From Methanococcoides orientis (GTDB taxonomy: Archaea > Halobacteriota > Methanosarcinia > Methanosarcinales > Methanosarcinaceae), in NCBI RefSeq assembly GCF_021184045.1, contig NZ_CP073710.1, positions 1,498,685 to 1,562,684 on the forward strand: a stretch of DNA of 64,000 nt, given 5' to 3'. Both the position numbers and the translations under genes were made by a program. The notes beneath the pieces are model-generated. The model was given only the letters and a program-made list of their open reading frames with translations. It did no database searches and was not told the origin of the DNA. This document shows, piece after piece, positions 1-64,000 of this stretch (positions are counted from its first letter, which is position 1; each line of letters opens with the position of its first letter).

Positions 1-16
1 TCGGGATCTCGCTCAT
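1..16 (-). CDS. Start of next minus-strand gene (partial)
   Basis: Reading leftwards on the minus strand, an ATG at 16 opens a frame that begins M-S-E-I-P and leaves the window at once. It lies 17 bases after the stop of the SPFH gene. In many genomes an NfeD-family membrane protein follows an SPFH gene, so that is a reasonable guess, but five codons cannot show it. Confidence 0.3.
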
Positions 17-33
17 ATTACATACCGCACTGA

Positions 34-984
34 TCAAGCAGTAGCATCCAGGATAATTCCCTGGTCAGAAGGAACTACCAATGTTTGAACTTCCTGTCCC
101 TCAAGCATCTGGATATACTTGTAGTTGATAAGTTTCGGATTCTTTGCAAGTTCCGCATTTATCAGACGCAAAGCCTCTGCCTCTCCGGTTGCCCTGACAA
201 TGGTCGCATTAGCAGCACCATTCGCCTCGATTATCTTCCTTTCAGCTTCAAGCTGTTCCTTCTGCTTCACAAAGACCATTCTCTGAGCTTCCTGATCTGC
301 CTGAAGTTTGGACTCGATAGCATCAGCCACCTTTTCCGGCAACCTGACGTTCCTTAGAAGAACCTCTTCAACGATTATACCATCCTCAAGAAGAGCAGCT
401 TCCATCTCCTCAACCATCTCGGTTGCGACCAGTTCTCTTTGTTCACCATACACTTCCATGGCAGTATTTCTGGAAACAACTTCCCTGATAACGGACTTTA
501 TCGTAGGCCTGATGATCTTTTCTGCATAGCCGGTACCAAGCTTTTTGTGGACCTCACTTGCATCCTCTGCAATAAGCCTGTACCTTACACTGATATCGAG
601 ACCAAGGGTCAGTCCTTCATTTGTAAGTGCATTGATCTGGTCATCACCTACAACTTCACCTTCTGAAGATCTTGCACTCATGGTGTAGACCTCGCTCCTT
701 ACGGAATACTTGGTGACACTTACCCACGGAGGTACAATATGCAGACCTTCACCAAGTTCGTCATCCTGGACACCACCGAACTGACTGAACTTCACACCAA
801 CTTCACCAGCACCAATAGACACGAATATCGATCCAAAAACTACAGAAAAGATGATCAATATCGTTAAAACAATAGCTGCCCCACGAAGAGCCACTACTGC
901 AATTGGAGGGATCTTAATTTCAGGCATAGGGGATTCCTTGCCCTCACTGGGACCTTTAATGTCCCATTCATCTTCCATTACCAT
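34..984 (-). CDS. SPFH/prohibitin-family membrane protein (HflC/stomatin-like)
   Basis: A 316-residue protein. After an acidic N-terminal tail there is one membrane segment at about residues 32-57 (AIVLTILIIFSVVFGSIFVS). An SPFH/band 7 domain follows at about 57-230, with the family pattern GEVGVKFSQFGG near its start and ending in LLRNVRLPEKVADAIESKL. A charged helix at about 230-290 (EAERKIIEANGAANATIVRA) is typical of prohibitins and HflK/C. Such proteins form oligomeric membrane scaffolds, often around the FtsH protease or NfeD partners. Start: ATG at 984 has a CAGGAG site about 9 bases upstream; ATG at 978 is the alternative. It is probably transcribed with the gene that begins at 16. 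The specific partner cannot be told from sequence. Confidence 0.85.
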   Translation of the reverse strand: MVMEDEWDIKGPSEGKESPMPEIKIPPIAVVALRGAAIVLTILIIFSVVFGSIFVSIGAGEVGVKFSQFGGVQDDELGEGLHIVPPWVSVTKYSVRSEVYTMSARSSEGEVVGDDQINALTNEGLTLGLDISVRYRLIAEDASEVHKKLGTGYAEKIIRPTIKSVIREVVSRNTAMEVYGEQRELVATEMVEEMEAALLEDGIIVEEVLLRNVRLPEKVADAIESKLQADQEAQRMVFVKQKEQLEAERKIIEANGAANATIVRATGEAEALRLINAELAKNPKLINYKYIQMLEGQEVQTLVVPSDQGIILDATA

Positions 985-1095
985 AATAATTTGCTCCTGA
1001 TTTGTATATAATGATCTAACTGAATTAAAGAATACATTCTTTTTACTAATAGTCTTTTCGTACCATTGCGAACAAATGCGATGGGAAACTTCAAA

Positions 1096-1971
1096 TTATC
1101 CAGGATGTTGATAACACGAAGTAACCTTATAAGTAGTAACCTCTGCAAAAGTTGAAAGTGCTTCCAACACATCTTCTTTTGCACCGCCATCCGAGCAGGC
1201 AAAAACGGTCTCACCCAACATTGCCTGTGAAGCCATACCGCCTGCTGCACCTACTGCCTCAATAGCATCAATTACACGATCACTTGCAAGCCCACATTTT
1301 AACGTGAACTGCTTTGAAAGCTCCATGAAATTTGCAACGTTAGGACGTGAAAGCAAAGAAAGCAACGCAGACCTGCCTGCAGAATTGATCTCCCTCATAA
1401 GTTCATCATCATTTAGCACCGAACCTGTGGAAAGTTCACCAAGCACCACACAATAAACCTCAAAGGAGGGAGAAGGTACACGGTCAAGAACACCATAAGG
1501 GGGGCAACCCGGAACTTTCCTGATCGGGACACCACCGAAATACTGACCTTCAACATCCCCCATGCCACTGCCGTTGCTGACCTCTGCGATATGAACAGCC
1601 TCCACAAGCTGATTGGAAGTCAGTCCCAGTGAGAAGACATCGTTGAGCGCATAAGCAGTACTGAGAGCACCCGCAGCGGATGCACCGAATCCGCAACCTA
1701 TTGGAATTGAAGAGGTGCATTCCACATGGACAGGAAGATCCACGAGTTGTTCTATCAACGATCGAGTTGTGTCTGCCTTAACAGAGACACCATCGAGAAA
1801 TATCTCAGTTTTTTCCTCGCCCGGAGTGACAATGACATCAATGCCACCATCAATGACAACACCACAACCAGTTGATCCTTTCCTGCGTGGATCAGGATCA
1901 TCATGTATCTCAAAAAAACCTGTTATATGACCAGGAGCAAAGGCTTTGCCAGCAGAACTTTCAATTGACAT
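1096..1971 (-). CDS. Pantoate kinase (archaeal GHMP kinase)
   Basis: A 291-residue GHMP-family kinase. The N-terminus (AFAPGHITGFFEIHDDPDP, residues 10-28) and the glycine-rich ATP loop PIGCGFGASAAGALSTAYAL (about 90-110) match archaeal pantoate kinase. This enzyme phosphorylates pantoate and, with archaeal phosphopantothenate synthetase, replaces bacterial PanC/PanK in coenzyme A synthesis. It overlaps the end of CoaBC by 11 bases, so the two CoA genes are translationally coupled. The phosphopantothenate synthetase gene is not in the window. The family call is secure; substrate is by homology and context. Confidence 0.88.
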   Translation of the reverse strand: MSIESSAGKAFAPGHITGFFEIHDDPDPRRKGSTGCGVVIDGGIDVIVTPGEEKTEIFLDGVSVKADTTRSLIEQLVDLPVHVECTSSIPIGCGFGASAAGALSTAYALNDVFSLGLTSNQLVEAVHIAEVSNGSGMGDVEGQYFGGVPIRKVPGCPPYGVLDRVPSPSFEVYCVVLGELSTGSVLNDDELMREINSAGRSALLSLLSRPNVANFMELSKQFTLKCGLASDRVIDAIEAVGAAGGMASQAMLGETVFACSDGGAKEDVLEALSTFAEVTTYKVTSCYQHPG

Positions 1972-3205
1972 CGGACTCTCTTTTCCTGAAAATAGCTTCT
2001 ACATTATCTGCAAGTGTTTCAGCGATCAGCCTCTTGTTTCCACTGACATGGGTGATCCCATCATCCATTGAGGATATTATGTGAACGTCATTCTCCACAG
2101 TCCCCATCCCAGTGATGCTTACCTCATTTGCAACCACCATGTCAAGTTCAGCGGCCTTCAGGGACTCCTTTGCACGTGTGATCAACTCATCCTCTGTTAT
2201 GCCGGCCTCTGCCTTGAATCCAACAATGGAAATATCAGGATGAGCATCACGCACCTCCCTTATCAGTTTACGTGTGCTCCTGAATATCAGATTCAGGTCA
2301 CCACCTGACTTGATCTTATTGTCCTGAGCATCAAGAGTGTAATCAGAGATCGCCGCTGCACTGATCAGCATATCATAGCCATGTTCAAGTTCCCTGAGAG
2401 TTGCATCGATCATCTCCCCTGCACTTTCGACCAGGATCTCGTTAACACCTTCCGAGTCAAGCCTGCCATTGTGGACCACTGTGACCTCTGCACCCCTGCG
2501 ATAGAATTCAAGAGCGATCTCCCTGCCAGTACGACCTGATGCACGATTGGTTATCACCCGGATAGGATCAATGGCCTCTGCAGTTGCACCACTTGTTATG
2601 AGCACTTTTTTCCCTGCAAGTGTACTGCTGCCAAGGGAACGTTCCACTGCAAGTGTGATCTCATAATTGGATGCGATCTTTGCAATTCCTTCATTGAGAT
2701 GCGGACCTACAAATGTTATGTCCCAATCCTGAAGCTTGTTTATATTTTCCATCACGGCCGGATGTTCATACATTGAATTGTGCATTGCAGGAACAACGAT
2801 CACAGGCGTACCTTCCCCCATGGCCGTTGTTGCGAACGTCGTAACAGGAGTATCATCTATACCACATGCCATCTTACCGATGGTATTGGCAGTTGCAGGT
2901 GCAACCAGGAGAAGATCTGCACATCCTTCCGAGCCGAAGAACTTCACATGCTCGACCTCACCGGTAATCTCAGTGATAACATCGTGGCCGGTGGCATAAT
3001 GCAATGCATAGGGATGAAGGATATGTTGTGCCTCTTTGCTCATTACAGCATAAACCTCTGCACCGTTGCGTATAAGTTCACGTGCAAGTTCAACAACACG
3101 TACCGCAGCTATACTGCCGGTAACAGCAATAACAATGACTTTTCCAGAAAGGGAAGCACCTTTTTGCCCCTTTATCCACATAGTAGGATGACGTGACATA
3201 TTCAT
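1961..3205 (-). CDS. coaBC: Bifunctional phosphopantothenoylcysteine decarboxylase / phosphopantothenate-cysteine ligase (CoaBC, Dfp)
   Basis: About 414 residues. The N-terminal flavoprotein (CoaC) half begins with GKVIVIAVTGSIAAVRVVEL and holds the active-site region VVPAMHNSMYEHPAV, with the catalytic His in PAMHNSM. The C-terminal CoaB ligase half begins at KKVLITSGATAEAIDPIRVI and contains NRASGRTGREIAL and the nucleotide-binding region VGFKAEAG. It makes 4'-phosphopantetheine from 4'-phosphopantothenate and cysteine using CTP. The reading frame is open upstream to 3256, but the first reasonable ATG is at 3205 (3199 is also possible); the extra residues do not belong to the family. It is upstream of pantoate kinase and overlaps it. 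Confidence 0.93.
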   Translation of the reverse strand: MNMSRHPTMWIKGQKGASLSGKVIVIAVTGSIAAVRVVELARELIRNGAEVYAVMSKEAQHILHPYALHYATGHDVITEITGEVEHVKFFGSEGCADLLLVAPATANTIGKMACGIDDTPVTTFATTAMGEGTPVIVVPAMHNSMYEHPAVMENINKLQDWDITFVGPHLNEGIAKIASNYEITLAVERSLGSSTLAGKKVLITSGATAEAIDPIRVITNRASGRTGREIALEFYRRGAEVTVVHNGRLDSEGVNEILVESAGEMIDATLRELEHGYDMLISAAAISDYTLDAQDNKIKSGGDLNLIFRSTRKLIREVRDAHPDISIVGFKAEAGITEDELITRAKESLKAAELDMVVANEVSITGMGTVENDVHIISSMDDGITHVSGNKRLIAETLADNVEAIFRKRESDVN

Positions 3206-3468
3206 CAAATCCACTTTGCGTTCTAATGATAAGTAGCTTACTGAAAGTTTTTTCAAAAAATGGCATTCTTTTTATTCCACGCTGTTTGAACGAATCGGTT
3301 AAAAAATACCCAAAACTTAAGGTCGGGTTTATCAGACTAAACAAAAAAGAGAAAGTCCCGATATTCCCTCCGCATAGCCTTTGGAACAATAATGCAAATA
3401 AAATATGTGATGTGGAAGTTCACATATCACGAAATGCAATAAACAATGAAAAAAACAGATGGAGAACG

Positions 3469-3678
3469 TTACTTTAGTACGTCTTCCTTTGTTGTTCTTT
3501 GTTTCCACTCACCACAATACAGATCTTTAGTCGTGATGGGAAAATATAGGTTACCAGTTCTAAAATGTTGTTCACTATCAGCACGGGGAGGATATCGCCG
3601 ACATTCCCCACGGCCCCCACCTAATTCATTTTCGACTCTCCAATAATAACATGTTGAACATTTTACCTGACTATCCAT
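3469..3678 (-). CDS. Small cysteine-rich protein, probably zinc-binding
   Basis: About 69 residues from ATG 3678, which has a GGGG purine run about 9 bases upstream; ATG 3705 in the same frame would add nine residues. It carries CSTCYYW, then GECRRYPPRA and DLYCGEW, so four cysteines are spaced as in small metal-binding knuckles. The pattern (C-x2-C-x-x-W ... G-x-C-R-R-x-P-P ... D-x-x-C-G-E-W) recurs in short uncharacterised bacterial, phage and archaeal proteins, from memory of the family look. No function is known. It stands alone between CoaBC and the divergent Vms1-like gene. Confidence 0.6.
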   Translation of the reverse strand: MDSQVKCSTCYYWRVENELGGGRGECRRYPPRADSEQHFRTGNLYFPITTKDLYCGEWKQRTTKEDVLK

Positions 3679-3736
3679 GTAATGTACCCCATCGAATATA
3701 TTCATTTTAAATATCTTTAACCTTTCCTTTCATTCA

Positions 3737-3916
3737 CTATAACACCGCGTAAAACGAGAGCTTATCCCATCGAACTAGGCAATTAGTTACAGTGGTCGCT
3801 TTAGCCCCTAAACTATCCAGCCACTCACAAACAGCCATATGTTCCTTTAAATCTGTAATAAATGTCAATGAAAATATAAACAGTTGCGCATATGCCAACA
3901 GAAGTATTAATAGCAT
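3737..3916 (-). CDS. Possible 59-residue membrane-anchored ORF
   Basis: An ATG at 3916 opens a 59-codon frame on the minus strand. It starts with a strongly hydrophobic stretch (MLLILLLAYAQLFIFSLTF) followed by a polar tail containing two cysteines (VCEWLDSLGAKATTVTNCL). There is no clear ribosome binding site, and the frame overlaps the presumed promoter region of the divergent Vms1-like gene, so it could be chance. I do not recognise the tail. Confidence 0.2.
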   Translation of the reverse strand: MLLILLLAYAQLFIFSLTFITDLKEHMAVCEWLDSLGAKATTVTNCLVRWDKLSFYAVL

Positions 3917-3940
3917 CCTGAAACACTTAACTTGAGATTA

Positions 3941-4954
3941 ATGGCTGGAACAAAGAAAGTCGCAGGAAACCTGAACACGTTTTTCAAAAAGTATTCAGGA
4001 AAGGAAAAGCTGGAGGAAGAGATTGACAAGCTCCAGTCACACATACTTGAGCTGGAGATCGACAGGAAGAGGTTTGAGAAGAACGAGACCAATGCAAAAC
4101 GTGCCCTTGCTGCAAAACAGGAAGCAGAGGAAAAACTCAAAGCTGCTAACGTAAAGATCGAAACACTCACACACCAGCTTGAAGAGAAGAAAGAGGAAGT
4201 TTCAGAAGAGATATCATTTGATCTTATCGAAGAGGTCACACCTTCACAAATGACATCCTACATTGACCAACTGGGATCAATAAGATCTGATCGCGATTCA
4301 CTCCTAACTGCATACATTAATGAAAAAGAGATGAATTTGAATGCAGGGTTCTCAAAGGATGCCGTGAGAGACCTGGACCAGAATAGCCAGTACCTTATAC
4401 AGAAGATCAAAAGCGACACAGGATATGCACTGTTCTATGACAGTATGCAGATGGTAAAGGAGGTTGTAGTTCCTCCACTTCCATTTGAAAGAAGTTCTGT
4501 AGAGATGTCCAATTCATTTGTGACCGGGCCGCTAAAAAACACACTTACAGAGGATATTAGCGTATGCATCCTCGCAGCCCACGCCGGAGAATCACTTATA
4601 GGAATATGTTCCGACAAGACCGGATTTGACGAAGATATGATCATCCGAAGCAGTGTCAAAGCCAAACATACAAAGGGTGGTTTTAGCCAGAGGCGCTTTG
4701 AAAGGCTCAGGGATGAAGATATTGACCATCATGTGGAAAAGGTCAGGGACTCACTGAAGAACATGCTTGAGCATGCTCCCATTGATATTGATATGATAAT
4801 AATATGCGGAGACACCGTACTGGCAAATTATATCCTTGAAGATATCGACACGGACATACCTATCATGGAAAGGAACATTGATGCAAAGATCGAAAAACAT
4901 GATACAGATAGTATAATAAGAAGTATCTTCAGTTGCCGCCGATACAAACTGTAA
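3941..4954 (+). CDS. Vms1/ANKZF1-type peptidyl-tRNA hydrolase (archaeal RF1-like)
   Basis: 337 residues from ATG 3941; a TTG at 3932 in frame is less likely. Residues about 10-100 are a long coiled coil (KLEEEIDKLQSHILELEIDR). The C-terminal two thirds is an eRF1-domain-2-like fold with the Vms1 signature KGGFSQRRFERLRDEDI at about residue 240, where GGxxQRR takes the place of the GGQ loop of release factors. In eukaryotes Vms1/ANKZF1 cleaves peptidyl-tRNA on stalled ribosome 60S subunits. The archaeal members are presumed to act in ribosome rescue, with the catalytic Gln and the two Arg present here. It is followed after 11 bases by an archaeal protein of unknown role. Confidence 0.8.
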   Translation: MAGTKKVAGNLNTFFKKYSGKEKLEEEIDKLQSHILELEIDRKRFEKNETNAKRALAAKQEAEEKLKAANVKIETLTHQLEEKKEEVSEEISFDLIEEVTPSQMTSYIDQLGSIRSDRDSLLTAYINEKEMNLNAGFSKDAVRDLDQNSQYLIQKIKSDTGYALFYDSMQMVKEVVVPPLPFERSSVEMSNSFVTGPLKNTLTEDISVCILAAHAGESLIGICSDKTGFDEDMIIRSSVKAKHTKGGFSQRRFERLRDEDIDHHVEKVRDSLKNMLEHAPIDIDMIIICGDTVLANYILEDIDTDIPIMERNIDAKIEKHDTDSIIRSIFSCRRYKL

Positions 4955-4965
4955 CAGGAGCTAAC

Positions 4966-5541
4966 ATGGTAGAACCGGAAGAGATTGAAGGCATAGCAGA
5001 CGCACTTGGGGCTGTCACACATGACGAAATTGTAGAACTCGCTCAGGAACTTGCATATAAAAGAGAAGAGAATATACCTGACGAGGAAGAGATCACAATA
5101 ATGCTGGAAAAGGCAGTCTCCAAACACCTGCTTGAAGCAATATCCATTGAGGAACTTAGTGAAGCTGATGCTAAGGACAGTGAAGATGTTAATTATTATA
5201 TTGTAGGTCCACATGCATTCCCGAATTATCCATTCGATCTGAGCGAGGTCATTGATGTCCTCAAACTGGGCAGGCGAGAGGTCGATCCGGATAAGATCAC
5301 AAAGAGATTTTCCGGAAGACTGAAAGCCAGAATTACAAAAATCAGACACAATATAGAGGACTTTGCTAATGGACATAACAATAGCATTGACATCCCAACC
5401 CTCGAAAACAGATACAGCGACCTGTTAAATCTCTACTATGACTATGATTCGTGGCTTGAGGGGGAGATCACAGAGATGGAGGATGAGATACTGGATATTA
5501 GCAAACAGATCGATGCCCTGGGAGCAGCACAAGATATTTGA
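4966..5541 (+). CDS. Conserved archaeal acidic protein of unknown function
   Basis: About 191 residues from ATG 4966, preceded by CAGGAG at 4955-4960; an in-frame TTG at 4933 lies inside the previous gene. The protein is acidic and mainly helical. An N-terminal helical part (EIEGIADALGAVTHDEIVEL) precedes a segment with aromatic residues (YYIVGPHAFPNYPFDLSEV) and a C-terminal helical hairpin likely to be coiled coil (residues about 145-185). I do not recognise a characterised family, though similar proteins occur in haloarchaea and methanogens near translation genes. It lies between the Vms1-like gene and rlmE, so a link to ribosome function is possible but unproven. Confidence 0.75.
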   Translation: MVEPEEIEGIADALGAVTHDEIVELAQELAYKREENIPDEEEITIMLEKAVSKHLLEAISIEELSEADAKDSEDVNYYIVGPHAFPNYPFDLSEVIDVLKLGRREVDPDKITKRFSGRLKARITKIRHNIEDFANGHNNSIDIPTLENRYSDLLNLYYDYDSWLEGEITEMEDEILDISKQIDALGAAQDI

Positions 5542-5572
5542 TGTTTGTATGCGATGAGAGGTGAAGATAGAT

Positions 5573-6361
5573 ATGGCAAGGCATAGAAAAGATACCTATT
5601 ACTGGCGTGCAAAAGAAGAAGGATATCGCTCGAGGGCAGCCTATAAGCTTTTCCAGATCAACGAGAAATTCAAGGTCATAAAGGAAGGGGACACAATTGT
5701 GGATCTTGGAGCTGCGCCTGGCGGATGGCTCGAGGTCGCAAAGAAGCTCTCAGAAGGAAAGGTCGTCGGAGTAGACCTTCGCCGCATCAAAGAAATAGAA
5801 GGCGTCGACACAATAAAAGGAGATATTACATCCGATGTGACCATCAGGAAGATCATCGACATGGTCGGAGAAGATGGAGCCGATGTTGTCATTTGTGATG
5901 CCGCACCAAACCTTTCAGGCAACTGGAGCCTTGACCATGCACGTTCCATAGACCTTACAACTTCCGCACTGGAATGCGCAAAGAAGATACTCAAGCCTCA
6001 GGGACATTTTATTGTGAAGGTTTTCCAGGGAGATATGTTCAAGGATTACATGGACGAGGTTAGAAAAAACTTCACATTTACCAAGGCATATTCACCACAT
6101 GCATCAAGAGATGAAAGCGCAGAGATCTACGTGATCGGTAAGAAGTTCCTTACTGCACCTTTGCATAAAAACGATGAGTTCGATGTCGTTATCAAGGAAA
6201 TGGGTGCCTCCGGAGATGGTATTGCCTATGTTGAGGATTTCGTGGTCTTTGTTAAAGAGGTCGATAAAGGGGACTCGGTGAAGATCCAGATCACAGATGT
6301 CAAACCGAACTTTGCCTTTGCAAAGGTCATTGAACGTTATATAGAGGAAGAAACAAAATAA
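5573..6361 (+). CDS. rlmE: RlmE/FtsJ-type 23S rRNA 2'-O-methyltransferase with TRAM domain
   Basis: 262 residues from ATG 5573; GAGGTGA just upstream serves as the ribosome site. The N-terminal domain (about 1-195) is FtsJ-type: RSRAAYKLFQI, DLGAAPGGWLEVA (SAM site), VICDAAPN, IVKVFQGD and SAEIYVI together give the K-D-K-E catalytic tetrad. A C-terminal TRAM RNA-binding domain (about 200-262, GDGIAYVEDFVVFV ... ITDVKPNFAFAKVI) is the archaeal form of the enzyme. It methylates the ribose of the conserved uridine in the A-loop of 23S rRNA. Confidence 0.93.
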   Translation: MARHRKDTYYWRAKEEGYRSRAAYKLFQINEKFKVIKEGDTIVDLGAAPGGWLEVAKKLSEGKVVGVDLRRIKEIEGVDTIKGDITSDVTIRKIIDMVGEDGADVVICDAAPNLSGNWSLDHARSIDLTTSALECAKKILKPQGHFIVKVFQGDMFKDYMDEVRKNFTFTKAYSPHASRDESAEIYVIGKKFLTAPLHKNDEFDVVIKEMGASGDGIAYVEDFVVFVKEVDKGDSVKIQITDVKPNFAFAKVIERYIEEETK

Positions 6362-6433
6362 AATGGTTCAACTCTTTGGATCAAATCGATCAATTAATTT
6401 AATTAGTAAATAAATAACAAAATGGTTGTCCCT

Positions 6434-6733
6434 TCAGCGATCCTGAAGGGTTTCCACTTCTTCTACAAGTCTATTGCCTGCAGCTACCTCATCTATGCTG
6501 TGCACAACTGCACCAAGATTTTCGATGGATTGCCTTATCACATTATAGTCGATCTGATCGCCTTCAATAGTGATCTTGATGTTCTCTGTTTTCTGATCAA
6601 CCTCATACAAACCGATGTTGACACCTGTAACACCATCAATTACACTCAAATTCTCTGCCAGTTCAATGGTAGAGGGATGGTGCGGTTTCAACACATCCAG
6701 AACCAATCTTCTTATTCCTGTCAATTTGTTCAT
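6434..6733 (-). CDS. DUF211 family protein
   Basis: About 99 residues beginning [20 protein letters not shown]; an upstream in-frame start at 6757 adds eight residues that do not look like family sequence. The pattern [11 protein letters not shown] ... [13 protein letters not shown] ... [15 protein letters not shown] ... [13 protein letters not shown] is that of the DUF211 archaeal proteins, small ferredoxin-like folds that form oligomers. No function is established. It converges on rlmE with a 72-base gap and is separated from the PHP gene by a divergent promoter region. Confidence 0.85.
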
Positions 6734-6920
6734 CCTTCCCAAGATTTCCGATAGCAACGGAGATTATAGAAGTATAGATAGAATATTATGATAACCAAAT
6801 ATTAGATTTCGTCAGCAAACCTTATATAAATATTGATGTAAATACTGTTCGTACACAAACGATTTATATTGGAATGACATTTAGAGACCATTCATTTTAT
6901 ACATTTTTGCAGGTGAGCAA

Positions 6921-7559
6921 ATGATAGACCTACATACACATACCGTATTCAGTGACGGAGAACTTATCCCAAGCGAACTTGTCCGCAGGGCTGTAACCTT
7001 TGGATATCGAGGTATTGGAATAACGGATCACGTCGATTATACTAACATAGAACATGTACTCTCATGCGTGAAGAAAGCAAAATACATGGAAGAGGTCATG
7101 GATATCAGAGTGATCACCGGAGTTGAGCTCACACACGTCCACCCTGCAAAGATAGCACCCCTTGCAAGAATGGCAAAGGAACTTGGAGCTGAGATCGTGG
7201 TAGTTCACGGAGAATCACCGGTTGAGCCTGTTGCGCCTGGAACCAATGCCGCATCTGTGATATGTGAAGATGTCGACATCCTCGCACACCCAGGATTCCT
7301 CACCACCGAGGAAGCACAACTGGCAATTGACAACGATGTCTGCATTGAGATCACCGCAAGGAACGGTCACAACAGAACAAACGGTCACGTTGCAAGGATA
7401 TGTACCGAGGTCGGCGCCACCATGGTGGTAGATACCGACACACACAGTCCCGACAATCTCATCACAAAAGAGACAGCTCTGAAAGTTGCAATGGGAGCCG
7501 GACTCACAGAAAGTCAGGCAAAGCAGGTCCTTGAGAACTCTGTCCGATTCATCGAATGA
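6921..7559 (+). CDS. PHP-domain phosphoesterase
   Basis: A compact 212-residue PHP domain. Metal-binding signatures are visible in order: HTHTVFSDG (residues 4-12), GITDHVD, the acidic GVELTHVHP, VVHGES, LAHPGF and VDTDTHSPDN. These give the trinuclear metal site used by histidinol-phosphate phosphatase HisK and related phosphoesterases. It is shorter than bacterial HisK (about 270), so the substrate is uncertain. An AT-rich TATA-like stretch (ACCTTATATAAAT, about 6819-6831) lies about 90 bases upstream. It stands alone and ends at a terminator-like hairpin. Confidence 0.82.
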   Translation: MIDLHTHTVFSDGELIPSELVRRAVTFGYRGIGITDHVDYTNIEHVLSCVKKAKYMEEVMDIRVITGVELTHVHPAKIAPLARMAKELGAEIVVVHGESPVEPVAPGTNAASVICEDVDILAHPGFLTTEEAQLAIDNDVCIEITARNGHNRTNGHVARICTEVGATMVVDTDTHSPDNLITKETALKVAMGAGLTESQAKQVLENSVRFIE

Positions 7560-7603
7560 TGACGGTACTCTTTAATTTCCAGTCATAACAACAACATTCA
7601 CTC

Positions 7604-7622
7604 ATGCCGGGCATTCCGGCAT
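7604..7622. terminator. Hairpin between convergent genes
   Basis: A perfect 7-bp stem ATGCCGG/CCGGCAT with a 5-base loop (GCATT), followed after a few bases by TCTTTTTT. It sits between the PHP gene and the convergent pilin-like gene and could end transcription from the left. Confidence 0.5.
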
Positions 7623-7721
7623 ATGATCTTTTTTGATCTACATTTGATCCTTAAATTGAGCCTTTGCAAATATGCAAGTTCAAAAAGCATAGTATTCAAT
7701 ACTTTTTAAAAGTCTTTGAGA

Positions 7722-8315
7722 TCAGAAATGGCTTAGAGTCTGCTTTTTACCATCAAAAACAAGCTCGAAAGTAAACTCCCCGTTGATCGGACCCTCTATC
7801 ACCACGCCCTCACCAAGATCATCATACGAATAGGCGTATTCATCGAATATCCATTTGCCATTCTCGTCCAAAATTCCATTTCTGAAGACCACCGGTTCAC
7901 CGCTGATAAGAACACGTGTTTTAACCCCACTGGCATAACTGCAGAGAATGGTGTTATCTTCCACAGACCATGCCGTGTTCGTAAGGTTGCCATCAGCATC
8001 AGGGTCCGGATCAACTCCGAAAGCGACATAATTCACATGTTCCGGCATGGAAAGTTCCACAGTGCACATCGAACCATCCGTACCCTTTGAAGAGATCTCC
8101 CTGGCATAGCCATGCTGTATAGAGGAGATCTTCAGGGCAGCATCTTCCAGCTGCCTGTCAACATCAGCATCATCCATTACCGGAGAAATATTGTTCCATG
8201 AAACTGCTGCGAGCACGACCACAAGAGCAGTGATCGCAAGATAGACCACCATCTTCAACGGGATGGTATCCACACCACGCGTGTCTTCAAGAAAACGTTG
8301 AAGGTAGCCCACCAT
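7722..8315 (-). CDS. Membrane-anchored pilin-like protein of unknown function
   Basis: 197 residues from ATG 8315 (AGGTGAG immediately upstream; GTG 8318 also in frame). A short positively charged leader (YLQRFLEDTRGVDTIPLK) precedes one hydrophobic helix (MVVYLAITALVVVLAAVSW, about residues 22-41). The remaining 150 residues are predicted outside the cell, acidic and rich in beta segments. This is the layout of archaeal class III signal-peptide (type IV pilin-like) proteins, though the cleavage site is not obvious. It lies 43 bases after rdgB at the end of the Kae1-Bud32 operon. Confidence 0.65.
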   Translation of the reverse strand: MVGYLQRFLEDTRGVDTIPLKMVVYLAITALVVVLAAVSWNNISPVMDDADVDRQLEDAALKISSIQHGYAREISSKGTDGSMCTVELSMPEHVNYVAFGVDPDPDADGNLTNTAWSVEDNTILCSYASGVKTRVLISGEPVVFRNGILDENGKWIFDEYAYSYDDLGEGVVIEGPINGEFTFELVFDGKKQTLSHF

Positions 8316-8358
8316 CACTCACCTGAAAGAGAGAATAAAACAAATCGGCTGGACAGCA

Positions 8359-8904
8359 TCAATCCAGCCACTCGAAGAACTTGTCAAGCGCCCTGCGCCT
8401 GTGGGAAAATGTGTTCTTGATCTCGGTACCAAGCTCACCGAAGGTCTTGCCCTCATACTCGAATATCGGATCATATCCGAACCCGCCGGTACCGCGTTCC
8501 TCAAAGGCGATCTTACCTTCCACAGTACCTGTGAAAACGGAAGGTTCTCCCCCGGGTTCGCAATAGCCGATCACCGACTTGAATATGGCAGACCTGTCTT
8601 CCTCATCTTCCATGAGCTTCAGGACCTTCTGGTTTCCGAGATTATCCTCCACAAATGCGGAATAAGGACCCGGAAAACCGTTCAGTGCATTGATGAACAG
8701 ACCGGAATCATCCACCATAACGGGATGTTTTAGTTTTTCAGCAGCCCATTTTGCACCGTATGCAGCAATAGGCTCAAGATCATCTTCCTGAAGTTCGGGA
8801 TATCCATCCGCATTCTGCATCAGCTCAATGTCCTTTGCAGCCAGTATCTCCTTTGCTTCTCCGAACTTTCCCTTATTTCCAGTAACGAATACCATTTTAC
8901 GCAT
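8359..8904 (-). CDS. rdgB: XTP/dITP pyrophosphatase (RdgB/HAM1)
   Basis: 181 residues, full length for the family. The N-terminal nucleotide loop VFVTGNKGKFGEAKEIL, the acidic metal/substrate region VMVDDSGLFINALNGFPGPYS and the C-terminal GFGYDPIFE ... SHRRRALDKF are all present. It hydrolyses non-canonical purine triphosphates (XTP, dITP) to monophosphates and cleans the nucleotide pool. ATG 8904 overlaps the end of bud32 by 8 bases, so the two are coupled. This linkage to the Kae1/Bud32 genes is common in archaea. Confidence 0.94.
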   Translation of the reverse strand: MRKMVFVTGNKGKFGEAKEILAAKDIELMQNADGYPELQEDDLEPIAAYGAKWAAEKLKHPVMVDDSGLFINALNGFPGPYSAFVEDNLGNQKVLKLMEDEEDRSAIFKSVIGYCEPGGEPSVFTGTVEGKIAFEERGTGGFGYDPIFEYEGKTFGELGTEIKNTFSHRRRALDKFFEWLD

Positions 8905-9469
8905 AACGACCCCTCTTTTCGATCTCTTTTATCCGAAGCAGAACCTCATCTGCTTTGTCAAGTTTCCTTCTATAACCACGACAGAATGCTTCAATCAGCT
9001 CTTCATAATTTGCATGTGTACTTTCAAATGTCTGGAACAGTACATGGATATCCACACCTCTGGACTCCACCGAACCGTCAACGAATGCCAGACCAAAGTC
9101 GATCAGGTAGATACGACCGTCCTTTACAATCATATTGGAAGTTGTAAGATCACCATGGATTATCCCGCCGCTGTGAAGCCGGCCGATAACCTCGCCTACA
9201 AGCTCACACAGCTCAGCGTCCACCAGATACTTCAATGGTTTTCCATCGATGAACTCCATCTCAATAGTATAATCATAGATATCATGAATTATCGGGGTCG
9301 CAACACCACATCGCCTGGCCTCTGACATCAGGCGTGCTTCTGCTCGTGTCCTTTCCTTACGGATCCGCTCATCCAGTTCCTGAACCCTGTACCGCTTGGG
9401 CATACGTTCCTTGACAACGAAACCACCTTTAAGGCTTACACTGGCCTCAGCACCACTTCTCAGGTACAT
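8897..9469 (-). CDS. bud32: Bud32 atypical serine kinase/ATPase of the KEOPS complex
   Basis: 190 residues from ATG 9469, which overlaps the TGA of kae1 by one base (TGATG); a TTG one codon earlier is also possible. Kinase features: GAEASV near the start in place of a full P-loop, VVKER (the Lys), the catalytic loop HGDLTTSNMIV and the metal site LIDFGLAF. Bud32 (PRPK) is the ATPase partner of Kae1 in KEOPS, which makes the t6A37 modification of tRNAs. In many related methanogens Kae1 and Bud32 form one fused polypeptide; here they are separate frames. Confidence 0.93.
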   Translation of the reverse strand: MYLRSGAEASVSLKGGFVVKERMPKRYRVQELDERIRKERTRAEARLMSEARRCGVATPIIHDIYDYTIEMEFIDGKPLKYLVDAELCELVGEVIGRLHSGGIIHGDLTTSNMIVKDGRIYLIDFGLAFVDGSVESRGVDIHVLFQTFESTHANYEELIEAFCRGYRRKLDKADEVLLRIKEIEKRGRYA

Positions 9470-10479
9470 CAAAGCACCTCCTGATGCTTATCCACGATCC
9501 AGGTAACATCCACGGTATCCGGCCTGAAGCTTGGGTCAACGTGTGAGTTTTCAATAGGGATGGTGGTTCCTGACTTGAACATAAGCAGGCCGGTATATGC
9601 GATCATTGCACCGTTGTCACCCATGAACTTCCTTTCCGGAACATAAAAGCGTGCTCCGCGGTCATCACACATAACATCCAGCATTTCCCTGAGCCTCATG
9701 TTCGCACCCACACCACCTGCAAGCAGCACCTCGCTCTTACCGGTATGTGCAAGTGCACGCTCTGTGACCTCCACAAGCATTGCAAAAGCATTCTCCTGGA
9801 AAGAATAACAGACATCCTCAAGGGATGAGGATTTTAATGCGTCTTTAGCAGCTGTTGAAAGTCCAGAAAAAGAGAAGTCCATTCCTTTGACAACGTAAGG
9901 CATTTTGACATATCCCGTAGCTTCTTTCGCATATTCCTCGACCTTTGGCCCGCCGGGATGGCTTAAGCCTGCACTCCTTGCAAACTTATCAAGTGCATTC
10001 CCGATTCCGATATCAAGGGTCTCACCGAATATCCGATATTTTCCAGCCCTGTGGGCAAGGACCTGGGAATTGCCCCCACTTACATACAGTACGACCGGAT
10101 CATTTGCCGGTGTCTTCCACCTTCCGATCTCGATGTGCGCAATGCAGTGATTCACTCCCACCAGAGGAACATTAAGTGACATTGCAAGTGCCCTTGCAGA
10201 TGTGGCAACGGTCCTGAGACATGCACCAAGACCCGGACCCTGTGAGAATGCAATTGCATCAATGTCCTGTGGATGATGATCTTTCCCCCTAAATTCCTCC
10301 AGGAGCCTTTCGATAACATTAGATGCATACATTGCATGATGCTGAGCAGCTTCCCTGGGATGGATCCCACCGGTCGCCGGACGATAGGTCTCGGTGACCT
10401 CTGCGATAACATCGTCTTCATCAACAATAGCTGCACTCAGGTTCCATGCTGTGCCTTCTATACCAAGAACTGTGGTCAA
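9469..10479 (-). CDS. kae1: Kae1/TsaD-family N6-threonylcarbamoyladenosine transferase
   Basis: 336 residues beginning TTVLGIEGTAWNLSAAIVD. The metal-binding HxxxH is HCIAHIEIG (about residue 107-115), with HHAMYA at the preceding family motif and VLYVSGGNSQVL in the ATPase (ASKHA) core; the third metal ligand region FMGDNGAMIAYTG is near the end. It transfers the threonylcarbamoyl group to A37 of ANN-decoding tRNAs. The start codon at 10479 appears to be TTG, with AAGGAGA about 9 bases upstream; no ATG fits the N-terminus. First gene of the kae1-bud32-rdgB operon. Confidence 0.95.
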   Translation of the reverse strand: MTTVLGIEGTAWNLSAAIVDEDDVIAEVTETYRPATGGIHPREAAQHHAMYASNVIERLLEEFRGKDHHPQDIDAIAFSQGPGLGACLRTVATSARALAMSLNVPLVGVNHCIAHIEIGRWKTPANDPVVLYVSGGNSQVLAHRAGKYRIFGETLDIGIGNALDKFARSAGLSHPGGPKVEEYAKEATGYVKMPYVVKGMDFSFSGLSTAAKDALKSSSLEDVCYSFQENAFAMLVEVTERALAHTGKSEVLLAGGVGANMRLREMLDVMCDDRGARFYVPERKFMGDNGAMIAYTGLLMFKSGTTIPIENSHVDPSFRPDTVDVTWIVDKHQEVL

Positions 10480-10593
10480 TAAATAAGTCTCCTTGAAAAG
10501 TAATGTCGTTTTTTGTGTGTATTAACCTTGCTTCCTTACATATAACTTACCAGTTGAGAAACGTTTTAGTAGTTAGCAAACCAATCCACCATC

Positions 10594-10869
10594 ATGGAAG
10601 AGAAGAGTAAAACAACCACAAAAGCAAACAGCAAACCAGAGATCACTACCGAGGAACTTCTGTGGAATATCGGTCAGCCACATCTTGGAACACACATTCC
10701 ACCATCACTAAACGATGAACTTCCTGCCCTTGATGGAATTGAGTTCATGCCACACAAGACCGCTGGACTACAATCAGCTGCAGATATGTGGATCGACAAA
10801 GCAAGGATCAGCGATAACCTTCACAAAAAAACTGTTGTGGAAAAGATCCTGAAAGGTAAGACACTATAA
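10594..10869 (+). CDS. Small conserved-looking protein of unknown function
   Basis: 91 residues from ATG 10594. It starts with a charged, low-complexity tail (EEKSKTTTKANSKPEITTEE) and then has a compact part with PHLGTHIPPSLNDELPALDG and HKTAGLQSAADMWIDKA; basic C-terminus. No membrane segment or metal motif. A TATA-like ACATATAACT lies about 55 bases upstream, consistent with a single-gene transcript divergent from kae1. I do not recognise the family. Confidence 0.6.
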   Translation: MEEKSKTTTKANSKPEITTEELLWNIGQPHLGTHIPPSLNDELPALDGIEFMPHKTAGLQSAADMWIDKARISDNLHKKTVVEKILKGKTL

Positions 10870-10929
10870 GGTCAAAAACTTAAAAGACGACCTTATATAA
10901 ACTAATCATACAGTCATTTATGATCAAAA

Positions 10930-11439
10930 AGCTCTGTAGAAATCCCTCAATATTCGAGGGAGAACAATAATATCTATTTTATACAGATTTTCTACAGGGC
11001 CATCGAAATATTGATTATTATTGTTTTTGAGGAGTTACAGCATATATAGCAATGTTTTCCCGTGATAAATGACGGATTAACTCTGGTATTTGTTGCATTG
11101 CGATTCTTACCTCAAATCCATGTTCTAAATCTTCAATGCCATCTATAAAAGTTGTATTTTCTATAATTTCTCTTGTGCTTTGTTTATCTGCTACCTCAAA
11201 GTAAACAGTTATTTTATCATCGCTATAATCAAATGGGGTTCCTTTAACAGGTTCTAATTTCATAAACATATCACCTCCTTTTTTGTATTATGTACTTTAC
11301 TTATAGCGGCTCTGTAGAAATCCTCAATATTTGAATGAAATCGAACTATGTAATAATTTAGAACATATTGAAAAAATATTTATATATTGTTATGATATAT
11401 ACTTATTGATAGTGCTTTTGGCAGGTTTTCTACAGAGCC
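10930..11439. mobile_element. 510-bp cassette with IS-like inverted ends and 8-bp target duplication
   Basis: The left end (10930, AGCTCTGTAGAAATCCC) and the inverted right end (to 11439, reading inwards GGCTCTGTAGAAAACCT) match at 14 of 17 positions. The exact 8-mer GATCAAAA flanks it on both sides (10922-10929 and 11440-11447), which is strong evidence of one insertion event. Two further copies of the end sequence lie inside: at 10986-11001 (inverted) and at 11308-11323. The element is therefore built as end-end, cargo gene, end-end: a 72-bp and a 132-bp miniature element flanking 306 bp. No transposase is present. The 8-bp duplication and the end style resemble the IS6 family, but I cannot confirm the family. 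Confidence 0.75.
11018..11269 (-). CDS. Cargo gene of the mobile cassette; possibly an ABC-ATPase C-terminal-like domain
   Basis: 83 residues. A very strong AGGAGGTGAT ribosome site lies at 11270-11279, just before ATG 11269 (ATG 11263 is the other candidate). The C-terminal half, GIEDLEHGFEVRIAMQQIPEL followed by IRHLSRENIAIYAVTP, resembles the small domain at the end of many ABC transporter ATPases (DUF4162-like), but there is no nucleotide-binding domain. It may be a stand-alone small protein or a captured fragment. The gene is clearly more AT-rich than its neighbours. Function unknown; the ABC resemblance is my inference from pattern. Confidence 0.6.
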   Translation of the reverse strand: MFMKLEPVKGTPFDYSDDKITVYFEVADKQSTREIIENTTFIDGIEDLEHGFEVRIAMQQIPELIRHLSRENIAIYAVTPQKQ

Positions 11440-11483
11440 GATCAAAATACTAAATTAAAAAATGGATAAAGGAAGAGAATGGA

Positions 11484-12605
11484 TTAGATAATATCCATCT
11501 CACTCAGCCTGTTCGGAAGATAAGTATCCGTCACGAAATCAAGACCTTTTCCTGCAAAGGCTTGTTGTTCGGCCTTTTTCTTAATACTAAGTTGCAGGCT
11601 TATCTGTTCTTTCCAGTAGTCATTCGCAAACCTCGGATCTGTCAGCTCACTTCTCAATGCATCAATATCCTTGTCTGTCAGCTTGTCAGTGGAAAGTTCG
11701 TATTCCACGATATCGGATGGCTGTACACCAATGAACTTGGCTGCAGGTGTTGCCATGAATTCCGAAAGGTGAGCACTCTTGATAGCACCGTATGCAACCG
11801 ATGCGAAGATCCTGTAGGACCATGGATCACCATCAGTAAAGACGACCACAGGGATGCCCAGCTCTTCGTTCATCCTTTTGATAAGACGACGTGTTGACCT
11901 TGCAGGCTGTCCTTTAAGGTGCACAAGGATAGCATTGTACTTCTCATCAAAGCCGTTCTCGATGAGCCTCGCATACATACCACCAGTCTCGATGGCGATT
12001 ATGAACTTTGCATCATGGTCAAGGAACTCGATGTTCTCAACGTTGAATGGGATCTGGTAGCCGCTCTCACCGATATCTTCCTGGCAATGTATAACACGTG
12101 CACCACGTTTTGTTTCCTCGCGTATCCTGATAGGACCGAACATGGTAGCACCATCCTCCTCAGGACGCATGTGGAAATATTCCCTCTGGAGCGCAGTGAT
12201 GATCTCAAGGTCTTCGATCAGCCTGTTACTCTCGGCCTGCTCGCGGAACTTGGCAATATCCCAGTTCTCTGAGATGTAATACAATTCCCTTAAGGTCGAA
12301 CCACGGTCCTGTGCCAGGTGGTTCTTTACAAGGAAATCGATCGAGTGCACGGTTTTGAGAAGCTGGAAAGCACCCTTGACAGTCTTAGCGGTCCTCTGAG
12401 TCTCGCGATTACCATAGACCCAGACATCGCTTTCCTCACTGTACTCGATGTTGTTCTTGGTACGGCTTGAGATGCTGACATTCGGGACGACCTCGTCCAC
12501 GAACTGATCATACAGGTTCTCGGTCAAACCAAGAAGGCGGTTCTTTGCCAGCAGATCATGCTGTTTTTTCTGTTGTGAATATTTTGACTCTACATCATCT
12601 GCCAT
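11484..12605 (-). CDS. top6A: DNA topoisomerase VI subunit A
   Basis: 373 residues, usual for the Spo11/Top6A family. The catalytic tyrosine is in [13 protein letters not shown] (about residue 105), within the 5Y-CAP/winged-helix domain. The Toprim domain carries the acidic residues in [11 protein letters not shown] and [15 protein letters not shown]. With subunit B it forms the A2B2 type IIB topoisomerase that relaxes and decatenates DNA by ATP-dependent double-strand passage. It follows top6B after a single base. It ends just left of nothing but the mobile cassette. Confidence 0.96.
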
Positions 12606-12606
12606 T

Positions 12607-14475
12607 TCAGATCACCCCTTTGATAGCCTTTGCACCGGTGACAAGTTCTTCCTCGAGACCCTCCACTATCAATTGCGGAAGCCTTGAAACTTCAGCTTCA
12701 GTAATGGTTTCCAGATCGTAGGTCACTGCCTTGGAGGCCTCAGGAGAAAGCTTCAGGGTCCACACATAATCAAAATCACTGCCCATTGAGATGATCTTTG
12801 GTTCAGGGACTACACCTTTGATCTCGTAAGGGAGCATATCATGAAGTTTAAACTCAGCAAGCTTGCTACCATAGTTCTTCACTGTTACGGACACATTCGC
12901 ACTGCCATCACCATTCAGGTTAACCTTCCGCATTACAAGGAGATTACCCATTACCTTTGCAACCACAGGATTAATGTCAGGGACCTCACGATCAAGGGTA
13001 TCGGCAAGTTTCTGTGCCATCTTTGGCAGCACTTTGGTGATTATGACCTCTTTTTCCCGCCTTTTCTTCAATGTACCCTGACGGTTCAGGTAACGGTTCA
13101 GCTTCCTTGAGACTTCTTTGATAGCAAGTTCCACCTCATCCCTTATCTCAGGGATCTCAGCAATGGCATCCTTGGACTCGGAAGTAAAGGGAACATTGGT
13201 GGATGCGACGTGAACAAGAAGCACCACAGGTCCGGTAGGCATACCCCCACCGGGCTGGTTCAGTCCATACTGTTTCCACTTGATACCCTCCACTGCATGG
13301 GTCGTTACGCAACCACCCTGCTGGTAGAGAAGCGGAACACGGTTAGCGAACCTCATTATATCGATACGGTCATCCTTCTGGAGATCTCCTCCATATGCAA
13401 TACCCACTTCCACAACGAACGGGTTTCCTGAAAACACGGAAGCTGATCGTGTGGTTGTTGCGATAAAGTCAACACTGAACTCCTTCTCAAGACCTTTGTA
13501 GATCAGATCCTCACCTATCGGGGACAGGCAATCGGTCGGTGGTGACATGATCTTGACTTTCTTGAATGCATCCAGCAGTTTCTTAGACATATCCCTTGAG
13601 ATTTCCGAAGGAGGAAGCTCGGGATCAAGTCCGGCTGCTTTGCAGATCTCTTCAGCAGTGAGCAAACCGATCTTGGAAAAAGAATATCGCAAAAATGGCG
13701 CAAGCTTCTGGCGCTCGGTATAGCGAAGCATCTTCATAAGCGTACCAAGTTCGATACCATGAGGATGTGGCAGGATCTCCTTTGCAGGTACAGGAAGCTT
13801 GTCTGTAGCCCTTTCGAACATAACCTCATTGCCATCAGGCTCTATCAATGTGAGCCTTGCATGAGGATTTACGATAGCTGTAGCCTTCAGGTACTCATAG
13901 ATAGACTGTCTGCGCCCTTTAACATAAGATGCTTCCATTTCCAGTTCCACACGAGTACCATGAGGACGGTCCCAGTCAATGACCTCATCACGAAGGATCT
14001 CTGGGTCATTGGTACTGGTATTTATCATGAGCTCATAGTGGTGAGCGGGGGAACCACTACCTATCTTGGAGATGATCTTGGTAGGATGCCCTGCTGTCAA
14101 TTGTGCATAAAGGACAGAGGCGGATATTCCGATACCCTGTTGCCCACGGCTCTGTTTCAGTGCATGGAATCGTGATCCATACAGCAGTTTTGCAAATACC
14201 TTTGGGATCTGCTCTTTAACGATACCCGGACCATTGTCCTCTATTATAATGGAAACGTTATCCTTTCCCACCCGTTCGATATGAAGCAGGATATCCGGGA
14301 GGATCTCCGCTTCCTCACATGCATCAAGGGAGTTATCCACTGCTTCTTTTACGGTCGTGATCAGACTGCGGGGAGCCGAATCAAAACCAAGGATCTGCCT
14401 GTTCTTCTCAAAAAATTCCGCAACACTTATCGCTTGTTGCTTCTTTGCAAGTTCTTCTGCAATTGGGGCTGCCAT
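12607..14475 (-). CDS. top6B: DNA topoisomerase VI subunit B
   Basis: 622 residues from ATG 14475 ([17 protein letters not shown]); an in-frame start at 14517 adds residues foreign to the family. GHKL ATPase motifs: [26 protein letters not shown] and [17 protein letters not shown]. The switch lysine is expected in [12 protein letters not shown]. It binds ATP, closes the dimer gate and drives strand passage by subunit A. A helix-two-turns-helix and transducer domain follow, then an Ig-like C-terminal part. Upstream partner of top6A in a two-gene operon. Confidence 0.96.
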
Positions 14476-14721
14476 AAAATATTCATCCTGCTCTGTAAAA
14501 ACTGATAGGAATAACAACTGTACGATTCCTGATAATATCAGGACCTATTGACTGTGATCAGTAAAAAAAGGAATACAAGATATTTATTAGTTTGCAGCCA
14601 TCACGACTTTTGGTGTGAGTACTACAAAAGTATATCTAGAAAATTTATCACCAAAAATAAAAAGCAGATCGATAATGACTGCACCAATAACCTCATTTTA
14701 TAATATTATAATATGATAAGA

Positions 14722-15153
14722 TCATTCACCAATATCTTCATTCCAGAGTTCTGGATTCTTATTAATAAAATCGTCCATCATAGCCACACATTCATCCATG
14801 TCAAGGTCGACCACTTCAACCCCATGAGATTCCATAAATTCCTTTGCACCCGGGAAGGTCCTGGACTCGCCAACGATGACCTTTTTTATCCCAAATTGTA
14901 CGACAGCACCAGCACAAAGATAGCATGGCATCAAAGTGGAATAAAGAGTTGAATCCCGATAATGCCCGATCCTGCCTGCATTCCTCAGGCATGAAATTTC
15001 AGCATGTGCCATTGGATCATCCTGTTGAACACGTAAGTTGTGACCCTGACCAATAATACTACCATCCCTGACAAGAACTGAACCAATAGGAATTCCGCCA
15101 TCATTAAGTCCCGATCTTGCTTCATCTATTGCTACTTGCATAAATTTATCCAT
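14722..15153 (-). CDS. Cytosine deaminase-like enzyme (yeast FCY1 type)
   Basis: 143 residues with the zinc deaminase motifs MAHAEISCL (H-A-E) and TLMPCYLCAGAVVQFGI (P-C-x2-C). The resemblance to fungal cytosine deaminase is close over the whole length: NDGGIPIGSVLV, IGQGHNLRVQ, LRNAGRIGHYRDSTLYSTL and the C-terminal NPELWNEDIGE. Members of this group act on cytosine or isocytosine-like bases; others in the superfamily deaminate guanine. In a methanogen the likely role is pyrimidine salvage. Single gene; a start at 15153 is well placed. Confidence 0.85.
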   Translation of the reverse strand: MDKFMQVAIDEARSGLNDGGIPIGSVLVRDGSIIGQGHNLRVQQDDPMAHAEISCLRNAGRIGHYRDSTLYSTLMPCYLCAGAVVQFGIKKVIVGESRTFPGAKEFMESHGVEVVDLDMDECVAMMDDFINKNPELWNEDIGE

Positions 15154-15217
15154 AACATCACATCCCGATACTTCAAAGAAAAATAGGTTAATGCTAGAAA
15201 TAACTTATCAATTGAAT

Positions 15218-16438
15218 TTAATCAGGGACTTCCAATTTGTAAACCCGGTCATTCTCACGTACCTTATCCTCAATCGCAAGACCTACTACATCCCCTGATT
15301 CAGCCCTCCCAACAGGACCATCATCATTCCTTATCTCTTTGACCTTCTGCTCAAGATAGGTATTCTTGCCTTCAATGATAATATCATCACCTACCTCAAG
15401 ACCGGTCTCCAGAAGCTTTACTTCTGCAGCACCCTGTTTCCTGTAGTAGTTGGTCACAACTCCTACAGCCTGTCTTTTAATAACAGAGATGTTCATATCC
15501 CGCTCTATAGCCATCCCGTCAGGACCGGGAATACCGAAGTAGAACCCTGTGGAAAAGCCCCGGTTGAACACCGATGCCATCTCTTCCTTCCAGCCAGCGG
15601 CTTTCTCCCGACTATACATTCCATCCATGTACGCATCAAGTGCTTCACGATAGCAGCGGGAAACCGTTGAAGTATATCTTGTATCCCTTAACCGACCTTC
15701 AACCTTGAAAGCATCAACTCCTGCATCGATGAGTTCAGGAATATGTTCTATCATGCAGAGGTCCCTTGCACTAAGCAAGTACTTACCATCAATATCAACT
15801 TCACTTCCATCCTCACCGACCAGTTTCCAGCCCCAGCGACACGGCTGAGAGCATTCTCCGCAATTGCCGGACTTACCAAGAACATAGGCTGAAAGATAGC
15901 ACCTGCCGGATATTGCCTGACACATGGCACCATGTACGAAAACCTCCAGTTCAGTATCGGTATTCTGTCGGATATCCTTTATCTGCTCAAGGCTCAGCTC
16001 CCTTGCAAGCACCACACGGGAAGCCCCAAGGGATGCATAGAAATTGACGGTCTGCCAGTTGGAAACATTCGCCTGTGTGGAAATATGAACCCGCAGACCC
16101 ACATCCACAGCTTTTGTAATCACTGCGGGGTCCCAGGCAATGACAGCATCAACATCAGATGATGCCACCACATCGATCACTTCATCAAGCTCAGGAAGAT
16201 CATCGGGATAGATCACAGTGTTCAGTGCAAGGTAAGCATTCATGTCCTGCTCTTTAACATCAGAAACGAATGAGTTCAGGTCATCAAGAGTAATATCACA
16301 GGCCCTTGCCCTGAGGCTAAACCTGTCAACGGAAAAATAAACGCCATCGGCATGATCCTGACATGCAGAAAGGGCTGCGCGGTTCTTTACACCCATCATA
16401 AGTTCCGGGATCTTGCCGGATTTTGCAGGCTGGTCCAT
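15218..16438 (-). CDS. Peptidase U32-family protein
   Basis: 406 residues. The U32 core includes ADGVYFSVDRFSLRA, IVDVALVVHI-type strands (GLRVHISTQANVSNW), the cysteine cluster CQAISGRCYLSAYVLG ... NCGECSQPCRWGW, and DAFKVEGRLRDTRYTSTVS. A small C-terminal beta domain follows at about 320-400. Bacterial relatives (RlhA, TrhP/TrhO, UbiU/UbiV) are iron-sulfur enzymes that hydroxylate RNA or ubiquinone precursors, so a hydroxylase of RNA is more likely than a peptidase. The conserved cysteines support a 4Fe-4S cluster. Confidence 0.85.
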   Translation of the reverse strand: MDQPAKSGKIPELMMGVKNRAALSACQDHADGVYFSVDRFSLRARACDITLDDLNSFVSDVKEQDMNAYLALNTVIYPDDLPELDEVIDVVASSDVDAVIAWDPAVITKAVDVGLRVHISTQANVSNWQTVNFYASLGASRVVLARELSLEQIKDIRQNTDTELEVFVHGAMCQAISGRCYLSAYVLGKSGNCGECSQPCRWGWKLVGEDGSEVDIDGKYLLSARDLCMIEHIPELIDAGVDAFKVEGRLRDTRYTSTVSRCYREALDAYMDGMYSREKAAGWKEEMASVFNRGFSTGFYFGIPGPDGMAIERDMNISVIKRQAVGVVTNYYRKQGAAEVKLLETGLEVGDDIIIEGKNTYLEQKVKEIRNDDGPVGRAESGDVVGLAIEDKVRENDRVYKLEVPD

Positions 16439-16516
16439 GGCTTAGCATCGTAAGTGATGATTTAAATCAGTTATCGTAAGGAAAATTAGATCGATGAAGC
16501 AAAAAAGGAAGGTGGA

Positions 16517-16987
16517 TCAGTCCACCGGTGCGTATATCTCGGTAAGGATCTCCTCAGGCGATACCTCTACAGGATCGTTCAGGTAAATTTCTCTTGTTGG
16601 TCCTGTGATGGTCAGTCCCTTTTCCTCGATCCAGGCAAAGAACTGCCTGTAGGTTTCTGTGCTATCTTCATAAGGACCCTTGTGGATCGTCTTTGCCATC
16701 TTCCCGCCGGGAAGTTCATAGAACTTGATCGTGTCAGTCTCTTCAGCCTTTTTTGCTACTGGTATCGCAACCTCTACATCAGCATTCCCTTCACGCTCGG
16801 CCTTCATAGCCGCCTCTTCGCCGGCTTCATGACAGATGAAAGTCGGACCTCCTGTGATCTCAATACCCTTATCAAAGGTGTACTGGAAAAGTTCAGGAAG
16901 CATTACTGCGATCAGCTCATACTTTCCGGTCTTTCGCATACCTACGACCAGCTGTGGCCCTACTTCAACGATATGTATGTCAGACAT
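16517..16987 (-). CDS. GyrI-like small-molecule-binding domain protein
   Basis: 156 residues forming one SHS2/GyrI-like effector-binding domain. Family marks are the first strand ending VVGMRKTGKYELI, the mid-chain EVAIPVAKKAEETD, GGKMAKTIHKGPYEDSTETYRQ and the C-terminal GPTREIYLNDPVEVSPEEILTEIYAPV. The same domain occurs at the end of AraC/MerR regulators. As a stand-alone protein it may bind or hydrolyse small toxic compounds. No DNA-binding domain is present. Confidence 0.85.
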   Translation of the reverse strand: MSDIHIVEVGPQLVVGMRKTGKYELIAVMLPELFQYTFDKGIEITGGPTFICHEAGEEAAMKAEREGNADVEVAIPVAKKAEETDTIKFYELPGGKMAKTIHKGPYEDSTETYRQFFAWIEEKGLTITGPTREIYLNDPVEVSPEEILTEIYAPVD

Positions 16988-17060
16988 TTTAATAACCCCA
17001 CAAAGTAATTGTGTTGAAATTATTTATAGACAATCACAGGGCTTTATCAAGCCATCCAGA

Positions 17061-17399
17061 TCAGGATTCAATGAACGGAAGGGAAACCCGGATAATGATC
17101 ACTGATACCAGACCCCAAGCAAAGGGAAGCCAGAGAGGAATGTTCAGGAACATAGGAGCTGAGTAGGTCCAGACACCAAGATGGGTACCTATGAACTCGG
17201 CGGTGCAGCCAAGGATGATACCTGAGACATAGATTATGTTGTCACCTTTTGCAGACCACTGGTACTGTCTTGCACCATAAACAAGAATCATAAGGAAGGT
17301 CAGTAGAATATTGTTCTGCCAGAACATCACTGCGAGCACCAATGCAATTGCAAAAATTGCCAATTCTCTCACTATATCTTTACTTAGGACGCTGTTCAT
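17061..17399 (-). CDS. Small multi-spanning membrane protein
   Basis: 112 residues with about four hydrophobic helices: residues 12-30, 32-44, 56-70 and 82-108. The motif AEFIGTHLGVWTYSAP followed by PLWLPFAWGLVSV near the C-terminus is distinctive and resembles small membrane proteins linked to carotenoid or isoprenoid metabolism, but I cannot place it in a known family. It ends 73 bases from the GyrI-like gene on the same strand and may be transcribed upstream of it. Confidence 0.7.
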   Translation of the reverse strand: MNSVLSKDIVRELAIFAIALVLAVMFWQNNILLTFLMILVYGARQYQWSAKGDNIIYVSGIILGCTAEFIGTHLGVWTYSAPMFLNIPLWLPFAWGLVSVIIIRVSLPFIES

Positions 17400-17607
17400 G
17401 GTCTACCTTAAAGTCCACCTACATATAAGTAATATACGAAAATGCGATCAAAGAACAGGATGAATATTCTTACTAAGTCCACAAGATATTTTAAAGGTAG
17501 AAAAGGATTTATGCTTGATAAAAGTAATATATAAATATTGAAATACTGCCAATCAGGATTTCAAATTTCAAAACGTGTATCCAGATATGTTCGTAATGGT
17601 GGGGAAC

Positions 17608-17970
17608 ATGACTTATATTGAGGATATCGAAATTAGTGACAGTCCTAAGATCCATGCAGAAATTTACCTGCAGAATGTCGAAATTACTGAAAGATACAGA
17701 ACACAACTTTTTCAGTGGGTGGAAACCTATCTCGATGAGAATACACTGGAAAATATTATTGCATACAAGAAGTCCACAGACTGGGATCACCCTTTTGAAT
17801 CGATCAGGTCAGAAGCTGAAAAGGACCTGGAACTGACCACACTCTATGCTTCCAGAGGAGAACAGTACAACATCGACCTGATGGTCTTTGAAGGGAATCT
17901 TTTAGTGCTTTTTTATGAAGTGCTCTCAAAGGCAAAAGAGCATCTTAATAAGAAGATAGTAGCGCATTAA
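17608..17970 (+). CDS. Soluble protein of unknown function
   Basis: About 120 residues from ATG 17608, with GGTGGGG just upstream; in-frame starts at 17575 and 17596 are possible. Mixed alpha/beta and acidic, no membrane segment and only weak features: an N-terminal strand pair (IEISDSPKIHAEIYLQNVEI), WVETYLDENTLENII and a terminal strand-helix NIDLMVFEGNLLVLFYEVL. I do not recognise it. It is a lone plus-strand gene that converges on pyrK. Confidence 0.6.
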   Translation: MTYIEDIEISDSPKIHAEIYLQNVEITERYRTQLFQWVETYLDENTLENIIAYKKSTDWDHPFESIRSEAEKDLELTTLYASRGEQYNIDLMVFEGNLLVLFYEVLSKAKEHLNKKIVAH

Positions 17971-18005
17971 AAATGATAAAAGGGTTTATGGTCAGGCGAT
18001 CTAAT

Positions 18006-18785
18006 TCAGACCTTGACCCTCTGACTGCTGGAACTCCTCTTGTAGTTCCCAAACTCTGAATCCAGCAATAGGGAACCGTTCAGCACAGGACCGTCCTTAC
18101 ATACCCTCAGACCTTCATGGTCCATACAGCAGGCACCACACACACCAATTGCACATTTGAAGTACCTGTGGAGACTGAACTCTGCACGGTCATGTACACC
18201 CTTTTCCTCCAGCATCTTGAGGACATTGAACATCATGATCTCAGGTCCGCACACACATATGCGATCGTACTCGGAAACATCCATGTCGGCCAGAACAGTT
18301 GTGACAAAGCCGCATGTTCCGGCAGAACCATCGTCTGTTGTCAGGTGTACATCTCCCGCTTCAGAAAACCTCTGTTCAAAAACAAGCTCGGATGCAGTCC
18401 TTGCACCGAGTATCGTTGTGACCTTTGCGCCCACCGAAATAGCTTCATCGGCAAGCGGACCAAGCGGTGCAACCCCCACACCGCCGGCGATTATCAAAAT
18501 ATTCTCATCCTTTGCAGGTAATGTGAAGCCCTTTCCGAAAGGACCACGAAGACCGACGGAATCGCCTTCCTTCATCTCAAAGAGACGTGATGTAGCATCG
18601 CCTACTTTCTGTACAGTTATCCCGTTCTTGAAGGAGCATCCCATAGGGACCTCATCCACACCGCGTACCCACACCATCACGAACTGTCCTGGCTGGGCAT
18701 CATCGAGAGATGTATCAAAACGGAATGTCCTGATCGAAGGAGTTTCCTCTATGATCTTTGTTATCTTTGAATTAATTGGACGCAT
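18006..18785 (-). CDS. pyrK: Dihydroorotate dehydrogenase electron-transfer subunit (PyrK)
   Basis: 259 residues. N-terminal FAD domain ([18 protein letters not shown]), NAD-binding part with [17 protein letters not shown], and a C-terminal 2Fe-2S cluster in [21 protein letters not shown] (four Cys). It passes electrons from dihydroorotate oxidation by PyrD through FAD and the iron-sulfur cluster to NAD. Its start overlaps the pyrD stop by one base. Confidence 0.93.
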
Positions 18786-19687
18786 TAGATCACCTCATGG
18801 GCAAGGCCTGTAATATCTTCAACACCGGCATAACCGTTGTTCTGCAGGAACTGCTCTATACCTGTCGCAATGTCTGCAAAAACCTCTACACCTTCATGGA
18901 CAGCAGAACCGATCTGGACAGCACTTGCGCCTGCCATTATCATTTCCACTGCATCTTCCCATGTGGACACCCCGCCAACTCCTATGACAGGAATTTCAAG
19001 TGCTTCATAAAGATCATAGACACATTTGATAGCTACAGGCTTGACCGCAGAACCGGAAAGCCCTCCGAACCTGTTGCCGAGTATAGGATAGCCGGAATTG
19101 ATGTCAATTGCCATTCCGCGCAAGGTATTGATCGCTACGACCGCAGCGGCACCGCCATTCTCAGCGGCTTTGCCTATTGATTTAATATCAGTAACGTTTG
19201 GCGTCAGCTTTACCCAGACAGGCACATCCACTACATCACATACAGCAGCAGTGATCGATTCCACCATACAGGAATCGGTCCCGATGGTTGCACCGTAACC
19301 TTCCGCATGGGGACAGCTGACATTAAGTTCAAAAGCATCAGGTTTTGAATCTGCCAGACCTTCTGCAACCCTTACAAATTCCTCGGCATTACCACCGAAG
19401 ATGCTTGCTATCACAGGAACATCAGCACCTTCTTTTGCGATCTTGATCTCATTATCGAAATCAGCATAGGAAGGATTGGGCAGACCCATAGCATTCAAAA
19501 AGCCACATTCCAGCTTGACCATACTGGGATTTGGGTGTCCGGCCTTCGGTTCCGGTCCAATGGATTTTGTCACCACTGCACCTGCACCGGAATTAGCCAT
19601 GCGTACAAGAGAAGCACCTGTAGTTCCCATTATACCTGATGCAAGTATTGTGGGATTCCTGAATTCAATGCCTGTGATCTTAACCAT
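18785..19687 (-). CDS. pyrD: Dihydroorotate dehydrogenase B catalytic subunit (PyrD)
   Basis: 300 residues of the class 1B type. FMN barrel motifs: [24 protein letters not shown], the active-site base in [13 protein letters not shown] (Cys, as in class 1 enzymes), [25 protein letters not shown] and [14 protein letters not shown] with [10 protein letters not shown]. It oxidises dihydroorotate to orotate in UMP synthesis. Only 22 bases separate it from hemC, so it may be read from the heme operon. Confidence 0.95.
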
Positions 19688-19709
19688 AATATTTCACATC
19701 CGATGCGGA

Positions 19710-20639
19710 TCACTCGTCGTCACAGCCGGACAACTGACACACAGCATCACGGACAAGTTCCTTACCGCCCATTTCCACCAGCAATCTTCCAATACTGGCA
19801 GCATGTTCACGGTAGTTCTTCATAGGGATCATCTCGTCGATACGCACTTCATTTGTGCCATCGAGTGATAATACTTCCACAAGCACATGGATCTCATCGC
19901 CATCTTCGCTCACACGTGCGAACGAACCGATAGGAACAACACAACCGCCTTCGACATCAGTTATCACTATACGTTCAACTTCGGTCTCGATCCTTGAGAT
20001 CTCATGGTTCAGAACAGAGCATGCATTTTCAGCTTCTCCACCGGTCCTTGTAACAACAACGATAGTACCCTGGTTTGCAGAAGGACAGAACATCTCAGGA
20101 GGAAGGCGATGGACATCCATTTCCCATCCCATACGCTGCAAGCCTGCCTCGGCAAGCAATATTCCGTCATACAAACCATCTTCAAGTTTCTTTATGCGTG
20201 TGTTAATGTTACCGCGAAGATCCTGTACATTGAGGTCAGGACGGAAACGCAGAAGCTGTGCACGCCTGCGCATTGAGCTCGTGCCGATCACTGCACCATC
20301 CGGAAGGTCATCCAGTGTCGAACCATCCATTGTAAGAAGTACATCATGAGGAGAATCGCGCTTCAGAACTGCTGCAAGAGCAAGCTCAGGAGGTCTTACT
20401 GTAGGAAGATCTTTCATTGAGTGGACTGCGATGTCCACTTCACCCTCGATCATCCTGTCGTCAAGTTCACGGACAAAGGCACCCACACCAGCAACCTCAT
20501 GGAGCGGGCGATCTGTGAAGACATCTCCTGATGTCTTAATGATCTCTCTTTCCAGTTCATGCCCACGTTCTTCAAGCATTTTGGTCACAAGGTCTGCCTG
20601 GGCAATGGCAAGAGCACTTCCACGGGTTCCTAGTATCAT
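19710..20639 (-). CDS. hemC: Porphobilinogen deaminase (HemC)
   Basis: 309 residues. LGTRGSALAIAQADLV at the N-terminus, VHSMKDLPTVRP, IGTSSMRRRAQLLRFRPDLNVQDLRGNINTR-type core (given here in two family blocks, residues about 125-155), and the cofactor cysteine in VEGGCVVPIG. It polymerises four porphobilinogen molecules to hydroxymethylbilane on its dipyrromethane cofactor. Fourth of four consecutive hem genes (A-B-L-C); uroporphyrinogen III synthase, the next enzyme, is absent from the window. Confidence 0.95.
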   Translation of the reverse strand: MILGTRGSALAIAQADLVTKMLEERGHELEREIIKTSGDVFTDRPLHEVAGVGAFVRELDDRMIEGEVDIAVHSMKDLPTVRPPELALAAVLKRDSPHDVLLTMDGSTLDDLPDGAVIGTSSMRRRAQLLRFRPDLNVQDLRGNINTRIKKLEDGLYDGILLAEAGLQRMGWEMDVHRLPPEMFCPSANQGTIVVVTRTGGEAENACSVLNHEISRIETEVERIVITDVEGGCVVPIGSFARVSEDGDEIHVLVEVLSLDGTNEVRIDEMIPMKNYREHAASIGRLLVEMGGKELVRDAVCQLSGCDDE

Positions 20640-20664
20640 AATTATTGCTCCTCTATTATTGGAA

Positions 20665-21933
20665 TTATTTCAGGTTAGTTGCATATGCATCGAGGGTCTT
20701 CTCAATGTCTTCCTCTGTGTGTGCCATTGAAAGGAAGTTCGTCTCGAACTGGGATGGGGGCAGGAACACTCCGCTGTCCAGCATGTTATGGAAGAACTGC
20801 ACGTAACCTTCCTTATCGCATTTGAGAACATCCTGGTAGTTCAGAGGCATGTCACCGAAGAACACCTTGAACATTGAACCAATGCCACCAACATTATAAT
20901 CAAGTCCCTTGTCAGCAATGATATCTGAAAGGTTAGAACGCATCATATTTCCGGTTGCTTCAAGCTTTTCATGGACCTTTTCCTTTTCCAGTACATCAAG
21001 GGCTGCAATACCAGCTGCAACTGATGCAGGACTGCCACTGAAAGTACCTGCCTGGTAAACCGGACCTGAGGGGGATATCATATCAATTATCTCGCGCTTA
21101 CCACCGAAAACACCGATAGGAAGTCCGCCACCTACGATCTTTCCAAGGGTTGTCATGTCAGGTGTGACACCAAAGTACTCCTGTGCACCACCCATTGCAA
21201 GCCTGAAACCGGTGATAACCTCATCGAAGATAAGGACAACATCGTTCTCTTCTGTGACCTTTCGGACCTCTTTCAGGTAATCGCCCTGCGGAAGTATGGG
21301 ACCGATGTTACCAAGCACAGGTTCCATAATTACCGCAGCCATATCATCCTGGTTGGACTCGATGACCTCGGTCATTGCCTCAATATCATTGTAAGCGACC
21401 TGAAGAGTGTTCTTTGTAAAATCTGCAGGGATACCAAGGGAATCCGGCTCACCATGCGTGGTAGCTCCGGATCCTGCTTTTACAAGCACAGCATCGTGTG
21501 CACCGTGGAACCCACCCTCTATCTTGATAAACTTGTTCTTTCTCGTAAATCCACGGGCAGCCCTAAGGGCACTCATGGTAGCTTCAGTGCCCGTTGAGAT
21601 GAATCTCAGCATATCGATGCTTGGGTAGAGGGATGCGATCTTCTCTGCAAGGGTCACCTCAAGCTGAGTTGGAGTTCCGTAAAGCCAGCCTTTATCGAGC
21701 TGATCGATGATTGCCTGCCTGATAACAGGATTTGCATGTCCCAGAATCTTAGGTCCGTATGCAAGACAGTAATCGATGTACTCATTACCATCAACATCAG
21801 TGATACGGGAACCGTTAGCTGACTCTGTGTAGAACGGGTAAGGCTTGATAGCACGTACCGGACTGCTCACACCACCTGGAAGAAGCGTTTTTGCCTTGTC
21901 GAAGAGATCCTTGGATTTGTCTAAAGTAACCAT
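20665..21933 (-). CDS. hemL: Glutamate-1-semialdehyde 2,1-aminomutase (HemL)
   Basis: 422 residues. PLP class III aminotransferase fold: [68 protein letters not shown] and the PLP lysine in [18 protein letters not shown]. It converts glutamate-1-semialdehyde to 5-aminolevulinate, the second step of the C5 pathway. It lies 130 bases after hemB, the largest gap in the operon, where I see no clear promoter. Confidence 0.96.
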
Positions 21934-22063
21934 GATAACACCATTTGAAATTTGATCTGTAGATTATATTAAGATGAACTTGTTAAGATTAAATTATTAA
22001 GATGGATTGATCAGGGGTATTAAATTCCTGACCAATAGAACCATCAATTGAAACTGTTCTCTA

Positions 22064-23038
22064 TTATTTCAACATCCTTGCAAGATCCTTTGCAAAATAT
22101 GTCAGGATCATGTCAGCACCTGCACGCTTGATGGAAAGCAATGATTCATGCATAACTTGCTTCTCGTCCAGCCAGCCTTTTTCCGCTGCTGCCTTGAGCA
22201 TTGAATACTCACCACTGACATTGTATGCAGCTGTAGGCATCTTGAACTCGTGCTTGATACGATAGATAATATCAAGATAAGGCAATGCCGGCTTGACCAT
22301 CACCATGTCAGCACCTTCGAGTATGTCCAGTTCAACTTCGCGGATAGCCTCATCGGAATTTGCAGGGTCCATCTGATAGGCTGAACGATCCCCGAACTGG
22401 AATCCGGAATCTGCTGCATCCCTGAAAGGACCATAGAATGCTGAAGAATATTTGGCTGCATAGGACATTATAGGAGTGTTCTTGAAGTTATCATCATCCA
22501 GAGCCGTACGAATAGCACCGATCATACCGTCCATCATACCTGAAGGTGCTACAATGTCAGCACCTGCATTCGCATGACTTGCAGCGATCTTGCCCAGAAT
22601 GTCAAGGGTCGGGTCATTGAGAACCTCTTCGGTCTCAAAGTCCACAACACCACAATGACCATGGCTTGTGTATTCACACATGCAGACATCAGTGATGACC
22701 ACCATGTCCTTTCCAAGGTCTTCCTTGATAGCACGGACAGCCTGCTGGACAATGTCCTCATCGCCATAGGAACAGGTGCCAGTCTCATCCTTGTGCTCCG
22801 GGATACCGAAAAGTACCACTGCAGGAATTCCAAGATCTGCTGCATCCTTTGCATCATCAACAACCTTATCCAGAGGCAAACGCTGGACACCGGGCATAGA
22901 TGACACATCCACAGTAGAATCAATGGTCTCATCCACGAACATAGGATATATCAAGTCGTTAGCGCTAAGTTCGGTCTCCCGAACCAGATCACGTATCTTA
23001 CCACTTCTTAACCTTCGCATTCTAACATGTGGGAACAT
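22064..23038 (-). CDS. hemB: Delta-aminolevulinic acid dehydratase (HemB)
   Basis: 324 residues. The cysteine metal site is in [15 protein letters not shown] (three Cys, the zinc-type enzyme), the first Schiff-base lysine in [18 protein letters not shown] and the second in [14 protein letters not shown]. It condenses two ALA molecules to porphobilinogen. It starts 11 bases after the hemA stop. Confidence 0.95.
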
Positions 23039-23049
23039 AGTATCAACTC

Positions 23050-24318
23050 TTAATTTTTAGCATCATTGCTCTTCTTAATCGGACTGATATCAAATAAACG
23101 GGATACAGAATCTAAAAACTCTTCATCATCGTATTCAGCGGCATTGCGTAATTTTTTGGTCGGCTCTGCCAGGATCTTGTTTGTAATAGCACGGGTAAGG
23201 TCCACAAGCACCTTGCGTTCAAAGTCACCAATCGTATGATAGGCACTCAGCCTGTTAATAGCGTGCTCCATCTCGGTTTCTCTCAAACCATAGGAATTGC
23301 TGTAAAGCTTCGAAATAATAACATCTGCTTTCTGACGCTTATATTGAGCCTGAAGAAGTTCGAACTCCTGTTCAACTATGACCTCTGCTTTCTTGGCCTC
23401 TACCATCCTCATCTGAAGATTTTTCTCATTTATGACACGCAGACCGTCAATATTGCGAAGAATTACATGAGGGATCTCTTCTACCAAAGGATCAATGTCT
23501 CTCGGGCTTGCAATATCAATAAGCAGAAGCTCGTTCGTACGTCCATCCATTATCTTCTCGACAATGTCCTTCTTCAGGACATAATGTGGAGCAGAAGTAG
23601 CACTTATCACCACATCAGCTGCAGAAACATATTTTTCAAGCTGGTCAAACATGACAGCTTCGCCACCAAGCTCTACTGCAAGATCCTTTGCTTTCTCGTA
23701 GGTACGATTTGCAATATAGATCACATTCATGTCCCTGTGTGCAAGAGCCCTTGTGACCAGAGTACCCATTTCCCCGGTACCAACTACAAGGATATTCTTG
23801 TCATTGAGACCATGCAGGATATCATCGGCAAGATCAACAGCTGCAGAAGCAATGGAAACCGCCCCCCTGTTGATGAAGGTCTCGGTACGTACCCTCTTGC
23901 CAACCTGAATAGCCTTGCTGAAAGCCGTATCCAGCACCTTACCTACAGTACCAGCCTTTTTTGCAACCAGGAACAGGTCTTTCATCTGACCCAGGATCTG
24001 AGCTTCTCCAATTATCATGGACTCAAGCCCGGAAGCAAGTCTGAGGAGGTGTCTTAAAGATTCATCATGGTCATAGAACTCCACGATATTTGCTGACACG
24101 CCCATCTCCTTGGCATAATGGAACAGAACACTGCTACCCTTTGAGGAAACAACATATATTTCCACACGATTGCATGTCTTAAGAACCGCACACTCATAGA
24201 CAAGTTCATTTGAGTATAGCTGATTCAGGACGAGATCAAGGTCCCCATGCCAGGAATCTTCCATTTCCTCAACAGTAGCCTTGGCATGTGTAATGACCAT
24301 ACTTGATATCTCTGTCAC
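23050..24318 (-). CDS. hemA: Glutamyl-tRNA reductase (HemA)
   Basis: About 422 residues starting at GTG 24318 (V-T-E-I-S-S-M-V), which has a good GGAGG site 6 bases upstream; a TTG at 24333 is the only earlier choice. The catalytic cysteine is in [13 protein letters not shown], followed by [15 protein letters not shown], and an NADPH domain with [15 protein letters not shown]; a C-terminal dimerisation helix bundle ends the protein. It reduces glutamyl-tRNA to glutamate-1-semialdehyde, the committed and usually regulated step. Confidence 0.95.
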
Positions 24319-24410
24319 AGTGAACCTCCACAATGAACGTGCATTAGATGTAGCATACCTTCATGAACACGAACATCGGACTTAAATTTAATGTAATGTT
24401 CCATATAATA

Positions 24411-25091
24411 TCAACCTTTCTTGCTTATGTGCTCCTGAACTATACCATATGCTATATTATACCCTTTTTCATATGAAATTTCAAGAGCTTCCCATACTGA
24501 CCGATCTTCAAGAATCTCCCAGAGAATAGCCTTTCTTGTCTTTTGCTCTGCAACTTTACCCTTTAGGAGAGTTCGAACCTGATCCTGCAGTTTGATCATA
24601 TCCCCATACTGAGGAGTGATAAAAGTTTCTATTTTCCTGCGAGTGTATTTGGATACTGCAGGACTGGAACCAAGTGTGGAAATACCAATGGTCAGGCCCC
24701 CCCTCTTAATTACAGAAGGAATGACCACATCATCTGCCATATCAACGCGATTGACCAATGCACCTGCTCTGCGGGCGAATTCTGCTATTCGATCATTCAA
24801 CTCAACCATGTTGGTTGCGGGAATAACGAGGAACGCACCCATGACAAGCTCTTCAAGCTTTTCGTCTGATACGGATAAAAGGTCCATGGAAACCAGATCC
24901 ACAGAAGATGAAGATGCAAGGTCCCGAAGCTCAGAAACGAAGTCCGCACTCACAACCATAGTATGTGCATACTCCGAAAACAGGTATGCTTTGCGAAGAC
25001 CCACAGAGCCCCCACCAAAGATGATCACTTTCCTGTCATTTAGATCAATGAAAAGTGGCAAATAGCTACGACTATCGGTTTGTTCGGCCAT
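24411..25091 (-). CDS. sirC: Precorrin-2 dehydrogenase / siroheme synthase (SirC, Met8-like)
   Basis: 226 residues: an N-terminal NAD-binding domain (KVIIFGGGSVGLRKAYLF), VIPATNMVELNDRIAEF, VNRVDMADDVVIPSVIKRGGLTIGISTLGSSPAVSKY-type core (residues about 110-150, given in summary) and a small helical C-terminal domain. It oxidises precorrin-2 to sirohydrochlorin; some members also insert iron. No methyltransferase domain is fused, so a separate uroporphyrinogen III methyltransferase is needed elsewhere. It abuts ahbB with no gap. Confidence 0.9.
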   Translation of the reverse strand: MAEQTDSRSYLPLFIDLNDRKVIIFGGGSVGLRKAYLFSEYAHTMVVSADFVSELRDLASSSSVDLVSMDLLSVSDEKLEELVMGAFLVIPATNMVELNDRIAEFARRAGALVNRVDMADDVVIPSVIKRGGLTIGISTLGSSPAVSKYTRRKIETFITPQYGDMIKLQDQVRTLLKGKVAEQKTRKAILWEILEDRSVWEALEISYEKGYNIAYGIVQEHISKKG

Positions 25092-25571
25092 TCACAACCT
25101 CACACCGGTCTTTTTAAACTCGCGAACACTGTAAAGGAGATTGTAATCAGTGATGCCGGTGGCCTTTGATATCTCCTGGGCAACGTATTCACAATCTTCC
25201 TTTGTATAGGAATGTACCATGGTGAAAAGGTTGTAAGGCCAATCAGGATAACGTGGTCTTTCGTAACAGTGAGTAACCTCAGTAAAACCTGCCATAACAG
25301 CACCCACTTCTTCAACACGCTCGTCAGGAACATTCCAGGTACACATTGCATTTGCAGTGATCCCAATCGCACGATGACCGATGGATGCACCAAATCTGCG
25401 AATAAAGCCATTTTTCTGAAGTTGTTCTATCCTGCAGATAACCTCATCCTCAGCTATCCCCAGTTCTTCTGCTACCATAGCAAAAGGCGAATGAACAAAT
25501 GGTATACCATCCTGAGTTAGCTTGAGAAGACGAGTATCGATCTCATCCATGACAACATTATCATTTGACAT
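25092..25571 (-). CDS. ahbB: Siroheme decarboxylase subunit AhbB
   Basis: 159 residues with an Lrp/AsnC-like layout: an N-terminal winged helix ([20 protein letters not shown]) and a C-terminal ferredoxin-like domain. The signature [20 protein letters not shown] holds the residues thought to act in decarboxylation and heme binding. With AhbA it removes two carboxyl groups from siroheme to give 12,18-didecarboxysiroheme in the archaeal heme pathway. It overlaps ahbA by 11 bases. Being Lrp-like it could also be read as a regulator, but the pairing and the genes downstream favour the enzyme. Confidence 0.92.
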
Positions 25572-26016
25572 CGAATTTCACCCCGATCTTAAAAAGGCGC
25601 TTTGTAGGCAGGTTGATCAGCGGACAGCCGGTCTCTTCCTGAAGGTCATTTATAATCTGCTCCAGACGTTCCTTGTTAGCAGCAGACACTGTAAACCATA
25701 TATTATAATCTGCCTGGCGCAAATAGTTATGGGAAACTTCCTGATGTTGATTGATAAGCTCTGCGATCTCATCGATCTTTGATTCAGGAGCTTTTAATGC
25801 AACAAGAGTACTGATCCCACCTACTCTTTTTGTGTTGATAACAGGACCAATTCGGCGCACTGCACCTTCTTCATTTAAACGGCCCATACGCTCCAGCAGT
25901 TCCTCTTCAGAGATACCCAGTTGAAAGCTCATTTTTTCAAATGGATGAACATCAAGTGGAAAATCCAGCTGGATCAGATTAAGGATATCCTTATCAATAT
26001 CATCAAGTTGTATCAT
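25561..26016 (-). CDS. ahbA: Siroheme decarboxylase subunit AhbA
   Basis: About 151 residues from ATG 26016 ([16 protein letters not shown]), with GGTG 9 bases upstream; an upstream in-frame start at 26031 is less likely. Same Lrp-like fold as AhbB, with [19 protein letters not shown] at the corresponding active site. It forms a heterodimer with AhbB. First gene of the minus-strand tetrapyrrole operon, divergent from the archaellin genes over a 270-base AT-rich gap. Confidence 0.92.
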
Positions 26017-26233
26017 GTAAATGAACACCAAATGTTTTATTTTGTTATGCAGCGAGCTTATTCCACATTATATGGTATAAGATATACATCAGTATAGATG
26101 AATAAAAAATACACTAACGAACTCAGACCGTTGTAACCTTTCCCCCTTCTTGATGTATGTGTTTATATTTGTTTCCTTCCACGTGTGAGAAGCAAATGAT
26201 AGTATATCATCATAATTATACTAATAATCAGAA

Positions 26234-26245
26234 ACATATATAAAC
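26234..26245 (+). promoter_or_regulatory. TATA box of the archaellum operon
   Basis: ACATATATAAAC lies about 41-52 bases before the archaellin ATG at 26286. This gives a transcription start about 25 bases further on and a short leader carrying the GAGGTGA ribosome site at 26273-26279. It is the best promoter-like stretch in the 270-base gap between ahbA and arlB1. Confidence 0.6.
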
Positions 26246-26285
26246 TAGAAAAAACAATGAAATGTCGCCTATGAGGTGACTAAAC

Positions 26286-26843
26286 ATGTGGAAAAATTTT
26301 TCAAAAGATGACAAAGCATTTACAGGACTTGAAGCAGCAATTGTCCTGATTGCCTTTGTAGTCGTGGCAGCTGTTTTCAGCTATGTCATGCTAGGGGCGG
26401 GTTTCTATACAACCCAGAAGAGCCAGGAAGTAGTACACACAGGTGTCCAGCAAGCAAGTAGCAGTGTTGCAGTAGCCGGAGATGTTGTTATTAAAGGCCA
26501 TACGTCTGCCGGAAGTGCAACCGATGTTATATTCTATGTAACAAATACTGCAGGCGGATCTCCTGTAGATCTCAGCAAATCAATGTTGACTTACACGGAT
26601 CCGAATGATTTTGTTGCTAACTGCAGTTGGACAACGAGTTGTACACTTGGAGATGGCGACGACCTTGTTGAGAAAGGTGAAAAATATCAGATTACCGCAG
26701 TTTTGGGTTCTAGTGGAGTTACCCTTCCTACAGTAAATGAACAAATAAAGCTTGAACTCAAGCCACCAGATGGAGCTGTACTGGTACTACAGAGAACAAT
26801 GCCACCAGAAATTGGTATTGGTGAATACCTGACAGTCTATTAA
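26286..26843 (+). CDS. arlB1: Archaellin (major archaellum filament protein), copy 1
   Basis: 185 residues. Class III signal peptide: the charged leader MWKNFSKDDKA precedes FTGLEAAIVLIAFVVVAAVF. Cleavage by the ArlK/FlaK peptidase is expected before the F, as in other Methanomicrobia archaellins that mature to F-[ST]-G-L-E. The N-terminal helix, which builds the filament core, continues to about residue 60; the rest is the surface beta domain. The first 55 residues are almost identical to those of copy 2, whereas the surface domains differ. GAGGTGA ribosome sites stand before both copies. Confidence 0.95.
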   Translation: MWKNFSKDDKAFTGLEAAIVLIAFVVVAAVFSYVMLGAGFYTTQKSQEVVHTGVQQASSSVAVAGDVVIKGHTSAGSATDVIFYVTNTAGGSPVDLSKSMLTYTDPNDFVANCSWTTSCTLGDGDDLVEKGEKYQITAVLGSSGVTLPTVNEQIKLELKPPDGAVLVLQRTMPPEIGIGEYLTVY

Positions 26844-26857
26844 TGAGGTGATTAAAA

Positions 26858-27409
26858 ATGTTTAAAAAATTCTTTAATGATGATAAAGCATTTACTGGTT
26901 TGGAAGCAGCAATCGTTCTGGTCGCATTCGTGGTCGTGGCAGCAGTTTTCAGTTATGTCATGCTCGGAGCAGGTTTCTATACAACCCAGAAGAGCCAAGA
27001 AGTGGTACACACAGGTGTAGCACAGGCAAGTAGCAGTATTGAGATAAGTGGAGACGTTATTGCAGCTGGAGCTAGTGATGAAATTTCAAATGTGACCGTA
27101 TTCCTGCAACTTACTGCAGGAGGTTCAGCAGTTGACATCAACAAAACCATAATCACATACACAGATTCTAGCAACCATGCATCTTACAAATTGTCTGATG
27201 CACAGATGAATATAACCGAGGATCACGGCGGAGACGACGATCTTCTCCTTGAGAAATTTGAGAAATTCGAAGTACTTATTGATATTAGCAGTTATCATAT
27301 AGGTGCAAACGATGAATTCCAGATTGAAATAAAACCACCTGAAGGAGCTTCCTACACTCTGCAGAGGCAGGCACCCCCTCAGATCGATGCAATAATGACA
27401 CTCTATTAA
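26858..27409 (+). CDS. arlB2: Archaellin (archaellum filament protein), copy 2
   Basis: 183 residues with leader MFKKFFNDDKA and the same core helix as copy 1 (FTGLEAAIVLVAFVVVAAVF). The outer domain has its own acidic loop (TEDHGGDDDLLLEKFEKFEV) that could bind metal ions. It starts 14 bases after copy 1. The DNA of the two genes is near-identical over the core and diverges over the outer domain, as expected for a duplication with selection on surface variation. Confidence 0.95.
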   Translation: MFKKFFNDDKAFTGLEAAIVLVAFVVVAAVFSYVMLGAGFYTTQKSQEVVHTGVAQASSSIEISGDVIAAGASDEISNVTVFLQLTAGGSAVDINKTIITYTDSSNHASYKLSDAQMNITEDHGGDDDLLLEKFEKFEVLIDISSYHIGANDEFQIEIKPPEGASYTLQRQAPPQIDAIMTLY

Positions 27410-27417
27410 AGAGTGTC

Positions 27418-27436
27418 TCATCTTTTTTTATTTTTG
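27418..27436 (+). terminator. T-rich terminator after the archaellins
   Basis: A run of T residues (CTTTTTTTATTTTT) starts 9 bases after the arlB2 stop, a typical archaeal U-rich terminator. Partial termination here would leave archaellin mRNA more abundant than that of the motor genes downstream. A 150-base AT-rich gap follows before the D/E gene. Confidence 0.4.
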
Positions 27437-27559
27437 AGATGAAACAAAAGAAAAATATATTAATTAATAGATGTATTATCCTTCCTAAATTATTATCATT
27501 ATTATAATTATTATTATCAAAATTTTTGTATATTTCAATATATTCCAGGTGAGAAAAAA

Positions 27560-28261
27560 ATGGGTGATGCAGAAGGTTTCGACCAGTCAATGATTGATGA
27601 TCTGATGACGAGTGCTGAAGGAGACACCGTAGAATCCAAAGTTGCTGACTTGGAAGCCGAGGTAGCTGAAATTAAAGGTTCTGTTAAAAAGCTCCTCTTG
27701 GATATAAGGGAAACAATGAGCGTTCTTGAGAATCCTTTTCAGAACATTCAGGCAATATCAAATCTTACTGCCCCAGCACCTAATCCGGCCCCTGCAACCC
27801 CCACACCGCCAATAGATGAAATTCCTGATGCTGTCGAGGTTGAACCAGTCCCCCAGAATATTTCCAATATTCCCGATCAAAATATGGAAAATAATGCCAT
27901 GGAGAACAATGATTATGCTCAAAAGGTAAGTAATCTTCCCGATTTTAAGCTTGTAGATCCCCTCTCATTCCATAAGACGATAATATGGGGACGAGAGATG
28001 GTGGAAAAATATGATTCTGAAACTATGCAGGAACTAGTCGAAATATTCTCACTCTTGGGCTACATTCCTGATAACATAAAAGAGATAATACTCAAAATCA
28101 CAAATATCCTTTATGAAAATAATAATCTAGACGAGTCAGTCATGGACCTATACAAGCTTTACCATATACTCAATCCGGAAGATCCAAGCCTTGACTCCAA
28201 GGTACTGGACTTAGTTCTGAATGAAAACGATGCGGAGAAAACATGTCAAGTGAAGTTATAA
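27560..28261 (+). CDS. arlD: Archaellum cytoplasmic component ArlD/E
   Basis: 233 residues. An N-terminal coiled coil (VESKVADLEAEVAEIKGSVK, about 25-55), a proline-rich linker (PAPATPTPPIDEIPD, about 70-85) and a C-terminal archaellum D/E domain (about 130-220, KLVDPLSFHKTIIWGREMVEK ending ILNPEDPSLDSKVLDL). In euryarchaea ArlC/D/E form the ring around the ArlH-ArlI motor and receive the switch signal through CheF. Only one D/E gene occurs in this operon. Its end overlaps arlG by 19 bases. Confidence 0.88.
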   Translation: MGDAEGFDQSMIDDLMTSAEGDTVESKVADLEAEVAEIKGSVKKLLLDIRETMSVLENPFQNIQAISNLTAPAPNPAPATPTPPIDEIPDAVEVEPVPQNISNIPDQNMENNAMENNDYAQKVSNLPDFKLVDPLSFHKTIIWGREMVEKYDSETMQELVEIFSLLGYIPDNIKEIILKITNILYENNNLDESVMDLYKLYHILNPEDPSLDSKVLDLVLNENDAEKTCQVKL

Positions 28262-28716
28262 CTACATCGATACTTTTAATAGCAAGTGTTGTAGCAGTTG
28301 TAGCTTTAATTAGTGCTGTTGTTCCTTCGGTGAATGAGTTGTCACGTTCTTACACTTCTGTTGCAGATGAAATGGGAACTGAGGTCAGAACTGATGTCGA
28401 TATTATATTTATTTCCGCTCAGGGAAATAACGTTTCCGTTTGGATCAAAAATGTTGGTTCCTCCAGGATTCCTTTATCTTATTTTGGAATGAGTGACATA
28501 TTTATTACGTCCTCTTCCAATTACTGGCATCCCGATTTTGAAAGCACATCCAATCCCGCCTGGAATTACACACTTGAAAATGGTGATGGAAATACGTGGG
28601 ACTCAGGTGAAACAATTAAAACAATCATCGAGTTAGATAATCTACCCAGTGATACCTATAACTTAAATTTCGTCCTATACAATGGAGTCTCTGGGTCAGA
28701 TATATTCTCCAAGTGA
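28243..28716 (+). CDS. arlG: Archaellum stator protein ArlG
   Basis: 157 residues: an N-terminal membrane helix (VITTSILLIASVVAVVALIS, about 5-24) followed by a periplasmic beta domain with VRTDVDIIFISAQGNNVSVWI and KNVGSSRIPLSYFG. The T-D-V/F-E/D-I-I ... K-N-x-G-x pattern is that of ArlG, which caps ArlF filaments that tether the motor to the S-layer. Here G precedes F, as in other Methanosarcinales and unlike Methanococcus. Confidence 0.85.
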   Translation: MSSEVITTSILLIASVVAVVALISAVVPSVNELSRSYTSVADEMGTEVRTDVDIIFISAQGNNVSVWIKNVGSSRIPLSYFGMSDIFITSSSNYWHPDFESTSNPAWNYTLENGDGNTWDSGETIKTIIELDNLPSDTYNLNFVLYNGVSGSDIFSK

Positions 28717-28720
28717 TAGC

Positions 28721-29194
28721 ATGGGCCTTGATACAGTAATTGTTGCATTTTTTGTCATCACGACCATGATTGTTGTGGCAAACACCTTTGTGATCGGGAT
28801 GAATGACTTTGTAGATTCGGCTTATGATGGCTATAGTTCAATACATACAACGACAATGGATAAAATGCAAACGGATATTGAGATAAAGACAATCTGGTTT
28901 AATTCAACAGAAAATCACCTTCATTTCATCGTGGAAAATACCGGTGAAACCAAGTTGAACAATTTTGATCTATGGGACATTATTGTTATTAAAAACGGTA
29001 CTGCCGATTATATGGATGACAATAAATGGACAATGGATGTGTATGATGGCCAGCTCAATCCCAATATTCTGGATCCACTCGAAGAAATGGAGGTTGAGCT
29101 ACTGGAAGAATATAATACAGGAGATGAAATCATTTTAAAAGTTGTCACTCCAAACGGTATAATTTCCTCCAAAGGGCACACAATTGGTGGTTGA
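28721..29194 (+). CDS. arlF: Archaellum stator protein ArlF
   Basis: 157 residues from ATG 28721, five bases after the arlG stop; an in-frame ATG at 28682 lies inside arlG and is less likely. One N-terminal membrane helix (TVIVAFFVITTMIVVANTFV), then a beta-sandwich with HFIVENTGETKLNNFDLWDI. ArlF interacts with the S-layer and anchors the rotating motor. Confidence 0.85.
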   Translation: MGLDTVIVAFFVITTMIVVANTFVIGMNDFVDSAYDGYSSIHTTTMDKMQTDIEIKTIWFNSTENHLHFIVENTGETKLNNFDLWDIIVIKNGTADYMDDNKWTMDVYDGQLNPNILDPLEEMEVELLEEYNTGDEIILKVVTPNGIISSKGHTIGG

Positions 29195-29195
29195 A

Positions 29196-29912
29196 ATGGA
29201 AGACGAAGACAATAATAAAAACATTGTTTCAAGCGGTAATAATGAAATTGATAAAAAACTCGGAGAAGGCATACCTCTGGGTTCTCTTGTACTTATAGAA
29301 GGTGAAAACGATACCGGAAAAAGTGTTTTGTGCCAACAGCTAGTATTTGGCGGACTGAATCAGTTGCATAGGATGGCATATTATTCAACTGAAAACACAA
29401 TCAAAAGTCTACTTATGCAAATGGAAAGTCTAAGTCTGGATGTATCCGATTTTTACAGTTGGGGATATCTAAGAATATTCCCGGTTCACCTTTCTGGCGT
29501 TGAATGGACCTCCGAACAGATGAAAGGAACTCTTAGTCTGATGGCAGAGCACATCAAAAACATAAGAGAAAAGGTGATAATAGTAGACTCTCTCACAATG
29601 TTTACGACATATGCCGATGAAGATAACATCCTTGGTTTCCTCACAAGTCTTAAAAATTTTTGTGACCGAGGACTTACTATTTTCATCACCCTACATCAGC
29701 ATGCTTTCAAGGAAGATACACTTGTAAGAATCAGGTCTGCATGTGATTGCCACCTATTTCTCAGGAAAGAGCAGCTTTCCGATCGCTATATCAGTGTTAT
29801 GGAAGTTTCAAAGCTAAGGGGCGCAAAGAAAACTACAGGTAATATTGTGAGTTTTGAAGTTCAACCTGGATATGGACTGAAAATTATTCCTATATCTCAT
29901 GCCAAAACATGA
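29196..29912 (+). CDS. arlH: Archaellum KaiC-like ATP-binding protein ArlH
   Basis: 238 residues from ATG 29196, which directly follows the arlF stop. RecA/KaiC fold with Walker A GENDTGKS (about residue 35), and a Walker B strand KVIIVDSLTMF. ArlH sits on ArlI and regulates motor assembly and possibly switching by nucleotide binding rather than by turnover. Confidence 0.92.
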   Translation: MEDEDNNKNIVSSGNNEIDKKLGEGIPLGSLVLIEGENDTGKSVLCQQLVFGGLNQLHRMAYYSTENTIKSLLMQMESLSLDVSDFYSWGYLRIFPVHLSGVEWTSEQMKGTLSLMAEHIKNIREKVIIVDSLTMFTTYADEDNILGFLTSLKNFCDRGLTIFITLHQHAFKEDTLVRIRSACDCHLFLRKEQLSDRYISVMEVSKLRGAKKTTGNIVSFEVQPGYGLKIIPISHAKT

Positions 29913-29945
29913 AAATGATGATTTTTTTAGTTTTTGGAGGTTTAT

Positions 29946-31778
29946 ATGGTTGAATCTGAAGATATACTTATGAAGGAAGGTTTTGAAAAGGGCTTGGAAG
30001 CCTGCTTTCCTTTTAAACCAAAAAAATATGAAGGGCATGATCATTCTGACGTAAAAAAATCTAGTATATATAAGATACTCCCTCCTGGAATGAAAAAAGA
30101 AGTCGAAAGGAATCACCATCTTCTGGAATACTTACACATATTACCGATTGACACGATGGGAATTCCAAAATATGTGTCCAAACTTGAATCAAAATATGGT
30201 GACCTTGAGCATCCCAATTTAATATACAAAGCAAGTGACAGTAGTTACGTACATATTTATCCAAACAAGAACGGTGTAAGGGATTATTATATTCCGATAG
30301 AACCAAACCTACTTACCGGTGTTGGTAACATCCTAAAAGAATTAGAAATTAGGATGCTGGATTACCTCACGGGCCTTGACTTCGATCCGGAAAATATTGA
30401 AGAAAAAACGCAGATATTAATCGAAGCTATGGATGATATTTGTGTGATTGGAGAAAAGGAAGAAAATCAAGATTCTTTTGCAAATTTGAAAAAGGTCCTT
30501 GGTTCAAAGCTCTTTCCGAATAAAGGGAAAAAGGAAGATAATCACATATATTTATCTGAAGATCAATATAAGGCCTTAAAATATTCTCTTCTCAGAGATA
30601 AAATTGGCCTAGGTTTTCTTGATCCGTATATATGTGACAGCAATATTGAAGATATTACCTGCAACGGATTAGGGTCGATATATCTAGAGCACAAAGTATT
30701 TGATGGGCTAAGAAGTGTCCTGGAGTTCACTGACCATGACATTCTCAACCACTTTATAATCAAGCTTGCAGAAAGGATAGGTAAACCCATTACTTTTAAA
30801 GATCCTATTGTGGATGCCTCGCTTCCGGATGGTTCGAGGATTAACATCGTTTATGGTACCGATGTAAGTAAAAATGGAAGTAACTTCACAATAAGGAAAT
30901 TTAATGAAATTCCATTCAGTATTCTTCAGGTGATCGATAAAGGAACGATGGACTACAGAGTTGCAGGTTATCTTTGGATTCTTCTTTCTGAAGGAATGAG
31001 TGGGTTCATCTGTGGTGAAACTGCAAGTGGTAAAACGACTTCATTAAATGCCCTTACAACTTTCATTAGTCCTGATGCAAAACTGGTTTCTATAGAAGAT
31101 ACTCCCGAATTGCAGATTCCTCACAAAAATTGGACACGTGAGATGACCAGAGGTAGCACAAGAGGCGGAGGTGTTGGCGAAGGAAGTGGTTCGGATGTTA
31201 CAATGTTCGACCTTCTGAAAGCTGGCTTAAGGCAGAGACCAAATTATATTCTTGTGGGTGAGATCAGAGGAGTAGAGGGAAATGTTGCGTTCCAGGCTAT
31301 GCAGACCGGGCACCCAGTCATGTCAACCTTCCACGCTGCAAGCGTTGAAAAACTAATACAGAGGATTACTGCGGACCCCATAAACATACCTAAAACATAT
31401 GTTGATAATCTGAATTTTGTTATTATCCAGTCTGCTGTCAGAAGACCTGATGGAAAAATGGTAAGAAGAGTAATCAGTGTGAACGAAGTTCTGGGATATG
31501 ACCCTCAAAAGGGTGTTTCTTTCGTTGAGGCCTTTTCATGGGATCCGATTACTGATTCTTATGTTTTCAGTGCTCATGGTAGCTCTTATCTTCTGGAACA
31601 GAAAATTGCAACAAGACTAGGTATTCCTTCGAAGAGAAAACATGTTGTTTATGATGAAATCGAGAAAAGAGCAAAAATATTAGAAAGATTTCAAAAAGAG
31701 GGTATCACTAATTTCTATGATTTCTTTGACACAACCTCTAAAATTACAAAACATGGGATGCTGAGGATTAAATTCTAA
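29946..31778 (+). CDS. arlI: Archaellum motor ATPase ArlI
   Basis: About 610 residues from ATG 29946, with TGGAGG eight bases upstream. Type II/IV secretion ATPase: Walker A GETASGKTTSLNAL (about residue 360), Asp-box around SIEDTPELQIPH, Walker B ILVGEIRG and the His-box TGHPVMSTFHAAS. The hexamer powers both assembly of the filament and its rotation. The long N-terminal part (about 1-200) is larger than in Sulfolobus ArlI and typical of euryarchaea. Confidence 0.95.
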   Translation: MVESEDILMKEGFEKGLEACFPFKPKKYEGHDHSDVKKSSIYKILPPGMKKEVERNHHLLEYLHILPIDTMGIPKYVSKLESKYGDLEHPNLIYKASDSSYVHIYPNKNGVRDYYIPIEPNLLTGVGNILKELEIRMLDYLTGLDFDPENIEEKTQILIEAMDDICVIGEKEENQDSFANLKKVLGSKLFPNKGKKEDNHIYLSEDQYKALKYSLLRDKIGLGFLDPYICDSNIEDITCNGLGSIYLEHKVFDGLRSVLEFTDHDILNHFIIKLAERIGKPITFKDPIVDASLPDGSRINIVYGTDVSKNGSNFTIRKFNEIPFSILQVIDKGTMDYRVAGYLWILLSEGMSGFICGETASGKTTSLNALTTFISPDAKLVSIEDTPELQIPHKNWTREMTRGSTRGGGVGEGSGSDVTMFDLLKAGLRQRPNYILVGEIRGVEGNVAFQAMQTGHPVMSTFHAASVEKLIQRITADPINIPKTYVDNLNFVIIQSAVRRPDGKMVRRVISVNEVLGYDPQKGVSFVEAFSWDPITDSYVFSAHGSSYLLEQKIATRLGIPSKRKHVVYDEIEKRAKILERFQKEGITNFYDFFDTTSKITKHGMLRIKF

Positions 31779-31791
31779 ATGAGGCGTTGAT

Positions 31792-33411
31792 ATGGAAATC
31801 TCCGGTATAAAAAATATTTTTAAGAGCAAAAAAGAAGGCGATCCTTCAAAATCTTTGTCGGAAATAATATCCCGCAGAATAGATCGCTTTAAAAAAGAGC
31901 TCTACATTAGCAACGATATGCTTTTCTCCCTAACTTACATGGCATCCATATCTACTGCAAATGTGAGCAGGGACAAGATATTCGAGAACATATCGAAGAA
32001 AACGGAATATTGCCCATATATTTATTTTGAAAAGGTCAAAGATCTATCCCAGGACTGGCATTATGATTATGCTAATGCATGTGAACTTGTATCCAGTAAG
32101 GTAAATCATGTCAGATTGCAGGAACTTTTTAATAGGTTCTCCAATGCGATTGCTTCAGGTGAGCCAGACATTGATTTTCTCAAGAAAGAGTGGACATTGT
32201 TTAAAACAATAAGGAAAGACGAATTCGAGAGAAATCTTGAAACCACAAAGGAATGGTCAAACGCTTACACTGCGCTGCTTGTCTCAACTTCTCTTGTATC
32301 CATTATAATATTACTTTCTGTAATTCTGTATAATTTAGGAGATCCTGAGAAGACGCTCTACGGTACAGCTTTTATCGTGTCATGTATGGCTTTTGGGGGT
32401 GTAGCATTATTATGCAAAGGAGTTCCCAGAGATTCGATGGTCCATAGTTTGGATAAGAAATCAAAGGAACAAACCTTCATTTACAAATGGATGCCAGTTA
32501 CAATAATTCTAGCTATCCTCTCAGTTGTAACACTGACATTGATACCTTCATTTTTGCACCCCATTGATTTTTATGTAGATATCAAAGGCATCGGAATGAT
32601 TGTAGCAGGATTGGTCATGCTTCCGGTTGGAATCACGGCTCACAGAGATATTGTCAAAGTTAACAAAAGAGATGAAAGTTATACGACATTTATCAGAAGT
32701 CTTGGGTCAATCGTTAGTGGATCGGGACTGACAATCCCAAAGGCCCTAATGAAAATCGATCCAAAAAATCTTGGTGAATTGAAGGGTGTAACTCTTGAAC
32801 TCCATAAGAAGCTTACAGTTGGCATGGATGCGAAACTGAGCTGGAATCAATTTGTGGAAGAATCAGGCAGCTATTTGATTCACAAATTTACAAGTGTTTT
32901 TGTTGATTCCATTAATTTGGGAGGAGATGCCGAAGAGGTTGGAGAGCTTGTAAGTTCATCAAACCTTGAACTTGTCCTTCTGAGAATGAAAAGGGATCGT
33001 ATTTCTACTTCATTCACATACCTTGTTGTACCCCTTCATTTAGCAATGGTGGCCCTTCTTCTTTTCATTGGGCAGATACTTACGATATTCACAAACATCA
33101 TTTCAGATCTATTTGTACAATATGACATATCTGAATCTGCGATCGCAGGTGGTGCCGGTGGTGTTGGAATGAATTTGGGAATCTTTGGAGGAGTACCGGT
33201 TGAGCTTTTGGGCCAATATGTCGTAGTGGTAATTATAGTATTAACTGTGGCCAATATTCTTGTCGTAAATGTCGTGAAAGGGGGACCTTTATATCTAATA
33301 GTATTTTACGCTTCAATATTTTTTATTCTTTCGGGAATCATGATGATCAGTGTTCCTCCCGTAGTAGACATGTTCTTTTCATTTGACTCATTTTTGGAAG
33401 GAGGTATATGA
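31792..33411 (+). CDS. arlJ: Archaellum membrane platform protein ArlJ
   Basis: 539 residues with two T2SSF-type halves. Hydrophobic helices occur at about 165-185, 195-210, 235-255, 265-285, 405-430, 465-485 and 500-530. The cytoplasmic loops between them are positively charged and are expected to contact ArlI. It is the only integral core membrane protein of the machine. It ends two bases before the next gene. Confidence 0.93.
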   Translation: MEISGIKNIFKSKKEGDPSKSLSEIISRRIDRFKKELYISNDMLFSLTYMASISTANVSRDKIFENISKKTEYCPYIYFEKVKDLSQDWHYDYANACELVSSKVNHVRLQELFNRFSNAIASGEPDIDFLKKEWTLFKTIRKDEFERNLETTKEWSNAYTALLVSTSLVSIIILLSVILYNLGDPEKTLYGTAFIVSCMAFGGVALLCKGVPRDSMVHSLDKKSKEQTFIYKWMPVTIILAILSVVTLTLIPSFLHPIDFYVDIKGIGMIVAGLVMLPVGITAHRDIVKVNKRDESYTTFIRSLGSIVSGSGLTIPKALMKIDPKNLGELKGVTLELHKKLTVGMDAKLSWNQFVEESGSYLIHKFTSVFVDSINLGGDAEEVGELVSSSNLELVLLRMKRDRISTSFTYLVVPLHLAMVALLLFIGQILTIFTNIISDLFVQYDISESAIAGGAGGVGMNLGIFGGVPVELLGQYVVVVIIVLTVANILVVNVVKGGPLYLIVFYASIFFILSGIMMISVPPVVDMFFSFDSFLEGGI

Positions 33412-33412
33412 A

Positions 33413-34312
33413 ATGGATTTATCAATTTTAACAGAAATAGATTCTTCGATTATCCTGGGGATTGTTGTTAGCATAATAGTGATGAGTGTCGCAGTCTTTT
33501 ATGATAAATATAGGGGAGATCAGATTACTGAGCCTAATACCTCCACATCAAAATCATATGAAATGCTAGGCCAATTTATTGATTTATCCAGTTTTAAAGT
33601 ATCGAATCCTTTTGTAGGATCGGGTCAAAAAATCAAGAAGCTAATTAACAGGGATTCTAATTCAAAAGAAAATGAAACATCAGAATTAGCAGTAGATGCG
33701 GAGTCAAATTATTCTGGCATTAAAGGTATTTTTAGCAATTTCAGATCAAAGATATCATCTATTAAATTGAGTTTGCCTGGAAAAGGTGACCGGGATAAAG
33801 AGGCCATAGTTACAGGCATGGCTAGTTCTAAAAATGCTGCATCCACAGAAAAAGAATCAAATATAGATTTTGATGTCGATAAAATCGTAGGAAATAAAAA
33901 GAATGAATTGGATTTTGATGATAATCTGATCAATGAGATGGCTACTGCAGGTAGTTTAGGCACTCAAATTGAAGTTGACGAACCTGATTCGGATTTATCA
34001 CTTAATGGTGATTTGTCTATTGATATGGATGAATTTGACTTCGGTTTTGGAGAGGTAGGGGACGAACAAGATGATAGCCAGGATGATGAATTTTCTTTCG
34101 AAATTTCTGAAGATGAACCTTACAATGATAATTTCTCCTTTGAAGATGACGACGATAGTTTCATAGAGTCATTGAAGAATGACATAATTATTGAGGAGAA
34201 AAAGAAAGCCGATTTCATGTCAGAAATGAAAGGAGAAAGTTTAGACATCGAAGAAATTAAAACCGAGCTTGAAGGGGTTTTAGAAAATCTTAAAAGGTAC
34301 AATACCCCCTAA
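33413..34312 (+). CDS. Acidic membrane-anchored protein linked to the archaellum operon
   Basis: About 299 residues from ATG 33413, with a strong GGAGGTAT site overlapping the end of arlJ. One N-terminal membrane helix (SIILGIVVSIIVMSVAVFY) is followed by a basic patch (about 60-130) and then a long acidic, low-complexity stretch (DDEFSFEISEDEPYNDNFSF). A short helical C-terminus (IEEIKTELEGVLENLKRY) ends it. I do not recognise the family. Tight coupling to arlJ suggests a role in archaellum assembly or in positioning the motor, perhaps binding it through the charged cytoplasmic tail. Confidence 0.75.
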   Translation: MDLSILTEIDSSIILGIVVSIIVMSVAVFYDKYRGDQITEPNTSTSKSYEMLGQFIDLSSFKVSNPFVGSGQKIKKLINRDSNSKENETSELAVDAESNYSGIKGIFSNFRSKISSIKLSLPGKGDRDKEAIVTGMASSKNAASTEKESNIDFDVDKIVGNKKNELDFDDNLINEMATAGSLGTQIEVDEPDSDLSLNGDLSIDMDEFDFGFGEVGDEQDDSQDDEFSFEISEDEPYNDNFSFEDDDDSFIESLKNDIIIEEKKKADFMSEMKGESLDIEEIKTELEGVLENLKRYNTP

Positions 34313-34551
34313 AATATGAGCTCAGTGGAAACATCAAAATCCCCATCATTTACTTAAATAATAAATTATTTCCAATATTATATAGTGCTCAAAACAATAA
34401 TAATTAGAATGAAATCTCTAGTAGAATTCAAAGCATTTGGACTTAGATCGAATTTGATAGTATTTATTCAATTTAGAGTATAAAAAAAATAATTAATTGA
34501 TTTTAGTTTTATATTGACAGATAATTTAAATCAGGAAAAAGTGATTAAAAT

Positions 34552-34713
34552 ATGTTAGACGCAAAATACATAGGCCTTATAGTCTTAGCATTGTTTTCAG
34601 GTTCAATGCTTGTTTATCAATGGCTTTCACTCTACAACAGACTTGACTATAGTGTTGTTTTCTATGCTGCACTTTTGATATTTTCGTTTTCTTTAATGCT
34701 TTTGAAGAGATGA
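34552..34713 (+). CDS. 53-residue two-helix membrane protein
   Basis: A short frame from ATG 34552. It holds two hydrophobic helices (YIGLIVLALFSGSMLVYQWL and VVFYAALLIFSFSLMLL) separated by a short polar turn (LYNRLDYS) and ends K-R. The base and residue composition look coding rather than random. A purine-rich GGAAAAAGTGA lies upstream but no strong ribosome site. Function unknown; it follows the archaellum operon after 240 AT-rich bases in which I see no other gene. Confidence 0.5.
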   Translation: MLDAKYIGLIVLALFSGSMLVYQWLSLYNRLDYSVVFYAALLIFSFSLMLLKR

Positions 34714-35018
34714 ATGATCTGGAAGTGTAGAATAAAACGACCTGACACCCGCATTTAATTTTTTGTAGCTACATGAGAATATTTTTGATTGAATATGAAT
34801 CGAAGCAGGGCTGCTTAGATATTAACTTATAATCAAAAAAGTAGTGTTTGGTAGATATAAGTGGAAATTTAAATAATCAGAAAAGTATTAAAATCCATAT
34901 TTCACAGATAGCCCTGTCTGAGTAAATAATTCAATAATTCATAATAGTATTAATAAACCGATATAAATTCTAAAAAAGATGAGGAGACGGTTTTAAAAGA
35001 GCAATATTGAATATTCCT

Positions 35019-35831
35019 TTAAATTTTCATGTAGATTTTGTCTTTTATACTCACAGGTTCAAATAAACTTCTCATTTCAGGAGGTAATGTTTCGGATTTG
35101 CCTATTATGAGATAGCCACCTTTTGTGAGTGAATCGTAAAAGTTGCTTATCATTTTTATTTTTTGAGTTTCATTGAAATATATCATCACATTCCTGCAGA
35201 AAACAGTGTCAAAATGCTTTGAAACTGGGCTATCGTTTGTTAGATCATATCTTTTGAATCTATATGATAGATTTTGGATCTTTTTTACTTTAAAAGTATC
35301 CTCTGATTTTTCAAAATACTTGTGCCTGAGCATATAGTCAAGATTTTTTATTTTATCCTTGAAGTATACCCCTTCTGAAGCATTTTTTAAGCACTTTTCA
35401 TCTATATCAGTAGCATATATCGATATGTTCCAATCTTCAGGAAATACCTCTTTTGCACAGATCCCAATAGAATAAGGTTCTTCTCCGTTGGAACATCCAG
35501 CACTCCAAAACCTAACCAGTTTGCTTTGTGATTTCTGCTTTCTTTCCATTATATCTGCAATCAAGTTATCCTTGAAAAATATGAACGGTGTTTTGTCTCG
35601 CATAAATTCAGTCACATTGATAGTAAGAGTATCTATGAGTGCAGCTAATTCACCTTCATTCGTTTCAAGAAATCGCATATAATCCTTATAATCAGTGATT
35701 CCTACAACCCTCATTCTCAGATCAATTCTTCTCCGAAGGTATTTATCCCTATAACCATCGAGAACGATACCCGATAATTTAGATACCTTGTTTGTAAGAA
35801 GATCAAAGTAATCTGTATCACTTACATCCAT
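35019..35831 (-). CDS. cheR: Chemoreceptor methyltransferase CheR
   Basis: 270 residues. The N-terminal helical domain ends at INVTEFMRDKTPFIFF; the SAM domain has RFWSAGCSNGEEPYSIGI, IYATDIDEKCLKNASEGVY and VFCRNVMIYFNE. It methylates glutamates on chemoreceptors with S-adenosylmethionine. Last gene of the minus-strand che block, overlapping cheD by 10 bases. The 290-base gap between it and the small membrane protein is AT-rich with no gene I can support. Confidence 0.95.
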   Translation of the reverse strand: MDVSDTDYFDLLTNKVSKLSGIVLDGYRDKYLRRRIDLRMRVVGITDYKDYMRFLETNEGELAALIDTLTINVTEFMRDKTPFIFFKDNLIADIMERKQKSQSKLVRFWSAGCSNGEEPYSIGICAKEVFPEDWNISIYATDIDEKCLKNASEGVYFKDKIKNLDYMLRHKYFEKSEDTFKVKKIQNLSYRFKRYDLTNDSPVSKHFDTVFCRNVMIYFNETQKIKMISNFYDSLTKGGYLIIGKSETLPPEMRSLFEPVSIKDKIYMKI

Positions 35832-36484
35832 AATACCTTCCCATTGCTATATTTAACAATTAGACTTCCGTCAACTGCATTGAAAATAACATTTCTCCCC
35901 ATACTTCCCCCTACATCTGTAGCTAATATTTCGATTTTCTCTTTTTTGAGAGTTTCTTCAACAGATTTAATATTCCGATCACCGATCTTAAGTATGTCCA
36001 GATTCATGTGCTTAAATATCTGGGCACCACCTGCAACCTTTGCAGAAATATGTTTTCGCCTTGCTCCATTGCGGACCATTTCTTCAAGCATTGTTGTTAT
36101 GGCAGTTTCAGCATGTTTGGTTTTTCCATCGTTTGACGCTCCGGGGAGCAATACATGTGCAATACCAGCCATACGACTTTTGTGATCGTAAAGTACCACA
36201 CCTACACAGGAACCAAGTCCCATTGCTTTCAGTAGGATATTTTTTCCCACTTTGTATTCTCCAATGCCAGCAATCAACTCTCCTTCTAATAATTGTACAT
36301 TGGAGTCCGGGGAGCTACCTTTTAAGTGGTTCTTTGCGTCTATTATCAGTTCACAATCTGGATGGCAAGAACCAGATGCACACATACCATCCATAGAACA
36401 GTATGAACCCACTACTGTATTATTTCTGCTCAAAACAATCGCTTTTGCGTTTGCTGTTGAGACGTATGCAATATCGTTACTCAT
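35822..36484 (-). CDS. cheD: Chemoreceptor glutamine deamidase CheD with N-terminal extension
   Basis: 220 residues, about 55 longer than usual. The CheD domain (about 65-220) carries the catalytic Cys in GLGSCVGVVLYD, His in AGIAHVLLPG and the later Thr region. It deamidates receptor glutamines and pairs with CheC in adaptation. The N-terminal extension has four cysteines (positions 29, 35, 40, 44) and two histidine-aspartate neighbours (CHPDCE), suggesting a metal site or disulfides. The start overlaps the cheC stop as ATGA, which supports the long form. Confidence 0.9.
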   Translation of the reverse strand: MSNDIAYVSTANAKAIVLSRNNTVVGSYCSMDGMCASGSCHPDCELIIDAKNHLKGSSPDSNVQLLEGELIAGIGEYKVGKNILLKAMGLGSCVGVVLYDHKSRMAGIAHVLLPGASNDGKTKHAETAITTMLEEMVRNGARRKHISAKVAGGAQIFKHMNLDILKIGDRNIKSVEETLKKEKIEILATDVGGSMGRNVIFNAVDGSLIVKYSNGKVLWM

Positions 36485-37083
36485 AATCCTTCCAGGATAT
36501 TCATAATGTTACTGAATAAATCATCTTCAGGTAACAACGCCAAATTTATTTCGATGTTTGACTCAGAATTTAGCTTGGTTTCAAATATAATTAGGTTATC
36601 ACTTTTTTGTGCCATCTGGGAAACTACCCCATCCATAACTGCAGTAGCCATATCAACTGCATAATTTGGAGGAGAAGGTAACAGGATTATGTCCAGGAAG
36701 TCAGCTGAGGCATCACAAAATGATGATGCAAGTATGTTTCCGGCTTCCATTACTGCAGAAGCATACATCTCATCGTCAACATCTTCTGTCCCATACATTT
36801 CCACTACAAGTTTGTCTGCAGATTTCATGGGTACCATGACGTATAGGTAACCAGAGTTGTTCCCCTCAAGATCCTGTAATGCTATAAGGACACCTGCTAC
36901 AACTTCTTCATACAATTCGCCACGCAAATCTGCTATACTTACGATTTTTACTTCTGGAACAGTAATTTCAATATATTTGTCTAACAATTTTGAAAGTGAA
37001 GTGGCTGCATGTCCAGTACCAATATTACCAAGTTCTTTTAAAACCTCTACTTCCATTTCACTAAGACATTCTAATTCAAGCAT
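36481..37083 (-). CDS. cheC: CheY-P phosphatase CheC
   Basis: 200 residues. Both phosphatase helices are present: EVLKELGNIGTGHAATSLS and SAVMEAGNILASSFCDAS, each with the E-x2-N pair. It dephosphorylates CheY-P and binds CheD. Overlaps cheA by 8 bases and cheD by 4. Confidence 0.95.
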   Translation of the reverse strand: MLELECLSEMEVEVLKELGNIGTGHAATSLSKLLDKYIEITVPEVKIVSIADLRGELYEEVVAGVLIALQDLEGNNSGYLYVMVPMKSADKLVVEMYGTEDVDDEMYASAVMEAGNILASSFCDASADFLDIILLPSPPNYAVDMATAVMDGVVSQMAQKSDNLIIFETKLNSESNIEINLALLPEDDLFSNIMNILEGL

Positions 37084-40000
37084 CTATATCTCCTCCTACT
37101 AGTGCTGATACATCCAGGATCGGTATGACCCTTCCATCCCCCAGAATTGTAACCCCAATAAATCCTTTAACTTTTGACAAAACACTACCCAGTGGTTTTA
37201 TCACGATTTCTTGTTGATCAATTATTGAATCAACAAGTAACGCAACTTCTTCACTTTCCCTCTCTACAATAATACCAACTTCTTTTTCCAATTGTTTGCC
37301 ATACTCCCCAATATCAAAAAATTCTTTTAATCTTATTGCAGGCAGCAGCTTTTCTCTTACATAAAGCAGTGGCTGATCACGTATAAGTTTGAAATTATCT
37401 TTGTTAACATCGAGTGCTTCAACAACATTGGAAATTGGAATTGCATAAGTCTCATTCCCAGATTCAACAACAAGTGACTTTATAATTGCAACTGTGGGAG
37501 GGAGGTTGATCCTCATCTTGGTACCTTTTCCGTTCTGGGAGTATATTTTTATTTTACCGCCCAGTTTCTCGACAGTTGTCTTCACGGCATCCATTCCGAC
37601 CCCTCGTCCTGATATCTCGGTCGCACTGTCTTTTGTAGATAGTCCTGAAGTAAAAATAAGCATCCTAATTTCATCTTCACTAAGTTTATCCAAATCAGTC
37701 GATGAAATGATCCCCTTTTCTAAAGCCTTATTCTTGATCTTTTTCAAATCCAGACCTTTCCCGTCATCTTCAATTTCAATTATGACGTTGCTCTTCTCCC
37801 TTTTTGCTGAAAGTTTTATATGTCCTGTTTGACTTTTACCGGCTTTTGCTCTTTCTTCCGGAGTTTCGATTCCATGATCGACACAATTCCTTACAAGATG
37901 AACCAAAGGATCACTAATTTCGTCAAGAATAGTCCTATCGAGTTCAGTTTCCTGACCCTCAATTTCAAAATCGATTTCTTTTTCAAACTTTCTACTTAGG
38001 TCCCTCACCATTCTTGGGAATTTTTTGAATACCTTTTCGATTTTGACCATTCTCATCATCATAACTTCATCTTGTAAACTTGTGATGGATTTGTCCAAAA
38101 TTGCAGTAGCCTCTTCCAGTTCGGGTATCCTATGCTCCTGGGAAATTTGAAGAAGGCAACCTTTGTTAATTACAAGTTCTCCAACAAGGTTCATTATGCT
38201 ATCAATATTGGAAACTCGAACACGTATTGTATCCTGCCTTTTGTTCCCCACTGATCCTTTTTTAGTAGTATCCTGCTTGGCAGTGCAATTATCTTGATTT
38301 GATTCTATATTTCTGATATTAACTACTTCTTTCTGGATATCTTCTTCCACCATTAACGGAGCTTCTTCAGACATCAACGAAGCTTCATCTTCCTGAATAC
38401 TTTCTTCAGACATTAACGAAACTTCATCTTTCTGAATACTTTCTTCAGACATTAACAAGACTTCATCTTCCTGAATACTTTCTTCAGATATTAACGAGGA
38501 TTCATCTTTCTGAATACTTTCTTCAGACATTAACGAGACTTCATCTTCCTGAATACTTTCTTCAGACATTAACGAGACTTCATCTTCCTGAATACTTTCT
38601 TCAGACATTAACGAGACTTCATCTTCCTGAATACTTTCTTCAGACATTAACGAGACTTCATCTTCCTGAATACTTTCTTCAAACATTAACGAAGCTTCTT
38701 CATCCTGAATGATTTCCTTTGCCGATATTGCACCGGAATAGTTATTCCCGAAAAGTGCGTTTATCAATTTCCTTAACTTTTCCTGAAGAGAACAATTTTC
38801 ATTCCTGAGAATTTCCTTAAATGTAAACATCATACTTTCATTTGTTTGAATAGTAGATTCGATTATTTCTTGCTCCCCTTTACTTCCTTCATTATTGGGA
38901 ATATCCTCCTGAGCAATATTTTCCATTTCATCCTGATTTGGGAGTTGAATTTCCTCAGTGGCTTCTTCTTGTTCACAGGAGATAATTTCAAAATTATCAA
39001 TTTCAGAAATTTTGTTCATTACATCTTCCACTTTACCCGCATTCCCCTTGATGAAGGCTTTAAGTGAACCCTTAAAAGTGCTATCGATCTCTTCTTCTGT
39101 AGGTTCTGTTCTTATAACATGCCCCGCTTCTTTCAGAGATTCAATAACCAATATTGCTTTCAATTCCTTTATATCAGAATCAGGAGCTAGTTTTACATTG
39201 AGTATGAGATTATGCCCCTCATCCCCCTTTTCACAATTTAGATATTCTGATTCCAGAGACCCTGCTATTTCGGAGGCGGCTTCTTCCAGAGGACAAGAAT
39301 CCATATTTTCCCTATTTTCTTCTTGATCACAGGAGATAATTTCAAAATTATCAATTTCAGAAATTTTGTTCATTACATCTTCCACTTTACCCGCATCCCC
39401 CTTGATGAAGGCTATAAGTGAACCCTTAAAAGTGCTATCGATCTCTTCTTCTGTAGGTTCTGTTCTTATAACATGCCCTGCTTCTTTCAGAGATTCAATA
39501 ACCAATATTGCTTTCAATTCCTTTATATCAGAATCAGGAGCTAGTTTTACATTGAGTATGAGATTATGTTCTGCACCCTCATTTTTAGATTTCAGATCTT
39601 CTGTTTCCAGAGATCTTACCACAGAAGAGACATCTTTTTCCAAAGAAGAATCCACAGATTCGTTATGTTCTTCTTGATCACAGGAGATAACTTCAAAATT
39701 ATCAATTTCAGAAATTTTGTTCATTACATCTTCCACTTTGCCCGCATCCCCCTTGATGAAGGCTTTAAGTGAACCCTTAAAAGTGCTATCGATCTCTTCT
39801 TCTGTAGGTTCTGTTCTTATAACATGTCCTGCTTCTTTCAGAGATTCAATAACCAATATCGCTTTCAATTCCTTTATATCAGAATCAGGAGCTATTTTTA
39901 CATTGAGTATGAGATTAGGTACTCCGTCCTCATTTTCAGAGTTTAGATCTTCTGTTTCCAGAGATCCTGTTACGGCAGAGACATCTTCTTCCAGATGAGT

Positions 40001-40462
40001 AAATTCCACATCTTCAGCTTCCTGCGTATCTATTATTGCAGAGGTGCTTTCCTCAGGGATGCGATCTTCAGCTTCTTCATCTTTTTGAGATTTATACATG
40101 TCGAAAGCATTTAGAAGGTTGTCGATTTTAATCTCATCGTTGCCTTCGCTTTCTATTTTCTCTACCATTTCATTTATTCGATCTACAGTTGAAAGCATTA
40201 TGTCTATAAGGTCGCTATCAATTACGATATCGCCACATTTTATGCCACTTAAAACTTCTTCCATGCTGTGACAGAGTTTTTCAAGTGATGTATATCCAAG
40301 GAATCCTGCCATTCCTTTAATTGTGTGTGCTACTCTGAATATTTCATCCAAAGCGTCATTATCACCATTTTCCAGATCTACAAAAGACTGATTGAATATC
40401 TCAAGATACTCATTTACTTCCTGAAGGAAATCATCCTTGTAAGCGTCCATATCAGTTTGCAT
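37076..40462 (-). CDS. cheA: Chemotaxis histidine kinase CheA with triplicated P2-like module
   Basis: 1128 residues, far longer than the usual 650-750. P1 (Hpt) with the phosphorylated His46 in FRVAHTIKGMAGF; then three copies of an about 81-residue P2-like module (NLILNVKLAPDSDIKELKA ...); then eight 13-residue acidic repeats; P3 dimerisation (RVSNIDSIMNLVGELVIN); P4 ATPase with LVRNCVDHGIETPEER, IEDDGKGLD and GRGVGMDAV; P5 CheW-like at the C-terminus. It autophosphorylates and passes phosphate to CheY and CheB. Start ATG 40462 has GAGGTGA six bases upstream and overlaps cheB by 11 bases. Confidence 0.95.
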   Translation of the reverse strand: MQTDMDAYKDDFLQEVNEYLEIFNQSFVDLENGDNDALDEIFRVAHTIKGMAGFLGYTSLEKLCHSMEEVLSGIKCGDIVIDSDLIDIMLSTVDRINEMVEKIESEGNDEIKIDNLLNAFDMYKSQKDEEAEDRIPEESTSAIIDTQEAEDVEFTHLEEDVSAVTGSLETEDLNSENEDGVPNLILNVKIAPDSDIKELKAILVIESLKEAGHVIRTEPTEEEIDSTFKGSLKAFIKGDAGKVEDVMNKISEIDNFEVISCDQEEHNESVDSSLEKDVSSVVRSLETEDLKSKNEGAEHNLILNVKLAPDSDIKELKAILVIESLKEAGHVIRTEPTEEEIDSTFKGSLIAFIKGDAGKVEDVMNKISEIDNFEIISCDQEENRENMDSCPLEEAASEIAGSLESEYLNCEKGDEGHNLILNVKLAPDSDIKELKAILVIESLKEAGHVIRTEPTEEEIDSTFKGSLKAFIKGNAGKVEDVMNKISEIDNFEIISCEQEEATEEIQLPNQDEMENIAQEDIPNNEGSKGEQEIIESTIQTNESMMFTFKEILRNENCSLQEKLRKLINALFGNNYSGAISAKEIIQDEEASLMFEESIQEDEVSLMSEESIQEDEVSLMSEESIQEDEVSLMSEESIQEDEVSLMSEESIQKDESSLISEESIQEDEVLLMSEESIQKDEVSLMSEESIQEDEASLMSEEAPLMVEEDIQKEVVNIRNIESNQDNCTAKQDTTKKGSVGNKRQDTIRVRVSNIDSIMNLVGELVINKGCLLQISQEHRIPELEEATAILDKSITSLQDEVMMMRMVKIEKVFKKFPRMVRDLSRKFEKEIDFEIEGQETELDRTILDEISDPLVHLVRNCVDHGIETPEERAKAGKSQTGHIKLSAKREKSNVIIEIEDDGKGLDLKKIKNKALEKGIISSTDLDKLSEDEIRMLIFTSGLSTKDSATEISGRGVGMDAVKTTVEKLGGKIKIYSQNGKGTKMRINLPPTVAIIKSLVVESGNETYAIPISNVVEALDVNKDNFKLIRDQPLLYVREKLLPAIRLKEFFDIGEYGKQLEKEVGIIVERESEEVALLVDSIIDQQEIVIKPLGSVLSKVKGFIGVTILGDGRVIPILDVSALVGGDIDA
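38363..38674 (-). repeat. Eight tandem 39-bp repeats inside cheA
   Basis: Eight contiguous in-frame units of 39 bases encode variants of SIQEDEVSLMSEE; a degenerate half unit lies on either side. Copies 1-4 are identical at protein level and the others carry one to three changes (E to K, V to S, A or L, M to I). The repeat forms an acidic, flexible linker between the P2 modules and the kinase core. Confidence 0.95.
38970..39916 (-). repeat. Three near-identical about 350-bp repeats in cheA (P2-like modules)
   Basis: Copies at 39675-39916, 39324-39565 and 38970-39211, with a period of 351-354 bases including linkers. The module DNA is nearly identical across copies (only scattered differences), while the linkers between have diverged, so the duplication is recent or kept uniform by gene conversion. 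Each encodes one P2-like ferredoxin-fold module. Confidence 0.95.
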
Positions 40463-41510
40463 TGCATTTCACCTCTAACATCCTAATAATTTCTTCAGGT
40501 ATCTCAAAAATAGGTTTTACAACGTCAATTGCTCCGGCTTCGATTGCAGCTTTTGGCATCCCAAAAATAACACAGGTGTCTTCACTGCATGCTATGGTAG
40601 ATCCATTTGATTCTTTTATTTTTTTGAATCCGGATGCTCCATCTACCCCCATTCCCGTAAGTATTGTGGCGATTGAATTTTTCCCATATACATTTATAAA
40701 GCTTTCAACAGTCACATCGACAGAAGGCATTACAGCGTGCATCGGTTCACCTTTTATGATCTTTATCCTGGTTACATTCAAGGCTTTTCGAATTTGCATA
40801 TGATAGCCGCCAGGGGCGATGTAAGCAACTCCATTTTTTACTTTCTCATTATTTTCAGCTTCTTTTACTTCAAGTTCTGATAAGGTATTCAATCTCGCAG
40901 CTAACTGGCTACAAAAGTTTCCTTCAGGCATATGCTGTACTACAAAAACCGATGCAGGCAGGTCACCTGGCAATCTTGGAATTATTTGCTCAAGAGAAGA
41001 AGGACCGCCTGTTGATGAACCAATAAGTACCCCCATATTTTGCATCTCCGGGCAATTCCAGTTTCCATTTATTACCTCACCTTTGAATTTTTTCAGGTTG
41101 AGTAGTCTTATAATGTTTGGATTTGAATTGTGGATGCTACGAACTTTTGTAATTAGCTCGCTTTCGCTCTTAGCTATTTCTTGTAAGCCACTGGGTTTTG
41201 TTATAAAATCGATCGCACCAAGTCTCAAAGCTTCCAGAGCTTCTCTAGAACCCTTTTTGGTGAGAGAGCTAAACATTATAATAGGTATCGGAGCTGTATC
41301 CATTATAGCTTCAACGGCTGCCAGCCCATCCATGATAGGCATATTAACATCCATTACTATAACTTCCGGTTTTAGTTTATTCGCTTTTTCTACAGCTTCT
41401 TTGCCATTTTTTGCGATCCCGATGACTTCTATATCGCCAGCACTCTCAAGCATGTCTCTTGCTGCCCTTCTCATTAAGGCAGAATCATCAACAACAAGGG
41501 TTTTGATCAT
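40452..41510 (-). CDS. cheB: Receptor methylesterase / response regulator CheB
   Basis: 352 residues. Receiver domain with VDDSALMRRAARDMLE and the phospho-Asp in VIVMDVNMPIMDGL; methylesterase domain with the S-H-D triad in GVLIGSSTGGPSSLEQ, VVQHMPEG and LTGMGVDGASGF. It removes methyl groups from receptors and is activated by CheA. Overlaps cheA by 11 bases. Confidence 0.96.
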   Translation of the reverse strand: MIKTLVVDDSALMRRAARDMLESAGDIEVIGIAKNGKEAVEKANKLKPEVIVMDVNMPIMDGLAAVEAIMDTAPIPIIMFSSLTKKGSREALEALRLGAIDFITKPSGLQEIAKSESELITKVRSIHNSNPNIIRLLNLKKFKGEVINGNWNCPEMQNMGVLIGSSTGGPSSLEQIIPRLPGDLPASVFVVQHMPEGNFCSQLAARLNTLSELEVKEAENNEKVKNGVAYIAPGGYHMQIRKALNVTRIKIIKGEPMHAVMPSVDVTVESFINVYGKNSIATILTGMGVDGASGFKKIKESNGSTIACSEDTCVIFGMPKAAIEAGAIDVVKPIFEIPEEIIRMLEVKCNAN

Positions 41511-41524
41511 ATTTTACCCGGCCT

Positions 41525-41887
41525 TTATGCGCCAGTAACTTTTTTAATTTCTTCAAGAACCTTTGGTGCCTGGAAGGGCTTTATAATATATCCTTTTGCA
41601 CCAAGCTTGATGGCTGTCTTTACTATTTTTTCCTGACCAATAGCGGTACACATTACAACTTTTGCACCTTTGTCAAAGCTTTTTATCTGTTTTAAAGCAT
41701 CAATTCCATTCATATCCGGCATAACTATATCCATTGTTACTACATCCGGATTTAATTCCTTGTACATTTCTACAGCCTGGTTCCCATTTTCAGCTTCCCC
41801 GGCTATATCGAATCCTGCTCCAAAGAGTATGTTCTTCAAAAGCTTTCTCATAAATGCTGTGTCATCGACAATTAATACTTTTGGCAT
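41525..41887 (-). CDS. cheY: Response regulator CheY
   Basis: 120 residues, a single receiver domain: acidic pair and DDTAFMRKLL, phospho-Asp in DVVTMDIVMPDMNGIDAL, the Thr/Ala switch region VVMCTAIGQEK and the Lys in GAKGYIIKPFQAP. CheY-P reaches the archaellum through CheF and ArlC/D/E. Confidence 0.96.
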   Translation of the reverse strand: MPKVLIVDDTAFMRKLLKNILFGAGFDIAGEAENGNQAVEMYKELNPDVVTMDIVMPDMNGIDALKQIKSFDKGAKVVMCTAIGQEKIVKTAIKLGAKGYIIKPFQAPKVLEEIKKVTGA

Positions 41888-41904
41888 GTAATCTCACCTT
41901 TTAA

Positions 41905-42705
41905 TTATAAATTCGGAATGTCCCCAACCATGGTTACCCCACGAGGGGTTAATTCCACTTCTTTTCTTATTTTCACAACTTTTGCCAAACCGGAATCAAC
42001 TAACCTATCATAGTACTCATTAAGTTCGTCTGTAGAAATTCCGATCATATTCTCTATTGAAACAAAATCTAATCCAGAATATACAAGTGTTAAAATCTGT
42101 TTTTCCATATCTGTAAATTCTATCCCGGGTTTATGTGTTTCAATAAGGCGGTTAAGATAATTTTCAAGCATCTCCAATGTAGTTTCAGGGCACATTAGTA
42201 AGCTTGTAGCGACCTGACCATTCTCAACTTTGGACAGGACAAGAACTTTTCTCTGTTTACCCCCAACATTTCTCACATCTTTCACCACAGTGCCCAGACT
42301 ATCAAACAGCATCTTCTGCTGCTTTTTTGGTGAGATGAACCAGAAACCCTCATCAGTCACACTAAAATAACCTTTCTCCCACTGAGTTCCAGATGAAACT
42401 ACACCTCCAACTGTTGCTGAATCAAGGTAATAGACCGCAAATCTATCGGCTTTCAAATTAAATGCAAGAAACCGGAAAACCTGTTGCATGAGATTCTCCG
42501 GGGGCTTGATGATAATCTCTCCATCATTCTTGATCCTAATTGCCTCTACGCCCTCAACTTCAACATTACCAATGTCTTCAATTTCGTTTACCTGAATTTT
42601 GGTATTCCCAATGCATAGGGTTTGCTCGGTAACGATGAGTTCCGCATCAACCCATTTGCCATCATACAATTTTGCAGGAGTCTGGAGGTGAACTTTGCCA
42701 TTCAT
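41905..42705 (-). CDS. cheF: CheF, archaeal chemotaxis-archaellum adaptor
   Basis: 266 residues of the archaeal CheF (DUF439) family. An N-terminal PH-like beta domain (WVDAELIVTEQTLCIGNTKI) is followed by a second similar part (GTQWEKGYFSVTDEGFWFIS) and a C-terminal winged helix (DMEKQILTLVYSGLDFVSI ... LTPRGVTMVGD). In haloarchaea and methanogens CheF binds CheY-P and the ArlC/D/E ring. It overlaps cheW by 4 bases. Found only in archaea with both che and arl genes. Confidence 0.9.
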   Translation of the reverse strand: MNGKVHLQTPAKLYDGKWVDAELIVTEQTLCIGNTKIQVNEIEDIGNVEVEGVEAIRIKNDGEIIIKPPENLMQQVFRFLAFNLKADRFAVYYLDSATVGGVVSSGTQWEKGYFSVTDEGFWFISPKKQQKMLFDSLGTVVKDVRNVGGKQRKVLVLSKVENGQVATSLLMCPETTLEMLENYLNRLIETHKPGIEFTDMEKQILTLVYSGLDFVSIENMIGISTDELNEYYDRLVDSGLAKVVKIRKEVELTPRGVTMVGDIPNL

Positions 42706-43181
42706 CTTTGCATACCTTCGATTTCCTCTTCACTAAACACTTTATCCAGATCCATTAATGTCAAAAGACCATCATCGAGTTTCCCCACACCAGTCAGGAA
42801 TTTTGAATCGTTTCTTGACGTTATAATGCTTGGTAACTCATCTATATTCTTTGACGACAGGTACTTGACTTCATTCACTGTATCCACAATCATCCCTATG
42901 ACTGCGTTTTCGTATTCAACTACAATAATCCTGGTTTCACTGTCCGTTTCTTTTGTTTCCTTGCCAAATCGAGTTCTTAAATTTATTATAGTCGTAATCT
43001 GACCCCTGAGATTTACAACCCCCTCTATGAACTCGGGTGCATTCGGAATTCTTGTAATCTTGGTTGGCCTGATTATTTCCTTTACCTGAGAAATATCAAC
43101 ACCATATCGCTCTTCTCCAAGAGCGAATACAATAACCTGTACGGTCTGGTCAACATCCATCATTTGATTATGAGGATTCAT
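42702..43181 (-). CDS. cheW: Chemotaxis coupling protein CheW
   Basis: 159 residues. IVFALGEERYGVDISQVKEII at the start, then IEGVVNLRGQITTIINLRTRFG and the C-terminal LDDGLLTLMDLDKVF. It bridges receptors and CheA. AGGTGA lies at good spacing before ATG 43181. It follows a terminator-like hairpin after the receptor gene. Confidence 0.95.
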   Translation of the reverse strand: MNPHNQMMDVDQTVQVIVFALGEERYGVDISQVKEIIRPTKITRIPNAPEFIEGVVNLRGQITTIINLRTRFGKETKETDSETRIIVVEYENAVIGMIVDTVNEVKYLSSKNIDELPSIITSRNDSKFLTGVGKLDDGLLTLMDLDKVFSEEEIEGMQR

Positions 43182-43207
43182 TTAGATCACCTACAAAAAG
43201 ATATTAA

Positions 43208-43226
43208 AAGGAGGTCAAACCTCCTT
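43208..43226 (-). terminator. Terminator-like hairpin between receptor and cheW
   Basis: A perfect 8-bp stem AAGGAGGT/ACCTCCTT with a 3-base loop, which includes the receptor stop codon and is followed in the direction of transcription by TTTTAATATCTTTTT. It could attenuate transcription into the che genes or protect the receptor mRNA end. The stem hides a ribosome-site-like GGAGG. Confidence 0.5.
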
Positions 43227-45183
43227 AATTTTCAGAAAATTTGAAGTTTTTCAAGAGCATATCTGTTGTCTTCTGAGCTAGATCAGTAACATTCTTTATG
43301 GAACCACTAACCTGTTCTGATGCTGCAGTCTGTTCTTCGATTGCTGCTGAAGTTTCCTCGCTGTTTGCAGCATTTTCTTCTGCAGTTGACGCAACTTCCC
43401 CTATGTTCTCATTAATACTCTCGATCTTCTCCATACCCTCTTCTGCTTTCTGATTCAATTCACCAAGCATCGAATTGATCTTGTCGACCATCTCTGTGAT
43501 TTCGCCAGACTTGCCCAGAGCCCCACCAATATCCCTGTTACCACTAATTACTTGTTCTTTGGCTCTTTCAATGGCTTCGGTGACCTTCTTTGTCTCTTTC
43601 TGGACATTGACCACAATTCCATTGATCTCGGCTGTGCTGCTTCTTGACTCTTCAGCAAGTTTCCTTACCTCATCTGCCACAACAGCAAAACCTCTCCCGT
43701 GTTCTCCTGCTCTTGCCGCTTCTATTGCTGCATTCAGAGCTAGGAGATTTGTCTGGTCTGCAATGGATTTGATTTTATCAGTAACCTTATCGATATTATC
43801 AACAGCACCATCAAGAGATGTAACGATGCCTGCAAGTTGCTCGATCTCATTCATGATTACTTCGAGGTCTTCCAGTGCACTGTTTGCGAGTTTTTGACTT
43901 CCATCACTCATTTCTACTGCTTTAGCAGAGAAACTGGCAGATTTTGTAGCTGCTTCACTCAGTTCCTTGAATATCTGTTCGGAAGCTTTTGCATCCAATG
44001 CTGCAGTATTAGCATGTCTTGAAAGGTTTTCAGATCCTGTTGCAATCTGTTCTGCAGCAGTTGATATTTGCTCCATGCCCGTATTCATCTGGTTGACAGC
44101 TTCACGGGACTGATTCACCTCATCCAGCGTAGCATTCATATCGCCAATCGTAGACTGAACCATTCCTCTTAGGTTCCCTACAAAGTTATTGAATTCGTCG
44201 AAGGTCTTGCCGAAATCATCATCTTTGACCTTCTCAAGCTTGGTATCAAGATCACCCTCGCCAACCATTTTAATTCCAGTTCCAAGGTCTGCAAGGCATT
44301 TATTGGTGTAATCAAGCAATTCTTCGACTTCTTTTTCTTTCTGCTTGATATCTGTCAGGTCTGTAAGCACTTCCAGTATTCCTTCAAAATTACCTTCCTC
44401 GTCATATATAGGTGAAACAGAACTTATTGTGTAGAGCTCACGGTCCAGCCCATTTAACCTTACGATTGCTTCTATTGAATCCACACTTTTGCGAGTATCC
44501 AATGCAATTTCAATAATTGACTGATTGGTTCCAAATTTCTTTTCTGCATCCTCTCCAACCAGTGTTGTTTTTGCAACAATATCAGAATGAGGCCTTCCTA
44601 TGATTTCTTCATCAGATTGGAATTGGCTCAGTTTGACAAAATGATCATTTATGTGCTTGACCTTGCCTTCGGGATCTACAAAAAGTGCAAGTGCGGGTTC
44701 TGGTATGCTTTTTACAATTGTTTTCTGGGACTCTGCTTTTGCCAGAACATTTTCTGTAATGTTCAGGAATACACCATCCAGATAAGCTGCATTTCCCTCA
44801 TCATCGTTTACCAGGTTACCTTCTTCCCGGATGTAAACAGTTTCTCCTTTTGTATTTTTTATCCTGTAGTTAACTTTGTATGATGTATTGTTCTTCATTG
44901 CTATGTCGATAGCTTCATCAATTTTTGGCACATCTTCGGGAAAAACAATGTCCGACCATGTCAACTTTTTATCAAGATAATCTGTCTTTGGGTAACCTGT
45001 GAGCTCATATACATTTTTACTGATGTAGTATATGTCCCATGATGCTTTTATGTCACATCTGAAAATGGTAACAGGAAGATTGTCTATCAGCCAGCTAATC
45101 TCTTCTTCCTTTTGTTTTGCGTCTTTATTGTCTGGCCCTACAATTGTGATGTTTTCTGTAATTGGCTCTTTATTTCCCATAAA
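43225..45183 (-). CDS. Soluble PAS-domain chemoreceptor (MCP)
   Basis: About 652 residues from ATG 45183 ([15 protein letters not shown]). There is no membrane helix. Two PAS domains (about 30-145, [16 protein letters not shown] on; and about 155-280, [15 protein letters not shown] on) precede a HAMP-like segment ([20 protein letters not shown]) and a long methyl-accepting coiled coil. The signalling tip [20 protein letters not shown] and [19 protein letters not shown] is canonical. It therefore senses a cytoplasmic cue, perhaps redox or energy state. It is the only receptor in the window. Confidence 0.93.
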
Positions 45184-45257
45184 TACTCCTCCTGACATGA
45201 TGCATTATTATTATCATTATTATGAGTTGAAGGCGGAGTATATGTATAGCATAGGAA

Positions 45258-45270
45258 ATATATAAAATTA
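45258..45270 (-). promoter_or_regulatory. TATA box before the receptor gene
   Basis: On the minus strand the stretch reads AATTTTATATATTTC, about 80 bases before the receptor ATG. Transcription would start near 45235. It is the only promoter-like element seen upstream of the che block. Confidence 0.45.
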
Positions 45271-45277
45271 GAGGTCA

Positions 45278-45733
45278 AAGTTTGATAGGGCTGCTCCATT
45301 ATTTCATGACAGAGAAACTCGCCACATGAAGTCAAGGCTGTCTGCATATGAACATGAAATGTGAGCTCAACCCACATATTCATTGATACCTCGACTAAAG
45401 AAGTGGATGGCAATTTTAACGATGAGCAGAAAAAATGCACAAATGTTAAACGGCTTCTAAACTATTGTATAATGTAACTGATCATATATCGAATACATCC
45501 AAGATCAACCCCGGAAAATTTGAAATGAACAAGGATAAATTCATCCTGCAAACTGCTGGAAAGGACATACAAAGATTGACAAATGATATCCATGAAGAGA
45601 AAATGATGCGAATGCCACCCAGTTGAAAGATGGATTCGTGAATATTAATATTGCCCATCAATATATAATTCAGAAATATCAGCCACTGTTTGTGAAAGAT
45701 AAGCGAATGCCTAAGATGCAAGACCAAGACTAG
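45278..45733 (+). pseudogene. Multiply frameshifted remnant of a protein gene
   Basis: Protein-like stretches follow one another in different plus-strand frames: KFDRAAPLFHDRETRHMKSR, then THIFIDTSTKEVDGNFNDEQ, then GKFEMNKDKFILQTAGKDI, then LKDGFVNINIAHQYIIQKYQ. Stops and frame changes separate them. The composition is unlike random AT-rich DNA, so a decayed gene of at least 150 codons is likely. I cannot name the family. From here to 45944 I see nothing further. Confidence 0.35.
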
Positions 45734-45944
45734 AATTGAACTCGAAAAAAAGAGATCCAGAGTGATATAACAGTTACCCCCCTGGAAATATACCATTGAT
45801 CTGCTTTAGTAAACGTTAAATAAAAATACTGATCAGAAAATCGTAACCTGAAGATTGACGATCAGACTATTAACTTATCTCCCTTTGATTTTAGGTATTT
45901 GTTGCCCGAAACCACAATTAGAATTATTTTGTAAACGTAAACCT

Positions 45945-46985
45945 TTACCGAGGCACATATATACAGTACGGCTCTTCGGCCATGTAGTCACCGGTAGCAG
46001 CATAAGCACGGGCACGACATCCACCGCATACACCTTTATAGCCACATTTACCACACTTTCCGCCCAGACTGTCAAAGTCCCTGAGATCAGTGAACAGTTT
46101 GGAATCTTCCCAGATCTCCCTGAAGCTCTGCCCCTTGATATTTCCTGCGACAACCGGCAGGTAACCGCAGGGTTGAACGTCACCTGTGCTTGAAACGAAG
46201 CAGAAGCTAGTACCACCAAGACAGCCACGAGTCATGGCCTCATAACCATGAGTTTTGACGCTGACCTCTATGCCTTCCCTTTTAGCACGCTGGCGCATTA
46301 TCCTGAAATAATGAGGGGCACAGGTTGCCTTAAGCTGGATACTGACATGCTTCTGCTGGTCATAGAACCAGTTGAGAACACGCTCATATTCAACCGGAGG
46401 TATCTCTTCATTCTCAAGGTTCTTGCCCCTGCCTGTGGGAACAAGGAGGAATATATGAAGAGCCTCTGCTCCGATCTCTGTTGCCAGATCAAGTATATCG
46501 GGGATCTCACCAATGTTCCTTTTTGTGATAGTGGTATTTATCTGGAAGCCAAGACCGCCTTTTTTGAGATATTCGATCCCACGCATGGCACCTTCGAATG
46601 CACCGGGTACTCCACGGAACTCATCGTGTGTCTTTGCTGTCGAGCCATCAATGCTGATGCTTACTCGCTGGACACCGGCATCTTTGAGCTTTCTCACAAC
46701 GTCCTCATCAAGAAGAGTACCGTTCGTGGCAAGAGCAACACGCAGGCCTTTGTCAGTAGCATATCTTGCGACCTCATAAACGTCCTTTCTAGTAAGTGGT
46801 TCCCCACCGGTCAAAATGAGGATTGGATCACCAATTTCTGCGATCTCATCAACGAAGCGCTTTGCCTCATCTGTAGAGAGCTCACCTTCAGGTATCTCTG
46901 AGGTTGATGCACCCCTGCAATGGACACAAGAAAGATTGCAACCCCATGTCAGTTCCCATGCGATAAGTCGTGGAGGTTTTACCAT
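45945..46985 (-). CDS. ahbD: AhbD heme synthase (radical SAM, NirJ2-like)
   Basis: 346 residues from ATG 46985 ([20 protein letters not shown]), with an AGGAG site upstream. Radical SAM cluster C-x3-C-x2-C in [15 protein letters not shown] in [13 protein letters not shown], and SPASM-type cysteines at the end ([21 protein letters not shown]). The block [14 protein letters not shown] and [15 protein letters not shown] are typical of AhbD/NirJ2 rather than AhbC. It decarboxylates the propionates of iron-coproporphyrin III to make heme b. It lies 20 kb from ahbAB but directly beside the cytochrome c maturation genes. Confidence 0.85.
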
Positions 46986-47170
46986 ATCAGACAGTTCTCC
47001 TTTATGTGATATATATAATGTAAGAGTACAATAGAACATTCGTTCAATTTACTTAAATAGTATGGCAATATACTACACAGAACCCATATTAAACCATGTC
47101 GTCAAGGCATGGATAACACATAGGAAACCATATATTTCCAACGACAAAAATCGATGCAAGGTGAACGCGC

Positions 47171-47296
47171 ATGGCACTGGGAATACAGGCATTGCAGACA
47201 GCTTTTGTAATTACATGGATAGTGCTGATATCATACATTATTTATCTCATATACAACCGTTCACAATTGGTTTCCAAAATCCGGAAGCTTAAATGA
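47171..47296 (+). CDS. ccmD: CcmD-like small membrane protein
   Basis: 41 residues from ATG 47171, with AAGGTGA at 47158-47164. One membrane helix (TAFVITWIVLISYIIYLIYN) followed by a basic tail (RSQLVSKIRKLK) is the CcmD layout: it holds the CcmABC transporter to CcmE during heme loading. It ends 15 bases before ccmE, which fixes its identity by position. A longer overlapping frame at 47062-47292 is not protein-like. Confidence 0.75.
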   Translation: MALGIQALQTAFVITWIVLISYIIYLIYNRSQLVSKIRKLK

Positions 47297-47311
47297 TAAA
47301 GGTGTTTAAAG

Positions 47312-47692
47312 ATGGATAAAAAACGAAAGACGATATTCACCATAATTGCCATAATAGCAGTGATGGCGATCGGACTCTGGGGCGTAGATGTCGAGCAAGG
47401 GTACTATATGGTATCTGACATCACAGCAGATCCCCAGGAACATTTAGGCCAGAAGGTCAACACCATGGGAATTGTGAAAAATGGAACCCTTAGCATTTCA
47501 CCTGAAATGACCACATTCACACTAGCAGATGCAGAAGATGAGAACTATGAGATAAATGTAGAATATTCTGCAGATCTTCCTGCAAATCTGGCAGAAGGAA
47601 AAAGTATCAGCCTGACAGGAACCATGGTATCTGAAACAATGATAGATGCAGAACAGATAGTCATGGGCTGCCCGTCAAAGTACTCCGAATAA
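47312..47692 (+). CDS. ccmE: CcmE heme chaperone, archaeal CxxxY type
   Basis: 126 residues: an N-terminal membrane anchor (IFTIIAIIAVMAIGLWGV) and an OB-fold periplasmic domain (YYMVSDITADPQEHLGQKVN on). The heme-attachment motif at the end is C120-P-S-K-Y124 (CxxxY), as in archaeal and some delta-proteobacterial CcmE, in place of the HxxxY of E. coli. It carries heme to apocytochrome c outside the membrane. CcmA, B, C and F are not in the window. Confidence 0.88.
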   Translation: MDKKRKTIFTIIAIIAVMAIGLWGVDVEQGYYMVSDITADPQEHLGQKVNTMGIVKNGTLSISPEMTTFTLADAEDENYEINVEYSADLPANLAEGKSISLTGTMVSETMIDAEQIVMGCPSKYSE

Positions 47693-47742
47693 GAGATAGA
47701 ATTCCATAACAAAAATAGAATTTCCATATATGAGGGCATGCG

Positions 47743-48600
47743 ATGAACATCGAAGAATGGGAAGAATACCAACATATCAACGATGCTATGAACGATATGA
47801 TCAACAGTATGGACGATTCATCCCAGATGAAATCAGTAGTAGGCCATATTTGTAGATCAGGCGGCAAGAGAGTAAGACCAATTATATTGATGCTTTGTTC
47901 CCAAATATGCGGAAGTGACTCCGAAGAAGGAATTAATGCTGCCCTTGCGATCGAACTTATCCACTCAGCATCCCTAATACACGATGACATCCTTGACGAA
48001 GGAGTTATCAGGAGAGGTGTTGAATCCGCACACAAGAAATACGGACCCGCAGCTGCGATGCTTGCAGGCGACTATATGATCTCAAAGTCCATCGAGCTTA
48101 TATCATCATATGGCGCCCCGGTAGTCAGGGCATTCGGAAGGGCAGGGATGGCAATGGCCGAAGGAGAGACCATTGACATAAAAAGCACAACCGTAACCTT
48201 TGAAGACGATAACTATTTTGACTGTATTGATAAGAAAACCGCATCCCTATTTGCTGCAAGTGCAACCATGGGTGCCTATATTGCAGGAGCGGATGAAGCT
48301 ACAGCAGAACTCTTGAAAGACTACGGAGAGAAACTGGGAATAGCATACCAGATAGTAGATGACATTCTGGAATATACAGAAAGTGCAGATGATAAAAGAT
48401 CAGACCACGAATCCATTTCCCTGCTACAAATATACCAGAAGGACATGAGCCGGAAGCAGGCTGTCCAAAAAGCAACTGAAATTGCAATGGAATATGTGAA
48501 AATGGCAAAAGAGATACTTTCTAATTTTGAACCGTCGGATGCAAGGAAGAAACTTATTGAGATCACCGACTACATAACTATTGATATGCTTCCAAAATAA
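47743..48600 (+). CDS. Polyprenyl diphosphate synthase
   Basis: 285 residues. Family motifs: SGGKRVRPIILMLCSQI, first Asp-rich LIHDDILDEGVIRRG, GDYMISKSIE, KKTASLFAASATMGAYI and second Asp-rich YQIVDDILEYTE, where the last acid is Glu rather than Asp (DDxxE). It condenses isopentenyl diphosphate units into an all-trans polyprenyl chain. The small ASLIHDD neighbourhood upstream of the first motif would fit a product longer than C20. In Methanosarcina such enzymes make the side chain of methanophenazine. The radical SAM gene starts 28 bases later. Confidence 0.85.
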   Translation: MNIEEWEEYQHINDAMNDMINSMDDSSQMKSVVGHICRSGGKRVRPIILMLCSQICGSDSEEGINAALAIELIHSASLIHDDILDEGVIRRGVESAHKKYGPAAAMLAGDYMISKSIELISSYGAPVVRAFGRAGMAMAEGETIDIKSTTVTFEDDNYFDCIDKKTASLFAASATMGAYIAGADEATAELLKDYGEKLGIAYQIVDDILEYTESADDKRSDHESISLLQIYQKDMSRKQAVQKATEIAMEYVKMAKEILSNFEPSDARKKLIEITDYITIDMLPK

Positions 48601-48628
48601 AATTAGTCATAACGACCCAGGTGAGGAT

Positions 48629-49822
48629 ATGCGGGTATATGAAAAATCAGTAATCAAAGTAAATGCAAGTACAGAGAACGGAAAGGTCGTTCTGGACATC
48701 GAAGGACCCCTTTCAGCAGTCGCAAGCCCGGTTATCAAAAGGATCAATAAGATATTCCAGGAAGAAAAACCCATCAGAGCAGATGAGGAGAACATAATAT
48801 TTTCCACATGGTCCCCACCGATACCAAGCACTGCCTTCAACAGGTTAATAAGTGCACAGATCGGAGCTGTCATGAAAAAGAGAATCCCCGACCAGTTCTC
48901 GATCGGCATCACTGATAAATGTCCCTACAATTGCATTCACTGTGGTGCTGCAGGTATCGTTGCAGACCCTGAACTTAGTATCGAAGAGATCAACAGGGCA
49001 GTAGGAGAAGCCATTGAGCTAGGCACCTATTCGGTACAATTCGATGGTGGCGAAACAATGCTCAGAAGTGACATTGCAGACATGGTTGCCAGTGTAGATA
49101 AGACAAGGGCCATTGCAACATGTTTCACATCCGGTTTCAGGCTGACACCTGAAAGAGCACAGGACCTGAAGAATGCCGGTCTTTTTGCAACACATATTAG
49201 CATTGATAGCCCATTTGAAAGCGAGCATGACCGCGTTCGTGGAAGAGAGGGAGCATACCAGAATGCAATGGACGGAATTCAGAATAGTCTTGATGCAGGC
49301 ATCCTGACAGATATGTTCGTCGTAGTCTCCCCGGACAATATTGACGACCTCGAAGATTTCTATGGCCTGGCAGAGAGCCTTGGGATGCATGAGATGTCCA
49401 TTTACGAGATCATCGCTGTTGGCAGATGGCTTGAACGCGAAGATGAGACGATCAGCCAGAAGGATGTTTCAAGGCTGGAGAAGTTCCAGAAAGAAAAGAA
49501 TATGGCATCAGATGGACCAAGAGTTACGGCATTCCCTTATTTCATGGGGCCTGACCAGTTTGGCTGCTTTGCCGGCAGAAGATGGATCCACGTGACATCA
49601 GGTGGTGACGTCATGCCTTGCGCTTACACTCCGCTTGCATTTGGTAATATCAGAGAGGATGCTCTTGCAGACATATGGAAGCGCATGGGCAAACACAGTG
49701 CATACAAAGGTTCTGCAGAGTATTGCATGATGCGAAACCCGGAATTCAGGAAGGAATATATCCATACGATCCCCAAGGATGCAACTATACCTTTAAGGAT
49801 CGACCTCCAGGAAAAGAACTGA
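48629..49822 (+). CDS. Radical SAM/SPASM enzyme of unknown substrate
   Basis: About 397 residues from ATG 48629, preceded by GGTGAGG. An N-terminal 85-residue domain is not part of the radical SAM core. The cluster motif is ITDKCPYNCIHCGAAG (C-x3-C-x2-C), GGE in QFDGGETMLRSDI, and the SPASM region has QFGCFAGRRWIHVTSGGDVM, PCAYTPLAFGNIRED and YCMMRNPEFR. It probably holds one additional cluster. Substrate unknown; pairing with a prenyl synthase suggests modification of an isoprenoid or of a ring precursor. Confidence 0.8.
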   Translation: MRVYEKSVIKVNASTENGKVVLDIEGPLSAVASPVIKRINKIFQEEKPIRADEENIIFSTWSPPIPSTAFNRLISAQIGAVMKKRIPDQFSIGITDKCPYNCIHCGAAGIVADPELSIEEINRAVGEAIELGTYSVQFDGGETMLRSDIADMVASVDKTRAIATCFTSGFRLTPERAQDLKNAGLFATHISIDSPFESEHDRVRGREGAYQNAMDGIQNSLDAGILTDMFVVVSPDNIDDLEDFYGLAESLGMHEMSIYEIIAVGRWLEREDETISQKDVSRLEKFQKEKNMASDGPRVTAFPYFMGPDQFGCFAGRRWIHVTSGGDVMPCAYTPLAFGNIREDALADIWKRMGKHSAYKGSAEYCMMRNPEFRKEYIHTIPKDATIPLRIDLQEKN

Positions 49823-49976
49823 ATCTAATTACACATCCATATCAAGAGACAGGCGTCTCAATAAAAGTTCTGACAAGCTGAGCATCAGGCTTACAGATAG
49901 TCAGAACTTAAGTCTTTTTTCAAATATCCATGATAAATTATTAACATTTCCGCAATCAGAAAGACGGAACCGAATA

Positions 49977-49986
49977 ACTTATATGC
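49977..49986 (+). promoter_or_regulatory. TATA-like element of the ATP synthase operon
   Basis: ACTTATATGC, about 70 bases before ahaH, lies in a 229-base gap that has no gene I can support. A transcription start near 50010 would give a 40-base leader with TGAGGA before the ahaH ATG. Confidence 0.45.
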
Positions 49987-50051
49987 ATGCTTGCTATAGG
50001 GGTGAGTAAATCGCGCTAAGTAAACAGTATATAGATATATTGAGGATTTAT

Positions 50052-50378
50052 ATGGCCAAAGACAAAATATTATCCGAAATAAAAAAAGCAGAACAAAGTG
50101 CGGCCAAAATGGTGGAGGAAGGGCTCAAAAACAAGAGCGAGCATATAATGAATGCTCGTGCTGAAGCCAGAGAGATCATCAAAGAGGCTGAAACTGATGC
50201 GACAAAGTCCGCACAGAGTGCACTGAGATCTGCTGAAGAAACAATCAAACAAGAAACTAAAGAGATTATCACTAACGGTAAAGCTGCAGCTGGAGACATT
50301 AGTCAAAAGGCTGAAGCTAACGTTCAAAAAGCCGTTGAGAATTTAATAACAGAATTCGAGAGGGCAATTCATGCTTAA
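50052..50378 (+). CDS. ahaH: A1Ao ATP synthase subunit H
   Basis: About 108 residues from ATG 50052, almost wholly charged helix (SEIKKAEQSAAKMVEEGLKN to AVENLITEFERAIHA) forming a right-handed coiled coil with subunit E. The E-H pair is the peripheral stalk that stops rotation of the A3B3 head. First gene of the operon, overlapping ahaI by 8 bases. Confidence 0.92.
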   Translation: MAKDKILSEIKKAEQSAAKMVEEGLKNKSEHIMNARAEAREIIKEAETDATKSAQSALRSAEETIKQETKEIITNGKAAAGDISQKAEANVQKAVENLITEFERAIHA

Positions 50379-52311
50379 GCCAAAACAGATGAGTCGTGCC
50401 GTCATTGTAGGCCACAAGGACATCATGGAAGAAACCATTGAAGCTCTTCATAGCAGCAATCTTTTCCACCTTGAGGATTACAATGAGGACGGTTCCGGAC
50501 TCAAACTTGGCAGACCTTTCGAAAACGCAGGTGATGTTTCTAAGAAGCTTATTCAGTTAAGATCGATCTCATCCTTCCTTGGTGTAAAAAAATCAGATAC
50601 CCCTAAGCAGAAGGTTAACTCTGTTTTAAACGACCTTGAATCCAAACTTGATAAACTGGATGAAGAGGTTACTGAAAAAACAGAAAAGCGGTCAGAACTG
50701 CAATCACGATTAAAGGAACTTGAAACACTGGCGAAAGACCTTGCGCCATTCTCAGCAATTCCAATAGAGATGGAATTGTACCGCAATTATGAGAGCATCG
50801 CAGTCTTTGCAGGTACTGTCAAGGAAAATGTTGGTCCTGCTATCTCAAAGGTTACATCAGCCTACGAGATGGAATATGACCAGAATACCGGAACTGTAGT
50901 ATTGTTTGTCAAGAAAGAAGACGAAACAACCGTTTCAGAAATACTTTCAAACTTTGAGTTCAGAGAACTTAGGATCCCTGAAACAAATGGCACTCCACAA
51001 ACATTACTTGCAGGCATTACAAAAGAAGAAGTAGATATCCAGAAACAGATCGAAGCACTGGAAACAGACGTATCATCGATCAAAGAGAAATATTCTGAAT
51101 TCATACTTGCAAGTGAAGAACTGCTTACTATCGAATCCGAAAAAGCAGAAGCTCCTGTCAAAGTTGCGACATCTGAGCACACATTCATGATAGATGGATG
51201 GGTACCGGAAGATGGCGTTGCAGAACTTGAGAGCATCGTAAACACTGCAACAAGCGGACGAGCTTTTGTATCAGTACAAAAGATCACAAAGGCAGATACG
51301 GACATCATACCAATCGAGTATGACAATCCAAAGGTCACAAGACCATTCCAGGAAATAATGGATCTTTATGCCCGGCCAAAGTACAAGGAGATCGACCCAA
51401 CTGCACTGATATTCATATCATTCCCACTTTTCTATGGAATGATCCTTGGTGATATTGGGTACGCATTGATCCTTTTGACACTTGCCCTTGGAATAAAGAA
51501 GATGGTCAAGTCAGATGCTGTAAAGCCTTTGATGAACGTGCTTATCTACTGTCAGATATCAACATTTTTATTTGGTATCCTTTACGGCGAGTTCCTTGGA
51601 TTCCCGCTTGCGAGTTTACACACCGATCACGGCACTATTCCCGGATTGATAGCAGGATTTGAAACGGTAACACTTTTCACATCCCCGATCGCCGGAGAAT
51701 TGGTCACATATCCGATCCACAGAACACACATGATTATGACAATGATCGCTGCAACAGCACTTGTCGGTGTACTCCACATCAATTTCGGATATTTGGTTGG
51801 ATTCGTAAACGAGAATAGAAAACACGGTTTCGCTGCAGCAATGTTTGAAAAAGGCAGCTGGATCGTAGTAGAACTTGGAATAATCTTAGCAGTACTCGGT
51901 TACACCGGTACCGCACCTACACAGATAATAGGTATCATAGTGTTCCTTATAGGATTCGTCATGCTCGTAAAAGGAGAAGGCGTTAAAGGACCTATTGAAT
52001 TACCCGCACTTTTAAGTAATGCACTTTCCTACACTCGTTTAATAGCAGTAGGATTGTCATCAATTTATATTGCATCTACTGTCAATCTCATAGCTTTTGA
52101 TATGATCTTGCCACAAGGCGGTATCATAGCAGCAGTAGGTGCAATATTAGTATTCATATTCGGACATGCGTTAAACACAGTCCTGAGTATAATAGCCCCT
52201 GGATTACATGCACTCAGGTTGCAGTATGTAGAGTTTTTCGGTAAATTCTACGAAGGTGGCGGAAGAAAATACAACCCATTCGGTTATATAAGAAAATACA
52301 CGGAGGAATGA
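50371..52311 (+). CDS. ahaI: A1Ao ATP synthase subunit I (a-type)
   Basis: 646 residues: a cytoplasmic N-terminal half (about 1-345) with coiled-coil arms that meet the peripheral stalks, then seven or eight membrane helices from YGMILGDIGYALILLTLALG on. The ion-channel helices near the end include LLSNALSYTRLIAVGLSS with the essential arginine and FGHALNTVLSIIAPGLHALR. It forms the half-channels with the c ring. Confidence 0.95.
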   Translation: MLKPKQMSRAVIVGHKDIMEETIEALHSSNLFHLEDYNEDGSGLKLGRPFENAGDVSKKLIQLRSISSFLGVKKSDTPKQKVNSVLNDLESKLDKLDEEVTEKTEKRSELQSRLKELETLAKDLAPFSAIPIEMELYRNYESIAVFAGTVKENVGPAISKVTSAYEMEYDQNTGTVVLFVKKEDETTVSEILSNFEFRELRIPETNGTPQTLLAGITKEEVDIQKQIEALETDVSSIKEKYSEFILASEELLTIESEKAEAPVKVATSEHTFMIDGWVPEDGVAELESIVNTATSGRAFVSVQKITKADTDIIPIEYDNPKVTRPFQEIMDLYARPKYKEIDPTALIFISFPLFYGMILGDIGYALILLTLALGIKKMVKSDAVKPLMNVLIYCQISTFLFGILYGEFLGFPLASLHTDHGTIPGLIAGFETVTLFTSPIAGELVTYPIHRTHMIMTMIAATALVGVLHINFGYLVGFVNENRKHGFAAAMFEKGSWIVVELGIILAVLGYTGTAPTQIIGIIVFLIGFVMLVKGEGVKGPIELPALLSNALSYTRLIAVGLSSIYIASTVNLIAFDMILPQGGIIAAVGAILVFIFGHALNTVLSIIAPGLHALRLQYVEFFGKFYEGGGRKYNPFGYIRKYTEE

Positions 52312-52315
52312 ATAA

Positions 52316-52555
<240 letters not shown>

Positions 52556-52558
52556 GTT

Positions 52559-52589
52559 AATTTAAGAGCAAATATATTGCTCTTAAATT
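52559..52589 (+). promoter_or_regulatory. Perfect 13-bp hairpin between ahaK and ahaE
   Basis: AATTTAAGAGCAA and its exact complement TTGCTCTTAAATT with a 5-base loop ATATA, starting four bases after the ahaK stop. There is no T run, so it looks more like an RNA processing or stabilising element than a terminator. Confidence 0.75.
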
Positions 52590-52607
52590 CTTTGAAGGTG
52601 TCAGAGC

Positions 52608-53159
52608 ATGGGACTCGAAACAGTTATTAAAGATATCATGGATGCCGCACAGGCAGAAGTTACCATGATCAATGCAGATGCTGATTCAGAAGTATCACAG
52701 ATACTTGATGAAGCAAGGCAGACTGCAAAGAATATCATGGGCGACCGCTTGGCAAAAGCAGAAGATGATATCAAAAGATTACGTCAGCAAGAGACATCCA
52801 GTGCAAACCTTGAAGTCAAGCGTGCAATGCTTAATGCCCGCAAAGAAGTCCTTGATAAAGTATACAGCGATGCAGTAGAGTCAATTGTAGCTCTCCCTGC
52901 TGAAAAACAGGAAGAGTTGTTGAAAGCCATCATTGGAGAAAATGAAGGTAACGGCAGCAAAATATATTCTAACAAAGACTCTGAGGAACTTGTCCGAAAA
53001 CTCTCTTCATTGGAATATGCCGGCAATGTCGATTGTATTGGTGGCGTAGTCATTGAGAACGATGATGGGACAGTTCGTCTGGATTATACATATGACATAA
53101 TCTTGAAGAATGTTAATGAGCAATCATTGAAACAAACATCTGATATTTTGTTCGGGTGA
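52608..53159 (+). CDS. ahaE: A1Ao ATP synthase subunit E
   Basis: 183 residues: an N-terminal helix (about 1-80, DADSEVSQILDEARQTAKNI) that pairs with subunit H, and a C-terminal globular part (about 90-183, GGVVIENDDGTVRLDYTYDI). Part of the peripheral stalk, attached to the A3B3 head. The gene starts 52 bases after ahaK, beyond the hairpin. Confidence 0.94.
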   Translation: MGLETVIKDIMDAAQAEVTMINADADSEVSQILDEARQTAKNIMGDRLAKAEDDIKRLRQQETSSANLEVKRAMLNARKEVLDKVYSDAVESIVALPAEKQEELLKAIIGENEGNGSKIYSNKDSEELVRKLSSLEYAGNVDCIGGVVIENDDGTVRLDYTYDIILKNVNEQSLKQTSDILFG

Positions 53160-53166
53160 TATCCAA

Positions 53167-54240
53167 ATGCGGCTTTTGCAAAAATTTAAAAAGAAAAGTA
53201 GTCCGAATCATAGCGGAAGTGCCTCCAATTATGCTTATGCGACTGCACGTGTTCGGGCGATGAAGAGCAATCTTCTTCCAAAGGAGACCTATCCCCGACT
53301 TATGAACATGGGCATTGATGAGATCACACGTTTCATCGAAGAGTCACAATATAAGCAGGATGTCGACGAACTGGCAAGAGTATATGACGGCGTAGATCTG
53401 TTCGAGCATGCATTGAACAGAAACCTGGGCGTCACTTTTAGAAAGATTATCAACATTTCAGAAGGCGAGTTGAACTATCTTATCTCAGAATATTTAAGGA
53501 AATATGATATATGGAGCATCAAAACGATCCTACGTGGAAAGTATTGTAATGCGTCATTAGAAGAGATCAATGATAGTCTCGTATCAGCCGGACAACTGTC
53601 TTATACATTTTTGTCAAGCCTTGCAGAAAAAGAATCCTATGAAAGCGTCATTGATGCTCTCAGTGGAACCGATTATTACCCGATATTAAAAGGATATGAT
53701 GGGACAAACCTCTCTGCTATTGAAAATCAGCTTGACAAAGAGTACTATAACGGACTGTTCAATGCGATCGGCAATCCAGGTTCCAATGACCGTAAGCTGT
53801 TCTCAAAGTTCATCCGCACAGAGATCGACATAAAGAATCTCAGTACACTCTTTAGATTAAAGAAAGCAGATGTCAGCGAAGACGAAATTGCAGACCTCAT
53901 TCTTGATGGTGGTCTTCATTTGAGTATGAGAGAGATCGAAAAGCTATTGCCTCTTCCTTTCAGTGAATTAATCAATTCACTTGAAAAATATCCATATTGG
54001 GAAGATATCTCTGGCATAGTGAGCCCGGAAATGGATTCACTGGTAGATCTGGAAACTCAACTTACAAGATACAGCATCAAATCCGCTGCAAGCTTTTCAC
54101 ATGTGTATCCACTATCCATTGTTCCGATCATGGACTATGTCCTGAACAAGAAGAATGAAGTGAACAACCTACGCATCATACTGCGTGGAAAAGCAGCGAA
54201 TCTTGATGAGGAAATAATCAGGAACCAGTTGGTGATCTAA
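53167..54240 (+). CDS. ahaC: A1Ao ATP synthase subunit C
   Basis: 357 residues, helical throughout, of the V-type d / A-type C family ([20 protein letters not shown] near the start; [10 protein letters not shown] near the end). It couples the central stalk to the c ring. Its stop overlaps the ahaF start by one base. Confidence 0.94.
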
Positions 54241-54539
54241 TGGAATTAGCAGTAGTAGGTAGCAGCGAGTTTGTTACAGGATTCAGGCTGGCTGGTGTCA
54301 AAAAAATATACGAAGCCAAAGATGATGAGCTGGAATCCATGGTCACAAAGGTTCTCGAAGATTCCGAGGTTGGAATTTTTGTCATGCATGGCGATGATGT
54401 TAATAAGCTACCGGAAATTTTGAGAGACACTCTAAGTGAGTCTGTTGAGCCAACAGTCGTTACTCTCGGAGGAACTGGTGAAAGCTCAAACTTAAGGGAA
54501 AAAATAAAACAATCGGTAGGTGTAGATCTGTGGAAGTAA
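54240..54539 (+). CDS. ahaF: A1Ao ATP synthase subunit F
   Basis: 99 residues, Rossmann-like: [40 protein letters not shown] and [12 protein letters not shown]. It is the small central-stalk subunit that binds D and can regulate ATPase activity. Overlaps ahaA by 10 bases. Confidence 0.93.
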
Positions 54540-56266
54540 ATGGTGAAATTTATCGTGTGGCAGGACCGGTCGTCACAGTTACAGGAATTAAACCGAAAAT
54601 GTACGATGTGGTCAAGATAGGCCACGAAGGACTGATGGGTGAAGTCATCAAGATCCAGGGCGAAAAAGCTACTGTTCAGGTATATGAGGATACATCCGGT
54701 ATCAAACCGGGAGAACCTGTAGTGAACACTGGTTTGCCTTTAGCCGTGGAACTTGGACCCGGATTATTAGAAAGTATTTATGATGGTATTCAGAGACCTC
54801 TCCCTGTGTTGCAGGAAAAGATGGGCAACTTCATTGAGAGAGGAGTAACTGCAAACGGACTTGACCGTGAAAGGACATGGGAATTCAAGCCAACAGTAAG
54901 CAAAGGTGATGTTGTAGAGGGTGGAAGTGTTATTGGTGTTGTTCAGGAAACTGAAAACATCGAGCACAAGATCATGCTCCCACCAACAGTATCCGGTACA
55001 GTAGAAGAGATCAAGAGCGGAAGCTTCAAGGTCGACGAAACTGTATGTGTACTTGCTGATGGAACCGAGCTTCCAATGATGCAGAAGTGGCCTGTACGAG
55101 GTCCACGTCCTGTAGCTAAGAAACTCATGCCAAGCAAGCCTTTGATCACAGGTCAGAGGATCCTTGACGGAATGTTCCCTGTTGCAAAAGGCGGTACCGC
55201 TGCAATCCCAGGTCCATTCGGATCAGGAAAGACAGTTACACAGCAGCAGCTCGCAAAATGGAGTGACACAGATATTGTGGTCTACATTGGTTGCGGAGAG
55301 CGCGGCAACGAGATGGCTGATGTATTGAACGAGTTCCCTGAACTCGAAGATCCAAAGACTGGCCGCCCACTTATGGAAAGGACAGTTCTTATCGCAAATA
55401 CATCCAACATGCCAGTAGCTGCTCGTGAAGCATCTGTTTACACTGGAATCACAATTGCAGAATATTACAGAGACATGGGATACGATGTATCACTCATGGC
55501 GGACTCAAGCTCAAGATGGGCAGAAGCAATGAGAGAGATCTCATCCAGACTTGAAGAGATGCCTGGTGAAGAAGGTTATCCAGCATATCTTTCAGCAAGG
55601 CTCTCAGAGTTCTATGAGCGTGCTGGTTCCGTGAACTCACTTGCAGGACTTGATGGTTCAATTACAGTTATTGGTGCAGTATCACCACCTGGTGGTGATT
55701 TCTCCGAGCCTGTCACACAGAACACACTTCGTATCGTTAAAGTGTTCTGGGCTCTTGACGCAAAGCTCTCACAGAAAAGACACTTCCCATCCATTAACTG
55801 GCTGACAAGTTACAGCCTGTACACCCAGGGTCTTGCAGACTGGTTCTCCGAGAACGTCGCACCTGACTGGACCGAACTCAGAGACAATGCAATGGATCTC
55901 TTACAGCAGGAATCCGAGTTGCAGGAGATCGTACAGCTCGTCGGTTCAGATGCACTTCCGGAAGACCAGCAGTTGACACTTGAGATCGCACGTATGGTAA
56001 GGGAATACTTCCTACAGCAGAATGCGTTCCACCCTGTCGACACATACTGTCCATTTGACAAGCAGTACAAGCTTCTCAAATCCATCACAAAGTATGGAGA
56101 GATGGCAACCGCTGCGCTTGAAGCAGGAGTTCCAATGAACAAGATAATCACTATCGAGTCCAAGGATGAACTGGCAAAAGTTAAGTTCGAAGAGGACTTT
56201 GAGGGTGCACTGGACACAGTCATGACAAAGATGGACAAAGAATTTGCTCAGCTCGGAGGCAACTGA
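54530..56266 (+). CDS. ahaA: A1Ao ATP synthase catalytic subunit A
   Basis: 578 residues starting at GTG 54530 ([11 protein letters not shown]); no ATG fits the conserved N-terminus. P-loop [16 protein letters not shown] (about residue 235), the A-type long non-homologous insert, [20 protein letters not shown] and the catalytic Glu region GCGERGNEM. Three copies alternate with B and make ATP. Confidence 0.97.
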
Positions 56267-56268
56267 AC

Positions 56269-57654
56269 ATGACCAAAGAATACAAAACGATCGTAGAGGT
56301 TTCCGGACCTCTGATTTTCCTTGAGAAGACAGAACCTGTAGGGTATGGTGAACTTGTTCAGATCAACCTGCCGGATGGAACCACCAAGAGAGGGCAGGTT
56401 CTTGATACATCTGCAGATATGGTAGTCGTCCAGGTTTTCGAAGGTACAGGCGGACTCAACGAAGAATCCGGTGTAATCTTTAGTGGTGAGACCATCAAGC
56501 TGCCAGTATCAAAGGACATGCTCGGAAGGATTCTTTCCGGAGCAGGAGAACCACTCGATGGTGGACCACGTATCGTTCCTGACGAGAAAGTGGACATCAA
56601 CGGTGCATCAATGAACCCGTTTTCCAGGATGCCACCAGAGGACTTTATCCAGACAGGTATCTCCACAATCGATGGTACTAACACACTTGTGAGAGGACAG
56701 AAACTTCCGATCTTCTCCGGATCAGGTCTTCCACACAACGAGATCGCACTTCAGATCGCAAGGCAGGCAAAAGTTCCAGGAAGCGATGAAAGTTTCGCAG
56801 TAGTTTTCGGTGCAATGGGTATCACCAGTGAAGAAGCACAGTACTTCATGAAGGACTTCGAGAACACAGGTGCTCTTGAAAGAGCTGTTGTTTTCCTTAA
56901 CCTTGCAGATGACCCTGCTGTCGAGCGTATCATCACTCCAAGGATGGCACTTACAGCTGCAGAATACCTTGCATACGAGCATGACATGCACGTACTCGTT
57001 ATCCTGACAGATATCACAAACTATTGTGAAGCACTGCGTCAGATGGGTGCAGCAAGAGAAGAAGTTCCAGGAAGACGTGGTTACCCAGGTTACATGTACA
57101 CTGATCTTGCATCACTGTATGAAAGAGCAGGTGTTATCAAGGGCTTAAAGGGATCTGTTACCCAGTTCTCCATCCTTACAATGCCTGGTGACGATATCAC
57201 CCACCCGATCCCTGACCTTTCCGGTTACATTACCGAAGGACAGATCGTGGTTTCCCGTGAACTTCACATGAAGAATATCTACCCACCGATCAATGTATTG
57301 CCATCACTCTCCCGTCTTATGAACTCCGGTATCGGAGAGGGAAAGACAAGAGACGATCACAAGGCAGTATCTGACCAGATGTATGCAGCATACGCAGAAG
57401 GTCGTGACCTTCGTGGATTGGTTGCTATCGTCGGTAAAGAAGCATTGTCCGAAAGAGACAGGAAGATCCTTGAGTTCGCAGATCTGTTCGAAGACAGATT
57501 TGTTCGCCAGAGCAGGGATGAGGACCGTTCCATCGATGACACATTGAGAGTCGCATGGGAGATCCTTTCTGAGCTGCCTGAAGCACAACTCTCCAGGATC
57601 GATAACAAGTACATTGAAAAGTACCACCCTGCTCACCAGAAGACCAGCGAGTGA
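56269..57654 (+). CDS. ahaB: A1Ao ATP synthase regulatory subunit B
   Basis: 461 residues. The ATPase fold has lost the P-loop: the equivalent stretch is [42 protein letters not shown] and [19 protein letters not shown] are family signatures. It alternates with A in the head and does not hydrolyse ATP. Starts two bases after ahaA. Confidence 0.97.
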
Positions 57655-57675
57655 TACTGTAGCGAGGGATCTATA

Positions 57676-58293
57676 ATGGGCGCAAAAGACGTTAAACCAA
57701 CTCGATCAGAACTCATTGAGCTGAAGAAGAAGATCAAGCTCTCAGAAGGTGGCCACAAGCTGCTGAAAATGAAGAGAGATGGACTTATCCTTGAGTTCTT
57801 TGATATCTTAAGCAAGGCAAAGGATGTACGCTCAGAGTTGGATGCTGCCTATGAAAAGGCCAATGAGAAGATCGGTATCGCAGAATCTGTGGAAGGCAGG
57901 ATAACTGTCAAATCCACAGCATTTGCAATGAAAGATGCACCACAGATCGAGCTCGAAAGCCACAACATCATGGGCGTAGTAGTGCCAAAGATCGAATCCT
58001 CAAGTGTGCGTAAACCCATAAACAAGCGTGGATACGGAATTCTCGGAACAAGCTCTTACATTGATGAAGCCGTCGATTCATATGAAGTCCTGGTTGAAAA
58101 GATCATTCTGGCAGCAGAGATCGAAACAACCATGAAGAAACTACTTGATGATATCGAGAAGACAAAGAGGCGTGTCAATGCACTTGAGTTCAAGGTCATA
58201 CCTGACCTGCAGGAATCAATGAGTTTCATAAGACTCCGTCTTGAAGAGATGGAAAGAGAAAACACGTTCCGCTTGAAGAGGATCAAAGCATAA
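57676..58293 (+). CDS. ahaD: A1Ao ATP synthase subunit D
   Basis: 205 residues, long antiparallel helices: DVKPTRSELIELKKKIKLSE and LLKMKRDGLILEFFDI at the N-terminus, ALEFKVIPDLQESMSFIRLR near the C-terminus. It is the central rotating shaft in the A3B3 head, equivalent to gamma. 21 bases separate it from ahaB, and ahaG follows nine bases on. Confidence 0.95.
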   Translation: MGAKDVKPTRSELIELKKKIKLSEGGHKLLKMKRDGLILEFFDILSKAKDVRSELDAAYEKANEKIGIAESVEGRITVKSTAFAMKDAPQIELESHNIMGVVVPKIESSSVRKPINKRGYGILGTSSYIDEAVDSYEVLVEKIILAAEIETTMKKLLDDIEKTKRRVNALEFKVIPDLQESMSFIRLRLEEMERENTFRLKRIKA

Positions 58294-58302
58294 GGCTTTC
58301 TC

Positions 58303-58476
58303 ATGCAGAACAAAGCCTCTGATCGGCCAAACCTGGCCGACAGACTTTTTTTTATTTTAACACAGCCCGAGAATCTGGCTCGCATATTGAGATGGGCATG
58401 GATAGTTTCACTTGGGATGCTTGTTCTTGGATATATTTTGATATATTTTAACCTTAAGTCTTACATAAACCTGTGA
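58303..58476 (+). CDS. ahaG: AhaG-like small membrane protein at the end of the ATP synthase operon
   Basis: 57 residues from ATG 58303: a basic polar N-terminus (NKASDRPNLADRLFFILTQP) and one membrane helix (WAWIVSLGMLVLGYILIYF). Its position after ahaD matches the small ahaG frame of Methanosarcina mazei, whose protein has no known role. No clear ribosome site. A terminator-like hairpin with eight T residues lies inside the first 17 codons. Confidence 0.6.
   Translation: MQNKASDRPNLADRLFFILTQPENLARILRWAWIVSLGMLVLGYILIYFNLKSYINL
58318..58353 (+). terminator. Terminator-like hairpin within ahaG
   Basis: TCTG-A-TCGGCCA and TGGCCGACAGA pair over 11 bp with one bulged A and a 4-base loop (AACC). 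Eight T residues follow at 58346-58353. It has the form of an intrinsic terminator for the aha operon. Confidence 0.6.
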
Positions 58477-58555
58477 GTAGTGAAGTTTAAGTTAATGCAA
58501 ATAACATAGACACATCACTATCATTATAATCAGTAAGCCTTAAATAAAAATCAAA

Positions 58556-58563
58556 CATATAAT
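58556..58563 (+). promoter_or_regulatory. TATA-like element before the pilus cluster
   Basis: CATATAATAAC lies about 120 bases upstream of the ATG at 58681, in the 204-base gap after ahaG. It could start a transcript covering the D/E-like gene and the pilin-like genes that follow with little or no spacing. Confidence 0.4.
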
Positions 58564-58680
58564 AACCAGAGCTATGCAAATGTAACAAAATCGTTGTATC
58601 TTCTAAGGACCATAAAGAGCTTATTTACAAGCTCAAAGAATCCGGAGAGCAACTACATTAAACTCAAAAGTTGGTCTGTA

Positions 58681-60780
58681 ATGAGTGAACTAGCGTGGGG
58701 AAATAAAAAGGAAAAGGAAGATACATCTCCCTTTGATACCGAAGACACTGGTTTTCTGTTAAATAAAGCCGTTATCCCGATAGCCGATCCTAAAAGTAAT
58801 GATCATGCTACTATTACGGATAGTAATATCCATATCAATCCAGTAGACCTCCAAGGTTCCAGACCAGAAATATTAACCATCGATGGAATAGAGAATCGAA
58901 ACCTGGAATCTGTTGATACTGACACATCTTTTCTTTTAAAATTTGAAAAGGACCCAGCTGATCTGGAAAAAATGAACAGTGCTCAAAAGAATATCAATGA
59001 AGGTCTTCTTAATGGAATCATTGCTACAGCCAATGAAGAAATTGTTCCTGAGAAGATCACCAGCTCAAAGAAAAGATCTTTACCATTGTTTGAACCAGAC
59101 CTTCCAACAGAAGATACCATCAACAGCTCATTTTTACCTTATGAGAATCAAGCATCTCTTAATAAAGATTCAAATAACCAGCGTCATGACCTTGAAGGAA
59201 AAACCTTCGAAAACATACCGGAAAATACAATATCCAATCCCTTCGAGCAGTCTGAAACCACAAAAAGGCCTCACCTAAATAAAGAAAGAGACCAGGGATC
59301 AGAAACACCAAAATTCCCGCCAGCGACACCTAACATTGTACCCGATCTGGAAAATGAAATGCCAGAGGCAAACAATAAAGTTAGCAAAAATGGGAATGGG
59401 ATCATGAGATTGATCACAAAAACATTCAAACGATTTACTCACAAGAAAAAACTTCTTGACAGGATGGAAGAATGGCAACCTCCAATGGCAGAAGTTCAGA
59501 CCCAGGAAGATATTCCTGAACCGGTAAAAAGAGATGTGGAAATCAATTCTGGCAAAAAGGAAACAATACCTCATGAAAATATAGATTCTCCAACATTAGA
59601 GGAGATCAGAAAGGTAATTCCCATTGATCCGAAAAATATTCAGAATTCCCCTGAATGGGAAGTTCCTTCCACTCAATTTGAAAACTTCCCATTAGAAGTG
59701 ACAGCTGAAATGGGACAAACAGAACATACAACCACTCCAGTTGGCCCGGATAATGATCTAAATATTGGAAACTCTTCCAAAGAGATCCAAAAAATAAAAG
59801 ATGAACTTATCCTTTCAAAGCAGAGTAATGAAGACCTTACCAAGGATATAAAGAACATCTCTGGCACGATAAATGCACTGGAAGGATCTATCAATTCCTT
59901 GAAAAAGGATGAAGATAAGTTCAATTCCATTATCAATATGAGAGTCGAGGAATCCGCAGAAAAGATAGAGTTCCTGGAAAAACGTCTCAATGGATTTGAA
60001 ATTACACTGGAAAGCATTCAAACCGATAATGTTGAGCTTAAGACCGGACTTAACACCATTGAGCAGAACATTATGGAACTAACAGGTTCTTACAGCATTA
60101 TGCTAAATCAGATGCAGAAATTAACAGAGTTCGGCAATTCAAGATCTGCAGAGATATTTGAAACAAATAAGCGCATCGATGAACTGGATCAGACACTTGT
60201 TTCAATGAACAACGTACAGGTCGAATCCCAAAGAAGCATGCTTGAAATCCATTCGGTCACTTCTGACCTGATAAAGAGTGTGGAAAACACACATGACGCA
60301 AATAAGGAACTCAGGTCTGACAGCGAGGAACAAACTCAATTGATTAAGGATGAAATTTTGTCACTAACCGATTTTGTTGAGAAGGAGTTTAAGAACCTTG
60401 GGGCAAGAAGCTATCGTGCAAATGGTGAAAATGTCCAGCTGAACAATATAATCAAAAATTCTACTAATATGAAGCTCTGTATGGAATGGCTTGAATTCCT
60501 TATGGAACTTGTCGGACAAAATCACCTCGCAGACATCCTTTCCTACTATGAGGAACTTGGCTGGATCAGCGAAGATGTTCGCCTTGAACTTATGCGATAC
60601 GCAGAAGGTATCGACTATTACATCGAGAAATCCGACTGGAAGCTCGCACCCGACGACCATGTTAAATCCATCTGGTTCATCGAACAGCTTGCAGGACTCA
60701 AAGTCGATAAGAATCGATTGTCAATCGTCGAGAAAAATATCAAAAAAGTTAAGAATGGTACAGAGATATATGGTATATAA
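58681..60780 (+). CDS. Large coiled-coil protein ending in an archaellum D/E domain
   Basis: 699 residues from ATG 58681 (MSELAWGNKKEKEDTSPFDT); a TTG at 58594 is possible. The first 350 residues are low-complexity and probably disordered (many P, N, E). A long coiled coil (about 365-590) follows. The last 110 residues (STNMKLCMEWLEFLMELVGQ, DILSYYEELGWISEDVRLEL, RYAEGIDYYIEKSDWKLAPD) match the archaellum D/E domain. It is therefore a giant relative of ArlD/E, away from the archaellum operon and in front of pilin-like genes. Likely a cytoplasmic scaffold for a pilus motor. Confidence 0.8.
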   Translation: MSELAWGNKKEKEDTSPFDTEDTGFLLNKAVIPIADPKSNDHATITDSNIHINPVDLQGSRPEILTIDGIENRNLESVDTDTSFLLKFEKDPADLEKMNSAQKNINEGLLNGIIATANEEIVPEKITSSKKRSLPLFEPDLPTEDTINSSFLPYENQASLNKDSNNQRHDLEGKTFENIPENTISNPFEQSETTKRPHLNKERDQGSETPKFPPATPNIVPDLENEMPEANNKVSKNGNGIMRLITKTFKRFTHKKKLLDRMEEWQPPMAEVQTQEDIPEPVKRDVEINSGKKETIPHENIDSPTLEEIRKVIPIDPKNIQNSPEWEVPSTQFENFPLEVTAEMGQTEHTTTPVGPDNDLNIGNSSKEIQKIKDELILSKQSNEDLTKDIKNISGTINALEGSINSLKKDEDKFNSIINMRVEESAEKIEFLEKRLNGFEITLESIQTDNVELKTGLNTIEQNIMELTGSYSIMLNQMQKLTEFGNSRSAEIFETNKRIDELDQTLVSMNNVQVESQRSMLEIHSVTSDLIKSVENTHDANKELRSDSEEQTQLIKDEILSLTDFVEKEFKNLGARSYRANGENVQLNNIIKNSTNMKLCMEWLEFLMELVGQNHLADILSYYEELGWISEDVRLELMRYAEGIDYYIEKSDWKLAPDDHVKSIWFIEQLAGLKVDKNRLSIVEKNIKKVKNGTEIYGI

Positions 60781-60815
60781 GATCCATTTATCCAAAGACA
60801 TCCCACAAAGGAACG

Positions 60816-61334
60816 ATGAAGAATATGACAAGACCTAATTTGTTCAAAAGAAAACTTCGAGGAAATGACGAAGGCCAGGTAACAATCGATTACCTTATAG
60901 GAATTACCATATTCATTGTTGCATTATTTTTCATATTCCAGTATTCAGCAGGACTTTTCACACCATTCCAGTCCAATTCTGACGAGGTAACACTTGTTGC
61001 TGACCGTGTTGCTACGTCGATTACTGAGATGGAAATGAGTGCAGGAGATATAAGGACACCGAATCTTATTGATAGTGACAAGACAGATGATTATTTTGAT
61101 ACTAAGCTATCAACTAGTGGCTATTATACTGAAATTGATAAACTGGGGTTGAGGGGAGAATACCATCGATATGATCTAAATGTAACACTCGAGAACAGCA
61201 CACAGATGCTCAAGATGGCAGGTGAACCACTTCCACTATCCAACAATATTGGACAAACAAAGCGTGTTGTACTCATTGAAGATACTATCACCGGCAAAAC
61301 TGAAACAGCAATACTATCAGTAAGGGTGTGGTAA
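60816..61334 (+). CDS. Pilin-like protein 1 of cluster
   Basis: 172 residues. A basic leader (NLFKRKLRGNDE) precedes GQVTIDYLIGITIFIVALFF, the archaeal class III signal pattern with an acidic residue at about +5 of the mature end. The outer part (about 60-172) is beta-rich. No cysteines. AAGGA precedes ATG 60816. In haloarchaea and methanogens such proteins sit in clusters with a VirB11-like ATPase and a TadC-like membrane protein. Confidence 0.75.
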   Translation: MKNMTRPNLFKRKLRGNDEGQVTIDYLIGITIFIVALFFIFQYSAGLFTPFQSNSDEVTLVADRVATSITEMEMSAGDIRTPNLIDSDKTDDYFDTKLSTSGYYTEIDKLGLRGEYHRYDLNVTLENSTQMLKMAGEPLPLSNNIGQTKRVVLIEDTITGKTETAILSVRVW

Positions 61335-61335
61335 G

Positions 61336-61971
61336 ATGAGAAGTCTAAACATAGTTACAATTACAGACGAAGAGGGTGCACAGATGCACACTCTTGAAGC
61401 CATAATGGCTGCAACCATAATGGTAGTCATAATTCTATTCGCAGTCCAGGCAACTTCCCTTACTCCGCTTACCTCATCAACGGCAAATGCCCACATTGAA
61501 TCCCAGATGTACATCATAGGCCAGGATATGCTGACTTCACTTGACCATTCATCGAATGGACAAAACTCTGACCTGAAAGATGAGATTATTAACTGGAATG
61601 GGGAAATGTATGTCTGGAACGGTACAAATTATCAATCCGATGATAATAAAAATAATTCACTTGATGGACCTGTAGTCGATTTGCTGAAACTTATTTTAGT
61701 CGACTATGGAATCGCCCACAACATCGAGTTCACATATAGCAGTATTTCAGAATCAGGAAACTATACCAAATACAACGAAAAACTTGAAAATTACTACATA
61801 TATAATGGAGATCCATCTGACAATGCAGTAATTGTTTCAAGAAAAGTATTGCTTTCTGAATCAGATGTTGGAAGCTCGTACAAAACCGCTACCGGCATAC
61901 CAGATGTTGATGGTAGTACAACTGCATTATACAATATTATAGATGTGAAACTCACATTATGGCGTATGTAA
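61336..61971 (+). CDS. Pilin-like protein 2 of cluster
   Basis: 211 residues. The N-terminus DEEGAQMHTLEAIMAATIMV, with a glutamate at the start of a hydrophobic helix, recalls pilin-like proteins with a buried Glu at position +5. An extracellular domain with many N-x-S/T sites follows (NWNGEMYVWNGTNYQS). It starts two bases after the preceding gene. Unknown role; probable minor pilin. Confidence 0.7.
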   Translation: MRSLNIVTITDEEGAQMHTLEAIMAATIMVVIILFAVQATSLTPLTSSTANAHIESQMYIIGQDMLTSLDHSSNGQNSDLKDEIINWNGEMYVWNGTNYQSDDNKNNSLDGPVVDLLKLILVDYGIAHNIEFTYSSISESGNYTKYNEKLENYYIYNGDPSDNAVIVSRKVLLSESDVGSSYKTATGIPDVDGSTTALYNIIDVKLTLWRM

Positions 61972-61991
61972 AATAGATGAGAGATGTTATT

Positions 61992-62822
61992 ATGAGAAAG
62001 TTTGACGATTCCGCTCAATTACTGTTACTTGCTGCATTCGCCATAGGATTCACTTTAGTCATAACGACCATAATGTTGAACAATGTCATCTATGCAAGCA
62101 ATATGGCATCGGAATCTACCAGCGACATCAGCAATTATGAGATCTCTAACATTGCTCAGATGACAGATGAAGCTACAAGGGCTGCTTACAACGACAGTAA
62201 AAGTTATAGTGATGAAACTGCCAGAGATGCCAATATTACAGCATATATAGACAGCTATGCAAATGAAATATCAACCATATATGCATTCCGTGGTCTTTCC
62301 CTATCCTTCGATGACAGTAACCTTACTGAAGCATACTTTACAGAAAATGGACTTTATTCAGGGAACTCAGATTGGGACGTCGTTAAAAATGTAAATCGTA
62401 CAGATATATTCACGATCGAGTTAACAAATACATCAAAACTTGTGGATGAGTCAAATGCATATGAAGTATACCTCATAAACCAATCCAACGGAACAGTATG
62501 GTCCATGAAAGTCTACAACGATAGTACGCATATAAACATAAGTGTTAATAATCAGATTGTTGATTCAAAAACACCAACTACATACATGATGCTTAATATC
62601 ACAGGCGTATCATCTTTTAATTTTAATAAATCTACAACAAAAGACCCCTATATGATAAAATTTGTAAACTCAAGCAATGCCATGGGATATTACTCAATCT
62701 CTGGCGGACTTGCCGATGGAAGTTCTTTTGTTGAAGAGAGATACAAAGTCACAAATACAACAATCAGTGTTGCATCCAGCAATAACAAGATCAACGTATC
62801 AATACCTTTTACAATACCATGA
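61992..62822 (+). CDS. Pilin-like protein 3 of cluster
   Basis: 276 residues from ATG 61992 (MRKFDDSAQLLLLAAFAIGF); ATG 61977 in frame adds five residues. One N-terminal membrane helix (LLLLAAFAIGFTLVITTIML), then a long, Ser/Asn/Thr-rich outer domain with many N-x-S/T sites (NLTEAYF, NRTDIF, NTSKLV). The DSAQLLLLAAF start is like other archaeal secreted minor pilins. No cysteines. Confidence 0.7.
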   Translation: MRKFDDSAQLLLLAAFAIGFTLVITTIMLNNVIYASNMASESTSDISNYEISNIAQMTDEATRAAYNDSKSYSDETARDANITAYIDSYANEISTIYAFRGLSLSFDDSNLTEAYFTENGLYSGNSDWDVVKNVNRTDIFTIELTNTSKLVDESNAYEVYLINQSNGTVWSMKVYNDSTHINISVNNQIVDSKTPTTYMMLNITGVSSFNFNKSTTKDPYMIKFVNSSNAMGYYSISGGLADGSSFVEERYKVTNTTISVASSNNKINVSIPFTIP

Positions 62823-62831
62823 GGATCGAAC

Positions 62832-63299
62832 ATGAAACAAATATTCCATGAAAACGAAGCCGTAGCTACCTCTGTTGGATTCATACTTACATTTTCAATA
62901 ACAGTTATCACTTTTTTGCTTGTTATGAATGCATCCTATGGTATGATGAACCAGGCAGAGCATACAGTTATGAGGGAAGAATTCGAGATCCATGGAAGTA
63001 ACATTGCACTCCAACTTACAGAGATGGAAACCATCGTAAACATTAGCAACAATGCAGGTGGAGAAGTTGGAGAAATCAAATATGAAATGTTGTTACCTTT
63101 GAAAGTAGCAAATGACTATTATTCTGTTAATTTTTCAACTGGCGAAATGACATTTGAGTCCCATGGTCGTGACGAAACAAGGGTTAAAATACCTTATGAA
63201 GCGAGAAATGTTCATGTAATGCCCACTACCATAAGCAGTGCAAGTGAGAAGCATTTTATGACCTATAATAGCAGTTCGAAAATGATAGAGATATACTGA
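62832..63299 (+). CDS. Pilin-like protein 4 of cluster
   Basis: 155 residues: leader MKQIFHENE, then AVATSVGFILTFSITVITFL as the signal helix, then a beta domain. The A-V-A/S-x-V-G/D start recurs in the next protein and in archaeal type IV pilins. Starts ten bases after gene 3. Confidence 0.7.
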   Translation: MKQIFHENEAVATSVGFILTFSITVITFLLVMNASYGMMNQAEHTVMREEFEIHGSNIALQLTEMETIVNISNNAGGEVGEIKYEMLLPLKVANDYYSVNFSTGEMTFESHGRDETRVKIPYEARNVHVMPTTISSASEKHFMTYNSSSKMIEIY

Positions 63300-63322
63300 T
63301 CAACTCAAAGGTTCTGATATAT

Positions 63323-64000
63323 ATGAGAAGAAAAAATATAATCAACTCGGAAAATGCAGTATCAGAAGTAGTTGATGTAGTGCTCATACTTGGTATAATG
63401 CTTATTGCAATAACTGTGATAACAGTTGCAGGATTTCCTGCTCTTCAAAACATGCAGGAAAGTGGACATAAAGAGAATATCAGACAAAGTTTCATAGTTC
63501 TTGGAGAGAATGTAAATAAGGTCGTCTTTGACAATGCTCCATCCCAGTCCATAGAATTGAAAATGTACGGAGGAGGAATATGGGTCACTGGAAATTCTTC
63601 AATTAATGTTGAATTGGAAACATGGAATGCTACGAACTCCACACCTGAAATTCAAACAAGATATACGCAACTTAGAGAATTGCAGAATCAATATGAAGAT
63701 ACAACAATCTCTTATGAGAACACAGGAGTTTGGGCAAAGTATGGGACTGGTGAAGCTGTGATTGTTCGGGAACCTCAGTTTATCAATTCAGATGAACTCC
63801 TCGTAATTCCTTTTACTCTTGTTACAGGTGTTGATGGTATTGCAGGAGAAGGCCTAGTAAGAGTAATTGCAGAAAAGGATTCAGTCCCTCAGGTCTATAA
63901 ATACCAAAATGTATCAGCAGTTAATATAACAATACAAAGTCCATATTATACCGCTTGGGAAGACTATCTGAACGAAACTCTGGGAATGCAAATCGTGGAC
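63323..64000 (+). CDS. Pilin-like protein 5 of cluster (runs off the window)
   Basis: At least 226 residues from ATG 63323, open to the last base. A basic leader (RRKNIINSEN) precedes AVSEVVDVVLILGIMLIAIT, the archaeal type IV pilin N-terminal pattern (A-V-S-x-V-[IV]-x-x-[IV]-L). A large outer domain follows (GGGIWVTGNSSINVELETWN and GVDGIAGEGLVRVIAEKDSV), which ends in the window. Likely the largest secreted component of the cluster. Confidence 0.75.
   Translation, partial: MRRKNIINSENAVSEVVDVVLILGIMLIAITVITVAGFPALQNMQESGHKENIRQSFIVLGENVNKVVFDNAPSQSIELKMYGGGIWVTGNSSINVELETWNATNSTPEIQTRYTQLRELQNQYEDTTISYENTGVWAKYGTGEAVIVREPQFINSDELLVIPFTLVTGVDGIAGEGLVRVIAEKDSVPQVYKYQNVSAVNITIQSPYYTAWEDYLNETLGMQIVD

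Follow-up and report, generated by a model that had tools for sequence, protein, structure and literature searches.

The locus studied here raises the question of how a gene with clostridial relatives came to lie between two miniature elements in the chromosome of the archaeon Methanococcoides orientis, and whether gene and elements travelled together without a transposase of their own. The stretch of DNA analysed, referred to as the window, covers 64,000 nucleotides (positions 1498685-1562684 of the single 2,494,162-base contig). An original prediction, made from the letters of this stretch, had described a transposase-free mobile cassette carrying a single foreign gene.

Architecture of the unit

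The unit comprises 510 bp between exact 8-bp repeats (window positions 10922-11447, repeats included) and consists of a miniature element (A), a gene on the minus strand and a second miniature element (B), as summarized in Table 1. It is located between a 91-aa gene (10594-10869) and a gene resembling topoVI-A (11484-12605; named by eye). Inverted ends with an exact 8-bp duplication outside them had been predicted, and both were read directly at these places: the outer ends are AGCTCTGTAGAAATCC, starting at 10930, and GGTTTTCTACAGAGCC, ending at 11439. The two further internal end copies are likewise present, at 10984-11001 and 11308-11323, and all four copies were recovered by the repeat finder. 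The cargo gene lies, as predicted, between miniature elements (A, 72 bp; B, 132 bp); each of them bears ends that are of IS5 type.

The frame of 83 aa is the sole open reading frame of at least 50 aa within the unit, in which no transposase family match was obtained, in agreement with the transposase-free description. This single gene is AT-rich, with a GC content of 31.7% versus 41.8% for the window, and the very strong ribosome site is confirmed, AAAAAAGGAGGTGAT lying ahead of ATGTTTATG. The frame covers 11018-11269; because the relatives begin at the second ATG, a start at that codon, giving 81 aa (11018-11263), appears likelier.

Table 1. Features of the 510-bp unit and its flanking repeats (window coordinates)
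Feature	Position	Strand	Basis
Left copy of the target-site duplication, GATCAAAA	10922-10929		direct reading and flank-register comparison
Miniature element A (72 bp), with outer end AGCTCTGTAGAAATCC and inner end TTTTCTACAGGGCC	10930-11001	+	repeat finder, alignment
Cargo gene, 81 aa (83 aa with the first ATG at 11269); predicted ferredoxin-like fold	11018-11263	-	
Strong ribosome-binding site region upstream of the likely start codon	11264-11285	-	
Element B, 132-bp miniature element, IS5-end family	11308-11439	+	alignment with other copies
Right copy of the target-site duplication, GATCAAAA	11440-11447		direct reading and flank-register comparison

Element B aligns over its full length with MITE copies of 127-132 bp and A with their two ends; A therefore resembles such a copy with its interior deleted. 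The minus-strand RNA of A folds better than 200 of 200 shuffled sequences (z -5.5), as an inverted-repeat element would show. On this strand, A (10930-11001) would form the 3′ region of a cargo transcript, with UUUUUG following the fold, and could act as a putative terminator for that transcript; a consensus terminator scan reported none.

Terminal repeats and the outer duplication

The ends occur in other copies in the genome, as the original prediction required: with at most one mismatch, the 16-base end pattern has 14 matches in this genome, where the reversed control has none, and is present in 92 of the 111 family genomes (reversed control, 3 occurrences over all 111). The pattern is less specific at up to three mismatches (37 versus 12 for the control), and a 13-base version yields 4 matches with at most two mismatches in the 64-kb window against 2.2 expected, which is not beyond chance. 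Many end copies in this genome are solo or decayed: 20 of its end loci were inspected, and in 12 only one end was seen within 1.5 kb.

Of 86 distinct inverted end pairs, 12 have exact flanking 8-mers at the transposition register, and none has them at any of 18 shifted registers; the pairs come from partly hand-chosen loci, which makes 12/86 a register control and not a rate, and the 12 cases include one phosphoesterase insertion counted in two species. One-mismatch 8-mers occur in none of the 86 pairs at the expected register and in at most 1 per shift, and the chance of an exact flank 8-mer, calculated from flank composition, is about 6e-5 per end pair. The objection that the 8-mer is chance, raised in the original prediction itself, is very improbable on this comparison. 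An 8-bp duplication belonging to one element alone was found neither for A (GATCAAAA / ATCGAAAT) nor for B (CTTATAGC / GATCAAAA), and the duplication sits solely at the outermost ends of A-gene-B.

These results bear on a reading in which A and B inserted independently and came to lie beside the gene by coincidence, with a chance match of the 8-mers. Ends of this type are common in the family genomes, as such a coincidence would need; the restriction of exact flank matches to the transposition register, the lack of an own duplication for each element and the absence of the whole unit from the relative G025 make it very improbable.

The unoccupied site in relatives

In G025, the same two neighbour genes (protein identity 99% and 94%) enclose TTTCATCAAAAAACTAATTAAAAAA without an insert. 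The empty site that the original prediction proposed to seek in a close relative is therefore present, with a single duplication copy, CATCAAAA, matching at 7 of 8 bases within a diverged spacer. The two genes are likewise adjacent in G021, where the unit is absent. In the remaining eight members of the genus, 1.3 to 5.1 kb separate them, and no clear site was found.

An autonomous IS5-family element sharing the ends of the unit

The genus does contain a full element bearing such termini, which it had also been suggested to look for. In the G016 genome it measures 1000 bp, is flanked by an exact 8-bp target-site duplication (CAAATGTT) and encodes a DDE transposase that matches Pfam PF01609 (E 2.5e-18) and the NCBIfam IS5 model NF033579 (E 4.4e-68; 229.9 bits, cut-off 140). 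A second element, in G019, is flanked by TCAATTCC and has a full-length transposase frame without stops, with 82% protein identity to that of G016. On sequence comparison, the ends of the unit are those of an IS5-family insertion sequence of about 1 kb occurring in the same genus. Duplications of 8 bp are observed with these ends, as in the ISH1 subgroup of the IS5 family, of which the element is a candidate member. IS6/IS26-family ends, initially suspected on account of the 8-bp duplication and the terminal letters, were discarded because the intact G016 transposase scores as IS5; with the G019 enzyme so similar to it, the unit also falls outside the IS6/IS26 pseudo-compound transposons.

Using the G016 protein as query (E<=1e-20), transposase matches were obtained in 59 of the 111 family genomes and none in the window's genome, where a weaker or more distant match may exist. 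The predicted transposase from elsewhere stands as far as its family is present in relatives and undetected here at that threshold; we infer the supply in trans itself.

The G016 transposase frame (L086 913-1912, G016:C6) has no stop inside the element and stops 16 bases past the left end, in host DNA. In G023, a unit of 2691 bp that shares these ends and has an exact duplication, AATTTTTC (L132 773-3463, G023:C22), contains two IS5 transposase pieces around a different, transposase-like 301-aa ORF (judged by eye), and is probably an insertion sequence inserted into this IS5-end insertion sequence.

Solitary MITEs and sister cassettes

At three other loci (L014, L018 and L079), a MITE of 131-132 bp is flanked by an exact 8-bp duplication of its own, which indicates that this size class also moved by itself. 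Among 17 MITE-like copies checked singly, the duplication is exact in 3, has two mismatches in 2 and more in 12. Moreover, the chromosome of the window contains a further two cassettes that lack a transposase and have these ends between exact duplications, one carrying a metallophosphoesterase gene and the other a GDT1 antiporter gene.

The GDT1 cassette (G000:C1:231433-232200; L141 9434-10201) extends over 768 bp and comprises a 128-bp MITE, the GDT1 gene and a 30-bp mini element, the layout of the window unit, between exact 8-bp copies of AATATTTT. Its cargo encodes a 183-aa antiporter (Pfam 2.9e-46) with a GC content of 42%. The interior of its left MITE agrees with B in 84 of 142 columns, against 80 of 155 in a reverse-complement control, and is not clearly alike; membership of this cassette therefore rests on the ends. 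No flank match for an unoccupied site was found in 19 stretches of G019 and 16 of G020. The cassette lies between a GMP-synthase-like and a RecQ-like gene, both named by eye.

The phosphoesterase cassette (G000:C1:2049084-2050203; L050 1501-2620) extends over 1120 bp, with ends GGCTCTGTAGAAATCC and GGATCTCTACAGAGCC and the duplication GATTTAAT; its first 30 bp match an IS end at 96.7%, its only cargo is a 281-aa metallophosphoesterase (Pfam 3.2e-17), and a transposase is absent. In layout it is closer to a mobile insertion cassette, MIC231 having one pair of ends and the window unit two. The same insertion occupies the matching site in G018 (93.9% over 3034 columns). G020 lacks the element, in a spacer whose divergence is too great for one duplication copy to be recognized, and a search of G019:C14, where gene order is not kept, returned nothing for the sister-cassette site. 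Because neither has a clean unoccupied site, the proof for both sister cassettes is weaker than for the window unit. The metallophosphoesterase itself scores far under the cut-off for the anti-phage phosphoesterase model, with PADLOC PDC-S10 at 4e-12.

Proposed origin of the unit

We consider it probable that A, the gene and B moved as one non-autonomous composite through an IS5-family transposase acting in trans on the outermost ends. Two MITEs with IS5-family terminal repeats would have come to flank a clostridial-type gene, after which the transposase would have acted on the left end of A and the right end of B. The composite would then have inserted as one into the spacer between the 91-aa gene and the topoVI-A-like gene, where an 8-bp staggered cut would have produced the GATCAAAA repeats. 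The restriction of the duplication to the outer ends fits the predicted movement as a unit, and it is from this duplication, not from direct observation, that we infer a single event; that event, the source of the enzyme and the order of assembly are put forward as readings of the sequence.

A class-wide search for the cargo protein (237 genomes, E<=0.001) matched four genomes: the own genome, G018 with a close copy, and G085 and G087 with weak matches inside frames that read as ABC ATPases. The G018 copy is at a different locus, on contig C2, while the window's neighbour genes are on C3. The DNA match starts 6 bases inside the outer end of A and ends 16 bases short of B, with identities of 74% in A (53/72), 87% in the gene (214/246) and 46-57%, the background, elsewhere. 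In this copy, A is joined to the gene and B is missing, and no two ends with a duplication were found, either by a script allowing up to four mismatches per end or by eye.

Alternatively, a lone miniature element could have inserted and made the duplication, the gene being added inside later by other recombination and never having travelled with the ends. The outer duplication would look identical in that case, and B is missing from the G018 copy. We judge this unlikely, as two full end pairs are present rather than one split pair, A and the gene occur together at the different G018 locus with homology from 6 bases inside the outer end, and the window's chromosome carries another composite built in this way around a gene. 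Movement as a composite is favoured by the exact outer duplication, the unoccupied G025 site, the autonomous elements of G016 and G019, the MITEs with their own duplications, the sister cassettes, and A with the gene in G018. Against it count the lack of B or paired ends in G018, the 7/8 match in G025, the many MITE copies without an exact duplication, the 12 of 20 own-genome loci that are single-ended, and the GDT1 MITE interior not clearly like B.

A broader and rather doubtful generalization is that Methanosarcinaceae possess a standing system of gene capture made up of miniature IS5 elements, in which MITE pairs would take up single genes, including some from co-habiting clostridia. If true, such a system would spread transposase-free cassettes that any genome with a helper IS could receive and move.

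Relatives and origin of the cargo gene

The closest bacterial relatives of the gene are clostridial, which agrees with the predicted foreign origin. The relative in Clostridium weizhouense has 83.5% DNA and 72.5% protein identity, that in G429, of the same family, 79.8% and 70.0%, and one encoded on a plasmid of Paraclostridium bifermentans 71.3% and 53.2%; in Peptoclostridium litorale the relative is truncated, with 82.1% identity over the DNA left, and four Vibrio plasmids carry relatives at 35-37% protein identity. The G018 protein is closer to that of Clostridium (81.2%) than to that of the window (77.8%).

A search of the C. weizhouense genome for the end pattern, allowing up to two mismatches, gave no match (control 0), and the four bacterial loci gave none at up to three. 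The P. litorale genome contains two 2-mismatch end matches, which share one orientation and lie on separate contigs (control 0). Relatives carrying the gene without the ends had been named as a sign against a mobile cassette; this holds for the bacteria and not for G018, the one other close copy among the 237 genomes of the archaeal class, which keeps A and lacks B. Most likely, clostridia or a common donor supplied the gene, which was then boxed by MITEs in archaea; this direction is read from where relatives occur and from a ribosome site of bacterial type rather than from a tree.

The C. weizhouense relative (L096 5004-5246; 5537-5891) lies 290 bp upstream of a tmRNA gene, a common integration site, followed by a homing-endonuclease-like ORF (by eye). 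The P. litorale relative (L097 ~5004-5159) is ended early by a stop, and just upstream lies what we take, from its motif and by eye, to be an IS-transposase-like fragment. A match in Omnitrophota (L098) was rejected as a relative, since it covers 14 residues inside an apparently different protein.

Predicted fold, constraint and candidate function of the cargo

A structural model was generated from a two-sequence alignment (mean pLDDT 78.7) and shows a beta-alpha-beta-beta-alpha-beta topology. In the fold comparison, the basket domain of the PmtCD exporter is among the best matches (Z 8.8, rmsd 1.5, 59 residues) and ties with copper chaperones with Atx1-like domains (Z 9.0). Because of this tie, the fold alone decides nothing, and a metal-chaperone (HMA) reading was set aside. 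Foldseek gave no match with the model at E<=0.001, and no solved chain matched the cargo profile better than E 0.9.

A profile of six relatives matched 16 of 206 genomes in the family of C. weizhouense at E<=0.001: two contain close copies (one being C. weizhouense), one a free-standing 93-aa frame, and 13 an ABC-ATPase-like frame each, matched in its C-terminal part (E 2.8e-7 to 2.4e-4). Pfam confirmed ABC_tran in both of the two tested among these 13. With moderate confidence, the cargo protein is a putative free-standing relative of the C-terminal (basket) domain of ABC ATPases; a literature search on the basket domain found nothing. A Pfam PSP1 identity (E 0.07) is under the cut-off. An antitoxin, defence or phage origin was likewise set aside, PHROGs and PADLOC giving no match up to E 1 and phage records containing none; 57 candidate stretches from viral contigs yielded no confirmed cargo relative.

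Substitution rates (NG86) are dN 0.10 and dS 0.36 between the window and G018, dN 0.11 and dS 0.60 between G018 and Clostridium, and dN 0.16 and dS 0.30, a weaker constraint, between the window and Clostridium. The unit might also have been kept as a working expression cassette, with B as a TATA-like promoter, A as a 3′ hairpin and a domesticated gene whose protein is useful to the host, a reading compatible with the others that we regard as possible without favouring it. Partial constraint in the first two comparisons, the strong fold of the A minus strand, the stretch ATATATAAATA on the minus strand of B and the failure to find the transposase family in the own genome (E<=1e-20) are consistent with it. 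The TATA-like stretch is absent from other aligned members (by eye) and is expected in AT-rich DNA; this, the empty terminator scan and the weak constraint relative to Clostridium argue against domestication.

Relation to known mobile elements

The unit shares with composite elements and mobile cassettes terminal repeats common with an autonomous IS, a duplication at the outer ends and the lack of an internal transposase. MITE-bounded composites are known from bacteria, to which the window unit adds an archaeal, IS5-based case with an unusual cargo history. It represents a concrete vehicle by which methanogens could move individual genes while having no transposase of their own, three such cassettes being present in one chromosome, and its tie to a gene so close to a Clostridium sequence makes carriage of interdomain acquisitions by MITE pairs testable in archaea. 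Among the literature matches listed, mostly outside the subscription literature, none describes an archaeal MITE-gene-MITE or IS5 cassette, and neither does the available text of a MITE review (PMC10969869).

The following comparisons refer to the available text of each source. TIME-COMP elements, segments bounded by Tn3-derived miniature elements (PMC4133298, PMC13367494), likewise consist of two MITEs, direct or inverted, around a core without transposition genes, with a target duplication. They differ in having Tn3-family ends and 5-bp duplications and in occurring in bacteria, whereas the window unit has the ends of an IS5-family element, 8-bp duplications, an archaeal host, unequal MITEs and one small gene. 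In Acinetobacter, pairs of 439-bp MITEs around integrons (PMC3934969) also form a composite transposon-like structure with direct target repeats; there, the MITEs are identical, the repeats are 5 bp long, and a large resistance segment is carried in a bacterium. Mobile insertion cassettes are a named class (PMC3129680) of IS-related elements that, like the unit, lack their own transposase and can be activated by a related IS; MIC231 (cited in PMC2266710) belongs with IS231 of the IS4 family, unlike the IS5 ends of the unit. Finally, the IS5-related Methanosarcinaceae MITEs IsMbu10, ISMma12, ISMba19 and ISMac15, tabulated in PMC3852290 and compared here by description only, have lengths of 140-252 bp, repeats of 0 or 3 bp and no listed cargo genes; with those of the window they have in common that they are IS5-linked miniature elements of methanogens, with listed IRs of 15-17 bp.
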